Shown here piece by piece: positions 1 to 64,000 of a DNA stretch of 64,000 bases. The DNA lies in assembly GCF_002217755.1 (NCBI RefSeq), contig NZ_BCFL01000018.1:124001-188000 (forward strand), in the 5' to 3' direction. Source of the DNA: Streptomyces hyaluromycini. GTDB lineage: Bacteria > Actinomycetota > Actinomycetes > Streptomycetales > Streptomycetaceae. The translations under genes were made by a program, and so were the position numbers. The notes under the pieces are model-generated. The model worked only from the letters and a program-made list of their open reading frames with translations. It was not told where the DNA came from and made no database searches. Position 1 is the first letter of the stretch. Each line of letters starts with the position of its first letter.

Positions 1-468
1 GAGGTCGGCCCAGGCGACGAGCAGCAGGACGTGCCGGTCGCCCGCCGTCAGTGCGGCGAGGGCGCCGGCGAGCGGGCCCTGGGCGTCGATCCGGCTGTCG
101 GTGTCCTCGACCCAGGACTCGCTCCAGGAAGCGGCCACCGGGTCGTGCCCGGTGCGGGCCAGCGCCTTGAGCGCCCGCACCTCGGCCCGGCGCTGCTTGC
201 CGATCAGGTTGCCCGCGATGCCGTACAGCCAGGGGCGCGCGTTGGGGCGTGCGAGGTCGTAGCGGGAGCGGATCCGGAAGGCGAGGAGGAAGGTGTCCGC
301 GGTGATGTCGTCGGCGGCGGTGTCGCCGAGTCTGCGGGCCGCGTAGCGGTGGATGTCGGGCGCGTAGCGGTCGTAGAGCCGGGCGAAGAGCTCTGGTTGC
401 TCCAGTGACTGGGCGACGGTCTCCGCGTCGTCCCCCGCCTGTGCCGTGGCCGGCGGCGGTCCGCTCAC
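1..468 (-). CDS. ECF-family RNA polymerase sigma factor, C-terminal part cut by window edge
   Basis: This reading frame starts at a GTG (468, minus strand) and runs open for 156 codons to the window edge, so the end of the gene is missing. The start follows a good ribosome site (AGGGGAG, about 6 nt upstream). The early part reads ELFARLYDRYAPDIHRYAARR, then GDTAADDITADTFLLAF and RPWLYGIAGNLI. These are the region 2 signatures (core binding and -10 recognition) of an extracytoplasmic-function sigma factor. The frame ends just inside what should be region 4 (a TAGDRHVLLLVAW-like stretch). Such factors redirect RNA polymerase to a small regulon. The partner anti-sigma factor, if any, would lie left of the window, so the signal cannot be inferred. 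Confidence 0.85.
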   Translation of the reverse strand, partial: MSGPPPATAQAGDDAETVAQSLEQPELFARLYDRYAPDIHRYAARRLGDTAADDITADTFLLAFRIRSRYDLARPNARPWLYGIAGNLIGKQRRAEVRALKALARTGHDPVAASWSESWVEDTDSRIDAQGPLAGALAALTAGDRHVLLLVAWADL

Positions 469-585
469 GAGGGCTCCCCTTGGTTCGTCGGTGCGTGCCT
501 GTCACCCCCTGTTCCCCGATGTCCGCCGGAGGGTTCACGGTGATCCGGCCGGCTCGGCGGGAGGGGAGCGACGGGCGCGCTCCGC

Positions 586-1122
586 TCAGGGAATCACGCG
601 CCCCAGGACCTCCCGCGCGTACCCCTCGTCGTACGGCGTTCCCGTCAGCAGCACCTGGAGGCAGATCCCGTCCATCAGCGCGACCAGCGCCCGCGCCGTG
701 ACCGGGTCGGTGCGGTGGACGAGCCGTTCGGCGAGGTCGTCGGCCCACTCGGCGGCGACGGGGCGCAGGGCCGGGCGGCGCAGGGCGGCGAGGTAGAGCT
801 CGTACTCAAGTTCCACGGCGGTACGGTCACCGCTCAGCCAGTCGCCGAGGATCCCGGCGAGGGCGGTGGCGAGGTCCGCCGAGGAGTCGTCCAGGTCTCC
901 GTATGCGGCGACCGCCTTGGCGAAGCCCTCGTTCGCCTGCCGCAGCGCGGCGACCATCAGCTCGTCGAGGGTCTTGAAGTGGTACGTCGTCGAGCCGAGC
1001 GGCACGTCCGCCTCGGCGGCGACCGAGCGGTGGCTCAGCCCGGCCAGGCCTTTCTCGCCCACCACCCGGATCGCCGCGTCGATGATCCGCTGCCGGCGCT
1101 CGGGGTCGTAGCGGCGGGGCAT
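586..1122 (-). CDS. TetR-family transcriptional regulator, probable repressor of the adjacent SMR pump
   Basis: A 178-residue TetR/AcrR-type regulator. The N-terminal HTH is clear: RRQRIIDAAIRVVGEKG, then LSHRSVAAEADVPLGSTTYHFKT at about residues 30-55. The C-terminal ligand domain ends DGICLQVLLTGTPYDEGYAREVL, as in the TetR_C subfamily often linked to efflux genes. The ATG at 1122 shares one base with the TGA of the upstream SMR gene (TGATG), so the two are translationally coupled. A repeated TGTACG-type element in front of the SMR gene is the likely operator, giving autoregulation of the pair. The ligand is unknown; cationic drugs are a reasonable guess from the neighbour. Confidence 0.88.
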   Translation of the reverse strand: MPRRYDPERRQRIIDAAIRVVGEKGLAGLSHRSVAAEADVPLGSTTYHFKTLDELMVAALRQANEGFAKAVAAYGDLDDSSADLATALAGILGDWLSGDRTAVELEYELYLAALRRPALRPVAAEWADDLAERLVHRTDPVTARALVALMDGICLQVLLTGTPYDEGYAREVLGRVIP

Positions 1123-1442
1123 CAGTGCGCGCCTCCCAGGTTCAGGACCACCACGCCGCCGACGATCAGCAGGATCCCGGCCACCTTGACCGGGGTCAGT
1201 GCCTCCCCGAACAGCAGCAGGCCCAGCACGGCGATGGCGGCGGTGCCGGCCCCGGACCAGATCGCGTACGCCGTGCCGATCGACACGGTCTTCAGCGTCT
1301 CGGCCAGCAGCAGGAACGAGACGACGTATCCCAGTGTCGTCAGCAGCGACGGCCAGAGTCTGCTGAAGCCGTCCGCGTACTTCATCGCCGTCGTGGCGGC
1401 GACCTCGGCGGCTATGGCGCCGGCGAGCGTCAGATATCCCAT
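1122..1442 (-). CDS. Small multidrug resistance (SMR/QacC-EmrE family) efflux protein
   Basis: A 106-residue, four-helix SMR transporter that should exchange protons for lipophilic cations in the cell membrane as a dimer. The essential membrane glutamate is present early (GAIAAEVAATTAMKYADGF, Glu13, equal to Glu14 of EmrE). Helix 3 and helix 4 signatures are AYAIWSGAGTAAIAVLG and GILLIVGGVVVLNL. The start is placed at ATG 1442 because it gives the normal family length; longer upstream frames add non-family sequence. No Shine-Dalgarno is visible before it and the ATG lies inside the operator repeat, so the mRNA may be nearly leaderless. It is followed directly by its TetR regulator. The substrate range cannot be told from sequence. 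Confidence 0.88.
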   Translation of the reverse strand: MGYLTLAGAIAAEVAATTAMKYADGFSRLWPSLLTTLGYVVSFLLLAETLKTVSIGTAYAIWSGAGTAAIAVLGLLLFGEALTPVKVAGILLIVGGVVVLNLGGAH

Positions 1443-1484
1443 GTGTACGAGTGTACGCAACGATGTGTACGGCTGTACATAACC
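1441..1484. promoter_or_regulatory. Tandem TetR-type operator over the SMR start
   Basis: Two copies of an ATGTGTACGnnTGTAC element begin at 1441 and 1463, exactly 22 bp apart, and cover the first bases of the SMR gene and its promoter region. Each unit has imperfect dyad symmetry around GTAC. A tandem pair in front of a self-linked TetR gene is a classic repressor site; binding by the local TetR is inferred. A TACACT hexamer inside the repeat (minus strand) could serve as the -10 box. Confidence 0.6.
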
Positions 1485-1711
1485 TCGGGCGGCGAGCCGC
1501 CAACGGAGGACACCGAGAACGGCGTTCGGCCCCCCGTGCGCCACACGAAGATGTTTAATTCTCATAGAAACCGCTAGCTGAAACGGCTCCCTGGAGCCCC
1601 GCGACTCCACTAGTGTGTGCACCTCTGTGATCCACCACTGCTTCACAGTTCACCCACCTCACCTTCACACCCCCGGCCGCCGCTGCCTTGGCGCCGCTGG
1701 AGGAAACGCGC

Positions 1712-2584
1712 ATGCCAGAAATCACCCCCCAACCCCCGCCGCATCCCTCCTGGGAGAACGGCTGGGCCCCCGACACCTCCCGGGCTCCCGGAACCCGAAG
1801 ACTCTGGCTGGCGGGCACGCTGGCCGTCGCCACCGTCGTCGCCTGCGTCACCGCGATAGCCGTCAGCCACAAGACTCCTGACAAGGTGTCATCGGCTCCC
1901 CCTGCGTCCGCGAGCACCGACAGCGGCCCCGGTCTGCTCTCCTTCGCCTCGCCGTCGGCGTCGGACACGGCCGCTCCGCCCAAGGGCACGTCGGAGATGT
2001 CGGCGACCTCGCCGACCGCGTCCGTGTCCGTGTCCGTGTCCGTGTCCGCCACGGCGACGGCCACCGCGTCCGGCGCCGGCCCGAAGAGCTCGCCGTCCGG
2101 CGCGAAGCCGTCCAAGTCCTCGCCCTCCAAGGGCAGTTCGGGCGGCTCGGCACAACAGCCCAGCACCACACAGAAGTCGGTCCGCTCGGTCAACTACCCG
2201 GACCGCTACTGGCATGTGAGCGGCGGCTTCGTGAAGCTGGACGCGCCGGCCGGCTCGGAGTCCCGCGAGGACTCCACGTTCACCGTGGTCAAGGGCCTGG
2301 CGAACAGCTCCTGCTACTCGTTCCGGACGTCCGACGGGAAGTACCTGAGGCACCGCAACTTCCTGCTGCGCGCCGACAGCAACGACGGCTCGTCCCTGTT
2401 CAAGCAGGACGCCACCTTCTGCGCCCGGACCTCGTCCTACTCGGGCGCGGTCATGCTGGAGTCGGTGAACTACCCCGGCCGTTTCCTGCGCCACCAGAAC
2501 TTCCAGCTGAAGCTGGTCTCCTACCAGAACAGCGACCTGTACCGCGCGGACTCCGCGTTCCGGTTCGTGGACCCGCTGGCCTGA
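1712..2584 (+). CDS. Membrane-anchored protein with C-terminal AbfB (CBM42-type) domain
   Basis: A 290-residue protein. ATG 1712 is chosen because GGAGG sits 8 nt before it; a TTG at 1688 is in frame but lacks this. Residues 1-28 are Pro-rich cytoplasmic sequence, and about 30-52 form one membrane helix (LWLAGTLAVATVVACVTAIA). Then comes a low-complexity Ser/Ala/Thr linker with a VSVSVSVS run. From about residue 165 there is an AbfB beta-trefoil: SVNYPDRYWHV, DGKYLRHRNF and SVNYPGRFLRHQNF repeat the family pattern. AbfB domains bind arabinofuranose side chains. No catalytic domain is attached, so this looks like a surface-displayed sugar-binding or adhesion protein. The role is unknown. Confidence 0.8.
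   Translation: MPEITPQPPPHPSWENGWAPDTSRAPGTRRLWLAGTLAVATVVACVTAIAVSHKTPDKVSSAPPASASTDSGPGLLSFASPSASDTAAPPKGTSEMSATSPTASVSVSVSVSATATATASGAGPKSSPSGAKPSKSSPSKGSSGGSAQQPSTTQKSVRSVNYPDRYWHVSGGFVKLDAPAGSESREDSTFTVVKGLANSSCYSFRTSDGKYLRHRNFLLRADSNDGSSLFKQDATFCARTSSYSGAVMLESVNYPGRFLRHQNFQLKLVSYQNSDLYRADSAFRFVDPLA
2021..2044 (+). repeat. Hexanucleotide microsatellite inside the AbfB-domain gene
   Basis: Four perfect TCCGTG units encode alternating Val-Ser in the linker and are followed by a variant TCCGCC. Six-base units keep the frame, so copy-number slippage would only change linker length. Confidence 0.8.
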
Positions 2585-2593
2585 GCACACGCG

Positions 2594-2634
2594 CGTGAAA
2601 GCGGCGGCACCCGGAAGGTGCCGCCGCTTTCACG
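2594..2634. terminator. Bidirectional terminator between AbfB gene and suf operon
   Basis: A perfect 17-bp stem (CGTGAAAGCGGCGGCAC and its complement) closes a 7-nt loop. It lies between two convergent genes, 10 nt after one stop and 9 nt after the other, so it can end both transcripts. Streptomyces terminators often lack a U-run, as here. Confidence 0.85.
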
Positions 2635-2643
2635 TAACCGGTC

Positions 2644-2976
2644 TCAGACGTTGAACCCGAGCGCCCGCAGCTGCTCACGGCCGTCGTCCGTGATCTTGTC
2701 GGGGCCCCACGGGGGCATCCAGACCCAGTTGATGCGCAGCTCGTTGACGATGCCGTCCGTGGCGGACTTGGCCTGGTCCTCGATCACATCGGTCAGCGGG
2801 CAGGCCGCCGACGTCAGGGTCATGTCGATCGTCGCGATGTTCGCGTCGTCGATGTGGATGCCGTAGATCAGACCGAGGTTGACGACGTCGATGCCCAGCT
2901 CGGGGTCGACGACGTCGTACAGCGCCTCGCGGAGTTCTTCCTCCGAGGCCGGCTTCATCTCAGCGGTCTCGCTCAT
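2644..2976 (-). CDS. Metal-sulfur cluster assembly factor, DUF59/SufT-PaaD-like
   Basis: A 110-residue DUF59 (MIP18-type) protein, last gene of the suf operon. The core motif DPELGIDVVNLGLIYGI and the TLTSAACPLTDVIEDQ segment with its reactive Cys are typical. Proteins of this family help mature or transfer Fe-S clusters. Its ATG overlaps the stop of sufU by four bases (ATGA), so it is co-translated. Length is normal for the family. It could also be named SufT, although the extended SufT domain layout is absent. Confidence 0.88.
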   Translation of the reverse strand: MSETAEMKPASEEELREALYDVVDPELGIDVVNLGLIYGIHIDDANIATIDMTLTSAACPLTDVIEDQAKSATDGIVNELRINWVWMPPWGPDKITDDGREQLRALGFNV

Positions 2977-3440
2977 GCCGTCTTCCTTTCGACGTCGGCG
3001 CCACCCAGTGCCTGGGCCGTCGCGTCCTTCCACGCCATCCAGCTCAGGAGGGCGCACTTGACCCGGGCCGGGTACTTGGAGACACCGGCGAACGCGACCG
3101 CGTCCTCCAGGACCTCCTCCATCGCGTCGTCGGGCTCCAGCCGGCCCTTGGACTGCATCAGCTCCAGGAAGGTCTCCTGGATCTTCTGCGCGTCGGCCAG
3201 GTCCTTGCCGACGAGGAGATCGTTCAGCACGGAGGCCGAAGCCTGGCTGATGGAGCAGCCCTGGCCCTCGTACGAGACGTCCTCGATCGTCGTTCCGTCG
3301 TACTTCACTCGGAGGGTGATCTCGTCGCCGCACGTCGGGTTCACATGGTGCACCTCGGCGTCGCCATCCCTCAGACCACGCCCGTGCGGGTGCTTGTAGT
3401 GGTCCAGGATGACTTCCTGGTACATCGAGTCCAGCTTCAC
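2973..3440 (-). CDS. sufU: SufU-type Fe-S assembly protein / sulfurtransferase
   Basis: A 155-residue SufU homologue. In Gram-positive bacteria SufU is a zinc-dependent sulfur acceptor that takes persulfide from SufS and passes it to SufBCD. The three conserved cysteines are visible in NPTCGDEITL (about residue 37), EGQGCSISQASAS (about 63) and VKCALLSW (about 128), together with the D of CGDE. The N-terminus MYQEVILDHYKHPHGRG is family-typical. It lies 18 bp after sufS, and its stop overlaps the DUF59 gene. Confidence 0.93.
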   Translation of the reverse strand: MKLDSMYQEVILDHYKHPHGRGLRDGDAEVHHVNPTCGDEITLRVKYDGTTIEDVSYEGQGCSISQASASVLNDLLVGKDLADAQKIQETFLELMQSKGRLEPDDAMEEVLEDAVAFAGVSKYPARVKCALLSWMAWKDATAQALGGADVERKTA

Positions 3441-3458
3441 GGTTTCAGCTCACGCCCT

Positions 3459-4715
3459 TCAGCCGAAGAAGTTCCGTACGTGCTCCAGGCCCTCGACCAG
3501 TGCGTCGATCTCGGCCGGCGTGGAGTACAGATAGAACGACGCTCGCGTGGTCGCAGGAATTCCGTAGCGGAGGCAGACGGGCCGCGCGCAGTGATGACCG
3601 ACACGTACCGCGATGCCCTGCTCGTCGAGGACCTGGCCCACGTCGTGCGGGTGGATGTCCCCGAGGGTGAAGGAGATCGCGGCGCCCCGGTCCTCGGCCG
3701 TGGTGGGGCCGATGATCCTCAGGTCCGGGACCTGCTGGAGGCGCTGGACCGCGTACTCGGTCAGCGCGTGCTCATGGGCGAGGATCCTGTCCATGCCGAT
3801 GGCGTTCAGGTAGTCGATCGCCGCACCGAGGCCGACCGCCTGGGCGATCGGCGGGGTGCCCGCCTCGAACTTGTGCGGGGCCGGGGCGTACGTCGACGAG
3901 TGCATCGACACGGTCTCGATCATCTCGCCGCCGCCGAGGAACGGCGGCAGGTCCTCCAGGAGCTCCTGGCGGCCCCAGAGGACGCCGATGCCGGTCGGGC
4001 CGCACATCTTGTGGCCGGTGAAGGCCACGAAGTCGGCCTGGAGGGCCTGCACGTCCAGCGGCATGTGGGGGGCGGCCTGGGAGGCGTCGATGCAGACGAG
4101 GGCGCCGACCTCCTGGGCGCGGCGCACTATCGCCTCGACCGGGTTGACCGTGCCCAGGATGTTCGACACCAGCACGAAGGAGACGATCTTCGTCTTCTCG
4201 GTGATGATCTCGTCGATGTTGGACAGGTCGAGGCGGCCGTCGTCGGTGAGGCCGAACCACTTCAGCTTCGCACCGGTGCGCTGCGCGAGCAGCTGCCACG
4301 GCACGATGTTGGAGTGGTGCTCCATCTCCGTGATGACGATCTCGGTCTCGTGGTCCACCCGGTAGGGCTCGTCGGCCCAGCCGAGCATGTTCGCCACGAG
4401 GTTCAGCGACTCGGAGGCGTTCTTGGTGAAGATCACCTCGTCGCGGCTGGGCGCGTTGATGAATTCCGCGACCTTGTCGCGCGCGCCCTCGTACATCGCC
4501 GTGGCCTCCTCGGCGAGCACATGCACACCGCGGTGGACGTTGGCGTTGTGGCGCTCGTAGTACTCGCTGAGGACGTCCAGTACCTGGCGCGGCTTCTGGC
4601 TGGTCGCCGCGTTGTCCAGGTACACGAGCTTCTTGCCGTCGTGGACCAGACGGTCCAGGACGGGGAAGTCCTTGCGGATCGCCTCGGTGTCGAGGAGGCC
4701 CGGCAACTGTGTCAC
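3459..4715 (-). CDS. sufS: Cysteine desulfurase SufS
   Basis: A 418-residue class II cysteine desulfurase using PLP to convert cysteine to alanine plus enzyme-bound persulfide, the sulfur source for the Suf pathway. The PLP lysine lies in FTGHKMCGPTGIGVLWG. The catalytic cysteine loop is VGHHCARPVCLRYG, and the end ASFYLYSTPAEIDALVEGL is typical of SufS. It starts at GTG 4715 (MTQLPGLLDTEAIRKDFPVL), overlapping the sufC stop as GTGA, so it is translationally coupled. Length matches the family. Confidence 0.95.
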   Translation of the reverse strand: MTQLPGLLDTEAIRKDFPVLDRLVHDGKKLVYLDNAATSQKPRQVLDVLSEYYERHNANVHRGVHVLAEEATAMYEGARDKVAEFINAPSRDEVIFTKNASESLNLVANMLGWADEPYRVDHETEIVITEMEHHSNIVPWQLLAQRTGAKLKWFGLTDDGRLDLSNIDEIITEKTKIVSFVLVSNILGTVNPVEAIVRRAQEVGALVCIDASQAAPHMPLDVQALQADFVAFTGHKMCGPTGIGVLWGRQELLEDLPPFLGGGEMIETVSMHSSTYAPAPHKFEAGTPPIAQAVGLGAAIDYLNAIGMDRILAHEHALTEYAVQRLQQVPDLRIIGPTTAEDRGAAISFTLGDIHPHDVGQVLDEQGIAVRVGHHCARPVCLRYGIPATTRASFYLYSTPAEIDALVEGLEHVRNFFG

Positions 4716-5476
4716 GCGGATACGCCACCCTTCGTGTAAGCCTCGTAGCCCTCGTCCTCCAGCTTGTCGGCGAGCTCGGCGCCGCCGGACTCGACGATCC
4801 GGCCGGCGGAGAAGACGTGGACGAAGTCGGGCTTGATGTAGCGCAGGATGCGCGTGTAGTGCGTGATCAGCAGGGTGCCGACCTCGCCGGTCTCGCGGAC
4901 GCGGTTGACGCCCTCGGAGACGATGCGAAGGGCGTCGACGTCGAGGCCGGAGTCGGTCTCGTCGAGGATCGCGATCTTCGGCTTGAGCAGTTCGAGCTGG
5001 AGGATCTCGTGGCGCTTCTTCTCGCCGCCGGAGAAGCCCTCGTTGACGTTGCGCTCGGCGAAGGAGGGGTCCATGGACAGGCGCTCCATGGTCTCCTTGA
5101 CCTCCTTCACCCAGGTGCGCAGCTTGGGGGCCTCGCCGCGGATGGCGGTGGCGGAGGTGCGCAGGAAGTTGGAGACCGAGACGCCGGGGACCTCGACCGG
5201 GTACTGCATCGCCAGGAACAGGCCCGCGCGGGCGCGCTCGTCGACGGACATCTCCAGGACGTCCTCGCCGTCGAGGGTGACGGTGCCGCCGGTGATCGTG
5301 TACTTCGGGTGACCCGCGAGCGAGTAGGCGAGGGTGGACTTGCCGGAGCCGTTGGGGCCCATGATGGCGTGCGTCTCGCCCTGCTTCACGGTGAGGTCGA
5401 CGCCCTTGAGGATCTCCTTCGTGGCGTTGTCGGCCTCGACGGTGACGTGCAGGTCTCGGATTTCAAGCGTTGCCAT
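4712..5476 (-). CDS. sufC: Fe-S scaffold ATPase SufC
   Basis: A 254-residue ABC-type ATPase of the SufBCD scaffold. Walker A is GPNGSGKSTL (about residues 40-49), the SufC signature is NEGFSGGEKKRHEILQL, and Walker B is PKIAILDETDSGLDVDAL. ATP hydrolysis drives cluster assembly on SufB-SufD in the cytoplasm; there is no membrane domain. It lies between the Rieske gene and sufS and overlaps sufS by four bases. Confidence 0.96.
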   Translation of the reverse strand: MATLEIRDLHVTVEADNATKEILKGVDLTVKQGETHAIMGPNGSGKSTLAYSLAGHPKYTITGGTVTLDGEDVLEMSVDERARAGLFLAMQYPVEVPGVSVSNFLRTSATAIRGEAPKLRTWVKEVKETMERLSMDPSFAERNVNEGFSGGEKKRHEILQLELLKPKIAILDETDSGLDVDALRIVSEGVNRVRETGEVGTLLITHYTRILRYIKPDFVHVFSAGRIVESGGAELADKLEDEGYEAYTKGGVSA

Positions 5477-5483
5477 GGGTGCC

Positions 5484-5810
5484 TCAGGACTCCTGGGTGA
5501 GGGAGACGAGCACGTCGTCCCCTTCGATCTTTACGGGGTAAACGGGGACGGGGCGCGTGGCCGGGAGGCCGGACGGCTTGCCGGTGCGCAGGTCGAAGCT
5601 GGAGCCGTGCAGCCAGCACTCGATCTGGCAGTCCTCCACCTCGCCCTCGGAGAGCGAGACGTTGGCGTGGGAGCAGATGTCGTAGATGGCGAACACCTCT
5701 CCCTCGGTGCGGACGACCGAGACCGGCGTGCCGTCGAGTTCCACCCGCTTCGGGGTGTCCTCCTCCAGCTCGCTCAGCCCGCAGGCGCGTACGAACGCAG
5801 TGGACGTCAT
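5484..5810 (-). CDS. Rieske-type [2Fe-2S] ferredoxin of the suf operon
   Basis: A 108-residue soluble Rieske ferredoxin resembling small components of non-haem oxygenases. The cluster ligands are the CSH pair in YDICSHANVSL and the CWLH pair in IECWLHGSSFDLRTG. It overlaps the end of sufD by four bases (ATGA) and lies 7 bp before sufC. A Rieske gene inside the suf operon is, to my recollection, usual in actinobacteria; its role in assembly, perhaps electron supply, is not established. Confidence 0.9.
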   Translation of the reverse strand: MTSTAFVRACGLSELEEDTPKRVELDGTPVSVVRTEGEVFAIYDICSHANVSLSEGEVEDCQIECWLHGSSFDLRTGKPSGLPATRPVPVYPVKIEGDDVLVSLTQES

Positions 5811-6991
5811 GCGACCGAGGCCTCCAGCTCCTCCTCGATCTTGGCGAGCAGGCGCTCCTCGATGTCGGCGACACCGATCTGCTGGACCAGCTCGGCGAAG
5901 AAGCCGCGGACGACGAGGCGGCGGGCCTCGTGCTGCGGGATGCCGCGGGCCATCAGGTAGAAGAGCTGCTCGTCGTCGAAGCGGCCGGTGGCGGAGGCGT
6001 GGCCGGCGCCGACGATCTCGCCGGTCTCGATCTCCAGGTTCGGCACCGAGTCGACGCGCGCGCCGTCCGTGAGGACCAGGTTGCGGTTCATCTCGTAGGT
6101 GTCGGTGCCCTCGGCCTTGGCCTCGATGAGGACGTCGCCGATCCACACCGCGTGCGCGTCCTCGCCCTGGAGCGCGCCCTTGTAGGCGACGTTGGACTTG
6201 CAGTGCGGGGTGTTGTGGTCGACCAGCAGGCGGTGCTCCTGGTGCTGCCCGGCGTCGGTGAAGTACAGGCCGTACAGCTCGGCCTCGCCGCCGGTGCCGG
6301 CGTAGGAGACGCGCGGGTGCAGTCGTACGACGTCGCCGCCGAAGGTGACGACCACGGACTTGAAGCTGGCGTCGCGGCCGACCAGGGCGTTGTGCTGGGC
6401 CACGTGGACGGCCTTGTCGTCCCAGTCCTGGACGGAGACGACAGTCAGCTTGGCGCCGTCGCCCAGGACGTACTCGACGTTGGCGGCGGTGACCACGTCA
6501 CCGGTGTGGTCGATGACGACGACGGCCTCGGCGAAGGCGCCCAGCTCGATGACCTGGTGGCCGAAGGCGACCCCGCCCTGGCCGTGCACGCTGATCCGGA
6601 TCGGCTCGGTGAGCACCGTCTCCTTGGGGACGGTGACCACGCCGGCCTGCTCGAAGGCGGAGTAGGCCTGGGCGGCGACCCGGTCCACCGGGGTGCCGGC
6701 CCGGCCGAGCCGGGCGTCGTCGCGGCCGACCAGCTCGACGGTGACGCCCTCGGGGGCCTCCACCGCGACCTTCAGGCTGTCGCCGGTGGCGACCGCCGTG
6801 CCGTCGTGCAGCCCGCGCAGGCGCTCCAGCGGGGTGAACCGCCACTCCTCCTCGCGGCCGTGCGGGACCGGGAAGTCCGCGACGTCGAAGGAGGGGGGCG
6901 CGCTCATGCGCGTGGCGACGGTCGACTCGGCGGCCACCGCGATGGCGCCTGCGGTGGTGGAGCCCACCGGGGTGTTCTGAGCCTCAGCCAT
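5807..6991 (-). CDS. sufD: Fe-S scaffold subunit SufD
   Basis: A 394-residue SufD, the partner of SufB in the SufBC2D scaffold. The C-terminal family core is clear: GEIVGAGHASATGRFDDEQLFYLMARGIP and EARRLVVRGFFAELVQQIG. The N-terminal region (PVPHGREEEWRFTPLERL) has the SufD start pattern, preceded by about 30 Ala/Thr-rich residues. It lies 55 bp after sufB, and its stop overlaps the Rieske gene. Confidence 0.94.
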   Translation of the reverse strand: MAEAQNTPVGSTTAGAIAVAAESTVATRMSAPPSFDVADFPVPHGREEEWRFTPLERLRGLHDGTAVATGDSLKVAVEAPEGVTVELVGRDDARLGRAGTPVDRVAAQAYSAFEQAGVVTVPKETVLTEPIRISVHGQGGVAFGHQVIELGAFAEAVVVIDHTGDVVTAANVEYVLGDGAKLTVVSVQDWDDKAVHVAQHNALVGRDASFKSVVVTFGGDVVRLHPRVSYAGTGGEAELYGLYFTDAGQHQEHRLLVDHNTPHCKSNVAYKGALQGEDAHAVWIGDVLIEAKAEGTDTYEMNRNLVLTDGARVDSVPNLEIETGEIVGAGHASATGRFDDEQLFYLMARGIPQHEARRLVVRGFFAELVQQIGVADIEERLLAKIEEELEASVA

Positions 6992-7046
6992 GGCTGTCGG
7001 TCTGCTCGCTTTCTTACGTGAGTGGCTTGACGGTGACGGCGGTCGC

Positions 7047-8468
7047 TTAGCCGACCGCGCCTTCCATCTGGAGCTCGATCAGCCGGTTGAGTTCGAGGGC
7101 GTACTCCATGGGCAGCTCCTTCGCGATCGGCTCGACGAAGCCGCGCACGATCATCGCCATCGCCTCGAACTCGGTCATGCCGCGGCTCATCAGGTAGAAG
7201 AGCTGGTCGTCGCTGACCTTGGAGACGGTCGCCTCGTGGCCCATGGACACGTCGTCCTCGCGGACGTCCACGTAGGGGTACGTGTCGGAACGGGAGATCG
7301 TGTCGACGAGCAGCGCGTCGCACAGCACGTTCGACTTGGAGCCGTGGGCGCCCTCACCGATCTCGACCAGACCGCGGTACGAGGTGCGGCCACCGCCACG
7401 CGCCACGGACTTCGACACGATGTTGGACGACGTGTTCGGCGCCATGTGGACCATCTTGGAGCCGGCGTCCTGGTGCTGGCCCTCGCCCGCGAAGGCGATG
7501 GAGAGGGTCTCGCCCTTGGCGTGCTCGCCCATCAGGTAGACGGCCGGGTACTTCATCGTCACCTTGGAGCCGATGTTGCCGTCGATCCACTCCATGGTGG
7601 CGCCCTCGTAGGCGACGGCGCGCTTGGTGACCAGGTTGTAGACGTTGTTCGACCAGTTCTGGATGGTCGTGTAGCGGCAGCGGGCGTTCTTCTTGACGAT
7701 GATCTCGACGACCGCGGAGTGCAGCGAGTCCGACTTGTAGATCGGGGCCGTACAGCCCTCGACGTAGTGCACGTAGGCACCCTCGTCGACGATGATCAGG
7801 GTCCGCTCGAACTGGCCCATGTTCTCCGTGTTGATACGGAAGTAGGCCTGGAGCGGGATCTCGACCTGCACGCCCTTCGGCACGTAGATGAAGGAACCGC
7901 CGGACCACACCGCGCTGTTCAGCGACGCGAACTTGTTGTCACCGACCGGGATGACGGTGCCGAAGTACTCCTTGAAGAGGTCCGGGTGCTCCTTCAGCGC
8001 GGTGTCGGTGTCGAGGAAGATGACGCCCTGCTCCTCCAGGTCCTCGCGGATCTGGTGGTAGACGACCTCCGACTCGTACTGGGCGGCGACACCGGCGACC
8101 AGGCGCTGCTTCTCGGCCTCCGGGATGCCCAGCTTGTCGTAGGTGTTCTTGATGTCCTCGGGCAGGTCCTCCCAGGACTCCGCCTGCTTCTCCGTGGAGC
8201 GCACGAAGTACTTGATGTTGTCGAAGTCGATGCCGGAGAGGTCCGAGCCCCAGTTCGGCATGGGCTTCTTCTCGAAGAGGCGCAGGCCCTTGAGACGGAG
8301 CTTGGTCATCCACTCCGGCTCGGACTTCTTCGCGGAGATGTCCCGGACGACGTCCTCGTTGATGCCACGCTTGGCGGAGGCGCCGGCCGTGTCGGAGTCG
8401 GCCCAGCCGTATTCGTACTTGCCCAGGCCTTCGAGCTCAGGGTGGGCAGTCTCCGTGGGGAGAGTCAT
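7047..8468 (-). CDS. sufB: Fe-S scaffold subunit SufB
   Basis: A 473-residue SufB, the subunit on which clusters are built. Typical landmarks are [42 protein letters not shown] and [36 protein letters not shown]. The Cys of VEGCTAP is the conserved sulfur-handling residue region. It follows sufR with an ATGA overlap, so the regulator and scaffold are translated from one message. Confidence 0.96.
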
Positions 8469-9199
8469 GCGGGGTTCCTCCCGGCCGTGCTAGCAGATGC
8501 GTCAGTGGAAATCTTGGGGATGAACGTCGTGCAGACGCCGTCGCCGTGCGCGATGGTCGCCAGTCGCTGGACGTGCGTTCCGAGCAGCTCGGCGAAGATC
8601 TCCGTCTCCGCCTCGCACAGCTGGGGGAACTGCTCCGCGACATGGGCGACCGGGCAGTGGTGCTGGCACAGCTGCTCGCCGACCGGTGCGGTGCGCGCCG
8701 TTGCAGCGTACCCGTCCAGGCTCAGGGCCTTGGCCAGCGCTTCGGTGCGCTCGTCGGGGCTCACGCTCTCGATCGCCTTGCGGTAGGCACTCGCCTGGGC
8801 CGTGATCCGGGCCCGCGCGAAGGCGGCGACCGCCTCCTGGCCGCCTCCCTGCTCGGCGATCCAGCGCAGCGCGTCGGCGGCGAGCTTGTCGTAGGACTGG
8901 TCGAAGGCGTCCCGGCCGCAGTCGGTGAGGACGAAGACCTTGGCGGGCCGGCCGCGCGTCCGCGCGCCGTACACCCGCTGCTCGCGCGCCTCCACGACGT
9001 CGTCGGCGACCAGGGCGTCCAGATGCCGGCGTACGGCCGCGGGGGTCAGGCCCAGGCGTCCGGCCAGCTCGGTGACGGTCGACGGGCCGTGGTCCAGGAT
9101 CGACCGCGCGACCCGGTTGCGCGTCGAGCGCTCACCGGTCGCTAGCTCCTCCTGCCGGGTCCCCGTGGGGGTCTCCCGAGCCTCGCCGACGTTTTTCAC
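8465..9199 (-). CDS. sufR: SufR, Fe-S-containing repressor of the suf operon
   Basis: A 244-residue winged-HTH regulator, first gene of the operon. The N-terminal HTH is [28 protein letters not shown]; a basic wing follows ([15 protein letters not shown]). Near the C-terminus [11 protein letters not shown] and FPQLCEAE supply Cys178, Cys182 and Cys195, the likely [4Fe-4S] ligands. As I recall, these are also the numbers used for S. avermitilis SufR. GTG 9199 is chosen because it gives this numbering and sits 6 nt after a -10-like box, making the transcript leaderless. The holo form should repress the operon through the palindrome at its own start. Confidence 0.9.
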
Positions 9200-9235
9200 A
9201 ACGCCATTGTTGCGTAATTCCTCAGGACCAGGCAA
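9199..9235 (-). promoter_or_regulatory. suf promoter with SufR operator (CAAC-N6-GTTG) over a leaderless start
   Basis: On the minus strand a TTGCCT (-35, 9235-9230) and AACAAT (-10, 9211-9206) are 18 bp apart, and the sufR GTG follows the -10 by 6 nt. A perfect CAAC-N6-GTTG palindrome at 9199-9212 covers the -10 and the start codon. This is the form reported for cyanobacterial and, as I recall, Streptomyces SufR. Binding here would block RNA polymerase. The promoter assignment is by eye. Confidence 0.65.
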
Positions 9236-9271
9236 GCGGCGTCCGGGCGACGGGACGGTGCCCTGCATCAC

Positions 9272-9288
9272 TTAGGCATACCTAACCT
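9272..9288. promoter_or_regulatory. Iron box (DtxR/DmdR-type) between sufR and the acetyltransferase gene
   Basis: TTAGG and CCTAA half-sites are separated by CATA (9272-9285) and followed by CCT. It matches about 12 of 19 positions of the actinobacterial iron-box consensus. It lies about 37 bp upstream of the proposed suf -35 and about 96 bp before the divergent gene at 9384. Iron-dependent control of either is inferred. Confidence 0.5.
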
Positions 9289-9383
9289 GCCACCCGCCCT
9301 GACCTGCGGAAACGATCTTTGATCGATCATCCCTCGGCCCATTGGGTGGCGTTCCGCGGCCCCCTCCGGAACACTCCGGAACC

Positions 9384-10187
9384 ATGCCCACACCGCCCCC
9401 CACCGGCCCTCTTGTCACCCGGGACGCCCTCGCGGACGAGCTCCGCCTGCTGGGTGTCAAGACCGGCGAGACCCTCCTCGCACACACCTCGCTCAGCTCC
9501 CTCGGCTGGGTGAACGGCGGAGCCGTGGCCGTCGTCCAGGCCCTCCTGGACGCCCTCGGTCCGGACGGCACCCTGGTGGTCCCCACCCAGACCGGCGACC
9601 TCTCGGACCCCGCGGTCTGGCAGAACCCGCCGGTGCCCGAGGAATGGTGGGAGACGATCCGGGCCACCATGCCGCCCTACGACCCCCGGACCACCCCCAC
9701 CCGCGGGGTCGGCGTGATCCCGGAGACCGTGCGGACCTGGCCCGGTGCCCTGCGCAGCGCCCACCCGCAGACCTCCTTCGCGGCCGTCGGCCCCCGCGCG
9801 GCGGAGATCCTCGACGGCCACGACCCCGACTGCCGGCTCGGCGAGCGCAGCCCGCTGGCCCGGCTGGAGAAGCTGCACGCGCGCGTGCTCATGCTCGGCA
9901 CCGGCTACGCCACCTGCACCAGCTTCCATCTCGCCGAGTACCGGATCCCCTCCCCCCGCGTCCGGGTCGGCCGCCCGGCTCCCGGCGGCGGCTGGGAGGA
10001 GGTCACCGAGGTGGCGATCACCTCCGACCGCTTCGACGAACTGGGCTACGACTTCGAACGCGACCGCCCGGTGGTGGTCCGCGGCCCGGTCGGCGCGGCC
10101 GAGGCCCGGCTCTTCCCGGTGGCGGAAGCCGTGGCCTACGCCGAGCGGTGGCTGGCCGTACACCGACCCCGTGAGGAGGAGATCTAG
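9384..10187 (+). CDS. AAC(3)-family N-acetyltransferase
   Basis: A 267-residue protein of the aminoglycoside 3-N-acetyltransferase / YokD family. The signature is near the start: [42 protein letters not shown]. Later [23 protein letters not shown] carries the conserved substrate-side Cys/His region, and [13 protein letters not shown] is also typical. Members acetylate aminoglycosides with acetyl-CoA, but many chromosomal copies have other or unknown amine substrates, so resistance should not be assumed. ATG 9384 is preferred over an upstream in-frame start because family similarity begins just after it. A short hairpin follows the stop. Confidence 0.82.
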
Positions 10188-10205
10188 CACCCGGCCGTCC
10201 GGGTG
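10188..10205 (+). terminator. Hairpin after the AAC(3)-type gene
   Basis: A perfect 7-bp stem (CACCCGG / CCGGGTG) with loop CCGT begins at the base after the TAG stop. It is short but very GC-rich; probably a weak terminator before the ABC transporter genes. Confidence 0.5.
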
Positions 10206-10233
10206 ACGGCAGCCGAACCTAGACTCTGTCACC

Positions 10234-11157
10234 ATGCGAAGTGAGCCGGTGGTCCAGGTGCGGGACCTGGTGAAGCGGTACGGCACCAAGACCGCTGTGA
10301 ACGGCCTCGATCTGACCGCCGAGGCGGGCGTGACCGCCGTACTCGGCCCCAACGGGGCGGGCAAGACGACCACGATCGAGACCTGTGAGGGGTACCGCAG
10401 GCCGGATTCCGGCGCGGTGCGCGTCCTGGGCCTCGATCCGGTACGGCAGTCCGCCGAGCTGCGCCCCAGAGTCGGCGTGATGCTCCAGTCCGGGGGCGTC
10501 TACTCGGGCGCCCGAGCCGACGAGATGCTGCGGCACGTGGCGAAGCTGCACGCGCATCCGCTGGACGTGGACGCGCTGATGGAGCGGCTGGGCCTCGGCA
10601 GCTGCGGCCGGACGTCGTACCGCCGCCTCTCCGGCGGCCAGCAGCAGCGCCTCGCGCTCGCCATGGCCGTGGTCGGACGCCCGGAACTGGTCTTCCTCGA
10701 CGAGCCGACGGCAGGCCTCGACCCCCAGGCCCGCCGGGCCACCTGGGACCTCGTCCGGGACCTGCGCACCGACGGCGTCTCGGTCATCCTCACCACGCAC
10801 TACATGGAGGAGGCCGAGCAGCTCGCCGACGACGTCGCCATCATCGACGCCGGCCGGGTGATCGCCAAGGGCTCCCCCGAGGAGCTGTGCAAGGGCGGCG
10901 CCGAGAACACCCTGCGGTTCACCGGCCGCCCCGGCCTCGACGTCGGCTCGCTCCTCAAGGCGCTGCCGGCCGACTCCACGGCCGCCGAGCTGACCCCGGG
11001 CTCCTACCGGGTCATCGGCAAGGTCAACCCGCAGCTGCTGGCGACGGTCACCTCGTGGTGCGCCCAGCACGGCGTGATGCCCGACCGCATCTCGGTGGAA
11101 CGGCACACGCTGGAGGACGTCTTTCTGGAGCTCACAGGCAAGGAGCTGCGCTCATGA
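10234..11157 (+). CDS. ABC exporter ATP-binding protein (DrrA/CcmA type)
   Basis: A 307-residue ATPase of an ABC-2 type exporter. Walker A is GPNGAGKTTTIE (about residue 39), the signature is RRLSGGQQQRLALAMA, and Walker B is LVFLDEPTAGLDPQARR, followed by TTHYMEEAEQLADDVAIIDAG. The C-terminal part carries the usual extension of this group and ends VFLELTGKELRS. A TAGACT hexamer 8 nt before the ATG suggests a nearly leaderless transcript. Its stop overlaps a new ATG (ATGA at 11154), but the downstream reading frame is not the permease, because the junction is repeated. Substrate unknown. Confidence 0.92.
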   Translation: MRSEPVVQVRDLVKRYGTKTAVNGLDLTAEAGVTAVLGPNGAGKTTTIETCEGYRRPDSGAVRVLGLDPVRQSAELRPRVGVMLQSGGVYSGARADEMLRHVAKLHAHPLDVDALMERLGLGSCGRTSYRRLSGGQQQRLALAMAVVGRPELVFLDEPTAGLDPQARRATWDLVRDLRTDGVSVILTTHYMEEAEQLADDVAIIDAGRVIAKGSPEELCKGGAENTLRFTGRPGLDVGSLLKALPADSTAAELTPGSYRVIGKVNPQLLATVTSWCAQHGVMPDRISVERHTLEDVFLELTGKELRS

Positions 11158-11249
11158 TTCCGGCCCGCACATGGATCGGCTGGGGGTCCGGGGGTTATCC
11201 CCCGGGAAGGCACAGCCTGGAACTCACAGGCAAGGAGCTGCGCTCATGA
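11154..11249 (+). other. 31-codon micro-ORF generated by the junction repeat, copy 1
   Basis: It opens at the ATG overlapping the ATPase stop, starts MIPARTWIGWGSGG and ends LELTGKELRS, which is the ATPase tail read again in frame. Its own TGA overlaps the next ATG. Because 92 is not a multiple of three, the ATPase frame is not continued. It is more likely a relay for coupled translation than a functional peptide. Confidence 0.5.
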
Positions 11250-11341
11250 TTCCGGCCCGCACATGGATCGGCTGGGGGTCCGGGGGTTATCCCCCGGGAG
11301 GGCACAGCCTGGAACTCACAGGCAAGGAGCTGCGCTCATGA
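11246..11341 (+). other. 31-codon micro-ORF generated by the junction repeat, copy 2
   Basis: Same as the first micro-ORF with one residue changed (PPGGHS instead of PPGRHS). Its TGA overlaps the ATG of the permease at 11338, so ribosomes could pass from ATPase to permease through two short coupled frames. Confidence 0.5.
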
Positions 11342-12120
11342 CCACCGCGACCGACACCGGCACCGGCACCTTCACCCCCCGGCCGGGTGCCGCCCCGCTC
11401 CCCCGCATGATCGCGGCGCAGGCGGCCCTGGAGACCAGGATGCTGCTCCGCAACGGCGAGCAGCTGCTGCTGACGGTGGTGATCCCGACGCTCATCCTCG
11501 TGCTCTTCAGCTCGGTGGACGTCGTCGACACGGGATCCGGCAAGTCGGTCGACTTCCTGGCCCCCGGCGTCCTGGCCCTCGCCGTCATGTCGACGGCCTT
11601 CACCGGCCAGGCCATCGCGACCGGCTTCGAACGCCGCTACGGAGTCCTCAAGCGCCTCGCCTCCTCCCCGCTCCCCCGCTGGGCCCTGATGACGGCCAAG
11701 ACCGCGTCGGTCCTGGTCACGGAGGTCCTCCAGGTGATCCTCCTGACGGTGATCGCCCTCGCCCTCGGCTGGTCCCCGCACGGCAACCCCCTCGCGGTCC
11801 TGCTCCTCCTGGTCCTCGGCACGGCCGCCTTCTCCGGCCTCGGCCTCCTGATGGCGGGCACCCTCAAGGCGGAGGCGACTCTGGCCGCCGCCAACCTGGT
11901 GTTCCTGCTGCTGCTCGTGGGCGGCGGGGTCATCGTCCCGCTGGACAAGTTCGGCGGGGCCCAGTCCGTTCTCGGCCTGCTCCCGATTTCCGCACTGTCG
12001 GACGGCCTGCGGGACGTGCTGCAGCACGGGGCGGGGATGCCTTGGGGAGACCTGGGGATTCTGGCGGTGTGGGCTGTGGTGGGGCTGGGGGCGGCCGGGA
12101 AGTTCTTCCGCTGGGAGTAA
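11338..12120 (+). CDS. ABC-2 type exporter permease (DrrB type)
   Basis: A 260-residue membrane protein with about six hydrophobic segments, for example LLLTVVIPTLILVLF, FLAPGVLALAVMSTAFTGQ and VLQVILLTVIALALGW. The family motif GFERRYGVLKRLASSPLPRWALM is present, and it ends DLGILAVWAVVGLGAAGKFFRWE. It pairs with the ATPase just upstream as an export system of unknown cargo. The start ATG overlaps the stop of the second micro-ORF. The AAGGAGCTGCG inside the repeated ATPase tail acts as its ribosome site. Confidence 0.9.
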   Translation: MTTATDTGTGTFTPRPGAAPLPRMIAAQAALETRMLLRNGEQLLLTVVIPTLILVLFSSVDVVDTGSGKSVDFLAPGVLALAVMSTAFTGQAIATGFERRYGVLKRLASSPLPRWALMTAKTASVLVTEVLQVILLTVIALALGWSPHGNPLAVLLLLVLGTAAFSGLGLLMAGTLKAEATLAAANLVFLLLLVGGGVIVPLDKFGGAQSVLGLLPISALSDGLRDVLQHGAGMPWGDLGILAVWAVVGLGAAGKFFRWE

Positions 12121-12235
12121 AGCGGGAACGCAGCGCCGAATCGACTTTCGTCTCCGAATACCCCCGCGGCGGGCCCACTGGTGACACCCTTGGGGTCTCA
12201 TTTCGGCAAGGGCTACGGAAGGGGAAGAGCCCCCC

Positions 12236-14338
12236 GTGCAAGAACCTCTGGACCCGTCCGCAAGAGAACATCTGCAGCCGCTGCTGCACGATGTGGTTCT
12301 CTGCGTGACCGCACCGGCCTTCACTGCCTCGCCGCGGAACGGGCAGCTGACGGGCACCGGCGTCGACGGCTTCTACGACCACGACCGGCGGTTGCTGCAC
12401 ACACTGCGCCTCCTCGTCGACGGCCGGGAACCTGAGCCCATGGGTGTGCAGCCGCTGGGTCCGGACCGGGTGAAGTTCACCGCCGTTCACCGGTACACGC
12501 AGGACGGCACCGACGATCCGTCGGTGATCGTCGAACGAACGCGGACGGCCGGCGGAGAAGAGTCCCTGACGATTCGCAACACCGGTACGCTGCCGCGCCG
12601 GCTGCATGTGTCGCTGACGACCGCCACGGACCTCGTGAGCGTCGCAGACGTCAAACGCGGGCACCGTGGCCCGGCCGTACCGTGCACGGCCGGCCCGATG
12701 TCGCTGTCCTGGGTGTCCCGCGGAGAACACGCCCAGGTCACCGTGGCGTCCGCACCCGCGCCCGAGGTGTCCGCCGGGCTTGAGGAGGGCACGCTCACCT
12801 GGGGTGCGGTGGCCCTGCCCGGGAACTCGTCCTGGACGGCCCGGCTCACCGTGACCGGTGGCGCGGAAACAGCGCCGTCGGACCAACCGGTGGCCCCGCG
12901 TACTCCTGCTCCCTGGGCCGAGCCGACCGTGCGCGGCGACGCGCGCCTGGTCGAACTCGTCCGCAGCGGGCTCCAGGACCTGGACGCCCTGCGGCTCGCC
13001 GACCCGCTGCGCACCGAACCCGACGGTCCCGAGGATCAGTTCATCGCCGCGGGCTGTCCCTGGTACCTGACACTGTTCGGCCGAGACTCGATCTGGTCGG
13101 CGCGCATGATGCTGCCCCTGGGCACGGATCTGGCCCGCGGCACCCTGTGGGCCCTCGCGCGCCGTCAGGGCACGGCCCACGACCTGTTCCGCGAGGAAGC
13201 CCCCGGCCGCATTCTCCACGAACTGCGCCCGGCCGACACCGAACACGGCCACGGCCTGCGTCTTCCCTCCCGCTACTACGGCTCCGTCGATGCCACTCCC
13301 CTGTTCGTCACTCTGCTCGTCGAGGCCTGGCACTGGGGTCTCCCCGACGCCGACGTCGACGCGCTGCTTCCCTTCGCGGAGCGCGCGATGGACTGGGTCG
13401 TACGGAGCTGTCTCCAGGACGAGGACCGCCTCCTGCGCTATCACTCCCGCTCCGGGGGACTGCGCCACCAGTCCTGGAAGGACAGCGCTGACGCGGTCCG
13501 TGACGCCGAAGGACGGCATGTGGGACCGCCCCTGGCCGTGTGCGAGGTCCAGGGGTACGCGTACGAGGCCGCAGTCGGTCTGGCCGGGCTGCTGGAGCAC
13601 CGGGGCCGTCACGACCACGCCGACGAGCTGCGCTACTGGGCCGGTGCCCTGCGCAAGCGCTTCGCCGAGCTGTTCTGGATCCCGGCCGCCTCGGGGCCCG
13701 CTCTCCGCTATCCGGCTGTTGCGGTGGGACAGAAGGGCGAGCCCGTGACCGGTGCCGCCTCGAACATGGGGCACCTCCTGTCGACGGGAATCATCGACCC
13801 CGCCGCATGCGCAGACGTCGCCGCCTGGCTGGCCGCGCCCGGCCTGAGTTCGGGCTGGGGACTGCGCAGCCGGTCGGCGGACATGCCGGGCTTCAATCCG
13901 TTCAGCTATCACGGCGGCGCTGTGTGGACACACGACACCGCCATCGCCGTACACGGTCTGTGCTCCACCGGACATCGCCGCGAAGCGCTGGTGCTCGCCG
14001 AGGGGCTGCTCGACGCGTCGGCGCACTTCGACCACCGGATGCCGGAGCTCTACGGGGGTGAGACGCGGGAGCGGTTCTCCCCGCCTCCGCTCCCCTACCC
14101 GGCCACCTGCCGGCCGCAGGGCTGGTCGGCGGCTTCGGGAATGGCGCTGCTCACGGCTCTGCTCGGGCTGCGGCCCGATGCCTCCCGACGTGTGCTCACC
14201 GTCGCCCCCGCCCACCCGGCGCCGCTTCTGGTGGAGGGGCTGGTGCTGGCCGGACACACCCTGGACGTGGAGATCACCGCCGCCGGAGAGGGCAAATGCT
14301 CCGTGCTCCCTGACGGCTGGCGGGTGGAGAACGGCTGA
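12236..14338 (+). CDS. Glycogen debranching-type glucosidase (amylo-alpha-1,6-glucosidase family)
   Basis: A 700-residue cytoplasmic protein. The N-terminal glycogen-debranching N-domain has NGQLTGTGVDGFYDHDRRLLHTLRLLVDG. The C-terminal (alpha/alpha)6 barrel has the typical GCPWYLTLFGRDSIWSARMMLPLG and WKDSADAVRDAEG. The later HGGAVWTHDTAIAVHGL and LYGGETRERF lie in the usual active-site region of the GH63-like/AGL group. It should act on alpha-glucan or glucosyl oligosaccharides; the exact substrate is not certain. GTG 12236 follows a strong purine-rich site (GGAAGGGGAAGAG). It faces the glycosyltransferase gene, with only 30 bp between the two stops. Confidence 0.82.
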   Translation: MQEPLDPSAREHLQPLLHDVVLCVTAPAFTASPRNGQLTGTGVDGFYDHDRRLLHTLRLLVDGREPEPMGVQPLGPDRVKFTAVHRYTQDGTDDPSVIVERTRTAGGEESLTIRNTGTLPRRLHVSLTTATDLVSVADVKRGHRGPAVPCTAGPMSLSWVSRGEHAQVTVASAPAPEVSAGLEEGTLTWGAVALPGNSSWTARLTVTGGAETAPSDQPVAPRTPAPWAEPTVRGDARLVELVRSGLQDLDALRLADPLRTEPDGPEDQFIAAGCPWYLTLFGRDSIWSARMMLPLGTDLARGTLWALARRQGTAHDLFREEAPGRILHELRPADTEHGHGLRLPSRYYGSVDATPLFVTLLVEAWHWGLPDADVDALLPFAERAMDWVVRSCLQDEDRLLRYHSRSGGLRHQSWKDSADAVRDAEGRHVGPPLAVCEVQGYAYEAAVGLAGLLEHRGRHDHADELRYWAGALRKRFAELFWIPAASGPALRYPAVAVGQKGEPVTGAASNMGHLLSTGIIDPAACADVAAWLAAPGLSSGWGLRSRSADMPGFNPFSYHGGAVWTHDTAIAVHGLCSTGHRREALVLAEGLLDASAHFDHRMPELYGGETRERFSPPPLPYPATCRPQGWSAASGMALLTALLGLRPDASRRVLTVAPAHPAPLLVEGLVLAGHTLDVEITAAGEGKCSVLPDGWRVENG

Positions 14339-14368
14339 GTCCGGCTGTCGTACCCGTGTCGTGCCCGG

Positions 14369-15577
14369 CTACGCCCGCATGGCGAGGAGGCGTTCGTACT
14401 CGTCGAGCATCGGGTCCACATGGACGTGCCCCAGATCGAAGTGCGCCCGCACATGGGCGCGCCCCGCGGCCCCGGCCCGCCGAGCCAGTGACGGGTCGGC
14501 GAGCAGCCGCCACACCTCGTCCGCGAACCTGGCGGCCAGCGCCTCCTCGCTCTCCCCGGCGCTCGGTGTGACCAGAGTGCTGCCGCTCTCTCCCAGGCCC
14601 CCCACCGCCATGACGACCACCGGACGGGCGGCGCACATCGCCTCCAGCGGAGCGAGACCCATGGGCTCCGCGAAACGCGACGGGTACACCACGACCGCGG
14701 CTTCCTCGTACAGCTTGCGCATGTCGTCGACGCCGGCTTCCCTGAACTCCACGTCCCGGCCCGGTCCTTCCTCCAGACCGCACTCGCGGATCAGCCGGCG
14801 CAGCCGTGCCCGGAAGCCCTCGGCCTCGTGCCGGAAGTCCACGGTGGTGGAGGGATTGGTCAGCACCAGCCGGGGCCGGACCGCGGAGCCGTGCCGCGAG
14901 AGGCTCCGGCCACGGACGATGATGTCGTGCACCATGCGAATGGCCAGCTCGGCTCCCTTCTTGGGAACGAGCCGGGCGGGCAGGAGCACAATGGGCCGGG
15001 AGCCGGTCTCCTCCAGTTCGGGAATGTCCATGAAGGCGCTGGTGTCGACGCCCAGGTAGGTACGGCTGACGGGCTGCGCGAGCACGTCGGCGCATTCGCC
15101 GGCCAGGAAGTCCGACACCGCGTGGTGGGTGTCCCACACAGCGCACTCCCTCGCCATCCGTTCGTCCTCGGGATGACGTCTGAGATTGTGGTAGGTGTGC
15201 GGCAGCGCGAGCCCCAGTTCGTCTTTGAGCAGCCGCAGGGCGCGGGCGGGAACCGCGGAGAACTGGTGCAGGTTGTGCCCGTGCACCAGACGGATACGGT
15301 CGCCCGGCACGGCGAGTTCGGTACGGAACCAGTCACGCATCTCATGGACGGTCGCGCCGCTCTGCCGATGCGGTCGCGCCAGATCCAGCAGATGGTGCTG
15401 CCGGATGCGAATCCCGTCGCCCGGTGACCGGGCCCCCGTCGTCCCGGTGAAGACGGTGACCCGGTGGCCTCTGGCCGTCAGAGCTCTCGCATACGACCAC
15501 AGATGGGTCTCCACTCCCCCCACGCAGGGCGGGAACGCCCAGTGCAGGAGCCCGATGTGGATCCCCTCCCGCGCCAC
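14369..15577 (-). CDS. Glycosyltransferase, GT4 family
   Basis: A 402-residue GT-B fold transferase. The N-terminal domain begins IHIGLLHWAFPPCVGGVETHLW, the usual acceptor-side start. The C-terminal nucleotide-sugar domain has RPIVLLPARLVPKKGAELAI and YPSRFAEPMGLAPLEAMCAARPVV, containing the EX7E motif. GTG 15577 is preferred because AGGA/GAGGG lie upstream and the family fold begins two codons later. An ATG at 15679 is in frame but has no clear ribosome site and would add about 34 low-complexity residues. Acceptor unknown. Pairing with the convergent debranching-type gene hints at alpha-glucan or trehalose-type metabolism, but this is inference. Confidence 0.82.
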   Translation of the reverse strand: MAREGIHIGLLHWAFPPCVGGVETHLWSYARALTARGHRVTVFTGTTGARSPGDGIRIRQHHLLDLARPHRQSGATVHEMRDWFRTELAVPGDRIRLVHGHNLHQFSAVPARALRLLKDELGLALPHTYHNLRRHPEDERMARECAVWDTHHAVSDFLAGECADVLAQPVSRTYLGVDTSAFMDIPELEETGSRPIVLLPARLVPKKGAELAIRMVHDIIVRGRSLSRHGSAVRPRLVLTNPSTTVDFRHEAEGFRARLRRLIRECGLEEGPGRDVEFREAGVDDMRKLYEEAAVVVYPSRFAEPMGLAPLEAMCAARPVVVMAVGGLGESGSTLVTPSAGESEEALAARFADEVWRLLADPSLARRAGAAGRAHVRAHFDLGHVHVDPMLDEYERLLAMRA

Positions 15578-15743
15578 GGTTTCCTGCCCTCGGGTTGTCT
15601 GCTGCCGAACCACCGCACCTCCGGGTGTTGGGACCTCATCGCCGTCCCGGCGCGCTCCGCACCGGGCCGCTTCGCTCATCTCTGTTCGCGCCGACGGCCA
15701 ACGGGGACAATGGACAGTACTGCGGGCGGTTTCGGGGGGCGCC

Positions 15744-18494
15744 ATGGCACTTGGCTACACCAGCAGGTCAGTTGTCACGCATCGACGGCTCAAGATCGCC
15801 ATGACCTATGCCACGGGTGCCGGGGCGGCCTTTCTGTCCGTGATCGCACAGGCCACTCATGGCACAGCCCTCCTGTCTCTCGCCGCGAGCGCCGGCGTGT
15901 TGGGCGGGGTGTCCGCGATATCGGGCTACAGCGTCCATCGTCCCAGAACCGGGCGTCGCACATCCCATCTCAACGCCCCGGTCCGGTCGGAGCCGTTCGT
16001 GGGAAGGGACGAGGAACTCCGGCTCGTTTCAGACAAATTGAGGCTCCAGGAGGACAGACCCAACGAGTTACGGATCTGTGTGATCCACGGCATGGGTGGT
16101 GTCGGCAAGACAGAGCTGGCCGCTCACTTCGCCAAGAAGCGGTGGGACGAGACCCGAGCGCTCGTCTGGTGGCTCAAGGCGTCGGCCTACGGGCTCCTCA
16201 CCAGCCAGCTGCTGGAGCTGGCCGACTTCCTGGACGTCCCCGGGCACGAGTCGAAGAGCGTGGTCCTCAACCGGCTGTGGAGCCGGCTGAGAGAGGAGCC
16301 GGACTGGCTGCTGGTGTACGACGACGTCCAGGACAGAAGCCTGGGGCCGCTGCGCAACGAGCGGGAGGACATGCGTCCCTTTCTCCTGCCCACGGACGTT
16401 CCGGGCGCGGTGGTGATCACCACTCAGGTGATCAACGTCCTTGACCAGTACGACATAACAGCGGAGCGGATCGGGCTTCGCCAGCTCGGGCCGGAAGACG
16501 GACTGGCGCTCCTGCAGGCGCGGATCAACGTCCGGGACGACGGCCCCGGCGATGCCGACGACACCCGGGTGCTCGACGAACTGGGCAGCGCCCTCGGCTG
16601 GCTTCCGCTCTCCCTCGTCCAGGCCGGCAGCTACATCGACACGGAAGGTGTGCCCGCGAAGGACTACCTGCGCAAGCTGCGGGAACACCCGAGCATCGGC
16701 GCCGACGCGGATGCCACGATCGGCCTCGCCATCGCACGGGTCGTCGATGCGGAGCCCAGGGCCGAGGACCTCCTGCGCCTGTGTGCGTTCCTGGCTCCCG
16801 AGGGCATACCACGGCGGCTCCTGCGCGATCCGCAGTTCCGGCCGCTGGTTCCGCCCTCGCTGCGGAACCTGCTGGCGGAGGAGCACGGTTTCGCCAAGGT
16901 GACACGGCTGCTGCGTGATCGCTGGCTGCTCAGCGTCGGCAAGAGCGGCCAGGGCGCCGCGGAGCACTACAGCATGCACCTCCAGATCCAGCGGTCCGTG
17001 AAGGAGGGCATGGACGCGACGGCGCGTGTGATGTGGGCGCAGACGATCGTGCGGGTCGTGGAAGCCGCCTTCGCCCAGGCGTCCGGTGCACCGTCCGAGC
17101 AGGCCGACGGCGAGATCGGCAGGGAGAGTCTGATGCCGCATGTCCAGGCCATCCGGCGGGCCGTGGAGGAGGACGGCGCATGGGCCACCGACCCGCACGG
17201 GGACAGGCCGGCCCGCGAGGCGCTGGCACGTCTGATGCACCAGGCAGGGGACTACCAGGAACACCGCGGGGTGTACCAGCGGGATGTCCTCTCCTACTAC
17301 GCGCACGAGGCCTCGATACGCGTGCACGGGATCGGCGGTGACCGTGAACGCATCCAGTCCCTGCTGGACGTGGCACGCCAGAAGTACCGGCTGGCCGATC
17401 TCGAGGCCGCGGAGGAGGAGTGCGGCTCGGTGGACGGGGAATGCGGCGCCGCGCTGTCGGGGGTCATGCCCGAGGAGGAGCGATCGGGACTGCTGCGGCT
17501 GCGCGCCGAGTGCCTGTTGCTCCAGGCGGACGTCCTGCGTGAGCGGGTCAAGTTCACCGAGGCCGAGGAGGCCGTGACCGAGGCGGTGGGACTGTTCGGG
17601 GAAGGGGGCCCTGAGTGGCTGGGGCTCGACCGGGCACGCATCGAGATGAGGCTCGGGCAGATCCACCGCAACGCCGGGCACCTTTCGCAGGCACTCGACC
17701 ACTACGGCAGAGCCGAGACCCTGATACCGCCGCATGACGGCGAAGAACCGTCCGAGTACACGCTCTTCCGTGCCGAACTCGTCTTCTGCAGGGGGATCCT
17801 GGAGCAGGACCGGGGGAACCTGCAGGCGGCGGAGGAACATCTCCGTCTGGCACTCTCACGTTTTCCGCCCAACCCGGCGAGCGACAACTTCGAGACCGCC
17901 CAGATCGAGAAGTTCCTGGCCGACGTGGTGCGGCGACGCAGCGAAGCCACCCGCGCGCTGGCCAGAGGACGCCGCTCGCCGCTCGTGCGCCTGCGGCTGC
18001 GGCGCAGTGCCATCCGGCAACTGCGGGAGGCGGACCAGCTGCTGTCGCAAGCCGTGGACCAGCACAGGAAGCGCCGGGAGGCGGAGAACCACAAGTACGC
18101 GGCCTGTCTCAACAAGCGCGGATCACTCCGTCTGGCCCAGGGCCGGACGAAAGAGGCGGAGAAGGACCTCCTCAAGGCGGAGGCCATCTACGTCAGTGCC
18201 TACAAAGCGGACCACCCCTACCGGGCCAAGACTCTCGCGCGGCTGGCCGAGGTTCTGCTGGTGGCGGGTCCCCCAGGCCGCAAGGTCAGGCTGGCGACCG
18301 GCGACGAGTGCGATGCCGGAGAGGTCCTGGTCATGGCCGAGCGCATCTTCGTGACCCAGCTGGGCCCTCACCATCCGGTTCTCGTGGCGGTGTACGAGCG
18401 CCTGGCCCGCTGTGCCCACGACGAGGAAACCGCAGCCGGCCTGCGTCGGCGCGCCGCTCACATCCGGGAGGTGACACGGAGCGCCGACGGGTGA
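15744..18494 (+). CDS. Membrane-anchored STAND ATPase, NB-ARC plus TPR repeats (copy 1)
   Basis: A 916-residue protein. Residues 16-65 hold two hydrophobic segments, so the N-terminus is membrane-bound. The NB-ARC-like domain follows: VGRDEELRLV (about 86), P-loop GMGGVGKTE (116-124), Walker B WLLVYDDV (189-196), VVITTQ and GWLPLSL (286-292). After a winged-helix-like part come many TPR-like helices up to the end. Such STAND proteins are molecular switches in signalling, antibiotic regulation or phage defence; no effector domain is attached, so the output is unknown. Codon 109 (16068-16070) is TTA, suggesting bldA-dependent translation. It is divergent from the glycosyltransferase and 46 bp before a paralogue. 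Confidence 0.85.
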   Translation: MALGYTSRSVVTHRRLKIAMTYATGAGAAFLSVIAQATHGTALLSLAASAGVLGGVSAISGYSVHRPRTGRRTSHLNAPVRSEPFVGRDEELRLVSDKLRLQEDRPNELRICVIHGMGGVGKTELAAHFAKKRWDETRALVWWLKASAYGLLTSQLLELADFLDVPGHESKSVVLNRLWSRLREEPDWLLVYDDVQDRSLGPLRNEREDMRPFLLPTDVPGAVVITTQVINVLDQYDITAERIGLRQLGPEDGLALLQARINVRDDGPGDADDTRVLDELGSALGWLPLSLVQAGSYIDTEGVPAKDYLRKLREHPSIGADADATIGLAIARVVDAEPRAEDLLRLCAFLAPEGIPRRLLRDPQFRPLVPPSLRNLLAEEHGFAKVTRLLRDRWLLSVGKSGQGAAEHYSMHLQIQRSVKEGMDATARVMWAQTIVRVVEAAFAQASGAPSEQADGEIGRESLMPHVQAIRRAVEEDGAWATDPHGDRPAREALARLMHQAGDYQEHRGVYQRDVLSYYAHEASIRVHGIGGDRERIQSLLDVARQKYRLADLEAAEEECGSVDGECGAALSGVMPEEERSGLLRLRAECLLLQADVLRERVKFTEAEEAVTEAVGLFGEGGPEWLGLDRARIEMRLGQIHRNAGHLSQALDHYGRAETLIPPHDGEEPSEYTLFRAELVFCRGILEQDRGNLQAAEEHLRLALSRFPPNPASDNFETAQIEKFLADVVRRRSEATRALARGRRSPLVRLRLRRSAIRQLREADQLLSQAVDQHRKRREAENHKYAACLNKRGSLRLAQGRTKEAEKDLLKAEAIYVSAYKADHPYRAKTLARLAEVLLVAGPPGRKVRLATGDECDAGEVLVMAERIFVTQLGPHHPVLVAVYERLARCAHDEETAAGLRRRAAHIREVTRSADG

Positions 18495-18540
18495 CCGACG
18501 GCCGCGCGCACGCCGAACCCCGACCGCAGAGGTGTTCGTC

Positions 18541-21198
18541 TTGAAGAAGCAAACGACAGCGACGAGCGGGCGCCCGCGGAAGCGGAACCCGTGGATGGGC
18601 CGGTACGCCGTAGCGGCCTGCCCGGTCACGGCCCCGGTGATCGTTGCCGACCGCTTGGGCACGCCCGCGCTGTGGGCCGTCCTCTCGGTGGCTGTCCTCC
18701 TCGCCGTCACTTCCGGTTTCTCCATGCGACATCCGTCCGGACCCGGCGGGAGCCCCACGGCGAGGGAGCGGGCCGCCCTCCCCGGACCACCCCACAACCT
18801 GCCCGTTCTCAGCACGTACTTCACCGGCCGCGCCGCCGAGACCCAGCGCATCGTGGGCGTGCTGCGCGGCCCGGACCGCGGACGCCGACGGGACGAGCGG
18901 CCCGTGCCCCGTGTCTGTGTGCTGTACGGGGCAACCGGCGCAGGCAAGTCCGAACTCGCCGTGGCCTACGCCCGCGACCAGTTGGACCGGCACTCGGTGA
19001 CGTGGTGGCTCAACGCCTCCGGGCCCGACGCGCTGCGCACGGAGTTGCTGGAGTTCGCCCAGTACGTGGGCATCCACGACCAGGAGAGCAAGAACGTCGT
19101 CCTCATGAACCTGTGGCGCTGGCTGCGCGACCAGCGCAACTGGCTGCTCGTGTACGACGGATGGCCCGCCTACGAGGACGAGCTGCGCCGCCTGCTGCCG
19201 TCGGAGGGCGACGGCGAGGTGCTGATCACCACTCAGCAGCACCAGGGGTGGGACGGCCTGCGCGCGAGCCACGTCGAACTCCGGGTCTTCCAGGGGAACG
19301 AGGGCATCGAGTTCCTGCGGCGGCGCTTCGGCATCGAGCCGAAAGAGGACTCGGAGCAGGACCTGGAGGCCTTCACCCGGCTCGGCCGTCGGCTCGGCTG
19401 GCTGCCGCTGGCCCTCGAACAGGCAGCGGCCTACATCGTCCAGGCGGAGACGACCGTGGTCGAGTACCTGCGCGACCTGCCCGGCGGAGCCTCGGTCGAG
19501 GACACCGTCCGGCTCGCCGTCTCCCGCATCTCGGAGACCTCTCCCGCCGCGGTGGATCTGCTGCGGCTGTGCACGTTCCTCGCCTCGGAGGACGTGCAGA
19601 AGACCATGCTGATGCAGTACCGGTCGGTCCTCCCGGTCCGGCTGCGGACGGTGATGGCCGACCCGGTCACCTTCAACCGCGCGGTTCTGCTGCTGGTGGA
19701 CCACTCCCTGCTGACACGCAGCGGGGACTGGCGCGACGGATCCGCCGCCTACGGCATGCACCCACGCGTCCAGACCCTGATCCATGACGGGCTGAGTCTG
19801 GCCGAACGCCTGGAGTGGTCCCAGGCGGCTGTGCGGCTCGTGGAGGCCTGCTTCCCCACGACTCCGGACCTGCTGGCGTCCAGGCCGGTGTGCGAACGGC
19901 TGATGCCGCACGTCGAGGCCGTCATCGACAAGCTCGCCTGGGGCGACGACGCCGACGGCGGGCTCGGTGCGTCCCAGGACCCCGAGGCGCTGGCCCGGCT
20001 GCTGCACCGCGTCGGCGCCTATCAGGAGCACCGCTGCGACTGGGTGCGTGCCCTGGACTTCTTCGAACGGGAGGCCGAGCTGCGCGAGATCGGCAACGAC
20101 GGCGACCTCCTCGGCCGGGCGACGGCGCGGTACGCCGTGGCCCGTCAGCACTTTCTGCTGGCCAGTCTGGACGACGCCGAGCGGGAGTGCCGCCTCGCTC
20201 TCCGGCTCTGCGACGGCCACGAGGAGGAGGCGTTTCTCCGGTTACGGGCCAGCTGCCAGCGGCAGCTGGGAGGCATCATGCGCGAGCGCAACCGCTTCTC
20301 GGAGGCACTGTCGGCGGTCCAGACCGCGGTCGAGATCTACGAGGGTCAGGCGTGGCGGGAGGAGAGCCTCGACTGGGCCGTCGCCGAACAGGAGATCGGC
20401 CTGATCCACCGAAACGCGGGGCACCTCACCCAGGCCGCCGGCCACTACGAGCGGGCAGAGCGGCGCATACCCAGCCGAGGCATCCAGGAGCCCCCCGACT
20501 ACACGGTGTTCCGCGCCATGCTCCAGCGCGATCTCGGCATCGTCGCCCAGGACAGGGGACAACTGGAGCACGCGGAGGAGAGGCTGACCGAGGCCCTGAC
20601 GGTGTTTGGCGCCCATCGGGGACCGGAGGACTTCGAGACGGCCCAGATCGCCAAGTTCCTGTCGGACGTGCTCCGTCGGCGCAGCGAGAGCCACAAGGAG
20701 CAGGCACGCCGCAGCCTTCGCCTCCTGCACCGCCGCGACCTGAGCCGCCGGGCCCGCGCCGAGCTGGACCGGGCCGAGCGGCTCCTCGGCCCGGTGGTGG
20801 AGCTGCACCGCAAACGCAGCGAGACGGAGGAGCACAGGTACGCGGCGTGCCTCAACAAGCTGGGCTCCTTACGGCTCGCGCAGGGCCGGACGGCCGAGGC
20901 GAGGCGGACGCTGGAACAGGCCGAGGCGATCTACCTGCGGCTCTACGGCGAGCGGCACTACTACCGCGCCAAGTCCCTGACCCGGCTCGGTCCCGTGCTG
21001 CGCGCCCAGGGCGACGGCGGCGCCGCGGAGCGTGTGCTCCGGGAAGCGAACGGGATCTTCCGGGCGGCCCTCGGTGACGACCACCCCGCGCTGATGGCGG
21101 TGTGCGAGCACCTGTCCGACTGCGCCTCGGACCGCGGTGACCACGAGGAGGCCGGCCGGCTCCGGCGCGAGGCGGCCCGCATCCGCCGGTCGCTGTGA
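18541..21198 (+). CDS. Membrane-anchored STAND ATPase, NB-ARC plus TPR repeats (copy 2)
   Basis: An 885-residue paralogue of the preceding protein. TTG 18541 is chosen because AGAGG lies 8 nt upstream; a GTG at 18532 is in frame but has no site. Hydrophobic stretches lie at about 22-37 and 41-61. The P-loop is GATGAGKSE (130-138), and the Walker B line reads WLLVYDGW, so the second acidic residue of copy 1 is lost. The TPR region repeats phrases of copy 1: IHRNAGHLTQAAGHYERAE, FETAQIAKFLSDVLRRRSE and CLNKLGSLRLAQGRT. Two TTA codons are present (568 at 20242 and 777 at 20869). The tandem arrangement suggests an ancient duplication with both products working together. Confidence 0.84.
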   Translation: MKKQTTATSGRPRKRNPWMGRYAVAACPVTAPVIVADRLGTPALWAVLSVAVLLAVTSGFSMRHPSGPGGSPTARERAALPGPPHNLPVLSTYFTGRAAETQRIVGVLRGPDRGRRRDERPVPRVCVLYGATGAGKSELAVAYARDQLDRHSVTWWLNASGPDALRTELLEFAQYVGIHDQESKNVVLMNLWRWLRDQRNWLLVYDGWPAYEDELRRLLPSEGDGEVLITTQQHQGWDGLRASHVELRVFQGNEGIEFLRRRFGIEPKEDSEQDLEAFTRLGRRLGWLPLALEQAAAYIVQAETTVVEYLRDLPGGASVEDTVRLAVSRISETSPAAVDLLRLCTFLASEDVQKTMLMQYRSVLPVRLRTVMADPVTFNRAVLLLVDHSLLTRSGDWRDGSAAYGMHPRVQTLIHDGLSLAERLEWSQAAVRLVEACFPTTPDLLASRPVCERLMPHVEAVIDKLAWGDDADGGLGASQDPEALARLLHRVGAYQEHRCDWVRALDFFEREAELREIGNDGDLLGRATARYAVARQHFLLASLDDAERECRLALRLCDGHEEEAFLRLRASCQRQLGGIMRERNRFSEALSAVQTAVEIYEGQAWREESLDWAVAEQEIGLIHRNAGHLTQAAGHYERAERRIPSRGIQEPPDYTVFRAMLQRDLGIVAQDRGQLEHAEERLTEALTVFGAHRGPEDFETAQIAKFLSDVLRRRSESHKEQARRSLRLLHRRDLSRRARAELDRAERLLGPVVELHRKRSETEEHRYAACLNKLGSLRLAQGRTAEARRTLEQAEAIYLRLYGERHYYRAKSLTRLGPVLRAQGDGGAAERVLREANGIFRAALGDDHPALMAVCEHLSDCASDRGDHEEAGRLRREAARIRRSL

Positions 21199-21232
21199 CA
21201 CCGGGATCCCGATCCCCGACCCTCGTGAACGC

Positions 21233-22291
21233 ATGCACAAGCAGCCCCCTACCATGGTGCCCGTGCCAAAACTGACCCCCACCGACCTCGTAGCGGCGCT
21301 GCGCAACCCGCTCGCCTTCATTGCCGATCGCTGGACCCCGGATCCCCGGACCGTCCGGCGGGCGGCGCTCGCCGCGCTCGTCATGTCGGTGGTCATCGTG
21401 GTCACCGGCGGCGCGGTGCGCCTCACCGGCTCCGGCCTCGGCTGCCCGACCTGGCCCGAGTGCACCGACGGCTCGCTGACCCCGACGACCGCGCTGAGCT
21501 ACCACAGCGCCATCGAGTTCACGAACCGCATGCTGACCTACGTGCTGTGCGCCGCGGTCGGCTGGGCGATCATCGCCGCCCGGTCCGAGAAGCCGTACCG
21601 GCGCAGTCTGACCCGGCTGGGCTGGGCGCAGTTCTGGATCGTGATGAGCAACGCGGTCCTCGGCGGCGTCGTGGTGCTCGTCGGCCTCAACCCGTACACC
21701 GTCGCCGCGCACTTCCTGCTGGCGACGGCCCTGATCACGGTCGCCGCCCTGATGTGGCAGCGCACCCGTGAGGGTGACGGGGAACCGCGGCCGTTGGTCG
21801 GCAAGGCGGTGCAGCAGCTGGTGTGGGCGCTGGTGGTCGTGACGCTGCTGCTCATCACGGCCGGCACGGTGGTGACCGGCGCGGGACCGCACCCGGGCGA
21901 CTCCGGCGACGTCGAGCGCATCGACGTCAGCTGGTCGGGCGTAGCCGAGCTGCACGCGGTGTTCGCCTGGATCGTGGTGTCGCTGACCTTCGCGCTGTGG
22001 TTCTTCCTCAAGGGCGTCGACGCGCCCCAGGGACCGCGGGACCGCGTCCGCGACCTGTTCCTGATCCTGCTCGGTCAGGGCGTGATCGGGTACGTCCAGT
22101 ACTTCACGCACCTGCCCACGGTCCTGGTCGGCCTGCACATGTTCGGCTCCTGCCTGGTGTGGATCGGCGTGCTGCGAGTCCTGCTGTCCCTGCGGGAACG
22201 CGCCGACGTCGCGGCCGACGCCGGTCTGCCCGTTCAGTCGTACGACACCGACGCCGACGCCGTGAGCGCGTCGATCGCCGGACCCAGGTAG
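21233..22291 (+). CDS. ctaA: Heme A synthase, COX15/CtaA family
   Basis: A 352-residue protein with about eight membrane helices that oxidises heme O to heme A for cytochrome aa3 oxidase. Key features are GGAVRLTGSGLGCPTWPECTDG near the start, a helix with conserved His in LSYHSAIEFTNRM, a second in NPYTVAAHFLLATA, and later ELHAVFAW and VLVGLHMFGSC, the heme-binding histidines. The start is uncertain: ATG 21233, ATG 21254 or GTG 21257 all precede the first helix and none has a strong ribosome site. Its end overlaps the convergent nucleotidyltransferase gene by 58 bp. Confidence 0.9.
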   Translation: MHKQPPTMVPVPKLTPTDLVAALRNPLAFIADRWTPDPRTVRRAALAALVMSVVIVVTGGAVRLTGSGLGCPTWPECTDGSLTPTTALSYHSAIEFTNRMLTYVLCAAVGWAIIAARSEKPYRRSLTRLGWAQFWIVMSNAVLGGVVVLVGLNPYTVAAHFLLATALITVAALMWQRTREGDGEPRPLVGKAVQQLVWALVVVTLLLITAGTVVTGAGPHPGDSGDVERIDVSWSGVAELHAVFAWIVVSLTFALWFFLKGVDAPQGPRDRVRDLFLILLGQGVIGYVQYFTHLPTVLVGLHMFGSCLVWIGVLRVLLSLRERADVAADAGLPVQSYDTDADAVSASIAGPR

Positions 22292-22986
22292 TCCCGGGTC
22301 AGCCGGGCCCGGCGCACCGTCCACTCCTCGGTGGGCGGCGCGGGGTCGCCGTAGCGGCGGCTTCGGATGTCCTCGACGACCTCGGCGGGCGCGCCCAGAC
22401 CGGGCAGCAGGTCCAGGGCCTCGCGTTTGGAGATCAGGCGGCCCTCGCGTGCGGTGACGGTGGCGCGGGCGAAGGTGATCATGCCCAGGTCGACCCAGAC
22501 GTCCCGGGTCCACAGCGGGGCCTTGTCGACGACGGGCCGCCAGTAGTCCCGCTGGTCGCGGACGACGAAGTCGCCGAGTTCCCGGTCCGTCACCGGTGGC
22601 AGCAGCCCGGCGGGCTCCTGGCCGTACAGCACCCGTCCGAAGGCGTGCAGCTCACGCCGGGTCACCAGACTGACCGGCCGCTTGAACAGCTGCTCGTACG
22701 CCCAGGTCAGATGGGACCGGGCGGGGTCGGCCGCGGTCGACGGGGTCAGATAGGTGCAGTGCAGGACGGCGGCGAGCGGCAGCGCGCGCAGCCGGGCGTG
22801 CGCTACGGCGATCTTCCATACGACGGCCGGGGTCACCGGGCCCGGCAGCACCGCGATCAGGTCCAGGTCGCTGCGGCCCTCCCGGTAGTCGTCGCCCGCG
22901 GCGAGCGAGCCGTGCGCCCACACGGCCACGGGGTCCAGTGCCGACAGTTCACGGACGAAGCGCGCCAGTAACGTCTCGGTCTCCAT
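22234..22986 (-). CDS. Nucleotidyltransferase-domain protein (aminoglycoside adenylyltransferase-like)
   Basis: A 250-residue protein with a minimal nucleotidyltransferase fold at the N-terminus: VWAHGSLAAGDDYREGRSDLDLIAVL holds the GS motif and the metal-binding DxD. The C-terminal half is helical with IARV-like and DYWRPVVDKAPLWTRDVW segments, resembling the helical domain of ANT(9)/ANT(3'') relatives. It may transfer a nucleotide to a small molecule, but the substrate is unknown and resistance should not be assumed. It is followed 18 bp later (toward lower coordinates) by nothing of its own strand; the amidohydrolase-like gene lies upstream. The last 58 bp overlap ctaA on the other strand. 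Confidence 0.75.
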   Translation of the reverse strand: METETLLARFVRELSALDPVAVWAHGSLAAGDDYREGRSDLDLIAVLPGPVTPAVVWKIAVAHARLRALPLAAVLHCTYLTPSTAADPARSHLTWAYEQLFKRPVSLVTRRELHAFGRVLYGQEPAGLLPPVTDRELGDFVVRDQRDYWRPVVDKAPLWTRDVWVDLGMITFARATVTAREGRLISKREALDLLPGLGAPAEVVEDIRSRRYGDPAPPTEEWTVRRARLTRDYLGPAIDALTASASVSYD

Positions 22987-23004
22987 GCGCTCAGTCTGTA
23001 CAGC

Positions 23005-24111
23005 TCACCCCAGGCCGTACACCCGTCTCGCGTTCCCCGCCGCGATCAGCCTGGCCACGCGTTGTGCGTCCCCGAGGGACCAGGCGCCCTCGGCGACCCA
23101 GGTGCCCAGCACCCGGGCGAGGGACTCGCGGAAGAGGCGGGCGCCGACCACGTGCAGCTCGGGCAGGCCGTGGGCGCCGCTGGAGAAGAGGATCTTGCCG
23201 AAGGGGGCCAGTTCCAGGAGCTCGGCGAGGATCGTGGCGGCGCGGGCGCCGGTGCGGACCAGCGCCGCGCCCGAGTCGGCGTAGACGTGCGGGAAGACGC
23301 CGGCGAGATGGGCGGCATGGCGGTGGTACGGGTAGCCGTGGAGCAGGACCAGGTCGGTGCCCAGGCCCGCGGTGGCGCGGACGAAGTCGGTGAGCAGGAC
23401 CGGGTCGGTGCGGTCGATCCGGGCACCGGGCTCACCGAGGCCCGCGTGCAGCTGGAGGGGGAGGCCGGAGGCCACGGCGATCCAGAGCAGGTGCCGTAGC
23501 AGGACCGGGTCGGTCAGCTCGCCGCCGACCCGGCGGGCCGCCAGCCAGCGGCCGGCCGCGCCTCTGACCTCGCCGGGGCCGGGGGGCTCGGGGGCCAGGG
23601 CCAGGCCGTGCCGGAGACCGGCGACGGAGGTGAAGGCGACCGCGTTCGCCGCCGCGCCGTGCACCGACTCGGCGAGGTTGGCGAGGAAGGACTCGACGGT
23701 GCCGGAGGTGTCGGCGACCTGCTCGGCGAGCAGTTCCAGGCGGACGATCTCGCGGGCCTCCGCGTCGCCGGTCGAGGCCATCTCGGTGGGACCCGTGAGG
23801 TCGCCGGGGAGGCCGGTGTCGACGAGGTAGGTGGTGATGCCGCTGCCGCGCAGGAGACGGCGGCCGGCCTCCAGGACGCCGAGCTCACGGCGCCGGGCCA
23901 GGTAGCGGGCCGGTGCGCAGTGGGGTTCCAGGCCGAGGAGCGGGGGGCACCAGCGTCGTACGGCGAAACCGGTCTGGGTGTCGAAGAGGGTGGTGCCGGC
24001 GGCCGGGGGGCCTTCGGTACGGGCGAGCTGGGCCTCGAAGGTGCCCAGGCCCAGCTCGGTGCGGAGCACTCCGTGGCAGTACTGGTCCACCAGGGACGGC
24101 GTTTCGATCAT
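23005..24111 (-). CDS. Amidohydrolase-superfamily protein with altered metal ligands
   Basis: A 368-residue protein resembling the amidohydrolase-2 group that includes the FluG N-domain. The TIM-barrel order is recognisable: VDQYCHGVL at residues 8-16, LPLQLHAGLGEPG in the middle, LLHGYPYHRHAAHLAGVFPHVYAD, and FSSGAHGLPELHVVGARLFRE near the end. The first metal motif reads D-Q-Y-C-H instead of an HxH, and the usual late Asp of FSSDA is Gly (FSSGA). Either the protein binds metal differently or it is a non-catalytic member. It sits 18 bp upstream of the nucleotidyltransferase gene and may be co-transcribed with it. Confidence 0.7.
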   Translation of the reverse strand: MIETPSLVDQYCHGVLRTELGLGTFEAQLARTEGPPAAGTTLFDTQTGFAVRRWCPPLLGLEPHCAPARYLARRRELGVLEAGRRLLRGSGITTYLVDTGLPGDLTGPTEMASTGDAEAREIVRLELLAEQVADTSGTVESFLANLAESVHGAAANAVAFTSVAGLRHGLALAPEPPGPGEVRGAAGRWLAARRVGGELTDPVLLRHLLWIAVASGLPLQLHAGLGEPGARIDRTDPVLLTDFVRATAGLGTDLVLLHGYPYHRHAAHLAGVFPHVYADSGAALVRTGARAATILAELLELAPFGKILFSSGAHGLPELHVVGARLFRESLARVLGTWVAEGAWSLGDAQRVARLIAAGNARRVYGLG

Positions 24112-24198
24112 CCGGGCTCCCGTGTGGACGGCTGCATGTCCGTCTTAACGGGTGAACCGGGATGGAGGTCGCGGTCGGGGGTGGGTGGTACCGGTTGA

Positions 24199-24288
24199 AT
24201 GGCGGCTGCGGGCCGGATGGGGCTGGTCGCGCCCACGCGGCGGAGCCGCATATCAGATACAGCCCCGCGCCCCTTACGGGGCGCCTGT
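24199..24288. repeat. Probable Streptomyces intergenic repeat element with hairpin
   Basis: On the minus strand the block contains GCCCCGTAAGGGGCGCGGGG, then GGCGCGACCAGCCCC and GCCCGCAGCCGCC. I recognise these phrases as recurring between genes in many Streptomyces chromosomes, although copy number here cannot be checked from one window. It lies just after the stop of the small gene at 24289. Confidence 0.5.
24267..24284 (-). terminator. Terminator hairpin after the small unknown gene
   Basis: A perfect 7-bp GCGCCCC/GGGGCGC stem with a TTAC loop (plus-strand view) lies 5 bp after the stop of the 106-residue gene. It is part of the repeat-like block described at 24199-24288. Confidence 0.6.
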
Positions 24289-24609
24289 TCAGCCGCCGAT
24301 CTGAATGCCGGCCATCCGCTTCCACTCGTACGGGCCCGTCTGGACCTTCGCCGCGAACTCGCCGTCGAAGGACTCGTGGACGGTGATGCCCGCCTTCTCC
24401 ACTGCCTGCTGGGCGATCTCGGTGCTCGGTGCCACCAGGTCGCCCCAGCCGCCGTCCTCGCCGACCAGGACGATGCGGGCGCCGCGTTCGCCGATGTAGG
24501 CCACCTGGCCCTCGGCGCCGCCGTGGGCCTTGGCGAAGGCGCTGATCTCCTTGGCGAGGCGCGCCACCTTGCGCTCGGCCTTCTGGTCAACCTGCTGCGT
24601 GTCTGCCAT
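24289..24609 (-). CDS. Conserved-looking small protein of unknown function
   Basis: A 106-residue soluble protein from ATG 24609. I do not recognise a family. The first 35 residues are charged and helical (QKAERKVARLAKEISAFAKAHGG). The rest is a compact alpha/beta stretch (GQVAYIGERGARIVLVGEDGGWGDLVAP) ending in ESFDGEFAAKVQTGPYEWKRMAGIQIGG. There is no signal peptide or membrane helix. Codon bias is normal for the region, which supports a real gene. It lies between ctaB and the amidohydrolase-like gene on the same strand. Confidence 0.7.
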   Translation of the reverse strand: MADTQQVDQKAERKVARLAKEISAFAKAHGGAEGQVAYIGERGARIVLVGEDGGWGDLVAPSTEIAQQAVEKAGITVHESFDGEFAAKVQTGPYEWKRMAGIQIGG

Positions 24610-24676
24610 GGACAGGATGCTACTCACGAGTAGATCCACTGGCGAGGGCAGGGCGGTGTGATGTGGGTCCGTGCGG

Positions 24677-25624
24677 TCAGCGCAGGAAGGGGTCCACGGC
24701 CACCGCCACGAACAGCAGCGACACATAGGTGATCGACCAGTGGAACAGCCGCATCTCCTTGAGCTTCCCGCCCGTGACCTCCGCCTTCGCGCGGTTCTGC
24801 AGCCCGTGCGCCTCCCACAGCCACCAGCCGCCCGCCACCAGGGCGACCAGCGTGTAGAACCAGCCGGTGTAGCCGAGGGGGGTGAGGAGCAGGGAGACGC
24901 CGACCATCACCCAGCTGTAGATGACGATCTGCTTGGCGACCACCTTGTTGGAGGCGACGACCGGCAGCATCGGCACGCCCACGCGCGCGTAGTCGTCCTT
25001 CACCTTCATGGAGAGCGGCCAGTAGTGCGGCGGCGTCCAGAAGAACATGACGAGGAAGAGGATGACCGGCGCCCACGACATGGAGTCCGTGACGGCCGAC
25101 CAGCCGATCAGCACCGGCAGGCAGCCGGCGATGCCGCCCCACACGATGTTCTGCGAGGTACGGCGTTTGAGGATCATCGTGTAGACGACGACGTAGAAGA
25201 GCAGCGCTCCGAGTGACAGCCAGGCACTCAGCCAGTTGACGGTGAAACCGAACAGCAGTGTGGAGACGACCGCCAGGGTGATGCCGAAGGCGAGGCACTC
25301 GCGCGGGCTGACCATGCCGGTCACCAGCGGACGCTGCGAGGTGCGGTCCATCAGCGCGTCGATGTCCCGGTCGATGTACATGTTCAGCGCGTTGGCGCCG
25401 CCCGCCGAGAGGTAGCCGCCGAGGCAGGTGAGCAGCACCAGCGTCAGGTCGGGCACGCCCTGCTGCGCCAGGAACATCACCGGAACGGTGGTGATGAGCA
25501 GCAGCTCGATGATCCGCGGCTTGGTCAGCGCCACGAAAGCTTTGACACGGGCCCCGAACGGCCGGTGGCTCGGGCTCTCGCTCGCACCGAGCACCCCCGC
25601 TGGACGGGATTCGACGGCCGTCAC
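24677..25624 (-). CDS. ctaB: Heme O synthase (protoheme IX farnesyltransferase)
   Basis: A 315-residue UbiA-family prenyltransferase with about eight membrane helices that adds farnesyl to heme B, giving heme O, the substrate of CtaA. The first aspartate motif is [27 protein letters not shown]; the N-terminal [15 protein letters not shown] is typical. GTG 25624 is preferred: AGGGG is 5 nt upstream, whereas GTG 25630 is too close to it. It is divergent from the tkt operon. ctaA lies 2.4 kb away on the opposite strand, with three other genes between. Confidence 0.93.
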
Positions 25625-25630
25625 GCACAC

Positions 25631-26009
25631 CCCTGACAGAGAACTCCCAGCGAGCCCCGCCGTGTGAACTGACGGTAAAGGCTCGCGCGTACCACGCCAC
25701 TTTAGACGTTGCCCATACCTCGACCTTCGCGGGGGTGGGGTCGTGTTGGAGGGCGTCTCGGAAGAGGGGGGAGGGGGCTCGGTTGAGTAGTCAGATGAGC
25801 GGTTCCGTATTCATGTGCCGAATGCCTTCTCGGCCAGTCGGGAGGCGGATCCCCGAGAGTCCCGGCAGTCTGGAAACACTCGAAAAAATGCACGTCCTTA
25901 CGGGGGTAGGCTCGACAACGGCCGGTGGGCACCCAGTGCACCGGCAGCCGGTGCCGGCGTGTGCCCGAGGACCGGTAACCGAACATGTGGAGAGGAGCCC
26001 TGACCCAGG
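25631..26009. other. Intergenic region between ctaB and tkt
   Basis: About 380 bp with no supported gene, less GC-rich than its surroundings (for example a CGAAAAAATG run at 25881). It must hold the divergent promoters of ctaB and the pentose-phosphate operon. A TAGGCT at 25907-25912 is a possible -10 for tkt, but no convincing -35 accompanies it. No operator was recognised. Confidence 0.5.
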
Positions 26010-28118
26010 GTGAGCACCAAGCCGACCACCACAGACCTCGACTGGACCGAGTTGGACCAGCGGGCCGTCGACACCGCCCGCGTCCTGGCCGCCGACGCCG
26101 TACAGAAGGTCGGCAACGGCCATCCGGGTACGGCGATGAGCCTGGCGCCGGCCGCGTACACCCTCTTCCAGAAGGTGATGCGGCACGACCCGTCCGACCC
26201 CGACTGGGTGGGCCGCGACCGCTTCGTGCTGTCCGCAGGTCACTCGTCGCTGACCCTCTACACGCAGCTCTACCTGGCCGGTTTCGGCCTGGAGCTGGAA
26301 GACCTCGAAGCCTTCCGCACCTGGGGCTCGAAGACCCCCGGTCACCCGGAGTACGGCCACACCAAGGGCGTGGAGACCACCACCGGTCCGCTGGGCCAGG
26401 GTGTCGCCAACGCCGTCGGCATGGCCATGGCCGCCCGCTACGAGCGCGGTCTGTTCGACCCGGACGCGCCGCAGGGCGAGTCCCCCTTCGACCACTTCGT
26501 CTACTGCATCGCCGGTGACGGCTGCCTCCAGGAGGGCATCTCCGCCGAGGCGTCCTCGATGGCCGGCCACCAGAAGCTCGGCAACCTGGTCCTGCTGTGG
26601 GACGACAACCACATCTCGATCGAGGGCGACACCGAGACGGCCGTCTCCGAGGACACCGTCAAGCGGTTCGAGGCGTACGGCTGGCACGTGCAGCGGATCG
26701 CCCCGAAGCCGGACGGCGACCTGGACCCGCACGCCATCTACAACGCGATCGAGGCCGCGAAGAAGGTGACGGACAAGCCGTCCTTCATCGCGATGCGCTC
26801 GATCATCGCCTGGCCCGCCCCGAACGCGCAGAACACCGAGGCCGCCCACGGCTCGGCGCTCGGCGCGGACGAGGTCGCGGCCACCAAGCGCGTCCTCGGC
26901 TTCGACCCGGAGAAGAGCTTCGACGTCGCCGAGGAGGTCATCGCCCACACCCGCCAGGCCGGGGAGCGCGGCGCGGCCGCCAAGGCCGAGTGGGAGAAGT
27001 CCTTCCAGCTGTGGCGGGACAACAACGCCGAGCGGGCCGCCGAGTTCGACCGCATCGCCGCGGGCGAGCTGCCCAAGGGCTGGGAGGAGAAGATCCCGGT
27101 CTTCGAGCCCGGCAAGGGCGTCGCGACCCGTGCCGCCTCCGGCAAGGTGCTCCAGGCCCTCGGCGCCGTGATCCCCGAGCTGTGGGGCGGCTCCGCCGAC
27201 CTCGCCGGCTCGAACAACACGACCATCGACAAGAACAGCTCGTTCCTGCCGGCGGACAACCCGCTGCCGGGCGCGAACCCCTACGGCCGCACCATCCACT
27301 TCGGTATCCGCGAGCACTCCATGGCCGCGGAGATGAACGGCATCACCCTGCACGGCAACACCCGTGTCTACGGCGGTACGTTCCTCGTCTTCTCCGACTA
27401 CATGCGCAACTCCGTGCGGCTGTCGGCGCTGATGCACCTGCCGGTGACGTACGTGTGGACCCACGACTCCATCGGCCTCGGCGAGGACGGCCCGACGCAC
27501 CAGCCGGTCGAGCACCTCGCCTCGCTGCGCGCCATCCCGGGCCTGAACGTGGTCCGCCCGGCCGACGCCAACGAGACCGCGATCGCCTGGCGCGAGATCC
27601 TCAGGCGCTACACGAAGGTCTTCGGCAAGGGCGCCCCGCACGGCCTGGCGCTGACCCGCCAGGGCGTGCCGGTGTACGAGTCCAACGAGGACACGGTCAA
27701 GGGCGGCTACGTCCTCTTCGAGGCGTCCGGCGGGACCCCCGAGGTCATCCTCGTCGCGACCGGTTCCGAGGTGCACGTGGCCGTCGAGGCGCGCGAGCAG
27801 CTGGAGGCCGACGGCGTGCCCACGCGAGTGGTGTCCATGCCGTGCGTGGAGTGGTTCGAGGAGCAGGACCAGGCCTACAAGGACGCTGTCCTGCCGCCGT
27901 CCGTGAAGGCGCGTGTGTCGGTCGAGGCGGGTATCGGCCTCACCTGGCACAAGTACGTCGGGGACGCCGGCCGGATCGTTTCCCTGGAGCACTTCGGTGC
28001 TTCCGCCGACGGCAAGGTGCTCTTCCAGGAGTTCGGCTTCAATGCCGAGCACGTCGCCGCCGAGGCGAAGAAATCGATCGCCAAGGCCCGGGAATCCATC
28101 ACCGCCGCCCAGCGCTGA
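26010..28118 (+). CDS. tkt: Transketolase
   Basis: A 702-residue thiamine-diphosphate enzyme moving two-carbon units between sugar phosphates in the non-oxidative pentose-phosphate pathway. The TPP motif is [21 protein letters not shown] with DDNHISIEG (about residues 165-205). The transketolase histidines lie in [24 protein letters not shown] and [22 protein letters not shown] 26010 gives the usual start ([24 protein letters not shown]); AGAGGAG lies about 12 nt upstream. It leads an operon with tal, zwf, opcA and pgl. Confidence 0.97.
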
Positions 28119-28150
28119 CGCTATATACGACACGTAGGAGATGTAATTCC

Positions 28151-29269
28151 ATGACAGACGCACTCAAGCGCCTCTCCGACGAAGGCGTCGCGATCTGGCT
28201 GGACGACCTGTCGCGCAAGCGGATCACGTCCGGCAACCTCGCCGAGCTGATCGACCAGCAGCACGTCGTGGGCGTCACCACCAACCCGACGATCTTCCAG
28301 AAGGCGATCTCTTCGGGCGACGGCTACCAGCAGCAGGTCTCGGACCTCGCCGCCCGCAAGGTCACCGTCGAAGAGGCCATTCGCATGATCACCACGGCGG
28401 ACGTCCGCGACGCCGCCGACATCCTGCGCCCGGTGTTCGACGCGACCGACGGCCAGGACGGCCGCGTGTCGATCGAGGTCGACCCGCGGCTCGCACACCA
28501 CACGAAGGCGACGATCGCCGAGGCCAAGCAGCTGGCCTGGCTGGTCGACCGCCCCAACACCCTGATCAAGATCCCGGCCACCAGGGCGGGTCTGCCGGCG
28601 ATCACCGAGGTCATCGGCCTCGGTATCAGCGTCAACGTCACGCTGATCTTCTCGCTGGAGCGCTACCGCGAGGTCATGGACGCCTACCTGGCCGGTCTGG
28701 AGAAGGCCAAGGAGCGCGGCCTCGACCTGTCGCTCATCCGTTCGGTGGCGTCGTTCTTCGTGTCCCGCGTGGACACCGAGATCGACAAGCGCCTGAACGA
28801 TGTGGGCACCGACGAGGCCAAGGCGCTGCGCGGCAAGGCCGCCGTCGCCAACGCGCGCCTCGCCTACCAGGCGTACGAAGAGGTCTTCTCCACCGCTCGC
28901 TGGAGCGCGCTGGAGAGCGCGGGCGCCAACAAGCAGCGTCCGCTGTGGGCCTCCACCGGCGTCAAGGACCCGGCGTACAAGGACACCCTGTACGTCGACG
29001 ACCTGGTCGCGCCGAACACGGTGAACACCATGCCGGAGGCCACCCTCGTCGCGGTCGAGGACCACGGCGGCATCACCGGCGACACGATCACGGGCACGTA
29101 CGAGCAGGCCCGCGCCGACCTCGACGCCGTCGAGAAGCTCGGGATCTCGTACGACGACGTGGTCCAGGTACTGGAGGACGAGGGCGTCGAGAAGTTCGCG
29201 GCGTCCTGGAACGACCTGCTCAAGTCGACCCAGGCGGAGCTGGAGCGCCTGGCCCCCTCGGAGGGCTGA
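28151..29269 (+). CDS. tal: Transaldolase
   Basis: A 372-residue transaldolase of the actinobacterial type, transferring a dihydroxyacetone unit via a Schiff-base lysine ([10 protein letters not shown], about residue 138). The N-terminal [23 protein letters not shown] and [15 protein letters not shown] match the family. ATG 28151 follows AGGAGATG. It lies 32 bp after tkt and 3 bp before the proposed CTG start of zwf. Confidence 0.96.
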
Positions 29270-29272
29270 ACT

Positions 29273-30796
29273 CTGTCAAGCAGCAACCCGCTGCGTGACC
29301 CCGCAGACCGACGGCTCCCGCGCATCGCGGGGCCGTCCGGTCTGGTCATCTTCGGCGTCACGGGCGACCTCTCCCGTAAGAAGCTCATGCCCGCCGTCTA
29401 CGACCTCGCCAACCGGGGTCTGCTGCCGCCGGGCTTCTCCCTGGTCGGCTTCGCCCGCCGTGAGTGGGCCCACGAGGACTTCGCCGCCGAGGTCCACGAC
29501 GCCGTCAAGGACCACGCGCGCACGCCGTTCCGCGAGGAGGTCTGGCAGCAGCTCATCCAGGGGATGCGCTTCGTCCAGGGCACCTTCGACGACGACGACG
29601 CGTTCGAGCGGCTGCGCTCCACCATCGAGGAACTGGACAAGGCGCAGGGCACGGGCGGCAACTTCGCCTTCTACCTGTCCGTCCCGCCGCGCTCCTTCCC
29701 GGTGGTCATCCAGCAGCTGAAGAAGCACGGGCTGGCCGACCAGTCGGGCGGCTCCTGGCGGCGCGCCGTCATCGAGAAGCCCTTCGGCCACGACCTGAAG
29801 TCGGCCGAGGAGCTCAACAAGGTCGTGCACGAGGTGTTCGAACCGGACCAGGTGTTCCGGATCGACCACTACCTCGGCAAGGAGACCGTCCAGAACATCC
29901 TGGCGCTGCGCTTCGCCAACACCATGTACGAGCCGATCTGGAACCGGTCCTTCGTGGACCACGTGCAGATCACCATGGCCGAGGACATCGGTATCGGCGG
30001 CCGCGCCGGCTACTACGACGGCATCGGCTCGGCCCGTGACGTCATCCAGAACCACCTGCTCCAGCTCATGGCCCTCACCGCCATGGAGGAGCCGGCCTCC
30101 TTCGACGCGGACGCGCTCGCGGCGGAGAAGGAGAAGGTGCTCGGCGCGGTACGGCTGCCGAAGGACCTGGGCCGGTCGACCGTGCGCGGCCAGTACGCGG
30201 CCGGCTGGCAGGGCGGCGAGAAGGTCATCGGCTACCTCGAAGAGGACGGCATCGACACCAAGTCGAAGACCGACACCTACGCGGCCGTCAAACTCGGCAT
30301 CGACAACCGCCGCTGGGCGGGCGTCCCCTTCTACCTGCGCACCGGCAAGCGGCTCGGCCGCCGCGTCACCGAGATCGCGGTGGTCTTCCAGCGGGCCCCG
30401 CACTCCCCCTTCGACCACACGGCGACGGAGGAACTGGGCCAGAACGCGATCGTCATCCGCGTCCAGCCCGACGAGGGCATCACGGTCCGCTTCGGCTCCA
30501 AGGTGCCGGGCACCTCGATGGAGATCCGGGACGTGTCGATGGACTTCGCCTACGGCGAGTCGTTCACCGAGTCCTCACCCGAGGCGTACGAGCGGCTGAT
30601 CCTGGACGTGCTGCTGGGCGACTCCAACCTCTTCCCGCGCACGGAGGAGGTCGAGCTGTCCTGGAAGATCCTCGACCCGATCGAGGACCACTGGGACAAG
30701 CACGGCAGGCCCGCCCAGTACAAGTCCGGCACCTGGGGCCCCGCCGAGGCCGACGAGATGCTGGCACGAGACGGACGGAGCTGGCGCCGCCCATGA
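29273..30796 (+). CDS. zwf: Glucose-6-phosphate 1-dehydrogenase, apparently starting at CTG
   Basis: A 507-residue NADP-linked enzyme of the oxidative pentose-phosphate pathway. The Rossmann motif GVTGDLSRKKLMPAVYDLANRG needs translation to begin upstream of ATG 29387, which would cut it off. No ATG, GTG or TTG exists in frame between the tal stop and this motif. CTG 29273 has GGAGGG 7 nt before it and gives SSSNPLRDPADRRLPRIAGP, which I recall as the usual Streptomyces N-terminus. The active-site motif is RIDHYLGKE. The stop overlaps opcA by four bases. Confidence 0.92.
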   Translation: MSSSNPLRDPADRRLPRIAGPSGLVIFGVTGDLSRKKLMPAVYDLANRGLLPPGFSLVGFARREWAHEDFAAEVHDAVKDHARTPFREEVWQQLIQGMRFVQGTFDDDDAFERLRSTIEELDKAQGTGGNFAFYLSVPPRSFPVVIQQLKKHGLADQSGGSWRRAVIEKPFGHDLKSAEELNKVVHEVFEPDQVFRIDHYLGKETVQNILALRFANTMYEPIWNRSFVDHVQITMAEDIGIGGRAGYYDGIGSARDVIQNHLLQLMALTAMEEPASFDADALAAEKEKVLGAVRLPKDLGRSTVRGQYAAGWQGGEKVIGYLEEDGIDTKSKTDTYAAVKLGIDNRRWAGVPFYLRTGKRLGRRVTEIAVVFQRAPHSPFDHTATEELGQNAIVIRVQPDEGITVRFGSKVPGTSMEIRDVSMDFAYGESFTESSPEAYERLILDVLLGDSNLFPRTEEVELSWKILDPIEDHWDKHGRPAQYKSGTWGPAEADEMLARDGRSWRRP

Positions 30797-31911
30797 AGAT
30801 AGACCTCACGGACACCACGGCCGGCAAGGTCAACAAGGCGCTGGTGCAGGGCCGCCGGGCCATCGGCACGCCCGCCGTGGGCATGGTGCTGACCCTCGTC
30901 ATCGTCACCGACGAGGAGAACGCGTACGACGCCCTGAAGGCCGCCGGCGACGCCTCGCACGAGCACCCCTCGCGCACGCTGGTCGTCATCAAGCGCGTCT
31001 CCCGCTCCCCCCGCGACCGTACGGTGTCCCGCCTGGACGCCGAGGTCCGGGTGGGCGCGGACGCGGGCTCCGGCGAGACGGTGATCCTGCGCCTGTACGG
31101 CGAGGTCGCCGACCACGCCGACTCGGTCGTGCTGCCGCTGCTGCTGCCGGACGCGCCGGTCGTCGTCTGGTGGCCGGTGAACGCCCCGCTCGATCCGGCG
31201 AAGGACCCGCTGGGCGCCCTCGCCCAGCGCCGGGTCACCGACACCTACTCCTCCGAGCAGCCGGTACGGGAGCTGTCCGCCCGCGCGGACGCCTACACCC
31301 CCGGCGACACGGACCTGTCCTGGACCCGGATCACGCCCTGGCGCTCGATGCTGGCGGCGGCCCTGGACCAGGTGGTCTGCGAGGTCAAGGCGGTCGAGGT
31401 GGAGGGCGAGGAGTTCAACCCGAGCTGCGAGCTGCTGGCGATGTGGCTCGCGGACCGGCTGGACGTCCCCGTCAAGCGCTCGCTGTCGGCCGGCCCCGGT
31501 CTGACCGCGGTCCGGCTCGACACCAGCGAGGGCGCGATCGCCCTCGACCGCGCGGACGGCTCCCTCGCCACCCTGTCCATCGACGGCCAGCCCGACCGTG
31601 CGGTGGCGCTGAAGCGGCGCGACACGGCCGAGCTGATCGCGGAGGAGCTGCGCCGGCTCGACCCGGACGACACCTACGCGTCGGCGCTGCGGTTCGGCGT
31701 GGAGCGCCTGAACGCGTCGGCGGCCCCGGCTCCGGCCGCTGCTGAACCGGCAGCGGTACCGGCGGCTGCGGCCGCCCAGGCCGTTCCGGCCGCCCAGGGC
31801 TCCGAGCCGCCGGCCAAAGGAGAACCGGCCGTCGAAGCCGCTGCCGCGGAAGCTCCCGCGCCCGAAGCGGCGGCGAAGGAACCGCTGAAGAAGAGGGCGA
31901 AGGCGACATGA
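30793..31911 (+). CDS. opcA: Glucose-6-phosphate dehydrogenase assembly/activator protein OpcA
   Basis: A 372-residue OpcA, an allosteric partner needed for full Zwf activity in cyanobacteria and actinobacteria. The body has WWPVNAPLDPAKDPLGALAQRRVTD and the conserved DLSWTRITPWRSMLAAALDQ. From about residue 312 there is a low-complexity tail rich in Ala, Pro and Glu that ends in a basic patch (KKRAKAT); this tail is probably disordered. It overlaps zwf and pgl by four bases each, so all three are translationally coupled. Confidence 0.93.
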   Translation: MKIDLTDTTAGKVNKALVQGRRAIGTPAVGMVLTLVIVTDEENAYDALKAAGDASHEHPSRTLVVIKRVSRSPRDRTVSRLDAEVRVGADAGSGETVILRLYGEVADHADSVVLPLLLPDAPVVVWWPVNAPLDPAKDPLGALAQRRVTDTYSSEQPVRELSARADAYTPGDTDLSWTRITPWRSMLAAALDQVVCEVKAVEVEGEEFNPSCELLAMWLADRLDVPVKRSLSAGPGLTAVRLDTSEGAIALDRADGSLATLSIDGQPDRAVALKRRDTAELIAEELRRLDPDDTYASALRFGVERLNASAAPAPAAAEPAAVPAAAAAQAVPAAQGSEPPAKGEPAVEAAAAEAPAPEAAAKEPLKKRAKAT

Positions 31912-32690
31912 GCACCCCCCAGCTGGTCGTGCACCGCGACAAGGAGCTGATGGCGCAGGCCGCCGCGGCCCGGCTGATCACGAAGATCGTGGACGCCCAG
32001 GCCTCCCGGGGCGAGGCGTCCGTGGTCCTCACCGGCGGCCGCAACGGAAACGGCCTGCTGGCGGCCCTGGCGGCGGCCCCGGCGCGGGACGCCATCGACT
32101 GGAGCCGGCTCGACCTGTGGTGGGGCGACGAACGCTTCCTTCCCGAGGGCGACCCGGAGCGCAATGTCACCCAGGCCCGTGACGCCCTGCTCGGCCAGGT
32201 CCCGGTGGACCCGAAGCGCGTGCACGCCATGCCCGCGTCGGACGGCCCCTGGGGCACGGACGTGGACGCGGCGGCCGAGGCCTACGCGGCGGAGCTGGCC
32301 CGCACGGCCGGCCCCGAGAACCACGGTTCGGTGCCCACCTTCGACGTCCTGATGCTGGGCGTCGGCCCGGACACCCACGTGGCCTCGCTCTTCCCGGAGC
32401 TGCCCGCGGTCCGGGAGACGGAACGCACGGTGGTCGGCGTCCACGGCGCCCCCAAGCCGCCGCCGACCCGTGTCTCCCTCACCCTCCCCGCCATCCGCTC
32501 GGCCCGCGAGGTCTGGCTGCTGGCGGCGGGCGAGGACAAGGCCGAGGCCGTCGCCATCGCCCTCTCGGGCGCGGGCGAGATCCAGGCCCCGGCAGCGGGC
32601 GCCCAGGGCCGCCAGCGCACCCTGTGGCTCCTGGACGCGACAGCGGCCTCCCAGCTGCCACGCTCGCTGTATCCGCCGGCTTCGCCGTGA
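31908..32690 (+). CDS. pgl: 6-phosphogluconolactonase
   Basis: A 260-residue lactonase of the SugarP_isomerase/DevB type hydrolysing 6-phosphogluconolactone, the product of Zwf. The signature VVLTGGRNGNGLLAAL near residue 40, WWGDERFLPEGDPERN and MLGVGPDTHVASLFPE are typical. It is the last gene of the operon and is followed 13 bp later by a strong terminator. Confidence 0.94.
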   Translation: MSTPQLVVHRDKELMAQAAAARLITKIVDAQASRGEASVVLTGGRNGNGLLAALAAAPARDAIDWSRLDLWWGDERFLPEGDPERNVTQARDALLGQVPVDPKRVHAMPASDGPWGTDVDAAAEAYAAELARTAGPENHGSVPTFDVLMLGVGPDTHVASLFPELPAVRETERTVVGVHGAPKPPPTRVSLTLPAIRSAREVWLLAAGEDKAEAVAIALSGAGEIQAPAAGAQGRQRTLWLLDATAASQLPRSLYPPASP

Positions 32691-32703
32691 CGAAGTACTG
32701 AAA

Positions 32704-32740
32704 AAGAACCCGTACGGCCCGGACGGCCGTACGGGTTCTT
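32704..32740. terminator. Bidirectional terminator between pgl and pgi
   Basis: A perfect 16-bp stem (AAGAACCCGTACGGCC and complement) closes a CGGAC loop. It sits between the convergent pgl and pgi genes, with A-rich and T-rich flanks that give a partial U-run in both directions. Confidence 0.9.
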
Positions 32741-32751
32741 CTGTGCCCGGC

Positions 32752-34404
32752 CTAACGCCCGCGCAGTTCCCGGTACCTGGCCACCAGCGCCGTCGTCGAC
32801 GCGTCCAGGCCGGGTACCTCGGTGCCCTCGGTCAGCGCGGGCTCGATGCGCTTGGCGAGGACCTTGCCCAGCTCCACGCCCCACTGGTCGAAGGAGTCGA
32901 TGTTCCAGACGGCGCCCTGGGTGAACACCTTGTGTTCGTAGAGGGCGACGAGCTGGCCGAGGACGGACGGGGTGAGTTCCTTCGCGAGGATGGTCGTCGT
33001 CGGGTGGTTGCCCTTGAAGGTGCGGTGCGCCACCTGCTCCTCGGCCACGCCCTCCGCGCGGACCTCGTCGGCCGTCTTGCCGAAGGCCAGCGCCTGCGTC
33101 TGCGCGAAGAAGTTCGCCATCAACAGGTCGTGCTGCGCCTTGAGTTCACCGCTCAGCTCGGCGACCGGCTCGGCGAAGCCGATGAAGTCCGCCGGGATCA
33201 GCTTGGTGCCCTGGTGGATCAACTGGTAGTACGCGTGCTGGCCGTTGGTGCCGGGCGTGCCCCACACCACCGGGCCGGTCTGCCAGTCGACCTCCTTGCC
33301 GTCGCGCGCCACGTACTTGCCGTTGGACTCCATGTCCAGCTGCTGGAGGTAGGCGGTGAACTTGGAGAGGTAGTGCGAGTACGGCAGCACCGCGTGTGAC
33401 TGGGCGTCGTGGAAGTTGCCGTACCAGATGCCCAGCAGGCCCAGCAGGAGAGGGACGTTGGACTCGGCGGGGGCGGTGCGGAAGTGCTCGTCGACCAGGT
33501 GGAAGCCGTCGAGCATCTCGCGGAAGCGGTCCGGGCCGATGGCGATCATCAGGGAGAGGCCGATGGCGGAGTCGTAGGAGTAGCGGCCGCCGACCCAGTC
33601 CCAGAACTCGAACATGTTGGCCGTGTCGATGCCGAAGTCCGACACCTTCTCGGAGTTCGTGGAGAGGGCGACGAAGTGCTTGGCGACCGCTTCCGGGCCG
33701 GCCTTCAGCTCGGTGAGGAGCCAGTTGCGGGCGGAGGTCGCGTTGGTGATCGTCTCGATCGTGGTGAACGTCTTGGAGGCGATGATGAAGAGGGTCTCCG
33801 CCGGGTCCAGGTCGCGGGTGGCCTCGTGCAGGTCGGCGCCGTCGACGTTGGAGACGAAGCGGACCGTGAGGTCGCGGTCGGTGAAGCTGCGCAGCACCTC
33901 GTAGGCCATCGCCGGGCCGAGGTCGGAGCCGCCGATGCCGACGTTGATCACGTTCCTGATGCGCTTGCCGGTGTGGCCGGTCCAGGCGCCGGAGCGGACC
34001 CGGTCGGCGAAGGAGCTCATCTTGTCCAGGACCGCGTGCACCTGCGGCACCACGTTCTCGCCGTCGACCTCGATCACCGCGTCGCGCGGGGCGCGCAGGG
34101 CGGTGTGCAGCACCGCGCGGTTCTCGGTGACGTTGATCTTCTCGCCGCGGAACATGGCGTCCCGCAGGCCGAAGACGTCGGTGGCGGCGGCCAGCTCCCG
34201 CAGCAGCCGCAGCGTCTCGTCGTTGACCAGGTGCTTCGAGTAGTCGATGTGGAGGTCGCCGACCTGGAGGGTGTAGCCCGTGCCGCGTCCCGGGTCGGCG
34301 GCGAACAGGTCCCGCAGACGGGTGTCGGCGAGCTCCTCCCGGTGCTTGGCGAGCGCGGTCCACTCGGGCGTCTGGTTGAGCCTGGTACGGCCGTCTGCGT
34401 TCAT
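32752..34404 (-). CDS. pgi: Glucose-6-phosphate isomerase
   Basis: A 550-residue PGI converting glucose-6-phosphate and fructose-6-phosphate. Family motifs are [18 protein letters not shown] (about residue 150), [36 protein letters not shown] and the C-terminal [18 protein letters not shown]. It starts at ATG 34404. It faces the pentose-phosphate operon, which draws on the same substrate. Confidence 0.97.
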
Positions 34405-34475
34405 TCCGACTTCAGCCTTCTTCCTTGCACCTGTCCTGTTGCGTGCCTGTGCCGCTGCCGTTCCAACCTAGTTGA

Positions 34476-35732
34476 TCAGCTCGGGGCACGGCCTGCCGTC
34501 GCGTTGTCCCGCGGCGCAACAACAGGTACGTCCGGCTTGCGCACCGGTATCAACGAGGTGACGGCCAGCCCGAAGAGGGCGGCGGCCAGCAGCGCGGGGC
34601 CGTTCAGGCCGTAGGCTGCCGCGACGGCTCCGCCGAGCAGGGCACCGAGCGGCGCGCCGGACGTGGAGGAGGTGCGGAAGGCGGAGGCGATCCGGCCGGT
34701 CATCGACTCGGGCGCGCGTTGCTGCATCAGCGTGACCTGGTTGACGTTCCACACCATGTTCATCGCGCCGAGCAGCAGCATGCCGGCGACCAGGGCGCCG
34801 AGGTGCCGGACGGTGCCGATGAGAAGCAGGGCCGACGTCTGGACGGTCCCGGCGACCAGCAGGGCCCGCACCCGGCCGGTGCGGCGGGCGATGCGCTGGG
34901 CGAGGAAGCCGCCGGTGATGCTGCCGGCCGAGTACGCGGTCATGGCGGCCGCGTATCCCGCGGTACCGGCGTGCAGCCAGCGCGTCACGTGCAGTACCAG
35001 GGTGGCGATCAGGGCGCCCATGCCGATGTTGCAGAGCAGGGTGGCGACGCAGGTGGCCCGCAGGGCGCGGTCCTGCCACAGGGCGCGCAGACCCTCGCCG
35101 ATCTCCGTGCGCAGGGTGCTGCCGGCCGGGCGTGGCGCTCGCTCCGGCGGCCGTGTCCGGAGGGAGGCGACCAGGGCGGCGGCCGCCAGGTAGGTGCTCG
35201 CGTCGGCCGCGAAGGGCATGAACGCGCCGGCCGTCAGGAGCAGCGGCACGAGCGGGGCCCCGAGCAGGCCGCCGGCGATCTGCTGGCCGGTCATCAGCCG
35301 GGCGTTGGCCCCGCCCAGGGCCTGCCGGTCTACCAGGGAGGGCAGCAGGGCCGTGGAGGCGTTGTCGAAGAGCGTCTGCAGGGTGGTGAGCGCGAAGGCG
35401 AGCAGGAGCAGCAGCGGGATCGAGGCGTGACCGAGTGCCACGGCGAGTGCGAAGGCGGCGACGAGCAGTCCTCGTACCGTGTCCACGGCCCACATGGCGC
35501 GCCGCTGGTCCACCCGGTCCGCGACGGCACCGCCGAGCAGCCCGAACAGCAGCCACGGCACATAGCCGCAGGCGGTCACCGAGGCGATGGCGAGCGGGGC
35601 GTCGGTCAGACGCGCGGCCAGCAGGGGCAGCGCGGACGTCCGTAACGCGTCTCCGAACCGGGAGACCACGGCTGCCGTCCACAGCCGCCCGAATCCCCCG
35701 CGCCACACGGGTGTCGCCTCGCCCGTCGTCAT
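34476..35732 (-). CDS. MFS transporter, probable exporter
   Basis: A 418-residue major-facilitator protein of the MFS_3/EntS-like group with about twelve hydrophobic helices. Typical parts are FGRLWTAAVVSRFGDALRTSALPL at the start and GLLGGAVADRVDQRRAMWAVDTVRGLLV after helix 2. The second half has LMQQRAPESMTGRIASAFRT. ATG 35732 follows a GAGGGGGCGAGG ribosome site; the longer upstream frame is not family-like. Relatives include siderophore, macrolide and unknown exporters; the cargo cannot be assigned. Confidence 0.82.
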   Translation of the reverse strand: MTTGEATPVWRGGFGRLWTAAVVSRFGDALRTSALPLLAARLTDAPLAIASVTACGYVPWLLFGLLGGAVADRVDQRRAMWAVDTVRGLLVAAFALAVALGHASIPLLLLLAFALTTLQTLFDNASTALLPSLVDRQALGGANARLMTGQQIAGGLLGAPLVPLLLTAGAFMPFAADASTYLAAAALVASLRTRPPERAPRPAGSTLRTEIGEGLRALWQDRALRATCVATLLCNIGMGALIATLVLHVTRWLHAGTAGYAAAMTAYSAGSITGGFLAQRIARRTGRVRALLVAGTVQTSALLLIGTVRHLGALVAGMLLLGAMNMVWNVNQVTLMQQRAPESMTGRIASAFRTSSTSGAPLGALLGGAVAAAYGLNGPALLAAALFGLAVTSLIPVRKPDVPVVAPRDNATAGRAPS

Positions 35733-35855
35733 CCTCGCCCCCTCACGATGCGCCGATGCACAAACCGTAGAGGGCACCACTGACAACGGGCCGGGCCCCG
35801 GCCGCGGAGACAGCTCCGGCCAGGCGCCTTGTGGGCACCCGGCCGGCCTCAACTC

Positions 35856-36191
35856 CTAGATCTCGCCCCGCAGTTTGGCGAGCGCCTCGGCGAGGATCGC
35901 CTCGCCGTCCGCGTCGCTGCGCCGCTCCCGTACGTACGCGAGGTGCGTCTTGTACGGCTCGGTGCGCGGCGGGTCCGGCGGGTTGTCCCGGTCCTGGCCG
36001 GCCGGGAAGCCACAGCGCGGGCAGTCCCAGGTCTCGGGCACCTGCGCGTCGCTGGCGAAGCTCGGCTGCGTCTCATGCCCGTTGGAGCACCAGAAGGAGA
36101 TGCGCAGACGGGGCGCGGACTCACCGCGCTCGGCCTCGCCCATCGGCCCCGCCCCGACCCGGCTACCTCGGATCGCGTTGCCACTTGCCAC
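35856..36191 (-). CDS. RbpA-family RNA polymerase-binding protein (divergent paralogue)
   Basis: A 111-residue RbpA homologue starting at GTG 36191 with AGGGAG 8 nt upstream. The basic N-terminal AIRGSRVGAG matches the RGSR segment of RbpA. The central zinc-ribbon-like domain has WCSNGHE and WDCPRCG, giving the cysteine set. The C-terminal sigma-interacting region is recognisable as RTEPYKTHLAYVRERRSDADGEAILAEALAKLR. RbpA normally stabilises the holoenzyme with HrdB. This copy differs from the main RbpA I remember (which has a THWDMLMERRT motif), so it is probably a second paralogue, perhaps with a specialised sigma partner. Confidence 0.8.
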   Translation of the reverse strand: MASGNAIRGSRVGAGPMGEAERGESAPRLRISFWCSNGHETQPSFASDAQVPETWDCPRCGFPAGQDRDNPPDPPRTEPYKTHLAYVRERRSDADGEAILAEALAKLRGEI

Positions 36192-36320
36192 GGTCGTAAC
36201 TCCCTGCGTGATGGTGCCGCGAAGCGAGTCGGCGTGTCGCTTCGTTGCGAGCGCCTCAGTCTACGTAAGGCCCAACGCGCGTCCAGTGGTGGGAGTTACC
36301 GCCCCCGCACCTAGACGCAA

Positions 36321-36365
36321 GCCCCATGATAGGCCGCGCTCAGGTGCGCGTACCGAACATGGGGC
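36321..36365 (-). terminator. Probable terminator after secG
   Basis: GCCCCATG at 36321-36328 pairs with CATGGGGC at 36358-36365. The 29-nt loop contains a smaller GCGC-TCAGGT-GCGC hairpin. It lies 37 bp after the secG stop and would separate secG from the RbpA-like gene. Confidence 0.5.
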
Positions 36366-36401
36366 CTTACGTACAGATTGTGCGTGTGTGCGAGTCGCGG
36401 A

Positions 36402-36638
36402 TCAGCTGTTCGTCTTCATCAGGAGACCGAGGACCACGATGCACGCGAACCACAGCAGACCGATGATCAGGGTGATCCGGTCCAGGTTCCGCTCGGCGAC
36501 CGAGGAGCCGCCGACGGAGGACTGCATGCCGCCACCGAACATGTCGGAGAGGCCGCCGCCCTTGCCCTTGTGCATCAGCACCAGCAGCATCAGCAGCAGG
36601 CTGAAGACGATCAGGGCGATCGAGAACCCCAAAACCAC
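36402..36638 (-). CDS. secG: Preprotein translocase subunit SecG
   Basis: A 78-residue SecG, accessory subunit of the SecYEG channel, with two membrane helices (GFSIALIVFSLLLMLLVLMHK and ITLIIGLLWFACIVVLGLLMK) around a glycine-rich loop GKGGGLSDMFGGG. GTG 36638 is chosen because it starts just before helix 1; the longer frame adds non-family residues. It lies downstream of tpiA with a hairpin between them, an arrangement common in actinobacteria. Confidence 0.93.
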   Translation of the reverse strand: MVLGFSIALIVFSLLLMLLVLMHKGKGGGLSDMFGGGMQSSVGGSSVAERNLDRITLIIGLLWFACIVVLGLLMKTNS

Positions 36639-36672
36639 GGCTGGACCAACTCTCTCGGATTCGGATGAACGA

Positions 36673-36704
36673 CGGGGACAAAGCGGCAAGCCACCTTGTC
36701 CCCG
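36673..36704 (-). terminator. Hairpin between tpiA and secG
   Basis: A perfect 9-bp stem (CGGGGACAA / TTGTCCCCG) with a 14-nt loop lies in the 111-bp gap between tpiA and secG. It could terminate part of the glycolytic transcript or act as a processing site that sets the secG level. Confidence 0.6.
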
Positions 36705-36749
36705 CAAGGGTACGACGGATCGTCCCCGAGGCCTACTCGCTCGGCCTGA

Positions 36750-37526
36750 TCACTGATCGCGGAAGCGCACGATCTTGACGAATTCGTCCGCGTCCAGCGA
36801 GGCACCGCCGACCAGGGCGCCGTCGATGTCGGCCTGCGCCATGATCTCGGCCACGTTGCCTGCCTTGACGGAGCCGCCGTACTGGATGCGGACCTGGTCG
36901 GCCAGCTCCTGGCTGTACAGCTCGGCGAGCTTGGCGCGGATCGCGGCGCAGACCTCCTGGGCGTCCGCGGCGCCGCAGACCTTGCCGGTGCCGATGGCCC
37001 ACACGGGCTCGTAGGCGATCACGACCGACTCGGCCTGCTCGGCCGGGAGGTCCTTGAGGCCGCCCTCGACCTGGGCGAGGGTGTGGGCGACGTGGTTGCC
37101 CGCCTCGCGGACGTCCAGCTCCTCGCCGACACACAGGATCGGGGTCAGACCGTGCTTGTAGGCGGCCTTGACCTTGGCGTTCACGATCTCGTCGGTCTCG
37201 GCGTGGTACTGGCGGCGCTCGGAGTGGCCGATGACCACGTACGTGCACTTCAGCTTGGCCAGCATCGGGCCGGAGATCTCGCCGGTGTAGGCACCGGAGT
37301 CGTGTGCCGAGAGGTCCTGGGCGCCGTACTTGATCTTGAGCTTGTCGCCGTCGACCAGGGTCTGCACGGAGCGCAGGTCGGTGAAGGGCGGCAGGACGGC
37401 GACCTCGACGGCCTCGTAGTCCTTGTCGGCCAGGGCGAAGGCGAGCTTCTGGACGTGCGCGATGGCCTCAAGGTGGTTGAGGTTCATCTTCCAGTTGCCC
37501 GCCATGATCGGCGTGCGAGTGGTCAT
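36750..37526 (-). CDS. tpiA: Triosephosphate isomerase
   Basis: A 258-residue TIM-barrel enzyme interconverting dihydroxyacetone phosphate and glyceraldehyde-3-phosphate. Substrate Asn-Lys pair is in [10 protein letters not shown], the catalytic His in VIGHSERR, the catalytic Glu in [12 protein letters not shown], and phosphate loop [11 protein letters not shown] is present. It lies 6 bp after pgk on the same strand. Confidence 0.97.
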
Positions 37527-37532
37527 ACGGGG

Positions 37533-38744
37533 TCAGTCCTCCAGTGCGGCGAGGCCGGGGAGCGTCTTACCCTCGAGGTATTCGAGGGAGGCGCCGCCAC
37601 CGGTCGAGATGTGTCCGAACGCGTTCTCGTCGAAGCCGAGGATGCGCACGGCGGCTGCGGAGTCCCCGCCGCCGACGACGGTGAAGCCCTTGGACTCGAC
37701 GAGGGCCTGGGCGACCGCCCGGGTGCCCGCGGCGTAGTCGGGGTGCTCGAAGACGCCCATGGGGCCGTTCCAGAAGACGGTGGCCGCGTCGGCGAGCTTC
37801 GAGGCGTACAGCTTGCTGGTCTCCGGGCCGATGTCCAGGCCCATCTGACCGGCCGGCATGGCGTCCGCGGCGACCGTGCCGGGGTTGGCCGGAGCCTTGC
37901 CCGACAGGTCCGGGAACTCGGGAGCGACCAGGGTGTCGACGGGCAGGACGATCTCCACGCCGGTCTTCTCGGCGCGCTCCAGGTACTCGGTGACGGTCGC
38001 GAGCTGGTCCTCCTGGAGGAGGGAGCTGCCGACCTCGTAGCCCTTGGCCTTGAGGAAGGTGTAGACCATGCCGCCGCCGACGAGGATGCGGTCGGCCTTG
38101 CCGAGCAGCTGGTCGATCACGGCGAGCTTGTCGGAGACCTTGGCGCCGCCGAGCACCACCACGTAGGGGCGCTGGACGTCCTCGGTGAGCTTCTTCAGGA
38201 CACCGACCTCGGTGGCGATCAGGTAGCCGGCGTAGTGCGGCAGCCGGGCCGGGAGGTCGTAGACGGAGGCGTGCTTGCGGTGCACGGCGCCGAAGCCGTC
38301 GCCGACGTAGACGTCCGCCAGGGCGGCGAGCCGGTCGGCGAACTCGCCGCGCTCGGTGTCGTCCTTGGAGGTCTCGCCGGCGTTGAAGCGCAGGTTCTCG
38401 ATGACGGCGACCTGGCCGGGCTGCAGGCCGTTCACCGCGTCGTGGGCGGCGGGGCCGACGGTGTCCTGGGCGAACGCGATCGGCGCGTCGAGCAGTTCAC
38501 CGAGCCGCTCGGCGGCCTGGAGCAGGGAGAACTTCGGGTCCGGGGCGCCCTTGGGGCGGCCCAGGTGCGAGGCGACGACCACCTTGGCGCCCGCGTCGGC
38601 CAGGGCCTTGACGGTGGGCAGGACGGCACGGATGCGGCCGTCGTCGGTGATGAGACCGTCGGCCATCGGCACGTTGAGGTCGGCGCGGACGAAGACCCGC
38701 TTGCCGTCGACCCCTTCGGCGAGGAGTTCGTCGATCGTCTTCAT
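37533..38744 (-). CDS. pgk: Phosphoglycerate kinase
   Basis: A 403-residue PGK carrying out substrate-level phosphorylation in glycolysis. Signature FVRADLNVPMADGLITDDGRIRA lies near the N-terminus, then ASHLGRPKGAPDP, YVVVLGGAKVSDKLAVI and the C-terminal TVVGGGDSAAAVRI. It is separated from gap by a hairpin and is close to tpiA. Confidence 0.97.
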   Translation of the reverse strand: MKTIDELLAEGVDGKRVFVRADLNVPMADGLITDDGRIRAVLPTVKALADAGAKVVVASHLGRPKGAPDPKFSLLQAAERLGELLDAPIAFAQDTVGPAAHDAVNGLQPGQVAVIENLRFNAGETSKDDTERGEFADRLAALADVYVGDGFGAVHRKHASVYDLPARLPHYAGYLIATEVGVLKKLTEDVQRPYVVVLGGAKVSDKLAVIDQLLGKADRILVGGGMVYTFLKAKGYEVGSSLLQEDQLATVTEYLERAEKTGVEIVLPVDTLVAPEFPDLSGKAPANPGTVAADAMPAGQMGLDIGPETSKLYASKLADAATVFWNGPMGVFEHPDYAAGTRAVAQALVESKGFTVVGGGDSAAAVRILGFDENAFGHISTGGGASLEYLEGKTLPGLAALED

Positions 38745-38826
38745 GGTTGGGGACTCCTACAGGAGGGCTCTTGATCGTACGAGGACTGATCGAACCGTAT
38801 GTCGTCGGGTCGATCCTTACGTGCGT

Positions 38827-38866
38827 CAGGGCCCGGGCGGCGCGACCGTGCGCTGCCCGAGCCCTG
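38827..38866 (-). terminator. Hairpin after gap
   Basis: Two 17-nt arms pair with one mismatch and one G-U, closing a GACCGT loop. It lies 29 bp after the gap stop and 82 bp before pgk, so gap may be partly transcribed as its own unit, as expected for its high expression. Confidence 0.75.
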
Positions 38867-38895
38867 CTACCGCATCGTGGTGCCTGTTCGGCCGA

Positions 38896-39984
<1,089 letters not shown>

Positions 39985-40033
39985 CTACCTCCCTGAGGCT
40001 CCCGCGGTGACATCCAGATGCCCCATACACGGC

Positions 40034-40073
40034 GAGGCGGTCCGTACCCGCCAGTAGGGGTACGGACCACCTC
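40034..40073 (-). terminator. Terminator after the M14 carboxypeptidase gene
   Basis: An 11-bp perfect stem (GGTCCGTACCC / GGGTACGGACC) is extended by four more pairs past one mismatch; the loop is GCCAGTAG. It lies about 110 bp after the carboxypeptidase stop and before the gap gene. Confidence 0.75.
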
Positions 40074-40180
40074 GGATCGATGGTCGTTTCACACCGTTTT
40101 GTCACGGAATGCCGACCGGTTTTTACCGCCCTTTCACTCGTTCGTGAGCGGGTCGGCTCACATGTCGAGTGCCGTCGGCG

Positions 40181-43135
40181 TCAGTTGTCGAGTGCTGTCA
40201 ACGCCTTCTTCACCAGAGCGGCACGATCGGCCGCGGAACTGACCTGTTCCAGGCCGAAACCGAGCAGCACGGTGCGGTCGGTGGTGATCGCGCCGTACGT
40301 CTTGAACAGGGCTCCGGTGCGCGTCCAGTCCTTGAGGACGGCCGGGCTGCCCGCGGGCGGTCCGGTCACGCTCCAGGGGCCGAGGGAGGTCTCGAAGCCC
40401 TCGGTCTCGGTGGCCGTGCCGCCCACCACGAGCGAGGCGTCGTCGACGAGGACGCCGTGCCCGCCGGTGCTCGGGTCGGTGATGTAGCCGATGGAGACCT
40501 CGACGGACTTCCCCGCGTAGGCGCTCAGGTCGAAGCTCACCGGCTGCCAGCCCGCCGAGCTGCCGGTGAAGCTGTTCCACGAGCCACTGGTGCCGCTCGC
40601 GGTGCACTGGTTGTCCGCGATGGTCAGGTAGTGCTTGAGCCACGGATGCTCGGCGATCAGGAAGCCGGCCCCGCACTCGCTCGGTACGGTGCTGCTGGTG
40701 GCGCCGCCCTTCTCGGGGAGGGTCGTCCAGTCGTCGGCGCCGACGACGTGCGCCTCGACCACCGCGTGGTCGTAGCCGGGTTCGGTGTCCCACAGCAGCT
40801 TGGCGCTGAGGGTCGGCTGCTGGGACGCGGTGACACCGGTGAGGTCGATGGTGCGGGTGAGGCGCTTGTAGGCGTCGTCGGTGTGGACGGCCGCGGCCAT
40901 GTACGACCCCGAGTACGGCCCGTACGGGTTGACGGTGCCGGCGAACTGGCCCGCGCCCGCGCTGGCGAACTGGGGGTAGGTGCCGGGCGAGAGCTCGTCG
41001 GAGGTGACGGCGTAGGTGCCGGCCTTGTCGAGCGGGTTGGCGGACGTGCCGCTCAGGGCCCCGCTGAAGCCGTCCAGCGTGCCGGAGCCGGCGAAGCCGG
41101 TGGCCCCGGGTGTCGACGTACGGGAGTAGGCGCCCAGGTAGTACTGGCTGAAGTCGTTCGACGGGGTGCCGTCGCCGAGGTTCACGCTGCCGCCGGCCAG
41201 CTCGCCCGCCTCGATCAGCTTGCCGCCCTCGTTGAGGTAGGCGCGCAGCTGGAGCTGGGTGTCGTTGCCGGGACCGCTCGTGCCCGAGTAGTGGACGACG
41301 GTCCTGAAGTGCTTCAGCACGCCGAGCGCGTCGGGCGCGCCCTGGGTGGCGACGTCCCAGACGACCGCCTTGTGCCCGGCCGCCTTCAGCGCGTCGGCGT
41401 AGGTCTGCGCCTGGGTGGCCTTGGCACCCTCCTCGGCGACCACCAGGGTGTCCGCCTTGGGCCGCTCGGCGACGGTGTACGTGAAGTGCGAGCTGGAGAC
41501 CTTCTTGCCGCTCTTCGTCTCACCGGTGAACCACACCTCGACCTTGTCGCCCGGGTCGCCGTCCTTCACCTTGGCCCGGTACTCGTCGAAGTAGAGGTTG
41601 TCGCCGCCGCCGTACGTCTCGCCGCCCTTCCAGGGCTTGAGTGCCCTGTCCAGCGTGCGGCCGCCGTTGACGCGGTACTTGAGCTCCTTGTCGCGGATCG
41701 CCTTGCGGACGACGACGGAGACCTCCTGGTCGGCGCCGCGCGAGTACGACGTGGAGAACGTCGCCGGCGTGAAGTCGGCGGCGCTCAGGCCGACCGAGGA
41801 GCTCGGCTGGTCGGGGTGGGCGGCGGTCTCGGCGACGGAGAGCGCGAAGGGGATGTTCTTCTCGAACTCGTCCTGGATCAGCTTCGCGTCGTCCGGGAAG
41901 TTGAAGACCGACTGGCAGTCGGCGGCGTTCCAGGCGTCGTTCGGGTCGATGTTCGAGGCCGTCTGGCAGGTCGACATCTCGGGGGTGAACATCGCCATGC
42001 CGTTGACGTTCGACGCGTGGCCGTCCGCCTCGCCGTTGGTCGTGTACAGCTCCGAGGAGACCTGCGAGTGGTAGCCGGGGATCGCCGGGTTGTCCGGGGT
42101 GCCGGCGAGCGCCTTGTAGAGGACGTCGTCCGGGGTCGGGGTGGCCACCTGCCAGCCGACGCCGTAGAGGAGGAGTTCGGCGGCGGAGTGGTAGTTGATG
42201 CCGTACGTGAACCCGATCCGCTTCTCGAAGTCGTCCAGCGCCCTGGTCTCGGGCTCGGACTCGGGGCTCGCGCCGCGGTAGGTCTCGCTGGTGGGGTTGG
42301 GGGACGAACCCTCGTCGTCGTAGCCCCACTTGTAGCCGAAGTTGCGGTTGAGGTCGACGCCGTCACCCGTGCTGATGACACCGTCGCCGTTGACGTCCCG
42401 CAGGTTCTTGCGCCACAGGCGGGTGTCGGAGTTCTGGAAGGTGTAGTCGTAGCCGTCGGGGTTGGCGGACAGCACGAACCACAGCTCGGTGGAGTCGACG
42501 ATCTTCTTGATGCGCTTGTCGGTGCTGTAGTTGTCCAGGTAGTAGTGCATCAGCCGGCGGGTCATCTCCGGCGTGATCCATTCGCGTGCGTGCTGGTTGG
42601 ACAGATACAGCACGGAGGGCTTGGAGCCGTCCTTCGACTTCTTCGCGCCCTTGGTCAGTTTGAGCGCGAGGATGTCCTGGCCGCCGACGGTCTTGCCGAT
42701 GGACTCCACCTTGGTCAGACCGGGGTTGGCCTGCGCGGTCGCGAGGATCTCCTGTTCGAGCCCGCCGCTGCCGCTGTACGGGCGGAACACGCCCTGGGAG
42801 GCGTTCTCGACCCGCGCCTCGGCCTTGGCCGACACCGTGTGCTCGGTGAGGCCGACGCCCTGCTTCTCCAGCTTCTTCGCCTGCTGGTCGGTGAGGTACA
42901 GCTCGACTTCGGTCTTGCCGGATCCGGTGACCTGGTCGCCGAGTTCATGGCCGTCCTGCCCGGCTTCGAGCAGGAGGGGAATCTGTTTCTTGGTGACGTC
43001 GGCGTGGAAGACCTTGACCTGGTCGGGGTCGGGTTTCGGGGAACTCCCGGTCTGCGCCTGCGCCATGGGTGCGAGTGCGGCTCCGCCGATCAGGAGCGCG
43101 CCGACAGCGAGGATCGATCTCGCTCTGTGTCTCAT
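40181..43135 (-). CDS. Large secreted zinc carboxypeptidase (peptidase M14) with C-terminal extra domains
   Basis: A 984-residue protein with a Sec signal peptide (MRHRARSILAVGALLIGGAA, cleavage near AQAQ). The M14 domain has the zinc pair in NQHAREWITPEM (His182, Glu185), substrate Arg/Asn motif DLNRNFGYKWG, and third zinc ligand in INYHSAAELL (His316). The likely catalytic Glu is in FALSVAETAAHPDQP. Residues from about 450 on are beta-rich and include a stretch resembling immune-inhibitor-A type proteases (YDHAVVEAHVVGADDWTTLP and HGVLVDDASLVVGG). It probably trims C-terminal residues from extracellular peptides. ATG 43135 follows AGGGGGG. Confidence 0.88.
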   Translation of the reverse strand: MRHRARSILAVGALLIGGAALAPMAQAQTGSSPKPDPDQVKVFHADVTKKQIPLLLEAGQDGHELGDQVTGSGKTEVELYLTDQQAKKLEKQGVGLTEHTVSAKAEARVENASQGVFRPYSGSGGLEQEILATAQANPGLTKVESIGKTVGGQDILALKLTKGAKKSKDGSKPSVLYLSNQHAREWITPEMTRRLMHYYLDNYSTDKRIKKIVDSTELWFVLSANPDGYDYTFQNSDTRLWRKNLRDVNGDGVISTGDGVDLNRNFGYKWGYDDEGSSPNPTSETYRGASPESEPETRALDDFEKRIGFTYGINYHSAAELLLYGVGWQVATPTPDDVLYKALAGTPDNPAIPGYHSQVSSELYTTNGEADGHASNVNGMAMFTPEMSTCQTASNIDPNDAWNAADCQSVFNFPDDAKLIQDEFEKNIPFALSVAETAAHPDQPSSSVGLSAADFTPATFSTSYSRGADQEVSVVVRKAIRDKELKYRVNGGRTLDRALKPWKGGETYGGGDNLYFDEYRAKVKDGDPGDKVEVWFTGETKSGKKVSSSHFTYTVAERPKADTLVVAEEGAKATQAQTYADALKAAGHKAVVWDVATQGAPDALGVLKHFRTVVHYSGTSGPGNDTQLQLRAYLNEGGKLIEAGELAGGSVNLGDGTPSNDFSQYYLGAYSRTSTPGATGFAGSGTLDGFSGALSGTSANPLDKAGTYAVTSDELSPGTYPQFASAGAGQFAGTVNPYGPYSGSYMAAAVHTDDAYKRLTRTIDLTGVTASQQPTLSAKLLWDTEPGYDHAVVEAHVVGADDWTTLPEKGGATSSTVPSECGAGFLIAEHPWLKHYLTIADNQCTASGTSGSWNSFTGSSAGWQPVSFDLSAYAGKSVEVSIGYITDPSTGGHGVLVDDASLVVGGTATETEGFETSLGPWSVTGPPAGSPAVLKDWTRTGALFKTYGAITTDRTVLLGFGLEQVSSAADRAALVKKALTALDN

Positions 43136-43251
43136 GTACCCCCCTAGCAGTGGTCCGCCACTGCGGCGAACCCATGCCAGGCTCATGACACTTCATGATC
43201 CAGTCAAGGGCGACTCACGGACAGTTCACGGTGGCTTAAAAGGGATGCAAA

Positions 43252-43290
43252 CGCCGGTGCCGACGACCGTCGCGGCCGTCGGCACCGGTG
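43252..43290 (-). terminator. Terminator after whiA
   Basis: A perfect 12-bp stem (CCGGTGCCGACG and complement) with an 11-nt loop, extended by two outer pairs (one G-U), starts 13 bp after the whiA stop. It closes the uvrC-rapZ-yvcK-whiA unit. Confidence 0.85.
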
Positions 43291-43303
43291 GGTTGACGAT
43301 GCC

Positions 43304-44293
43304 TCAGCCTGCGAGGTTGTCGGCCAGCTCCTCGGAGAGGTTGGCCTCGGTGCCCGGGATGCCCAGATCGGACGCACGCTTGTCGGCCATCGCGAGCAGA
43401 CGGCGGATCCGGCCGGCGACGGCGTCCTTGGTGAGCGGCGGGTCGGCGAGCGCGCCCAGCTCCTCCAGGGAGGCCTGCTTGTGCTCCATCCGGAGCCGGC
43501 CGGCCGCCGCGAGGTGCTCGGGAACCTCGTCGGCGAGGATCTCCAGGGCGCGCTGGACCCTGGCCCCGGCAGCTACGGCCGCGCGTGCGGAGCGGCGCAG
43601 GTTGGCGTCGTCGAAGTTGGCCAGGCGGTTCGCGGTGGCGCGGACCTCGCGGCGCATCCGGCGTTCCTCCCAGGCCAGCACCGACTCGTGCGCGCCGAGG
43701 CGGGTCAGCAGCGCGCCGATCGCGTCACCGTCACGGACGACCACCCGGTCCACCCCGCGCACCTCACGGGCCTTCGCGGCGATGGACAGCCGGCGGGCGG
43801 CGCCGACCAGCGCGAGCGCGGCCTCCGGGCCCGGGCAGGTCACCTCCAGTGAGGAGGAGCGGCCGGGCTCGGTCAGCGAGCCGTGCGCCAGGAAGGCGCC
43901 GCGCCAGGCCGCCTCGGCGTCGCAGGTGGCCCCGGAGACGACCTGCGGGGGCAGCCCCCGGATCGGCCGGCCCCGGCCGTCCACCAGGCCGGTCTGGCGG
44001 GCCAGCTGGTCACCGCCCGCCACCACGCGCACGACGTACCGGGAGCCGCGGCGCAGCCCGCCGGGTGCCATCACGATCAGCTCGGAACTGTGGCCGAAGA
44101 TCTCCAGGATGTCCCGCTTGAGGCGCCGGGCCGCCATCGCGGTGTCCAGCTCCGCCTCGATCACGATGCGCCCGCTCACGAGGTGGAGGCCGCCCGCGAA
44201 CCGCAGAATGGCGGAGACCTCCGCCTTCCGGCAGCAGGTCCGGGTGACGGGTAGCCGGGAGATCTCGTCCTTCACCGCTGCCGTCATCGCCAT
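43304..44293 (-). CDS. whiA: Sporulation regulator WhiA
   Basis: A 329-residue WhiA, the DNA-binding protein that with WhiB switches on sporulation-septation genes in Streptomyces. The N-terminal LAGLIDADG-like domain begins [33 protein letters not shown]. The C-terminal HTH lies in [26 protein letters not shown]. Either ATG 44293 or 44286 could start it; the latter gives an exact ATGA overlap with yvcK, the former a 10-bp overlap. It may have its own extra promoter, as known in S. coelicolor. Confidence 0.96.
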
Positions 44294-45351
44294 GGGCCGA
44301 TCCTTCCATGCATCCGAAAAATACGGTCGTACGCGGCGGCCAACAGCTCCGGGTCGTGCCGGGGTGAACCGTCGGTCCGGGCCACGGGGCTCAGCTCGAC
44401 CGCGGCTCCCAGCCGCTTGGCGGCCTCGGTGAGCGAGTCGCGGTCGGGCACGGCGGCCTCGTCGGCCAGCACCACGTCCAGGGCGAGTTTAGGGGCGTGT
44501 CGCCCCAAAACCTCCAAATGACGCTGCGGTGAGAAGCCCTCGGTTTCTCCCGGCTGCGGTGCCAGGTTCAGCGAGAGGACCTTACGGGCCTTGGTCTCGG
44601 TGAGCGCGTCGAGCAGATCGGGGACGAGCAGGTGCGGGATCACCGACGAGAACCAGGATCCCGGGCCGAGCACCACCCAGTCCGCGTCCAGCACGGCCTC
44701 GACCGCCTCCGGCACCGCCGGCGGGTCGTGCGGCACCAGGTGGACGGACTGCACCTCGCCGGGCGTGAGCGCCACGGTGGCCTGCCCCCGGACGATGTCC
44801 ACCTCCTCTGGCCGCTCCGGGTCGTGCCCCTTGACCAGGGCCTGCAGCTCCAGCGGCACCGCGGACATCGGCAGCACGCGTCCGTGCGCGCCGAGCAGCT
44901 TGCCGACCAGGTCCAGGGCCTGGACGTGGTCGCCTAGCTGTTCCCACAGGGCGACGATCAGCAGATTGCCGACCGCGTGCTCGTGCAGGTCGCCCTTGGA
45001 CTGGAAGCGGTGCTGGATGACCCGGGCCCAGGTCTGGCCCCAGTCGTCGTCACCGCACAGGGCGGCGAGGGCCTTGCGCAGATCACCCGGAGGAAGCACG
45101 CCCAGCTCGTCACGGAGCCGCCCGCTGGAGCCGCCGTCGTCGGCCACGGTGACGACGGCGGTGAGGTCGCCGGTGATCCGGCGCAGGGCGGCGAGCGAGG
45201 CGGACAGTCCCATGCCGCCGCCCAGGGCGACCACCTTGGGCTGGGCACCGCGGCGGCGCGGCCGGGCGCCGCGGGCCTCGACGGGACGGCCCGCGCGGGA
45301 CTCGGGCGCCATCCGGCGCAGCCTGCTCAGCCGTGGAGTGCGCTCGGTCAC
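44284..45351 (-). CDS. yvcK: YvcK/CofD-like gluconeogenesis factor
   Basis: A 355-residue protein of the YvcK family, needed for growth on gluconeogenic carbon and cell-wall balance in other Gram-positives. The nucleotide-sugar binding start is [41 protein letters not shown], and [23 protein letters not shown] is typical. A basic, Arg-rich leader of about 35 residues precedes it. GTG 45351 overlaps the rapZ stop as GTGA. Confidence 0.93.
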
Positions 45352-46400
45352 TCGCGCCCCATGTCCCGGTGCACGACTACGGTCTCCACTCCCTCGGCGG
45401 CCAGGCGGGCTGCGAGCTTCTCGGACACGGCGACCGAGCGGTGCTTGCCGCCCGTGCAGCCGATGGCGATCGTCACATAGCGCTTGCCCTCCCGCCGGTA
45501 CCCGGTCGCGATCAGCCGCAGCAGCTCGGCGTACCGGTCGAGGAACTCCTTGGCGCCCGGCTGGTTGAACACGTACGCCGACACCTCCTCGTTGAGGCCG
45601 GTGTACGGGCGCAGCTCCGGCACCCAGTGCGGGTTGGGCAGGAACCGCATGTCGGCGACCAGGTCGGCGTCGACCGGCAGGCCGTACTTGAAGCCGAACG
45701 ACATCACCGTCGCCCGCAGCTCGGGCTCCTCGTCGCCGGCGAACTGGGCGTCCATCTTGGCGCGCAGCTCGTGCACGTTGAGGCTGGAGGTGTCGATCAC
45801 CAGGTCGGCGTCACCGCGCAGCTCGCGCAGCAGCTCCCGCTCGGCCGCGATGCCGTCGACGATCCGGCCGTCGCCCTGCAGCGGGTGCGGGCGGCGCACC
45901 GACTCGAAGCGGCGGACCAGGGCGTCGTCCGAGGACTCCAGGAAGACGATCCGGCGCGTGACGCCCCGGCTGTCGAGGTCGGCCAGGGACTCGCGCAGGT
46001 TGTCGAAGAAGCGCCGGCCGCGCACGTCGACCACGACCGCGATCCGGGCCACGTTGCCCTGGGAGCGGGCGCCCAGCTCGACCATGGTGGGGATGAGGGC
46101 CGGCGGGAGGTTGTCCACGACGAACCAGCCGAGGTCCTCCAGGCACTTCGCCGCCGTCGACCGGCCCGCTCCCGACATGCCGGAGATGATCACCAGCTCG
46201 GGGATGGCCGCCTCGGGCACCCCGGCCGGAGTGGCATCCGTACTCACTTCACCTCCGTTTTCCTGAACCGCATCCGCTTCCGCTCCCGCTTCCTGCGGCT
46301 GATGCTGGCGTGCCTCGTTGTGCGTTTCCTGGGGCTCGCCCTGCGTTTCGCTGAACGCCGGATCTCGCTGTGCTGTGGGCTGTGCGTCGCGCTCGGTCAT
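45348..46400 (-). CDS. rapZ: RapZ-family RNase adapter / nucleotide-binding protein
   Basis: A 350-residue P-loop protein. The Walker A is [21 protein letters not shown] (about residue 72), and [14 protein letters not shown] carries the C-terminal phosphate/ligand motif. The first about 65 residues are acidic and Gln/Glu-rich, a leader absent from E. coli RapZ and likely disordered. RapZ controls glucosamine-6-phosphate synthesis through sRNA decay in E. coli; its target in actinobacteria is not clear. It overlaps uvrC and yvcK by four bases. Confidence 0.92.
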
Positions 46401-48529
46401 CTCTCCTGGCCCCGTCGATCGTCCGGGGCGCCCGCGGGTACGGGCTCCCCCGAGGCGTCCGCCGTCGTCTCGGGCGCCTCGTCTTCCCTGTCATCCATGA
46501 TCTCTCCGGTCGCCGTGTTCACGGCGGGTGCGGCCGGGGCCGCCTGGGCGAGGGCCACGGCGATGGTCTCGGCCGTCTTGCGGCCTATCCCGGGCACTTC
46601 CTGGATCTGCTCGATTGTGGCGGACCGCAGCTTCTTCACCGAGCCGAAATGCTTGATCAACGCCTGTTTGCGGGTTTCGCCGAGGCCCGGTACGTCGTCC
46701 AGGGGGCCGGCGCGGAAGCGCTTGGCCCGCTTGGTGCGCTGGTAGGTGATGGCGAAGCGGTGCGCCTCGTCACGGACGCGCTGGAGGAGGTAGAGGCCCT
46801 CGCTGGTGCGGGGCAGCACCACGGGGTCGTCGTCCTCGGGCAGCCAGACCTCTTCGAGGCGCTTGGCGAGGCCGCAGACGGCGATGTCGTCGATACCGAG
46901 CTCGTCGAGCGCCCGCTTGGCCGCGGCGACCTGTGGCCGGCCGCCGTCGACGACCACGAGCTGGGGCGGGTAGGCGAACTTCCTGGGGCGGCCGTCCTCG
47001 TCCTTGAAACCGTTGACCGAGCCGGCGTCGGGGTCGGTTCCGGTTTCCGTTCCGGTTTCGGAGGGGGCAGGGGTGCCGGGGTCCATGAGGGCGTCCTCGG
47101 CGCCGTCCTCCGCCCACTCACCGGTCCGCTCCTTCTCGGCGAGGTAGCGGCGGAAGCGGCGGGTGATCACCTCGTGCATCGAGCGCACGTCGTCCTGGCC
47201 GGCGAAGCCCTTGATCTGGAAGCGGCGGTACTCGCTCTTGCGCTGCAGGCCGTCCTCGAAAACGACCATGGAGGCCACCACGTCGTCGCCCTGGAGGTGC
47301 GAGATGTCGTAGCACTCGATGCGCAGCGGGGCGCTGTCCAGGTCCAGGGCGTCGGCGATCTCCTCCAGCGCGCGCGAGCGGGTGGTGAGGTCGGAGGCCC
47401 GCTTGGTCTTGTGCAGGGCGAGCGACTGCTGCGCGTTGCGCTGCACGGTCTCCATCAGGGCCTTCTTGTCGCCGCGCTGCGGGATGCGCAGCGAGACGTT
47501 GGCCCCGCGGCGGCCGGTGAGCCACTCCTGGACCGGCTCGACCGGCTCGGGCAGAGCCGGGACCAGCACCTCCTTGGGGACGGCGTCCCCCGTCTCCTCG
47601 CCGTAGAGCTGCTGGAGGGCGTGCTCGACAAGGGCACCGGTGGTGACGTCCTCCACCTTGTCCGTCACCCAGCCGCGCTGGCCGCGCACGCGTCCGCCGC
47701 GCACGTGGAAGATCTGGACGGCCGCCTCCAGCTCGTCCTCCGCAACGGCGATGAGGTCGGCGTCCGTCGCGTCGGCGAGCACGACCGCGTTCTTCTCCAT
47801 GGCCTTCTTCAGGGCCTCGATGTCGTCGCGCAGCCGGGCGGCCCGCTCGTACTCCATCTCCTCGGCGGCCTCCATCATCTGCTTCTCCAGACGGCGGAGG
47901 TAGGTGCCCGTGCGGCCCGCCATGAAGTCGCAGAACTCCTCGGCCAGTTCGCCGTGGTCCTCCGGGGAGATCCGGCCGACGCAGGGGGCCGAGCACTTGC
48001 CGATGTAGCCGAGCAGACAGGGGCGGCCGGTGCGGGCGGCGTTCTTGAACACCCCGGCCGAGCAGGTGCGCACCGGGAACACGCGCAGCATCAGGTCGAC
48101 GGTGTCCCGGATCGCCCACGCGTGGCCGTACGGCCCGAAGTAGCGCACGCCCTTCTTCTTGTGACCCCGCATCACCTGGACCCGCGGGAACTCCTCGTTC
48201 ATCGTCACCGCGAGGTACGGGTAGCTCTTGTCGTCGCGGTACTTCACATTGAACCGGGGGTCGTACTCCTTGATCCAGGAGTACTCCAGCTGGAGCGCCT
48301 CGACCTCCGTGGACACCACGGTCCACTCCACGGACGCCGCGGTGGTGACCATCGTCCGGGTGCGGGGGTGCAGGCCCGCCAGGTCCTGGAAGTAGTTCGC
48401 CAGGCGCTGGCGCAGGCTCTTCGCCTTTCCGACGTAGATCACCCGGCGGTGCTCGTCGCGGAACCTGTACACCCCGGGAGAGTCCGGGATCTGTCCCGGC
48501 TTGGGGCGGTAGCTGGAGGGGTCGGCCAT
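46397..48529 (-). CDS. uvrC: Excinuclease ABC subunit C
   Basis: A 710-residue nucleotide-excision-repair nuclease making both incisions around a lesion. The GIY-YIG domain is at the N-terminus ([25 protein letters not shown]). A UVR domain has [25 protein letters not shown], the RNase H-like domain has [21 protein letters not shown], and two HhH motifs sit near the end ([20 protein letters not shown] and [19 protein letters not shown]). The insertion around residues 470-510 is low complexity. ATG 48529 follows a RecA-NDp-like promoter by 7 nt, which suggests a leaderless, damage-inducible message. Confidence 0.96.
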
Positions 48530-48536
48530 GTCTCAC

Positions 48537-48559
48537 ACCCTACTGGCGAGCACCGACAC
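48537..48559 (-). promoter_or_regulatory. RecA-NDp (PafBC)-type promoter of uvrC
   Basis: Minus strand reads GTGTCGGTG, then 8 bp, then TAGGGT. It fits the actinobacterial DNA-damage consensus TTGTCRGTG-N8-TANNNT except for the first base. The -10 ends 7 nt before the ATG, placing the transcript start at the start codon. Confidence 0.75.
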
Positions 48560-49221
48560 CGCGACGGGCCTGTGGACAACCGTCCAGGGGACCGGAGGGC
48601 CGACGGTCACTTCCGGGAGGCGGAGCCGACGGGACAGCGGGGGCGGCCGGCCCAGGGACGGCAGGGGTAGCGGACCGATGGCAGCTCGCGGGGCCGGCGT
48701 AGGCAGGGGTATCCGCCGTCGGAGCGAGGTCTCCGCGTCTCCGGGCAAGCGCCCAGCCTCCCTCTCCCCCGGCGGCCCACCGCCCGCCTGGAAAGCGGAT
48801 CGCGAAATCGGACACCTCGGCGCCATTGCGAGCCGTTCCGGCATGCCGCACTCGCGGGCCCGGTCCGCGACCGGCGCGGAGCCGCTGGGCCGGTCGTGAC
48901 GGATCTTGCGCGGCTTCCTCCCCAAATCGGCACCTTCCCCACGAACGATCTCCGGCCTCCTGGCCGACGGCGGCACCGCCGCACCCGCACGATCCCGCCG
49001 GTCACGGGGGTCGCGCCTCGGCCAGGTGAGTTCTCTCGACCGGCCGAAGGTGTTGTCGGGGATTGGTCAACACGCTTCAATGCGGGGGAACTCGGGGCCG
49101 TGAGCGACGGCCTGCGGACGCGGCGTGCCCAGGTGCGGCCGCCCCGGCGCCGACGGGGTGGCCCCGAACCTCGACAACGGCCTGACCAGCCGTTGCACCC
49201 CCCAACAGAGAGGCCCCCTGC
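48560..49221. other. 660-bp region without a supported gene
   Basis: Several open frames exist on both strands, but they overlap each other, lack ribosome sites and show Arg/Pro-rich translations typical of wrong frames in GC-rich DNA. A TTGTCG...TTCAAT pair near 49050-49080 could be a promoter for the HTH gene. Nothing else was recognised. Confidence 0.5.
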
Positions 49222-50169
49222 ATGCGGCACGGCACACAGCACGCGGACGTCGCCACCGCGGAACTGGACTCGGCCCTGCGCGGCGGCCCCTTCCACGTGG
49301 CCCTGCGCGCCGCGATCGCCGCCCGTGGGCTGCCGCTCCAGCGCGTGCAGCACCATCTGTCGCGCTACGGCGTAAAAGTGGGCGTCACCAGCCTGAGCTA
49401 CTGGCAACAGGGCGCCCGCCGCCCCCAGCGCCCGGAGTCGCTGCGGGCCGTCCGCGCGCTGGAGGAGATCCTCCAGCTCCCGGACGAGTCCCTGATCCGG
49501 CTGCTCGCCGAGACCGACCAGGATCCGGCCGTGCGCCGCCCCGCCGCCCGTTCGTACCGCTCACTGATCGAGGCCTGTGACGTCCTGGACCGGCTGCAGG
49601 CCGAGCTCGGCTGGTCCCTCGACGGCGGCCTGCACACCCTGGGACACCACGAGCGGGTGCGGATCGGCGCCCACCGTGAACTGGCCGCCCGGGAGTCCCA
49701 GCACATCGTGCGCGCCCACCGGGACGGCATCGACCGCTTCGTGGCCGTCCACCACGGCGACCCCGGCTGCGCCCCGCAGCACATGACCGTGCACGCACTG
49801 GAGAACTGCCGCGCGGGACGCGTCCGTTCGGACCAGGAGACCGGCCTCCTGGTCGCCGAACTCCTCTTCGGCACCCGGCTGCGCTCCGGCGACACCTTTC
49901 TCTTCCGCTACGCCGTCGAGGACGGCACGGCCGGTGTCTCACGCGAGTACGTCCGCAGTTTCGGCTTTCCCGGCGGCCAGTACTCCCTTCAGGTGCGCTT
50001 CGCCGCCGACGCGCTGCCGACACGCTGCCACCGGTTCGCCCAGCACTCGGCGGCGGCCCCGCGCAGCGGCCGGCAGACCCTGCCGCTGAGCGGGCTGCAC
50101 CGCTCCGTCCACCTGGTCGAGCCCCGGGTACGGCCGGGCCTCCTGGGGATCGGCTGGGACTGGGATTGA
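49222..50169 (+). CDS. Helix-turn-helix (XRE-like) DNA-binding protein
   Basis: A 315-residue protein. Residues 25-75 form an HTH-like unit (LRAAIAARGLPLQRVQHHL, then VTSLSYWQQGARRPQRPESLRAVRALEEIL). The rest, about 220 residues, is an alpha/beta domain I do not recognise, with a beta-rich C-terminus (FRYAVEDGTAGVSREYVRSFGFPGGQYSLQVRF). It probably regulates genes, with the C-terminal part as a sensor. ATG 49222 follows AGAGAGG at about 10 nt. It converges with the Rieske gene. Confidence 0.7.
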   Translation: MRHGTQHADVATAELDSALRGGPFHVALRAAIAARGLPLQRVQHHLSRYGVKVGVTSLSYWQQGARRPQRPESLRAVRALEEILQLPDESLIRLLAETDQDPAVRRPAARSYRSLIEACDVLDRLQAELGWSLDGGLHTLGHHERVRIGAHRELAARESQHIVRAHRDGIDRFVAVHHGDPGCAPQHMTVHALENCRAGRVRSDQETGLLVAELLFGTRLRSGDTFLFRYAVEDGTAGVSREYVRSFGFPGGQYSLQVRFAADALPTRCHRFAQHSAAAPRSGRQTLPLSGLHRSVHLVEPRVRPGLLGIGWDWD

Positions 50170-50195
50170 ACCGGCGTTGAGCCCCACCCCTCGGA

Positions 50196-50624
50196 TCAGG
50201 CGCCGGGTCCCGCCACGATCCGGCCGTCCGCGGCCTTCACCGGCAGTTCGTTCAACGGCTCGGTGGCCGGTGACCGCACCACCTTCCCGGTCAGGGCGTC
50301 GAACTCGCTGCCGTGGCAGGGGCAGACCAGCGTCGTGCCCTGGAGCTTGTTGATCGGGCACCCCGCGTGCGTGCAGATCGTGCTGTACGCCTTCAGCCCG
50401 CCGTCGGCGGACCGGCTGACCACCACGTTGTGCTCCCGGTAGAGCCGGGCGCCGCCCTTGGCGACCTCGCTCTCGGCTCCGAGGTCGACCGGCGCGGTCG
50501 GTGTGGCCTCGGCCGAAGCCACACCGCCGGGTGCCTTGCAGGCGGCTGTCCCCAGCCCGGCGACCGATGTGACGGCCGCTCCGCGCAGGACGGTACGGCG
50601 ACTCGCGGAGGGACGGGCGGTCAC
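50196..50624 (-). CDS. Tat-type Rieske [2Fe-2S] lipoprotein
   Basis: A 142-residue exported Rieske protein. The leader ASRRTVLRGAAVTSVAGLGTAAC has the twin arginines of the Tat system and ends in a Cys that fits a lipobox loosely (GTAAC). The cluster ligands are STICTHAGCPINK and LVCPCHGSEFD, including the two extra Cys that form the stabilising disulfide. GTG 50624 is chosen because AGGAG lies 7-8 nt upstream; a longer frame from 50663 has no site. Its electron partners are unknown. It is divergent from the LacI gene. Confidence 0.86.
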   Translation of the reverse strand: MTARPSASRRTVLRGAAVTSVAGLGTAACKAPGGVASAEATPTAPVDLGAESEVAKGGARLYREHNVVVSRSADGGLKAYSTICTHAGCPINKLQGTTLVCPCHGSEFDALTGKVVRSPATEPLNELPVKAADGRIVAGPGA

Positions 50625-50739
50625 AAGGGACTCCTGGTGGATCGGGACGGTGCGGGACGACACTACCTGGGCGGATCGTCCCGCTTCGGGGTGGGGGGCG
50701 CGGTGCCGGGCGTGAGGGTCGGCGGTTCACCGAATGGGA

Positions 50740-50765
50740 CGTAAACGCTTACGCAAGCGTTTACG
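50740..50765. promoter_or_regulatory. LacI-type operator palindrome
   Basis: CGTAAACGCTT on the left and AAGCGTTTACG on the right form a 26-bp near-perfect dyad; only the central four bases break symmetry. It lies about 120 bp before the LacI gene and 116 bp from the Rieske gene. The local LacI protein is the natural candidate to bind it (autoregulation). Confidence 0.75.
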
Positions 50766-50886
50766 CGGCCATGTCGCATGGGGTAGCTTCCCGGCCGAAG
50801 GCCCCACGGCAGCCCGAGCGGAACCAGGCGGCCCGAGCGGGAAAAGGAGCCCTTGCCCAGGGCGGGAAGCGACGAGGAGAGCCTCC

Positions 50887-51999
50887 ATGCCCACCATGGC
50901 CGACGTCGCCCGGAGCGCCGGCGTCTCGGTGGCGACCGTCTCCCATGTGCTGAACGAGACCCGCCCGGTGCTGCCCCACACCCGTCAGGCCGTGCTCGAC
51001 GCCGTCGAGAGGCTGGGCTACACGCCCAACACCCTCGCCCGCTCCCTGGTGACCAGCCGCACCCGCTCCATCGGGCTCGCGGTGTCGGCGATCAGCAACC
51101 CCTACTTCACGGAGATCCTCCAGGGCGTCGAGGCCGCTGCCCTGGAGCACGGCTACAGCCTGCTCATCGCCGACCCGCACGACGACCCCGAGCACGAACG
51201 CAAGGTCGTCCAGCTCCTCCACGAACGCCGCGTCGACGGCCTGATCGTCGCCCCTTCCGCCGACCCACGCGCACTCCTCGGTTACCTCGCCCGTCATGCC
51301 GTACCGACCGTCCTCCTCGACCGGGTCATCGACGGCCGCGCGGACACCGCCCCGACCTTCGACCAGGTCTGCGCGGAGAACACCGAGCCGATGACCCGGC
51401 TCGTCACCCATCTGGCCGGTCTCGGGCACCGCCGGATCGGCCTGGTCGCAGGGCTGCCCGGGCTGAGCACCACCGGCGAGCGGATCACCGGCTACCGGCA
51501 GGGCCTGGCCCTGGCAGGACTGGCCCCCGACGACAACCTGATCGTCCCCGGCAACTCCGAATCCGCGGGCGCCGAGCAGGCCACCGCCGCTCTGCTGTCG
51601 CTCGCCGCCCCGCCCACGGCACTCGTCACCGCCAACAACGCGATGACCATCGGCGCCCTGCGCACCCTGCGCGCGCAGGGCCTCTCCGTACCGGACGACA
51701 TCGCCCTGTGCTGCTTCGACGACTTCGCCTGGGCCGATCTCTTCTCACCCCGGCTCACCGCCATCGCCCAGCCCAGCAGGGAACTCGGCGCCGAGGCGGT
51801 CCGCGTGCTCCTCGAACGGCTGGCCTCACCCGGCCGGCCCGCCCGGACCGTACGGCTCCCGTGCACCTTCGTGCACCGGACGTCGTGCGGCTGCCGGGAG
51901 GAGGACGGCGAGGCGCCTGGAGCCACACGGGCCGCGCGGTCCGAGCGGCCCAGGTACTCCGAGAACCCCGTGCACCCCGAGAAAGGATCCCTCTCGTGA
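50887..51999 (+). CDS. LacI-family transcriptional regulator
   Basis: A 370-residue regulator. The N-terminal HTH and hinge are classic: MADVARSAGVSVATVSHVLN, then RLGYTPNTLARSLVTSRTRSIGL. The periplasmic-binding-like ligand domain follows, with TALVTANNAMTIGALRTLRA and CCFDDFAWADLFSPRLTAIAQP. After about residue 335 there is an extra 35-residue tail. ATG 50887 follows GAGGAGAG. The stop overlaps the sugar kinase start as GTGA. It probably senses a sugar or its phosphate handled by that kinase. Confidence 0.92.
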   Translation: MPTMADVARSAGVSVATVSHVLNETRPVLPHTRQAVLDAVERLGYTPNTLARSLVTSRTRSIGLAVSAISNPYFTEILQGVEAAALEHGYSLLIADPHDDPEHERKVVQLLHERRVDGLIVAPSADPRALLGYLARHAVPTVLLDRVIDGRADTAPTFDQVCAENTEPMTRLVTHLAGLGHRRIGLVAGLPGLSTTGERITGYRQGLALAGLAPDDNLIVPGNSESAGAEQATAALLSLAAPPTALVTANNAMTIGALRTLRAQGLSVPDDIALCCFDDFAWADLFSPRLTAIAQPSRELGAEAVRVLLERLASPGRPARTVRLPCTFVHRTSCGCREEDGEAPGATRAARSERPRYSENPVHPEKGSLS

Positions 52000-52907
52000 T
52001 CGTCGTCGCCGGTGAAGCACTGATCGATCTGGTACCGCAGGGCACGGGCGCCCTCGCGGCCCTGCAGCCGGCGCTCGGCGGCGGCCCGTACAACACGGCC
52101 GTGGCCCTCGGCCGCCTCGGCTCCCCCACCGCGTTCTGCTCCCGCGCCTCCCACGACGCCTTCGGCGAGGCCCTGCTGGACGGGCTGCGGCGAGCGGGTG
52201 TGGACGTCTCCCTCGTGGAGCGCGGCCCGGAACCGACCACCCTCGCGGCCGCGACGATCGACCAGCGGGGCTCCGCCTCTTACTCCTTCTACGTCGAGGG
52301 CACCGCCGACCGCCTGTTCACCGCCCCCGCCGGTCTCCCCGCCACGACCCGCGCCGTGTCCTTCGGCACGCTCTCGCTCGTCCTGGAACCGGGGGCGAGC
52401 GCCTACGAGGAGCTGATGCGCGATGCGGCCGGGCAGGGCCTGTTCACCGCACTCGACCCGAACATCCGGGCGGGTCTGATCACGGATCCGGACGCCTACC
52501 GGGCGCGTTTCAAGAACTGGCTGCCCTCGGTGACTCTCCTCAAGCTCTCGGAGGAGGACGCGCTGTGGCTGGGCGGCACCCCGCACGAATGGCTGTCGGC
52601 GGGCCCCTCGGCCGTGGTGATCACCCATGGCGGTGACGGTCTCAGTGCCTTCACCCGCGACGGCACCGTGTACGCCGTCCCCGGTGAGGAGGTCGCCGTC
52701 GTGGACACGATCGGCGCCGGTGACACGGTGAACGCGGCTCTGCTGCACGGTCTGGCCGCTCAGGACGCGCTGTCCGCCGAGGCGCTGCTGGAGCTGGGCG
52801 CCGACGGCTGGACGAGGCTGCTGCGATTCGCGGCGCGGGCAGCCGCGATCACCTGCTCCCGGGCGGGTGCGGAGCCGCCGTACGCCTCCGAACTCGGGGA
52901 CCTGTAA
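51996..52907 (+). CDS. PfkB-family carbohydrate kinase (fructokinase-like)
   Basis: A 303-residue ribokinase-fold enzyme. Start IVVAGEALIDLVPQG, substrate loop PALGGGPYNTAVALGRLG, and the ATP/anion-hole motif VDTIGAGDTVNAALLHGL with the catalytic Asp are present. Order and length fit fructokinases, but other sugars are possible. GTG 51996 follows AAAGGA by 8 nt. It is coupled to the LacI regulator. A very strong terminator lies 110 bp after the stop. Confidence 0.9.
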   Translation: MIVVAGEALIDLVPQGTGALAALQPALGGGPYNTAVALGRLGSPTAFCSRASHDAFGEALLDGLRRAGVDVSLVERGPEPTTLAAATIDQRGSASYSFYVEGTADRLFTAPAGLPATTRAVSFGTLSLVLEPGASAYEELMRDAAGQGLFTALDPNIRAGLITDPDAYRARFKNWLPSVTLLKLSEEDALWLGGTPHEWLSAGPSAVVITHGGDGLSAFTRDGTVYAVPGEEVAVVDTIGAGDTVNAALLHGLAAQDALSAEALLELGADGWTRLLRFAARAAAITCSRAGAEPPYASELGDL

Positions 52908-53016
52908 GGGACGTTCGGCTTCTTCGGACCCGTTCGACGGATCCATCGGTTCCGCTGAGCTCGCTGTTGAGGAGTCAAGGTTCGTCGTGGCCGCGGGGAT
53001 CGGGCGGCTGAATATG

Positions 53017-53063
53017 GAACGAGCGGCGTCCCGCGGGAGGTTCCCGCGGGACGCCGCTCGTTC
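53017..53063. terminator. Bidirectional terminator between the sugar kinase and uvrA
   Basis: A perfect 22-bp stem with a 3-nt GGT loop; the arm begins GAACGAGCGGCG and ends CCCGCGGGA. It lies between two convergent genes. It is the strongest hairpin I saw in the window. Confidence 0.92.
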
Positions 53064-53093
53064 TGGATCTGCCGGAGCAGGTGACGCGGAGTC

Positions 53094-56000
53094 TCAGGCC
53101 TTGCGGGCCCGCGTCGTCTTCTTCGCGGGCATCGCCTTCTTCACGGCCCCGGCCGCCTTCTTCGTGGCCGTGTTGTCGGCGGTCGTGGCGGTCGCCGTCT
53201 TCCTCGCCGTGGACTTCGCCGCGACCGTCTTCTTCGCCGCCGTCCTGCGCGGGGCCTTCACCGAGCTGGCGTCGCTGATGCGGTCGGCGCCGAGGATCTC
53301 GCGCAGGAACTTGCCGGTGTGGCTGGCCGGGACGCCGGCCACCTCCTCGGGCGTGCCCTCCGCGACGACGAGTCCGCCGCCGGCGCCGCCTTCCGGACCC
53401 ATGTCGACGACCCAGTCCGCGGTCTTGATCACGTCGAGGTTGTGCTCGATGACGATGACCGTGTTGCCCTTGTCGACAAGGCCCCCGAGGACCTTCAGCA
53501 GCTTGCTGATGTCCTCGAAGTGCAGACCGGTGGTCGGCTCGTCGAGGACGTAGACCGTGCGCCCGGTGGAGCGCTTCTGCAGTTCGCTGGCGAGCTTCAC
53601 ACGCTGCGCCTCACCGCCGGACAGGGTGGTCGCGGACTGGCCGAGGCGGACGTAGCCGAGGCCGACGTCCTTCAGCGTGTTGAGGTGCCGGGCGATCGAC
53701 GGGACTGCCTCGAAGAACCCCGTGGCCTCCTCGATCGGCATGTTCAGGACCTCGGAGATGGACTTGCCCTTGTAGTGGACCTCCAGGGTCTCCCGGTTGT
53801 ACCGGGCGCCGTGGCAGACCTCGCACGGGACGTAGACGTCCGGGAGGAAGTTCATCTCGATCTTGATGGTGCCGTCGCCCGCGCAGTTCTCGCAGCGGCC
53901 GCCCTTGACGTTGAAGGAGAAGCGACCCGGCAGGTAGCCGCGGACCTTCGCCTCGGTGGTCTCGGCGAACAGCTTGCGGATGTGGTCGAAGACGCCGGTG
54001 TACGTCGCCGGGTTCGATCGCGGGGTGCGGCCGATGGGCGACTGGTCGACGTGCACGACCTTGTCCACGAGGTCGTCGCCGTCCACGCGCGTGTGCCGGC
54101 CGGGGACGTTCCGCGCGCCGTTGAGCTCGCGCGCCAGGTGCGTGTACAGGATGTCGTTGACCAGCGTCGACTTGCCGGAGCCGGACACGCCCGTGACCGC
54201 CGTGAACACGCCCAGCGGGAAGGACACGTCGATGTCCTGGAGGTTGTTCTCCCGCGCACCGTGCACGGTGAGCCGCCGGGACGGGTCCTGCGGGCGGCGG
54301 ATGTCGGGCAGCGGGATCGCCTTCTTGCCGGACAGGTACTGGCCGGTCTGCGACTCCTCGTTGGCCAGCAGCCCCTTGAGGGAGCCGCTGTGCACGACCC
54401 TGCCGCCGTGCTCGCCGGCGCCGGGGCCGATGTCGACGACCCAGTCGGCGACCTTGATGGTGTCCTCGTCGTGCTCGACGACGATGAGCGTGTTGCCCAT
54501 GTCGCGCAGCCGGACCAGGGTCTCGATCAGCCGGTGGTTGTCGCGCTGGTGCAGACCGATCGACGGCTCATCGAGGACGTACAGGACGCCGACGAGGCCG
54601 GAGCCGATCTGGGTGGCCAGACGGATGCGCTGGGCCTCGCCGCCGGAGAGGGTGCCGGCCGCGCGGTTCAGCGAGAGGTAGTCCAGGCCTACGTCGACCA
54701 GGAACCGCAGCCGCTCGTTGACCTCCTTGAGCACGCGCTCGGCGATCTTCTTGTCGCGGGCGTTGAGCTTGAGCTCGCCCAGGAAGTCCGCGCAGTCGCT
54801 GATGGACATCCCGGAGACCTCGGCGATCGACTTCTCCATGATCGTGACCGCGAGGACGATCGGCTTGAGCCGGGTGCCCTGACAGGTGGGGCAAGGCACC
54901 TCGCGCATGTAGCCCTCGAAGCGCTCGCGGCTGGCGTCGCTCTCGGACTCGCTGTGCCGGCGCTTGACGAACGGCACGGCGCCCTCGAAGGGCGTGGTGT
55001 ACACGCGCTCGCGTCCGTACCGGTTGCGGTAGCGGACCTCGATCTGTGTCTTGTGGCCGTAGAGCAGGGCCTTCTTGGCACGCTGCGGCAGCCCGGCGAA
55101 CGGGATGTCGGTGCGGAATCCCAGCGCGTCCGCGAGAGCGCCGATCAGGCGGCCGAAGTAGTCCTTGGTGTGGCCGTGCGACCAGGGGTGGATGGCGCCC
55201 TCGTCGAGGGACTTGTCCTCGTCCGGGACGATCAGCTCCGGGTCGACCTCCATGCGCGTGCCGATGCCGGTGCACTCGGGGCAGGCGCCGAAGGGTGAGT
55301 TGAAGGAGAAGGAGCGGGGCTCCAGCTCCTCGAAGGACAGGTCGTCGTACGGGCAGTACAGGTGCTCCGAGTACATGCGCTCGCGCTCGGGGTCGTCCTC
55401 GGGGAGGTCGACGAAGTCGAGCACGACCATGCCGCCGGAGAGGCCGAGCGCGGTCTCCACGGAGTCGGTGAGGCGGCGCTTGGCGGTGTCCTTCACCGTG
55501 AGGCGGTCGACGACCACCTCGATGGTGTGCTTCTCCTGCTTCTTCAGGGTCGGCGGCTCGGAGAGCTGGACGGTCTCGCCGTCCACGCGCGCGCGTGAGT
55601 AGCCCTTGGTCTGGAGGTCGGCGAAGAGGTCGACGAACTCGCCCTTGCGCTCGCGCACCAGTGGCGAGAGCACCTGGAAACGGCTCCCCTCCGGGAGCTC
55701 CAGGACCTTGTCCACGATGGCCTGCGGCGACTGGCGCGAGATCGGGCGGCCGCACTCGGGGCAGTGCGGCTTGCCGATGCGCGCGAAGAGCAGCCGGAGG
55801 TAGTCGTAGACCTCGGTGATGGTGCCGACCGTCGAGCGCGGGTTGCGCGAGGTGGACTTCTGGTCGATGGACACCGCGGGGGACAGGCCCTCGATGAAGT
55901 CCACGTCGGGCTTGTCCATCTGCCCGAGGAACTGGCGGGCGTACGAGGAGAGCGACTCCACGTAGCGACGCTGGCCCTCGGCGAAGATCGTGTCGAAGGC

Positions 56001-56123
56001 CAGGGAGGACTTGCCCGACCCGGACAGGCCCGTGAAGACGATGAGCGAGTCACGAGGCAGGTCGAGCGAGACATTCTTGAGGTTGTGCTCGCGCGCGCCA
56101 CGGACGATGAGACGGTCGGCCAC
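53094..56123 (-). CDS. uvrA: Excinuclease ABC subunit A
   Basis: A 1009-residue damage-recognition ATPase. The first Walker A is [21 protein letters not shown] (about residue 31-50), zinc motifs include CPECGRP and CPTCQG, signature [19 protein letters not shown] occurs in the first half and [18 protein letters not shown] in the second. The second Walker A is [15 protein letters not shown]. The last about 55 residues (after [11 protein letters not shown]) are a Lys/Ala/Thr-rich tail, common in Streptomyces and probably a nucleic-acid-binding extension. GTG 56123 is the start. A RecA-NDp promoter lies about 60 bp upstream. Confidence 0.97.
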
Positions 56124-56179
56124 AGCCGGTCCGCACCTTTCTTGAGAGAAGTGACAGGGGCAGGGCCCCGTGCTTCTTC

Positions 56180-56202
56180 AGACTAGGGGGAGCCACTGAC
56201 AA
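56180..56202 (-). promoter_or_regulatory. RecA-NDp (PafBC)-type promoter of uvrA
   Basis: Minus strand reads TTGTCAGTG, 8 bp, TAGTCT. This is an exact match to the actinobacterial LexA-independent DNA-damage promoter TTGTCRGTG-N8-TANNNT. The predicted transcript start is about 50 nt before the uvrA GTG. Recognition by a PafBC-type activator is inferred from the motif. Confidence 0.88.
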
Positions 56203-56311
56203 CGCCGGTCGGATTCCTGGATGCATCAACAATCCCGGACCATCCAGCATGCCCGACGCCGCCACCGACGATATAGCACGCGCATTCGATTTACGGAGCT
56301 CGTGCGAAACC

Positions 56312-56340
56312 TTCACCCGAAGGTGTGGCGGGGCTACTGT
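56312..56340 (+). promoter_or_regulatory. Promoter for a leaderless isomerase-like gene
   Basis: TTCACC (56312-56317) and TACTGT (56335-56340) are 17 bp apart, and the -10 ends 7 nt before ATG 56348. No ribosome site is present. This is the layout of a leaderless Streptomyces transcript. Confidence 0.55.
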
Positions 56341-56347
56341 CAGCCCC

Positions 56348-57037
56348 ATGACTGATCACGCTCATGACCTGGCGTCTGTACAGGAAGCGACCGAACGACT
56401 CCTCACCGCAGTCGCCGCACTGGACAACGCGGCCGGCGCCCGGCCGTCACGGCTGCCCGGCTGGACGGTCGGCCATGTCCTGGCCCACCTCGCCCGCAAC
56501 GCGGACGCGCTCGCCAACGTCCTGGACGGACGGCCCATGTACACCTCCGCCGGGGCACGGGACGCCGACATCGAGCGGGACGCGCCGCGCGCGCTCGACG
56601 TGCAGCTCGACGACCTGCGCGAGAGCCACGCCGGGTTCGGGGCCCGAGCGGCCGAGCCCGCGGACTGGACGCGCACGGTGGAGCTGCGCAACGGGGTCAC
56701 CGACGCCGCGGCCCGGGTGCCGTTCCGCCGCTGGGCCGAGGTCGAGCTGCACCATGTCGACCTCGGGATCGGGTACGAGCTGGAGGACCTGCCGGAGGAG
56801 TTCACGGAGCGGGAGATCGACTTTCTCGCGGAACGCTTCGGCGGGCACCAGGAGGTCCCGTCGACCGGTCTGCGCAGCGACAGCGGCCGGGTCTGGACGA
56901 CGGGCGGTGGCGCGCCAGGAGGTCCGGTCGCCGTCGAGGGATCCGCCGCCGACCTGCTGGGCTGGCTCGCCGGCCGCCGCGACGGCTCGGCCCTGGTCGT
57001 GAAGGGCGGCGCCCTGCCCGCGCTTCCGCCCCTGTAA
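56348..57037 (+). CDS. Maleylpyruvate isomerase-like, mycothiol-dependent DinB-superfamily protein
   Basis: A 229-residue protein of the MDMPI family. The metal site can be placed: His47 in VGHVLAHLARNADAL and the Glu131/His135 pair in WAEVELHHVDLG, with the same spacing as Glu144/His148 of the Corynebacterium enzyme. The C-terminal domain (GPVAVEGSAADLLGWLAGRRDG) is the usual one. Members use mycothiol as cofactor for isomerisation or detoxification; the substrate here is not known. ATG 56348 is chosen by family length and a leaderless promoter upstream. Confidence 0.82.
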   Translation: MTDHAHDLASVQEATERLLTAVAALDNAAGARPSRLPGWTVGHVLAHLARNADALANVLDGRPMYTSAGARDADIERDAPRALDVQLDDLRESHAGFGARAAEPADWTRTVELRNGVTDAAARVPFRRWAEVELHHVDLGIGYELEDLPEEFTEREIDFLAERFGGHQEVPSTGLRSDSGRVWTTGGGAPGGPVAVEGSAADLLGWLAGRRDGSALVVKGGALPALPPL

Positions 57038-57079
57038 CCCGCGTGCAGCGCGCGGCACATCGGCGCCCGCTCCCCGCTA

Positions 57080-57085
57080 TAGGCT
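57080..57085 (+). promoter_or_regulatory. Putative -10 box of the MBL hydrolase gene
   Basis: TAGGCT (inside TATAGGCT) ends 7 nt before ATG 57093, with no ribosome site between. This again suggests a leaderless message. No clear -35 is seen at the usual distance. Confidence 0.4.
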
Positions 57086-57092
57086 GATCGCC

Positions 57093-57749
57093 ATGACGTA
57101 CAGCGGAGAGGTGACGGTCGGCGGACCGGCGGACGTGCACGAGCTCAAGGACCTGATGATCACCAAGATCGCGGTCGGGCCTATGGACAACAACGCCTAT
57201 CTGCTGCGCTGCCGCGCCACCGACGAGCAACTGCTGATCGACGCGGCCAACGACGCGGAGACGCTCCTCGGCATGATCGGTGACGACGGCATCGCGTCCG
57301 TCGTCACCACCCATCAGCACGGCGACCACTGGCAGGCGCTGGCCGAGGTCGTCGCCGCCACCGGCGCGCGGACGTACGCGGGCCGGGAGGACGCCCCGGG
57401 CATCCCCGTCACCACCGACGTCCTCGTCGGCGACGGCGACGTGATCCGGGTCGGCCGTGTCGAACTGACCGCCCGCCATCTGGTCGGCCACACCCCGGGC
57501 TCCATCGCCCTGGTCTACGACGACCCGCACGGTCATCCGCACGTCTTCACCGGGGACTGCCTCTTCCCGGGCGGTGTCGGCAACACGCGCAAGGACCCGA
57601 AGGCCTTCGCCAGCCTGATCCACGACGTGGAGACGAGGATCTTCGACGTCCTGCCGGACGAGACCTGGGTGTACCCGGGGCACGGCAACGACACCACGCT
57701 GGGCACGGAGCGCCCGCACCTGCCGGAGTGGCACGCGCGCGGGTGGTGA
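57093..57749 (+). CDS. MBL-fold hydrolase (glyoxalase II-like)
   Basis: A 218-residue metallo-beta-lactamase fold protein. The metal motif HxHxDH is in VTTHQHGDHWQAL (about residue 71-76). Further ligands are in HLVGHTPGSIALVY, FTGDCLFPGGVGNT and YPGHGNDTTLG. The pattern resembles hydroxyacylglutathione hydrolase-type thioesterases, which in actinobacteria may act on mycothiol esters. That fits its position after the mycothiol-type isomerase, but the substrate is inferred. Confidence 0.86.
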   Translation: MTYSGEVTVGGPADVHELKDLMITKIAVGPMDNNAYLLRCRATDEQLLIDAANDAETLLGMIGDDGIASVVTTHQHGDHWQALAEVVAATGARTYAGREDAPGIPVTTDVLVGDGDVIRVGRVELTARHLVGHTPGSIALVYDDPHGHPHVFTGDCLFPGGVGNTRKDPKAFASLIHDVETRIFDVLPDETWVYPGHGNDTTLGTERPHLPEWHARGW

Positions 57750-57791
57750 GCGCGGGCGCGGGAGGTGAACGCAGCCGCGGGTGGTGAGGGC

Positions 57792-57817
57792 GGGCGCGCG
57801 TTCCTTCACGCGCGCCC
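57792..57817 (+). terminator. Terminator after the MBL gene
   Basis: A 10-bp perfect stem (GGGCGCGCGT / ACGCGCGCCC) with a TCCTTC loop, 42 bp after the stop. The remaining 260 bp up to the importer genes contain no gene; a TTGACC at 58042-58047 is a possible -35 for the importer. Confidence 0.75.
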
Positions 57818-58081
57818 CGTGTGAACAGTTCGCACGCGCCGGCCTCCAGCGCACGCTCCCCGCGCGCGCCGTCGCGCAGTCAACTGGTGGCAGCCCCGCA
57901 CAGGATGACGGCTCCTGCGCGGTACGGGCCGCCGGTCATCATTCCCCGCCCTCGGCCGGCGGCCCCGGCGTGTCCGCTCCCCCGCGCGCAACGTTCACAA
58001 GACCGCAACACCCGTTCCCAGCATGCGGACAAATACCCTCTTGACCTGGACAAACGCGGAGTTCGCTGTCACTCTCCCGCC

Positions 58082-58966
58082 ATGCACCCTGCCCCGAGCG
58101 CACTGCGTCGCGCTGCCGCCGCCGTCACCATAGCCCTGCTCGCCACCGCCGTCGGCTGCGCTCCGCAGCCGGACGAGAAGGCGTCCGGCACGTCCTCCTC
58201 GTCGGCCGGAACCACCTGTGCCAAGGGCGGACTGGCCACCAAGACCTCCGGCAAGCTGACGATCGCGACCGACGAACCGGCGTACGAGCCGTGGTTCAAG
58301 GACGACAAGCCGGCCAACGGCGAGGGCTTCGAGTCGGCGGTCGCGTATGCCGTGGCGAAGCAGCTGGGGTACGACAAGAGCGCGGTCGTCTGGCAGAGCG
58401 TGCCGTTCAACAAGGCGTTCGCGCCCGGTGTGAAGACCTTCGACTTCGACATCAACCAGGTGTCCATCAGCACCGAGCGCAAGCAGGCCGTGGACTTCTC
58501 GTCCGGCTACTACGACGTGCGCCAGGCCGTCATCGCGCTCAAGGGCAGCAAGGCCGCGAAGGCGACGAGCATCGCGGATCTCAAGGGCCTCAAGCTGGGC
58601 GCGCAGGTCGGCACGACGAGCCTCGACTACATCACCGACGTGGTGAAGCCGTCGCAGCAGCCCGCCGTGTACGCCAAGAACGACCAGGCCAAGTCGGCGC
58701 TGAAGAACGGCCAGGTGGACGCGATCGTCACCGACCTGCCGACCGCCTTCTACATCACCGCGGCCGAGGTGACGGACGCGAAGATCGTGGGCCAGTTCGA
58801 GAACCAGGGCGGTACGCCCGAGCAGTTCGGCCTGGTCCTCGACAAGGGCAGCGACCTCACCTTGTGCGTGAGCGGCGCGGTCGACGCGCTGCGCAAGGAC
58901 GGCACGCTGGCGAAGCTGGAGAAGCAGTGGCTCTCCGACGCCGTCGACGCCCCGGTGCTCAAGTGA
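58082..58966 (+). CDS. Polar amino-acid ABC importer, substrate-binding lipoprotein
   Basis: A 294-residue extracytoplasmic binding protein (SBP_bac_3 family). The N-terminal signal ends in lipobox LATAVGC (Cys about 26), so it is anchored outside the membrane. The mature part has LTIATDEPAYEPWF, SVPFNKAFAPGVKTFDFDINQVSISTERKQAVDFSSGYY and KNGQVDAIVTDLPTAFYI, the common plan for amino-acid binders. No Shine-Dalgarno is seen before ATG 58082, so the start may be near-leaderless. It overlaps the permease start as GTGA. The exact amino acid is unknown. Confidence 0.9.
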   Translation: MHPAPSALRRAAAAVTIALLATAVGCAPQPDEKASGTSSSSAGTTCAKGGLATKTSGKLTIATDEPAYEPWFKDDKPANGEGFESAVAYAVAKQLGYDKSAVVWQSVPFNKAFAPGVKTFDFDINQVSISTERKQAVDFSSGYYDVRQAVIALKGSKAAKATSIADLKGLKLGAQVGTTSLDYITDVVKPSQQPAVYAKNDQAKSALKNGQVDAIVTDLPTAFYITAAEVTDAKIVGQFENQGGTPEQFGLVLDKGSDLTLCVSGAVDALRKDGTLAKLEKQWLSDAVDAPVLK

Positions 58967-59886
58967 CCGTCACGAAGGACGAGTCCGGACAGGAGGACGC
59001 GGACGACAAGGGCGACATGCCGGCCGGTGTTCCGGACGACGGCTACGCGCCCTCCGCGCGACGGCTGGAGCGGGAGCGCTACAAGCGTGCCCGCGCCCGC
59101 CGCGCCACCGCGATCGCCGCGCTCTCGACGCTGGTCACGGCGGTCGTGCTCTATCTGGTCGTCGTCAGCGCGCCCGGCTGGCCGCGCACCAAGGAGACCT
59201 TCTTCAACGGGCAGTACGCGCGCGAGGCGTTGCCGAAGGTCCTCGAAGGGCTGTGGCTGAACGTCCGGCTGCTCGTCATCTGCGGTGCCGCCGTACTGGT
59301 CCTCGGCATGCTGATCGCCATCGCGCGCACGCTGCGCGGACCGGTGTTCTTCCCGCTGCGGGCGCTGGCGGCCGCGTACACCGACTTCTTCCGCGGGCTG
59401 CCGCTGATCATCAACCTGATGATCGTGGTCCTGGGCGTCCCGGCGCTGCGCCTGCAGGGCGTGACGGTCGATCCGGTGCTGCTGGGCGGTACGGCGCTGA
59501 CGCTGACGTACTCCGCGTACGTCGCCGAGGTGTTCCGCGCCGGCATCGAGTCCGTCCACCCCTCGCAGCGCGCGGCGGCCCGCTCGCTCGGCCTCACCAA
59601 CCGGCAGGCTCTTCGCTACGTCGTACTCCCCCAGGCGGTACGGCGTCAGGTGCCGCCGCTGCTGAACGACCTGGTGTCGCTCCAGAAGGACACCGGTCTG
59701 GTGTCGATCGGCGGCGCGATCGACGCCGTACGGGCGGCGGACATCATCGTGGGCCGCAGCCTCAACTACACGCCGTACATCATCGCGGGGCTGGTCTTCG
59801 TGGCGCTGACCATCCCGATGACCCGCTTCACGGACTGGGTGACGGCCCGGATGGACCGCCGGCGCGCCCAGGGAGGATCCATATGA
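58963..59886 (+). CDS. Polar amino-acid ABC importer, permease
   Basis: A 307-residue HisM/GlnP-type permease. About 50 charged residues come first, then a membrane helix (IAALSTLVTAVVLYLVVVS). The core has TDFFRGLPLIINLMIVVLG, AYVAEVFRAGIESVHPSQRAAARSLGLTNRQALRYVVLPQAVR (the EAA loop) and NDLVSLQKDTGLVSIGG. GTG 58963 overlaps the binding-protein stop. It lacks a separate second permease gene, so it probably forms a homodimer. Confidence 0.93.
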   Translation: MTVTKDESGQEDADDKGDMPAGVPDDGYAPSARRLERERYKRARARRATAIAALSTLVTAVVLYLVVVSAPGWPRTKETFFNGQYAREALPKVLEGLWLNVRLLVICGAAVLVLGMLIAIARTLRGPVFFPLRALAAAYTDFFRGLPLIINLMIVVLGVPALRLQGVTVDPVLLGGTALTLTYSAYVAEVFRAGIESVHPSQRAAARSLGLTNRQALRYVVLPQAVRRQVPPLLNDLVSLQKDTGLVSIGGAIDAVRAADIIVGRSLNYTPYIIAGLVFVALTIPMTRFTDWVTARMDRRRAQGGSI

Positions 59887-60635
59887 GCGACGCGCCTGTC
59901 CTGCGCATGGAGTCCGTCCGCAAGGCGTTCGGGGATTCGGTCGTACTGCGGGACGTGGACCTGGAGGTCGCCCCGCACACGGTGACGGCGCTGATCGGCG
60001 CCTCCGGCTCCGGCAAGTCGACGTTGCTGCGCTGCGCCAACCTCCTGGAGGAGATCGACGACGGCGCGATCTGGCTGGACGGCGAGGAGATCACCGACCC
60101 GCGCGCCGACCAGGACGCGGTGCGCCGCCGTATCGGCGTGGTCTTCCAGGCGTACAATCTCTTCCCGCACATGACCGTGCTGGACAACATCACCCTGGCG
60201 CCGCGGCGGGTGCACGGAGTCTCCCGCACGGAGGCCGAGGAGCGGGCCAGGGAGCTGCTGGAGCGCCTCGGACTGGGCGACAAGGCCGGCGCCTACCCCG
60301 ACCGGCTGAGCGGCGGTCAGCAGCAGCGGGCGGCGATCGTGCGCGCCCTGGCGGTGCGGCCCCGGCTGCTGCTGCTCGACGAGATCACCGCCGCCCTCGA
60401 CCCGGAGCTGGTGGGCGAGGTGCTCACCGTGGTCCGTGATCTGAAGGGCGAGGGGATGACCATGGTGCTGGCGACGCACGAGATGGGCTTCGCCCGGGAC
60501 GTCGCCGACCAGATCTGCTTCCTCGACGGCGGCGTCGTACTCGAAAGCGGCTCGGCCGAGCAGGTGTTCGGCGATCCGCAGCAGGAGCGCACCCGGCGCT
60601 TCCTGCGGCGGATCGTGGAGGCCGGACGGCTCTGA
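59883..60635 (+). CDS. Polar amino-acid ABC importer, ATP-binding subunit
   Basis: A 250-residue GlnQ-type ATPase. Walker A is [14 protein letters not shown]-loop VVFQAYNLFPHMTVLDN, signature DRLSGGQQQRAAIVRALA, Walker B LLLLDEITAALDPELVGEV (with Ile where Pro/Thr is more usual), and H-loop ATHEMGFARDVAD. ATG 59883 overlaps the permease stop as ATGA. It completes a three-gene import operon. Confidence 0.94.
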   Translation: MSDAPVLRMESVRKAFGDSVVLRDVDLEVAPHTVTALIGASGSGKSTLLRCANLLEEIDDGAIWLDGEEITDPRADQDAVRRRIGVVFQAYNLFPHMTVLDNITLAPRRVHGVSRTEAEERARELLERLGLGDKAGAYPDRLSGGQQQRAAIVRALAVRPRLLLLDEITAALDPELVGEVLTVVRDLKGEGMTMVLATHEMGFARDVADQICFLDGGVVLESGSAEQVFGDPQQERTRRFLRRIVEAGRL

Positions 60636-60639
60636 GGCG

Positions 60640-61113
60640 CTACGCGTCCGCGGTCGTGGCGCCGACCAGCGCCGCGACCCGCTCCACGCCGAACACGTAA
60701 CCCTGCACGCCGCATCCGGCGATCACTCCGTCGGCGCGCAGGGAGACGTAGGAGTGGTGCCGGAACGACTCGCGCTTGTGGATGTTGGAGATGTGGACCT
60801 CCAACACCGGCACGCCGTCACAGGTGTTGAGGGCATCCAGGATGGCGACCGAGGTGTGCGAGTAGGCGCCCGGGTTGATGACGATCCCGCAGTGGTCGAG
60901 GCGTGCCTCGTGGATCCAGTCGACCAGTTCGCCCTCGTGGTTGGACTGCCGGAAGTCCACCGTGCCGCCGTGCGCGGCCGCCGCCTTGGCACACAGGGCC
61001 TCGATGTCGGCGAGTGTGTCGGAGCCGTAGATCTCGGGCTGGCGCTGGCCGAGCAGGTTCAGGTTGGGTCCGTTGAGGATCATGATCGGGGCGTTGGCCA
61101 GGGTGCGGGGCAC
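60640..61113 (-). CDS. aroQ: 3-dehydroquinate dehydratase, type II
   Basis: A 157-residue dodecameric dehydratase of the shikimate pathway. Active-site signature [19 protein letters not shown] (with catalytic Arg and Tyr), [17 protein letters not shown] and the catalytic His region [19 protein letters not shown] are all present. GTG 61113 is chosen: GGAGGAATC lies directly before it, whereas ATG 61140 has no ribosome site. The stop lies 4 bp from the convergent importer gene. Confidence 0.95.
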
Positions 61114-61271
61114 GATTCCTCCGGTCCGTGGAAAATCCATGGGAAAGACGTACGGCCCGGGAAGGACCGCTGCTCGGTCCGGTGTATCACGGTGTGCGGC
61201 GGCTCCTGTGCGGGGCGTCTCACCTCCGTGCGCCCCCGTAACCCATGATCACCCTGGGTAGTTGACGGAGC

Positions 61272-62576
61272 ATGCATGATGCACGCACCGTAAGGGCCCC
61301 CTCGATGCTGCGGCTGGCGGCCGCCTCGCTCGCCGGGACCGCGATCGAGTTCTACGACTTCTTCGCCTACGGGACGGCCGCGGCGCTCGTCCTGGGGCCG
61401 CTGTTCTTCCCGACGTTCTCGCCGCTCGCAGGGACGCTGGCGGCGTTCGGGACGTTCGGTGTGGGGTTCGTGGCCCGCCCGCTGGGCTCGGTGCTGTTCG
61501 GGCACATCGGGGACCGGCGCGGCCGGCGTCCGGTCCTGGTCGCGTCCCTGCTGCTGACCGGTGCCTCGACGGTCGCCGTCGGGTGCGTGCCGACGTACGG
61601 CACGCTGGGTGTGGCCGCTCCCGTGCTGCTCCTGGTGCTGCGCTTCCTGCAGGGGCTGGGGGTCGGCGGGGAGTGGGGCGGGGCGGTGCTGCTGACCGCG
61701 GAGCACGCGCCCGCCGGGCGGCGCGCCCTGTGGTCGAGCTTTCCGCAGATCGGTCCGGCCATCGGCTTCCTGTTCGCCAACGGCGTGATGCTGGCCCTGT
61801 CGGCGTCCCTGACGGACGCCCAGTTCGCGCAGTGGGGCTGGCGGGTGCCGTTCTGGGCGGCCGGAGCACTGGCGCTGGGCGGACTGTGGCTGCGTTCGTC
61901 GCTCCCCGAGAGCCCGCAGTTCCTGGAGATCGACGAGCCCGCGCGCATGCCCTTCGCCGAGGTCGTACGGCATCACTGGCGGCTGGTGCTGCTGACGGCG
62001 GGGGCGCTCGCGATCGGGTACGCGGTGTTCTACGCGGTGACGACCTGGTCGCTGGCGTACGGGACGGAGCGGCTCGGGGTGAGCCGTACCGTCATGCTGA
62101 CCTGCGTGATGGCCGCCGTCGTGGTGAAGGGGTCGCTCACGCCGGTGATGGCCCTGCTGGGCGACCGCTACGGGCGGCGGCCACTGTGCCTGGCGGGGTG
62201 CACGGCTGCGGCACTGTGGATGTTCCCGATGGTCGCGCTGCTGGCCACCGGTCAGCCGCTGCTGATGTTCCTCGGGTTCACCGGTGCCCTGATCGCCTTC
62301 ATCACCATGTTCTCGGTGATCGCCGCCTATCTGCCGGAGCTCTACGAGCTCCGGGTGCGCTGCACCGGTGCCGCCGTCGGCTACAACCTCGGCGGGGTGC
62401 TCGGGGGTGCGCTGACGCCGATCGTGGCGACGGCGCTGGCGGAGCACAGCGGGCGCGTGCCGTGGGCCGTGGGGGCGTATCTGACGGCGATCGCGCTGCT
62501 GAGCCTGGGGTGCTTCGCACTGCTGCCGGAGACGCGTCCGGTGCCGGTGGCGGCGGTCGAGCCGGTCGCCGGGTGA
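61272..62576 (+). CDS. MFS transporter of the metabolite:H+ symporter (MHS) type
   Basis: A 434-residue, twelve-helix transporter. Early signature AASLAGTAIEFYDFFAYGTAAALV and the loop FGHIGDRRGRRPVLVASLLLTG are typical of MHS proteins (ShiA, ProP, KgtP relatives), as is LRFLQGLGVGGEWGGAVLLTAEHAP. The substrate is probably a small organic acid or osmolyte; it cannot be fixed. It starts 158 bp from aroQ, and a shikimate link is possible but unproven. ATG 61272 has GGAG only 2 nt upstream; ATG 61305 is an alternative. Confidence 0.85.
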   Translation: MHDARTVRAPSMLRLAAASLAGTAIEFYDFFAYGTAAALVLGPLFFPTFSPLAGTLAAFGTFGVGFVARPLGSVLFGHIGDRRGRRPVLVASLLLTGASTVAVGCVPTYGTLGVAAPVLLLVLRFLQGLGVGGEWGGAVLLTAEHAPAGRRALWSSFPQIGPAIGFLFANGVMLALSASLTDAQFAQWGWRVPFWAAGALALGGLWLRSSLPESPQFLEIDEPARMPFAEVVRHHWRLVLLTAGALAIGYAVFYAVTTWSLAYGTERLGVSRTVMLTCVMAAVVVKGSLTPVMALLGDRYGRRPLCLAGCTAAALWMFPMVALLATGQPLLMFLGFTGALIAFITMFSVIAAYLPELYELRVRCTGAAVGYNLGGVLGGALTPIVATALAEHSGRVPWAVGAYLTAIALLSLGCFALLPETRPVPVAAVEPVAG

Positions 62577-62591
62577 GGGCTTCCGGACCGG

Positions 62592-63692
62592 CTACGGGTT
62601 GATCGCCAGTTCCAGGTAGGCGGCGAACAGCACCAGGTGGACGCCGCCTTGCAGCGGTGTGGCCCGGCCCGGCACCACGGTCAGGGAGCTGACCACCACG
62701 GTCAGCGCGAGCAGCAGCATGTGGGTGGCGCTCAGGCCGAGGACCAGGGGGCCGGAGAGCCAGACGGAGGCGAGTGCCACTGCGGGGATGGTCAGGCCGA
62801 TGCTGGCCATGGCCGAGCCGAGCGCCAGGTTGAGGCTGGTCTGCACCCGGTCACGGCGGGCCGAGCGCAGGGCGGCGATGGTCTCGGGGAGCAGCACGAG
62901 CAGGGCGATGACCACACCGACGACGGCTTGGTGCAGGCCGGCCGCCGCGACGCCCGACTCCATCGTCGGCGACACACCCTTGGCCAGTCCGACGACCCCG
63001 ACCAGAGCAAGTCCCAGCAGGCCGAGGCTGATCCAGGCGGCGCGCGCGGACGGGGCCGCGGCGTGGTCGTCGGCGGTGATCACCTCGCCCTGCCGGGTGA
63101 TCGGCAGGAAGTAGTCACGGTGCCGTACGGTCTGGGTCGCCACGAACAGGCCGTACAGGATCAGCGACGACAGGGCCGCGAACGTCAGTTGCACACCGGA
63201 GAACTCCGGGCCCGGTTTGCTGGTGGTGAAGGTCGGCAGCACCAGGCTGAGCGTGGCCAGGGTGGCCACCGTCGCCAGCGCGGCACCGGTGCCCTCGGGG
63301 TTGAAGACCGCGGTGCCGTGGCGGAGCGAGGCGACGAGGAGACAGAGGCCGACGATGCCGTTGCAAGTGATCATCACGGCGGCGAAGACCGTGTCCCGGG
63401 CCAGGGTGGAGCTCTTGGCGCCGCCGTCGACCATGAGGGTGACGATCAGGGCGACCTCGATGATCGTGACGGCGATGGCGAGGACCAGGGAGCCGAAGGG
63501 TTCGCCGACCCGGTGGGCCACGACCTCGGCGTGGTGGACCGCGGCGAGGACCGATCCGGCGAGGACCACGGTCACCAGCGCGACGACCGCGCCGGGCAGA
63601 CTACGGCCCCAGGTGAACAGGAGCAGGACGACCGCGAGCACCGGCACGAGGAGCGTCCACTGGGTGGTGAGCGGCCTGAGCCGAGTGATCAT
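62592..63692 (-). CDS. Calcium/proton antiporter, ChaA-like (CaCA superfamily)
   Basis: A 366-residue membrane protein with about eleven helices. The two CaCA alpha-repeats are visible as GEPFGSLVLAIAVTIIEVALIVTLM in the first half and GVVIALLVLLPETIAALRSARRDRVQTSLNLALGSAMASIGLTIP in the second, each with the essential acidic residue. This fits E. coli ChaA, which moves Ca2+, Na+ or K+ out in exchange for protons. ATG 63692 is chosen because the first helix begins soon after; no ribosome site is evident. It converges with the MHS gene, 15 bp away. Confidence 0.88.
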   Translation of the reverse strand: MITRLRPLTTQWTLLVPVLAVVLLLFTWGRSLPGAVVALVTVVLAGSVLAAVHHAEVVAHRVGEPFGSLVLAIAVTIIEVALIVTLMVDGGAKSSTLARDTVFAAVMITCNGIVGLCLLVASLRHGTAVFNPEGTGAALATVATLATLSLVLPTFTTSKPGPEFSGVQLTFAALSSLILYGLFVATQTVRHRDYFLPITRQGEVITADDHAAAPSARAAWISLGLLGLALVGVVGLAKGVSPTMESGVAAAGLHQAVVGVVIALLVLLPETIAALRSARRDRVQTSLNLALGSAMASIGLTIPAVALASVWLSGPLVLGLSATHMLLLALTVVVSSLTVVPGRATPLQGGVHLVLFAAYLELAINP

Positions 63693-63802
63693 GCAGCGAT
63701 GGTGGCAGAGGCGTACACGCTTCGCATTCCGGTCCTTTCTGGCTCCGGGGGCCCGCCGCGGGCGCGGCACGGCCCCCGGGTCGTACGGGTGCGGTCGGGC
63801 GG

Positions 63803-64000
63803 TTACGTGAAGTCGGTCAGGTCCACGACGTCACAGTCGGTGAAGGACGGCGGCCGGATACACAGGGCGGCCATCTGCTCGGCGAACTTGCTCGTCTCGG
63901 GGTCGTTGCTGTTCTGCATGGCCTCCTCGTAGGAGTTGAACTCGATGACGCCGAGGTAGTGGCCGGGCCGGCTCCGGTCCTTGAGGATCAGGCGGCGCGT
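63803..64000 (-). CDS. Small ABM/Dabb-like protein, N-terminus cut by window edge
   Basis: The last 65 codons and TAA stop of a leftward gene. The translation contains GHYLGVIEFNSYEEAMQNS, ETSKFAEQMAALC and ends in DVVDLTDFT. This resembles C-terminal parts of antibiotic-biosynthesis-monooxygenase (ferredoxin-like fold) proteins common in actinobacteria. Function cannot be given from the fragment. Confidence 0.65.
   Translation of the reverse strand, partial: TRRLILKDRSRPGHYLGVIEFNSYEEAMQNSNDPETSKFAEQMAALCIRPPSFTDCDVVDLTDFT

Follow-up and report, generated by a model that had tools for sequence, protein, structure and literature searches.

A dispersed hairpin element as the probable source of a tandem array at an ABC transporter gene junction in Streptomyces hyaluromycini

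Non-LTR retrotransposons and SINEs have a constant 3' end, a nick motif on one side only and target duplications of variable length; transposases usually leave short target duplications. Mycobacterial interspersed repetitive units (MIRUs) were reportedly described by Supply et al. in 1997. They are described as small dispersed repeats, 40-100 bp long, which often form tandem arrays of varying copy number (PMC12548453, PMC2734929), and also as apparently mobile units that insert at start codons and carry an internal ORF coupled at -4 nt (PMC12548453). For most of the bacterial MITE-like repeats, such as Correia, RUP, ERIC and RPE, the listed features are TA ends, terminal inverted repeats and a duplicated target (PMC2229807, Table 1). 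Here we describe an array in a 64,000-nucleotide stretch of S. hyaluromycini DNA (the window), at the point where an ABC transporter ATPase gene meets a permease gene. It probably reflects a small hairpin element, dispersed in the Streptomycetaceae and here called E, that entered the end of the ATPase gene at TT^C, together with a copied gene end that would keep the coupling.

The array at the ATPase/permease junction

Tandem Repeats Finder reports an array spanning 11125-11341, with a period of 92, 2.4 copies and 98% matches. Two full copies, at 11125-11216 and at 11217-11308, have two mismatches between them and are followed by a 33-bp partial copy (11309-11341); in the phase that starts at 11131, the full copies differ at one base only. 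A sequence-only reading had proposed two full copies with one base change and a partial copy in 92-bp steps, and both the repeat search and the alignment of the copies agree with it. The features are as follows.

10234-11157, + strand: ABC transporter ATPase gene, DrrA-like (ORF); its 3' end supplies the host part of the repeat
11125-11157, + strand: H1, first 33-bp copy of the ATPase end; AAGGAG at 11140-11145, ATGA at 11154-11157
11154-11249, + strand: micro-ORF 1, 31 codons plus TGA; 4-nt overlap with the ATPase stop and with the next start
11158-11177, + strand: L1, 20-nt stretch separating the ATPase stop from the core; similar in other array-bearing species
11178-11216, + strand: E1, hairpin element core, copy 1 (core search match G000:C17:135178-135216)
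11217-11249, + strand: H2, ATPase end, copy 2; AAGGAG at 11232-11237, ATGA at 11246-11249
11246-11341, + strand: micro-ORF 2, 31 codons plus TGA; 4-nt overlap with the permease start
11270-11308, + strand: E2, hairpin element core, copy 2 (core search match G000:C17:135270-135308)
11309-11341, + strand: H3, ATPase end, copy 3, bearing the permease start codon; AAGGAG at 11324-11329
11338-12120, + strand: ABC transporter permease gene, DrrB-like, assigned from its sequence; the frame also lies within an ORF at 11263-12120

The best NCBIfam match of the ATPase is TIGR01188 (drrA) and that of the permease is TIGR00025, each under its cut-off. The 4-nt ATGA overlaps lie at 11154, 11246 and 11338, the last containing the permease ATG, and they chain the two micro-ORFs to each other and to the permease just as the earlier reading had it. 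In each 33-bp end copy, AAGGAG, which we take to be a Shine-Dalgarno-like sequence, lies eight bases 5' of the ATG. Because AAGGAG and ATG are copied together in each of these ends, all starts of the chain have an identical local context. An ATG at 11263, within unit 2, is in the permease frame; a permease extended from it by 25 residues is possible. The predicted fold of the 39-nt core has an energy of -21.9 kcal/mol (z -2.46), in line with the spacer hairpin noted before, and the 217-nt array as a whole is just modestly more stable than its shuffles (z -1.57). An Rfam search of 10900-11700 gave no match. Two other short tandem arrays lie in the window, at 40152-40199 (23-bp units) and at 57737-57798 (19-bp units).

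An assembly artefact is an unlikely source of the array, because one to three units occupy the same junction in other assemblies, including a one-contig genome (G293, locus L050), and because the two copies here carry substitutions relative to each other.

The hairpin element and its insertion sites

The core of the spacer is about 39 bp long, is GC-rich and reads GGCYGGGGGTCCGGGGGTYNYYCCCCGG..A.RCRCAGC, which is too short to encode an enzyme. In its predicted fold, GCTG near the left end pairs with the CAGC of the right end. One GCTG/CAGC pair is C-A in 65 of 89 distinct cores, a column count in which conservation is partly built in, since the search pattern fixes many positions. Elsewhere in the S. 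hyaluromycini genome, the core is again found in tandem, flanked by copies of other genes' own 3' ends:

contig C45: TldD/TldE junction, period 86
contig C15: end of a GntR-type regulator gene, period 90, three cores
contig C23: end of a KdpE-like regulator gene, period 87

With up to two mismatches allowed, the core occurs in 21 of 61 genomes of the genus (a reversed control pattern gave 0 matches). It occurs in 15 of 121 genomes, from 4 of 17 genera, in a Streptomycetaceae sample; a fifth genus (G528) has E by a KdpE pattern, which matched 2 of the 121. In a sample of the class, 10 of 22 genomes of the genus and 0 of 224 genomes outside it carry the core. No exact-pattern match was found in viral contigs, and no blastn match in plasmids, where the low-complexity filter could mask a query of this kind. 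A literature search, covering few subscription journals, found no published description of the element. A tandem-pattern search, whose reversed control matched 2 of 295 genomes (G087, G096), also picked up an unrelated abundant repeat (L043, L055, L068, L070, L071) and short G-rich repeats (L051, L060). At L043, L068, L070 and L071, the match is to an unrelated short repeat family, ATCCAGCCCCGCCGGCGTTTGAGG..GGGGTCCGGGGGC.., and a MoaC-like match (L008/L017) was rejected as a chance match within a coding start.

The sequence-only reading took the array for a triplicated junction. The repetition stands, but plain triplication does not, the spacer core being a dispersed element found at more than 12 unrelated gene ends. 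A tandem duplication of the junction made by slippage, with an old local sequence as spacer and no mobile element, would account for head-to-tail copies and near-identical units, and slippage or unequal crossing-over may well alter the number of units later. As the origin of the array, however, it is extremely improbable: the core is common to unrelated gene ends with different host repeats, and the array ends in the host copy H3, which duplication of H and E alone does not give.

How does E enter a gene end? We listed 86 core sites, a few of which are unrelated G-rich repeats. Where the flanking repeats are clear, the right repeat mostly starts within one to two bases of the core's CAG, and the left boundary is variable. 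Recognisable target duplications measure 31-70 bp: 33 bp here and at C45 (TldD/TldE), 31 bp at C15 (GntR), 51 bp without mismatches at L235, 57 bp at L191, 67 bp without mismatches at L240 and 70 bp at L184. By hand count, the duplicated stretch starts at TT^C in 13 of 18 independent targets, all of these calls having a one-base ambiguity, as the last base of the core is C or T. Of all positions in the window, 1.0% are TTC, and the binomial chance, computed for 13 of 19, is about 4e-22. The 13 are an ABC ATPase, GntR, a KdpE-like regulator, a sugar permease, EctD, proline dehydrogenase, DnaJ, a GH25 lysozyme, cobalamin adenosyltransferase, a MurA/EPSP-like gene, FecCD and the unassigned L045 and L052. 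The others are AT^C (TldD and a PD-(D/E)XK gene), TA^C (a tRNA-Cys end), TA^A (L059/L064) and L044, where the start of the duplicated stretch is ambiguous. Left out of the count were L046 (an N run), L061 and L252 (without a clear right repeat), L066, L202, L232 and L247 (ambiguous) and copies that lack a flanking repeat. Genes were named with Pfam, NCBIfam and ARAGORN, several of the NCBIfam matches being under cut-off. At the present locus, the host copy begins at TT^C about 30 bp upstream of the stop.

At named protein genes, the core has the same orientation as the gene that supplied the copied end; the orientation check covered the core's strand only and may miss antisense cases. Target duplication is either not universal or has been lost, because several core copies have no flanking direct repeat (L183, L186, L194, L199, L206, L209, L210, L211). 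Some repeat-free copies seemingly sit at the same place in two genomes (L183/L194, L199/L241). At L058 (1455-1695, - strand), units derive from a tRNA-Cys 3' end, and ARAGORN calls two overlapping tRNA-Gly genes beside the tRNA-Cys, both probably spurious.

Nick-primed (target-primed, SINE-like) copying, in which one strand is nicked at TT^C, synthesis begins at E's constant 3' end and a second nick, made later and at no fixed position, gives duplications of varying length, would explain a constant right end, a motif on one side only, duplications as long and, at L235 and L240, as perfect as those above, and the sense orientation at named gene ends. Against it, E shows no association with families of reverse transcriptase (RVT_1 in 9 of the 21 E-bearing genomes and 15 of the 40 others, p = 0.78) or of Y1 transposase (7 of 21 and 8 of 40, p = 0.35), and most insertions look old, so that their lengths may have changed since. 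If the insertions are old, a present-day enzyme would not be required. We regard such copying as rather unlikely.

Reading frame, gain and loss

We compared 113 ATPase/permease loci, 105 of them distinct, made up of the best 80 of 551 relatives (named species) plus 30 plus 3. Across related Streptomyces, the junction carries zero to three units depending on the species, and the micro-ORF chain is in frame. The ancestral junction was probably a simple ATPase-DTGA-permease overlap, as had been supposed from the present sequence: among the 79 insert-free loci of this set, 78 have the DTGA overlap and the remaining one is N-masked. In the other 34 loci, which hold units or a remnant, the overlap chain is unbroken in every case (34/34), in 32 through a 4-nt DTGA and in two (L082, L105) through TGATG; the present array (L152) is among those computed as unbroken. 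L105 may be ordinary N-terminal variation, and the remnant L087 opens directly into the permease.

The overlap chain is kept in other arrays as well: at TldD/TldE (23 of 23), at the sugar permease (6 of 6), at FecCD (L057, 1 of 1) and in another four ATPase arrays (L239, L242, L244, L248). A TldD/TldE pattern with free gap lengths matched 37 units, spread over 32 of 246 genomes. Their lengths, derived by hand from coordinates, are 83, 86, 89, 92, 95 and 101, and 37 of 37 equal 2 mod 3, the species being related and the arrays thus not independent trials of the frame rule. The 53 distinct spacer segments have 0 in-frame stops, vs 5.8 after shuffling, and 1 and 2 stops in the other two frames. 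The arrays of three species (L073, L085, L126) share a 24-bp insertion within the unit hairpin, with a period of 116 and the micro-ORF frame kept.

Could this agreement be chance plus shared descent, in a selfish or neutral element under no coupling constraint? The ATPase/permease units do share descent (their L stretches have a mean identity of 0.63), and many alleles then represent few events. We nevertheless hold it to be very unlikely. Unit lengths differ and yet agree at four coupled junctions, where 15 of 16 locus-length combinations are 2 mod 3, vs 5 of 16 uncoupled ones (p = 6e-4; the lists were entered by hand, with loci ending in CTGA, TAG or tRNA). Moreover, at L239 a 90-bp and an 89-bp unit jointly restore the permease overlap by fusing two micro-ORFs to 60 codons.

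Among the best 80 of 551 relatives, all named species, 24 carry whole units (three cores in 1, two in 6, one in 17) and 56 have no array. On a tree from flanking coding DNA, presence changed at least 18 times over these 80 species, in an analysis that counted L135 and L082 as two units, although each has one core. The 20-nt L stretches resemble each other across species, with the mean identity given above over 27 arrays, and units are 96-100% identical inside arrays vs 83% between species; both comparisons exclude L085, L103 and L125 owing to the pattern used. The likeness of the L stretches points to a shared old insertion with many losses, or to interspecies exchange, rather than to many fresh insertions, and the insertion at the present locus looks old. 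The higher identity within arrays suggests that they have been homogenised or re-amplified in individual lineages, for which the direct repeats of about 33 bp would be an obvious substrate. The idea that the L stretch is a drifted permease start was rejected (identity 0.36 vs 0.31 shuffled).

A selected regulatory device, in which hairpins and reinitiation steps lower permease output relative to the ATPase, would be in keeping with the stable predicted hairpin of every unit and with chains of one to three micro-ORFs held in frame. The patchy presence, with the array missing from 56 of those 80 species, speaks against it, as do the E copies at uncoupled gene ends and at the tRNA-Cys end, where such tuning cannot apply. 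We therefore consider it quite unlikely.

Proposed explanation and comparison with known element families

The most economical reading is a mobile mini-element that is tolerated, since the ATPase tail, the AAGGAG and the ATGA hand-over are all restored by the copied end. E would enter the 3' end of the ATPase gene at TT^C, the event duplicating a target stretch. With the module thus copied, ribosomes leaving the ATPase would restart on the micro-ORFs one after another and finally on the permease, and at coupled junctions the only survivors would be frames that preserve the coupling. Recombination between direct repeats would later raise or lower the number of units, as far as precise loss. No peptide function for the micro-ORFs is needed, and an effect on the permease level is possible.

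A single junction with natural alleles of zero, one, two and three coupled micro-ORFs would make chained termination-reinitiation directly measurable, and frame-locked unit lengths offer a test of translational coupling from sequence alone. The Streptomycetaceae, organisms that are easy to engineer, would gain a MIRU-like element family. A one-sided TT^C with a long duplication, unlike the transposase norm, poses a concrete question about how mini-elements move. A bolder reading, which we think improbable, makes E the first recognised member of a class of bacterial SINE-like mini-elements, with nick-primed copying at TT^C, tens of duplicated target bases and insertions nearly invisible to selection. 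If that were true, the class would have been overlooked because duplicated target sequence restores the gene end and, in operons, the ribosome hand-over.

How does E compare with the families introduced above? E has the constant 3' end and variable-length duplications of SINEs, a likeness whose precision is limited by the age of the insertions; a comparison of RVT_1 in 61 genomes found no reverse transcriptase partner for E. Taken together, the long duplication, the constant right end and a TT^C motif on only one side resemble target-primed copying. Like the bacterial MITE-like repeats, E is small, has hairpin potential and is probably non-coding, and some MITE-like ORFs are fused in frame to host genes (PMC2229807). 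E differs from them in lacking TA ends and in duplicating 31-70 bp of target rather than a short fixed length.

MIRUs are the nearest known kind by description. E differs from them in entering at TT^C 5' of a stop rather than at a start codon (as PMC12548453 words it), in the copied host gene end that accompanies it, in a GC-rich hairpin core, and in occurring also at a tRNA end and at gene ends without coupling. Like MIRUs, E is dispersed, short, tandem and variable in number. At coupled junctions, though not at uncoupled ends, it carries an internal ORF with a -4 nt coupling read from the sequence, and the array at the ATPase/permease junction would work as a MIRU does.
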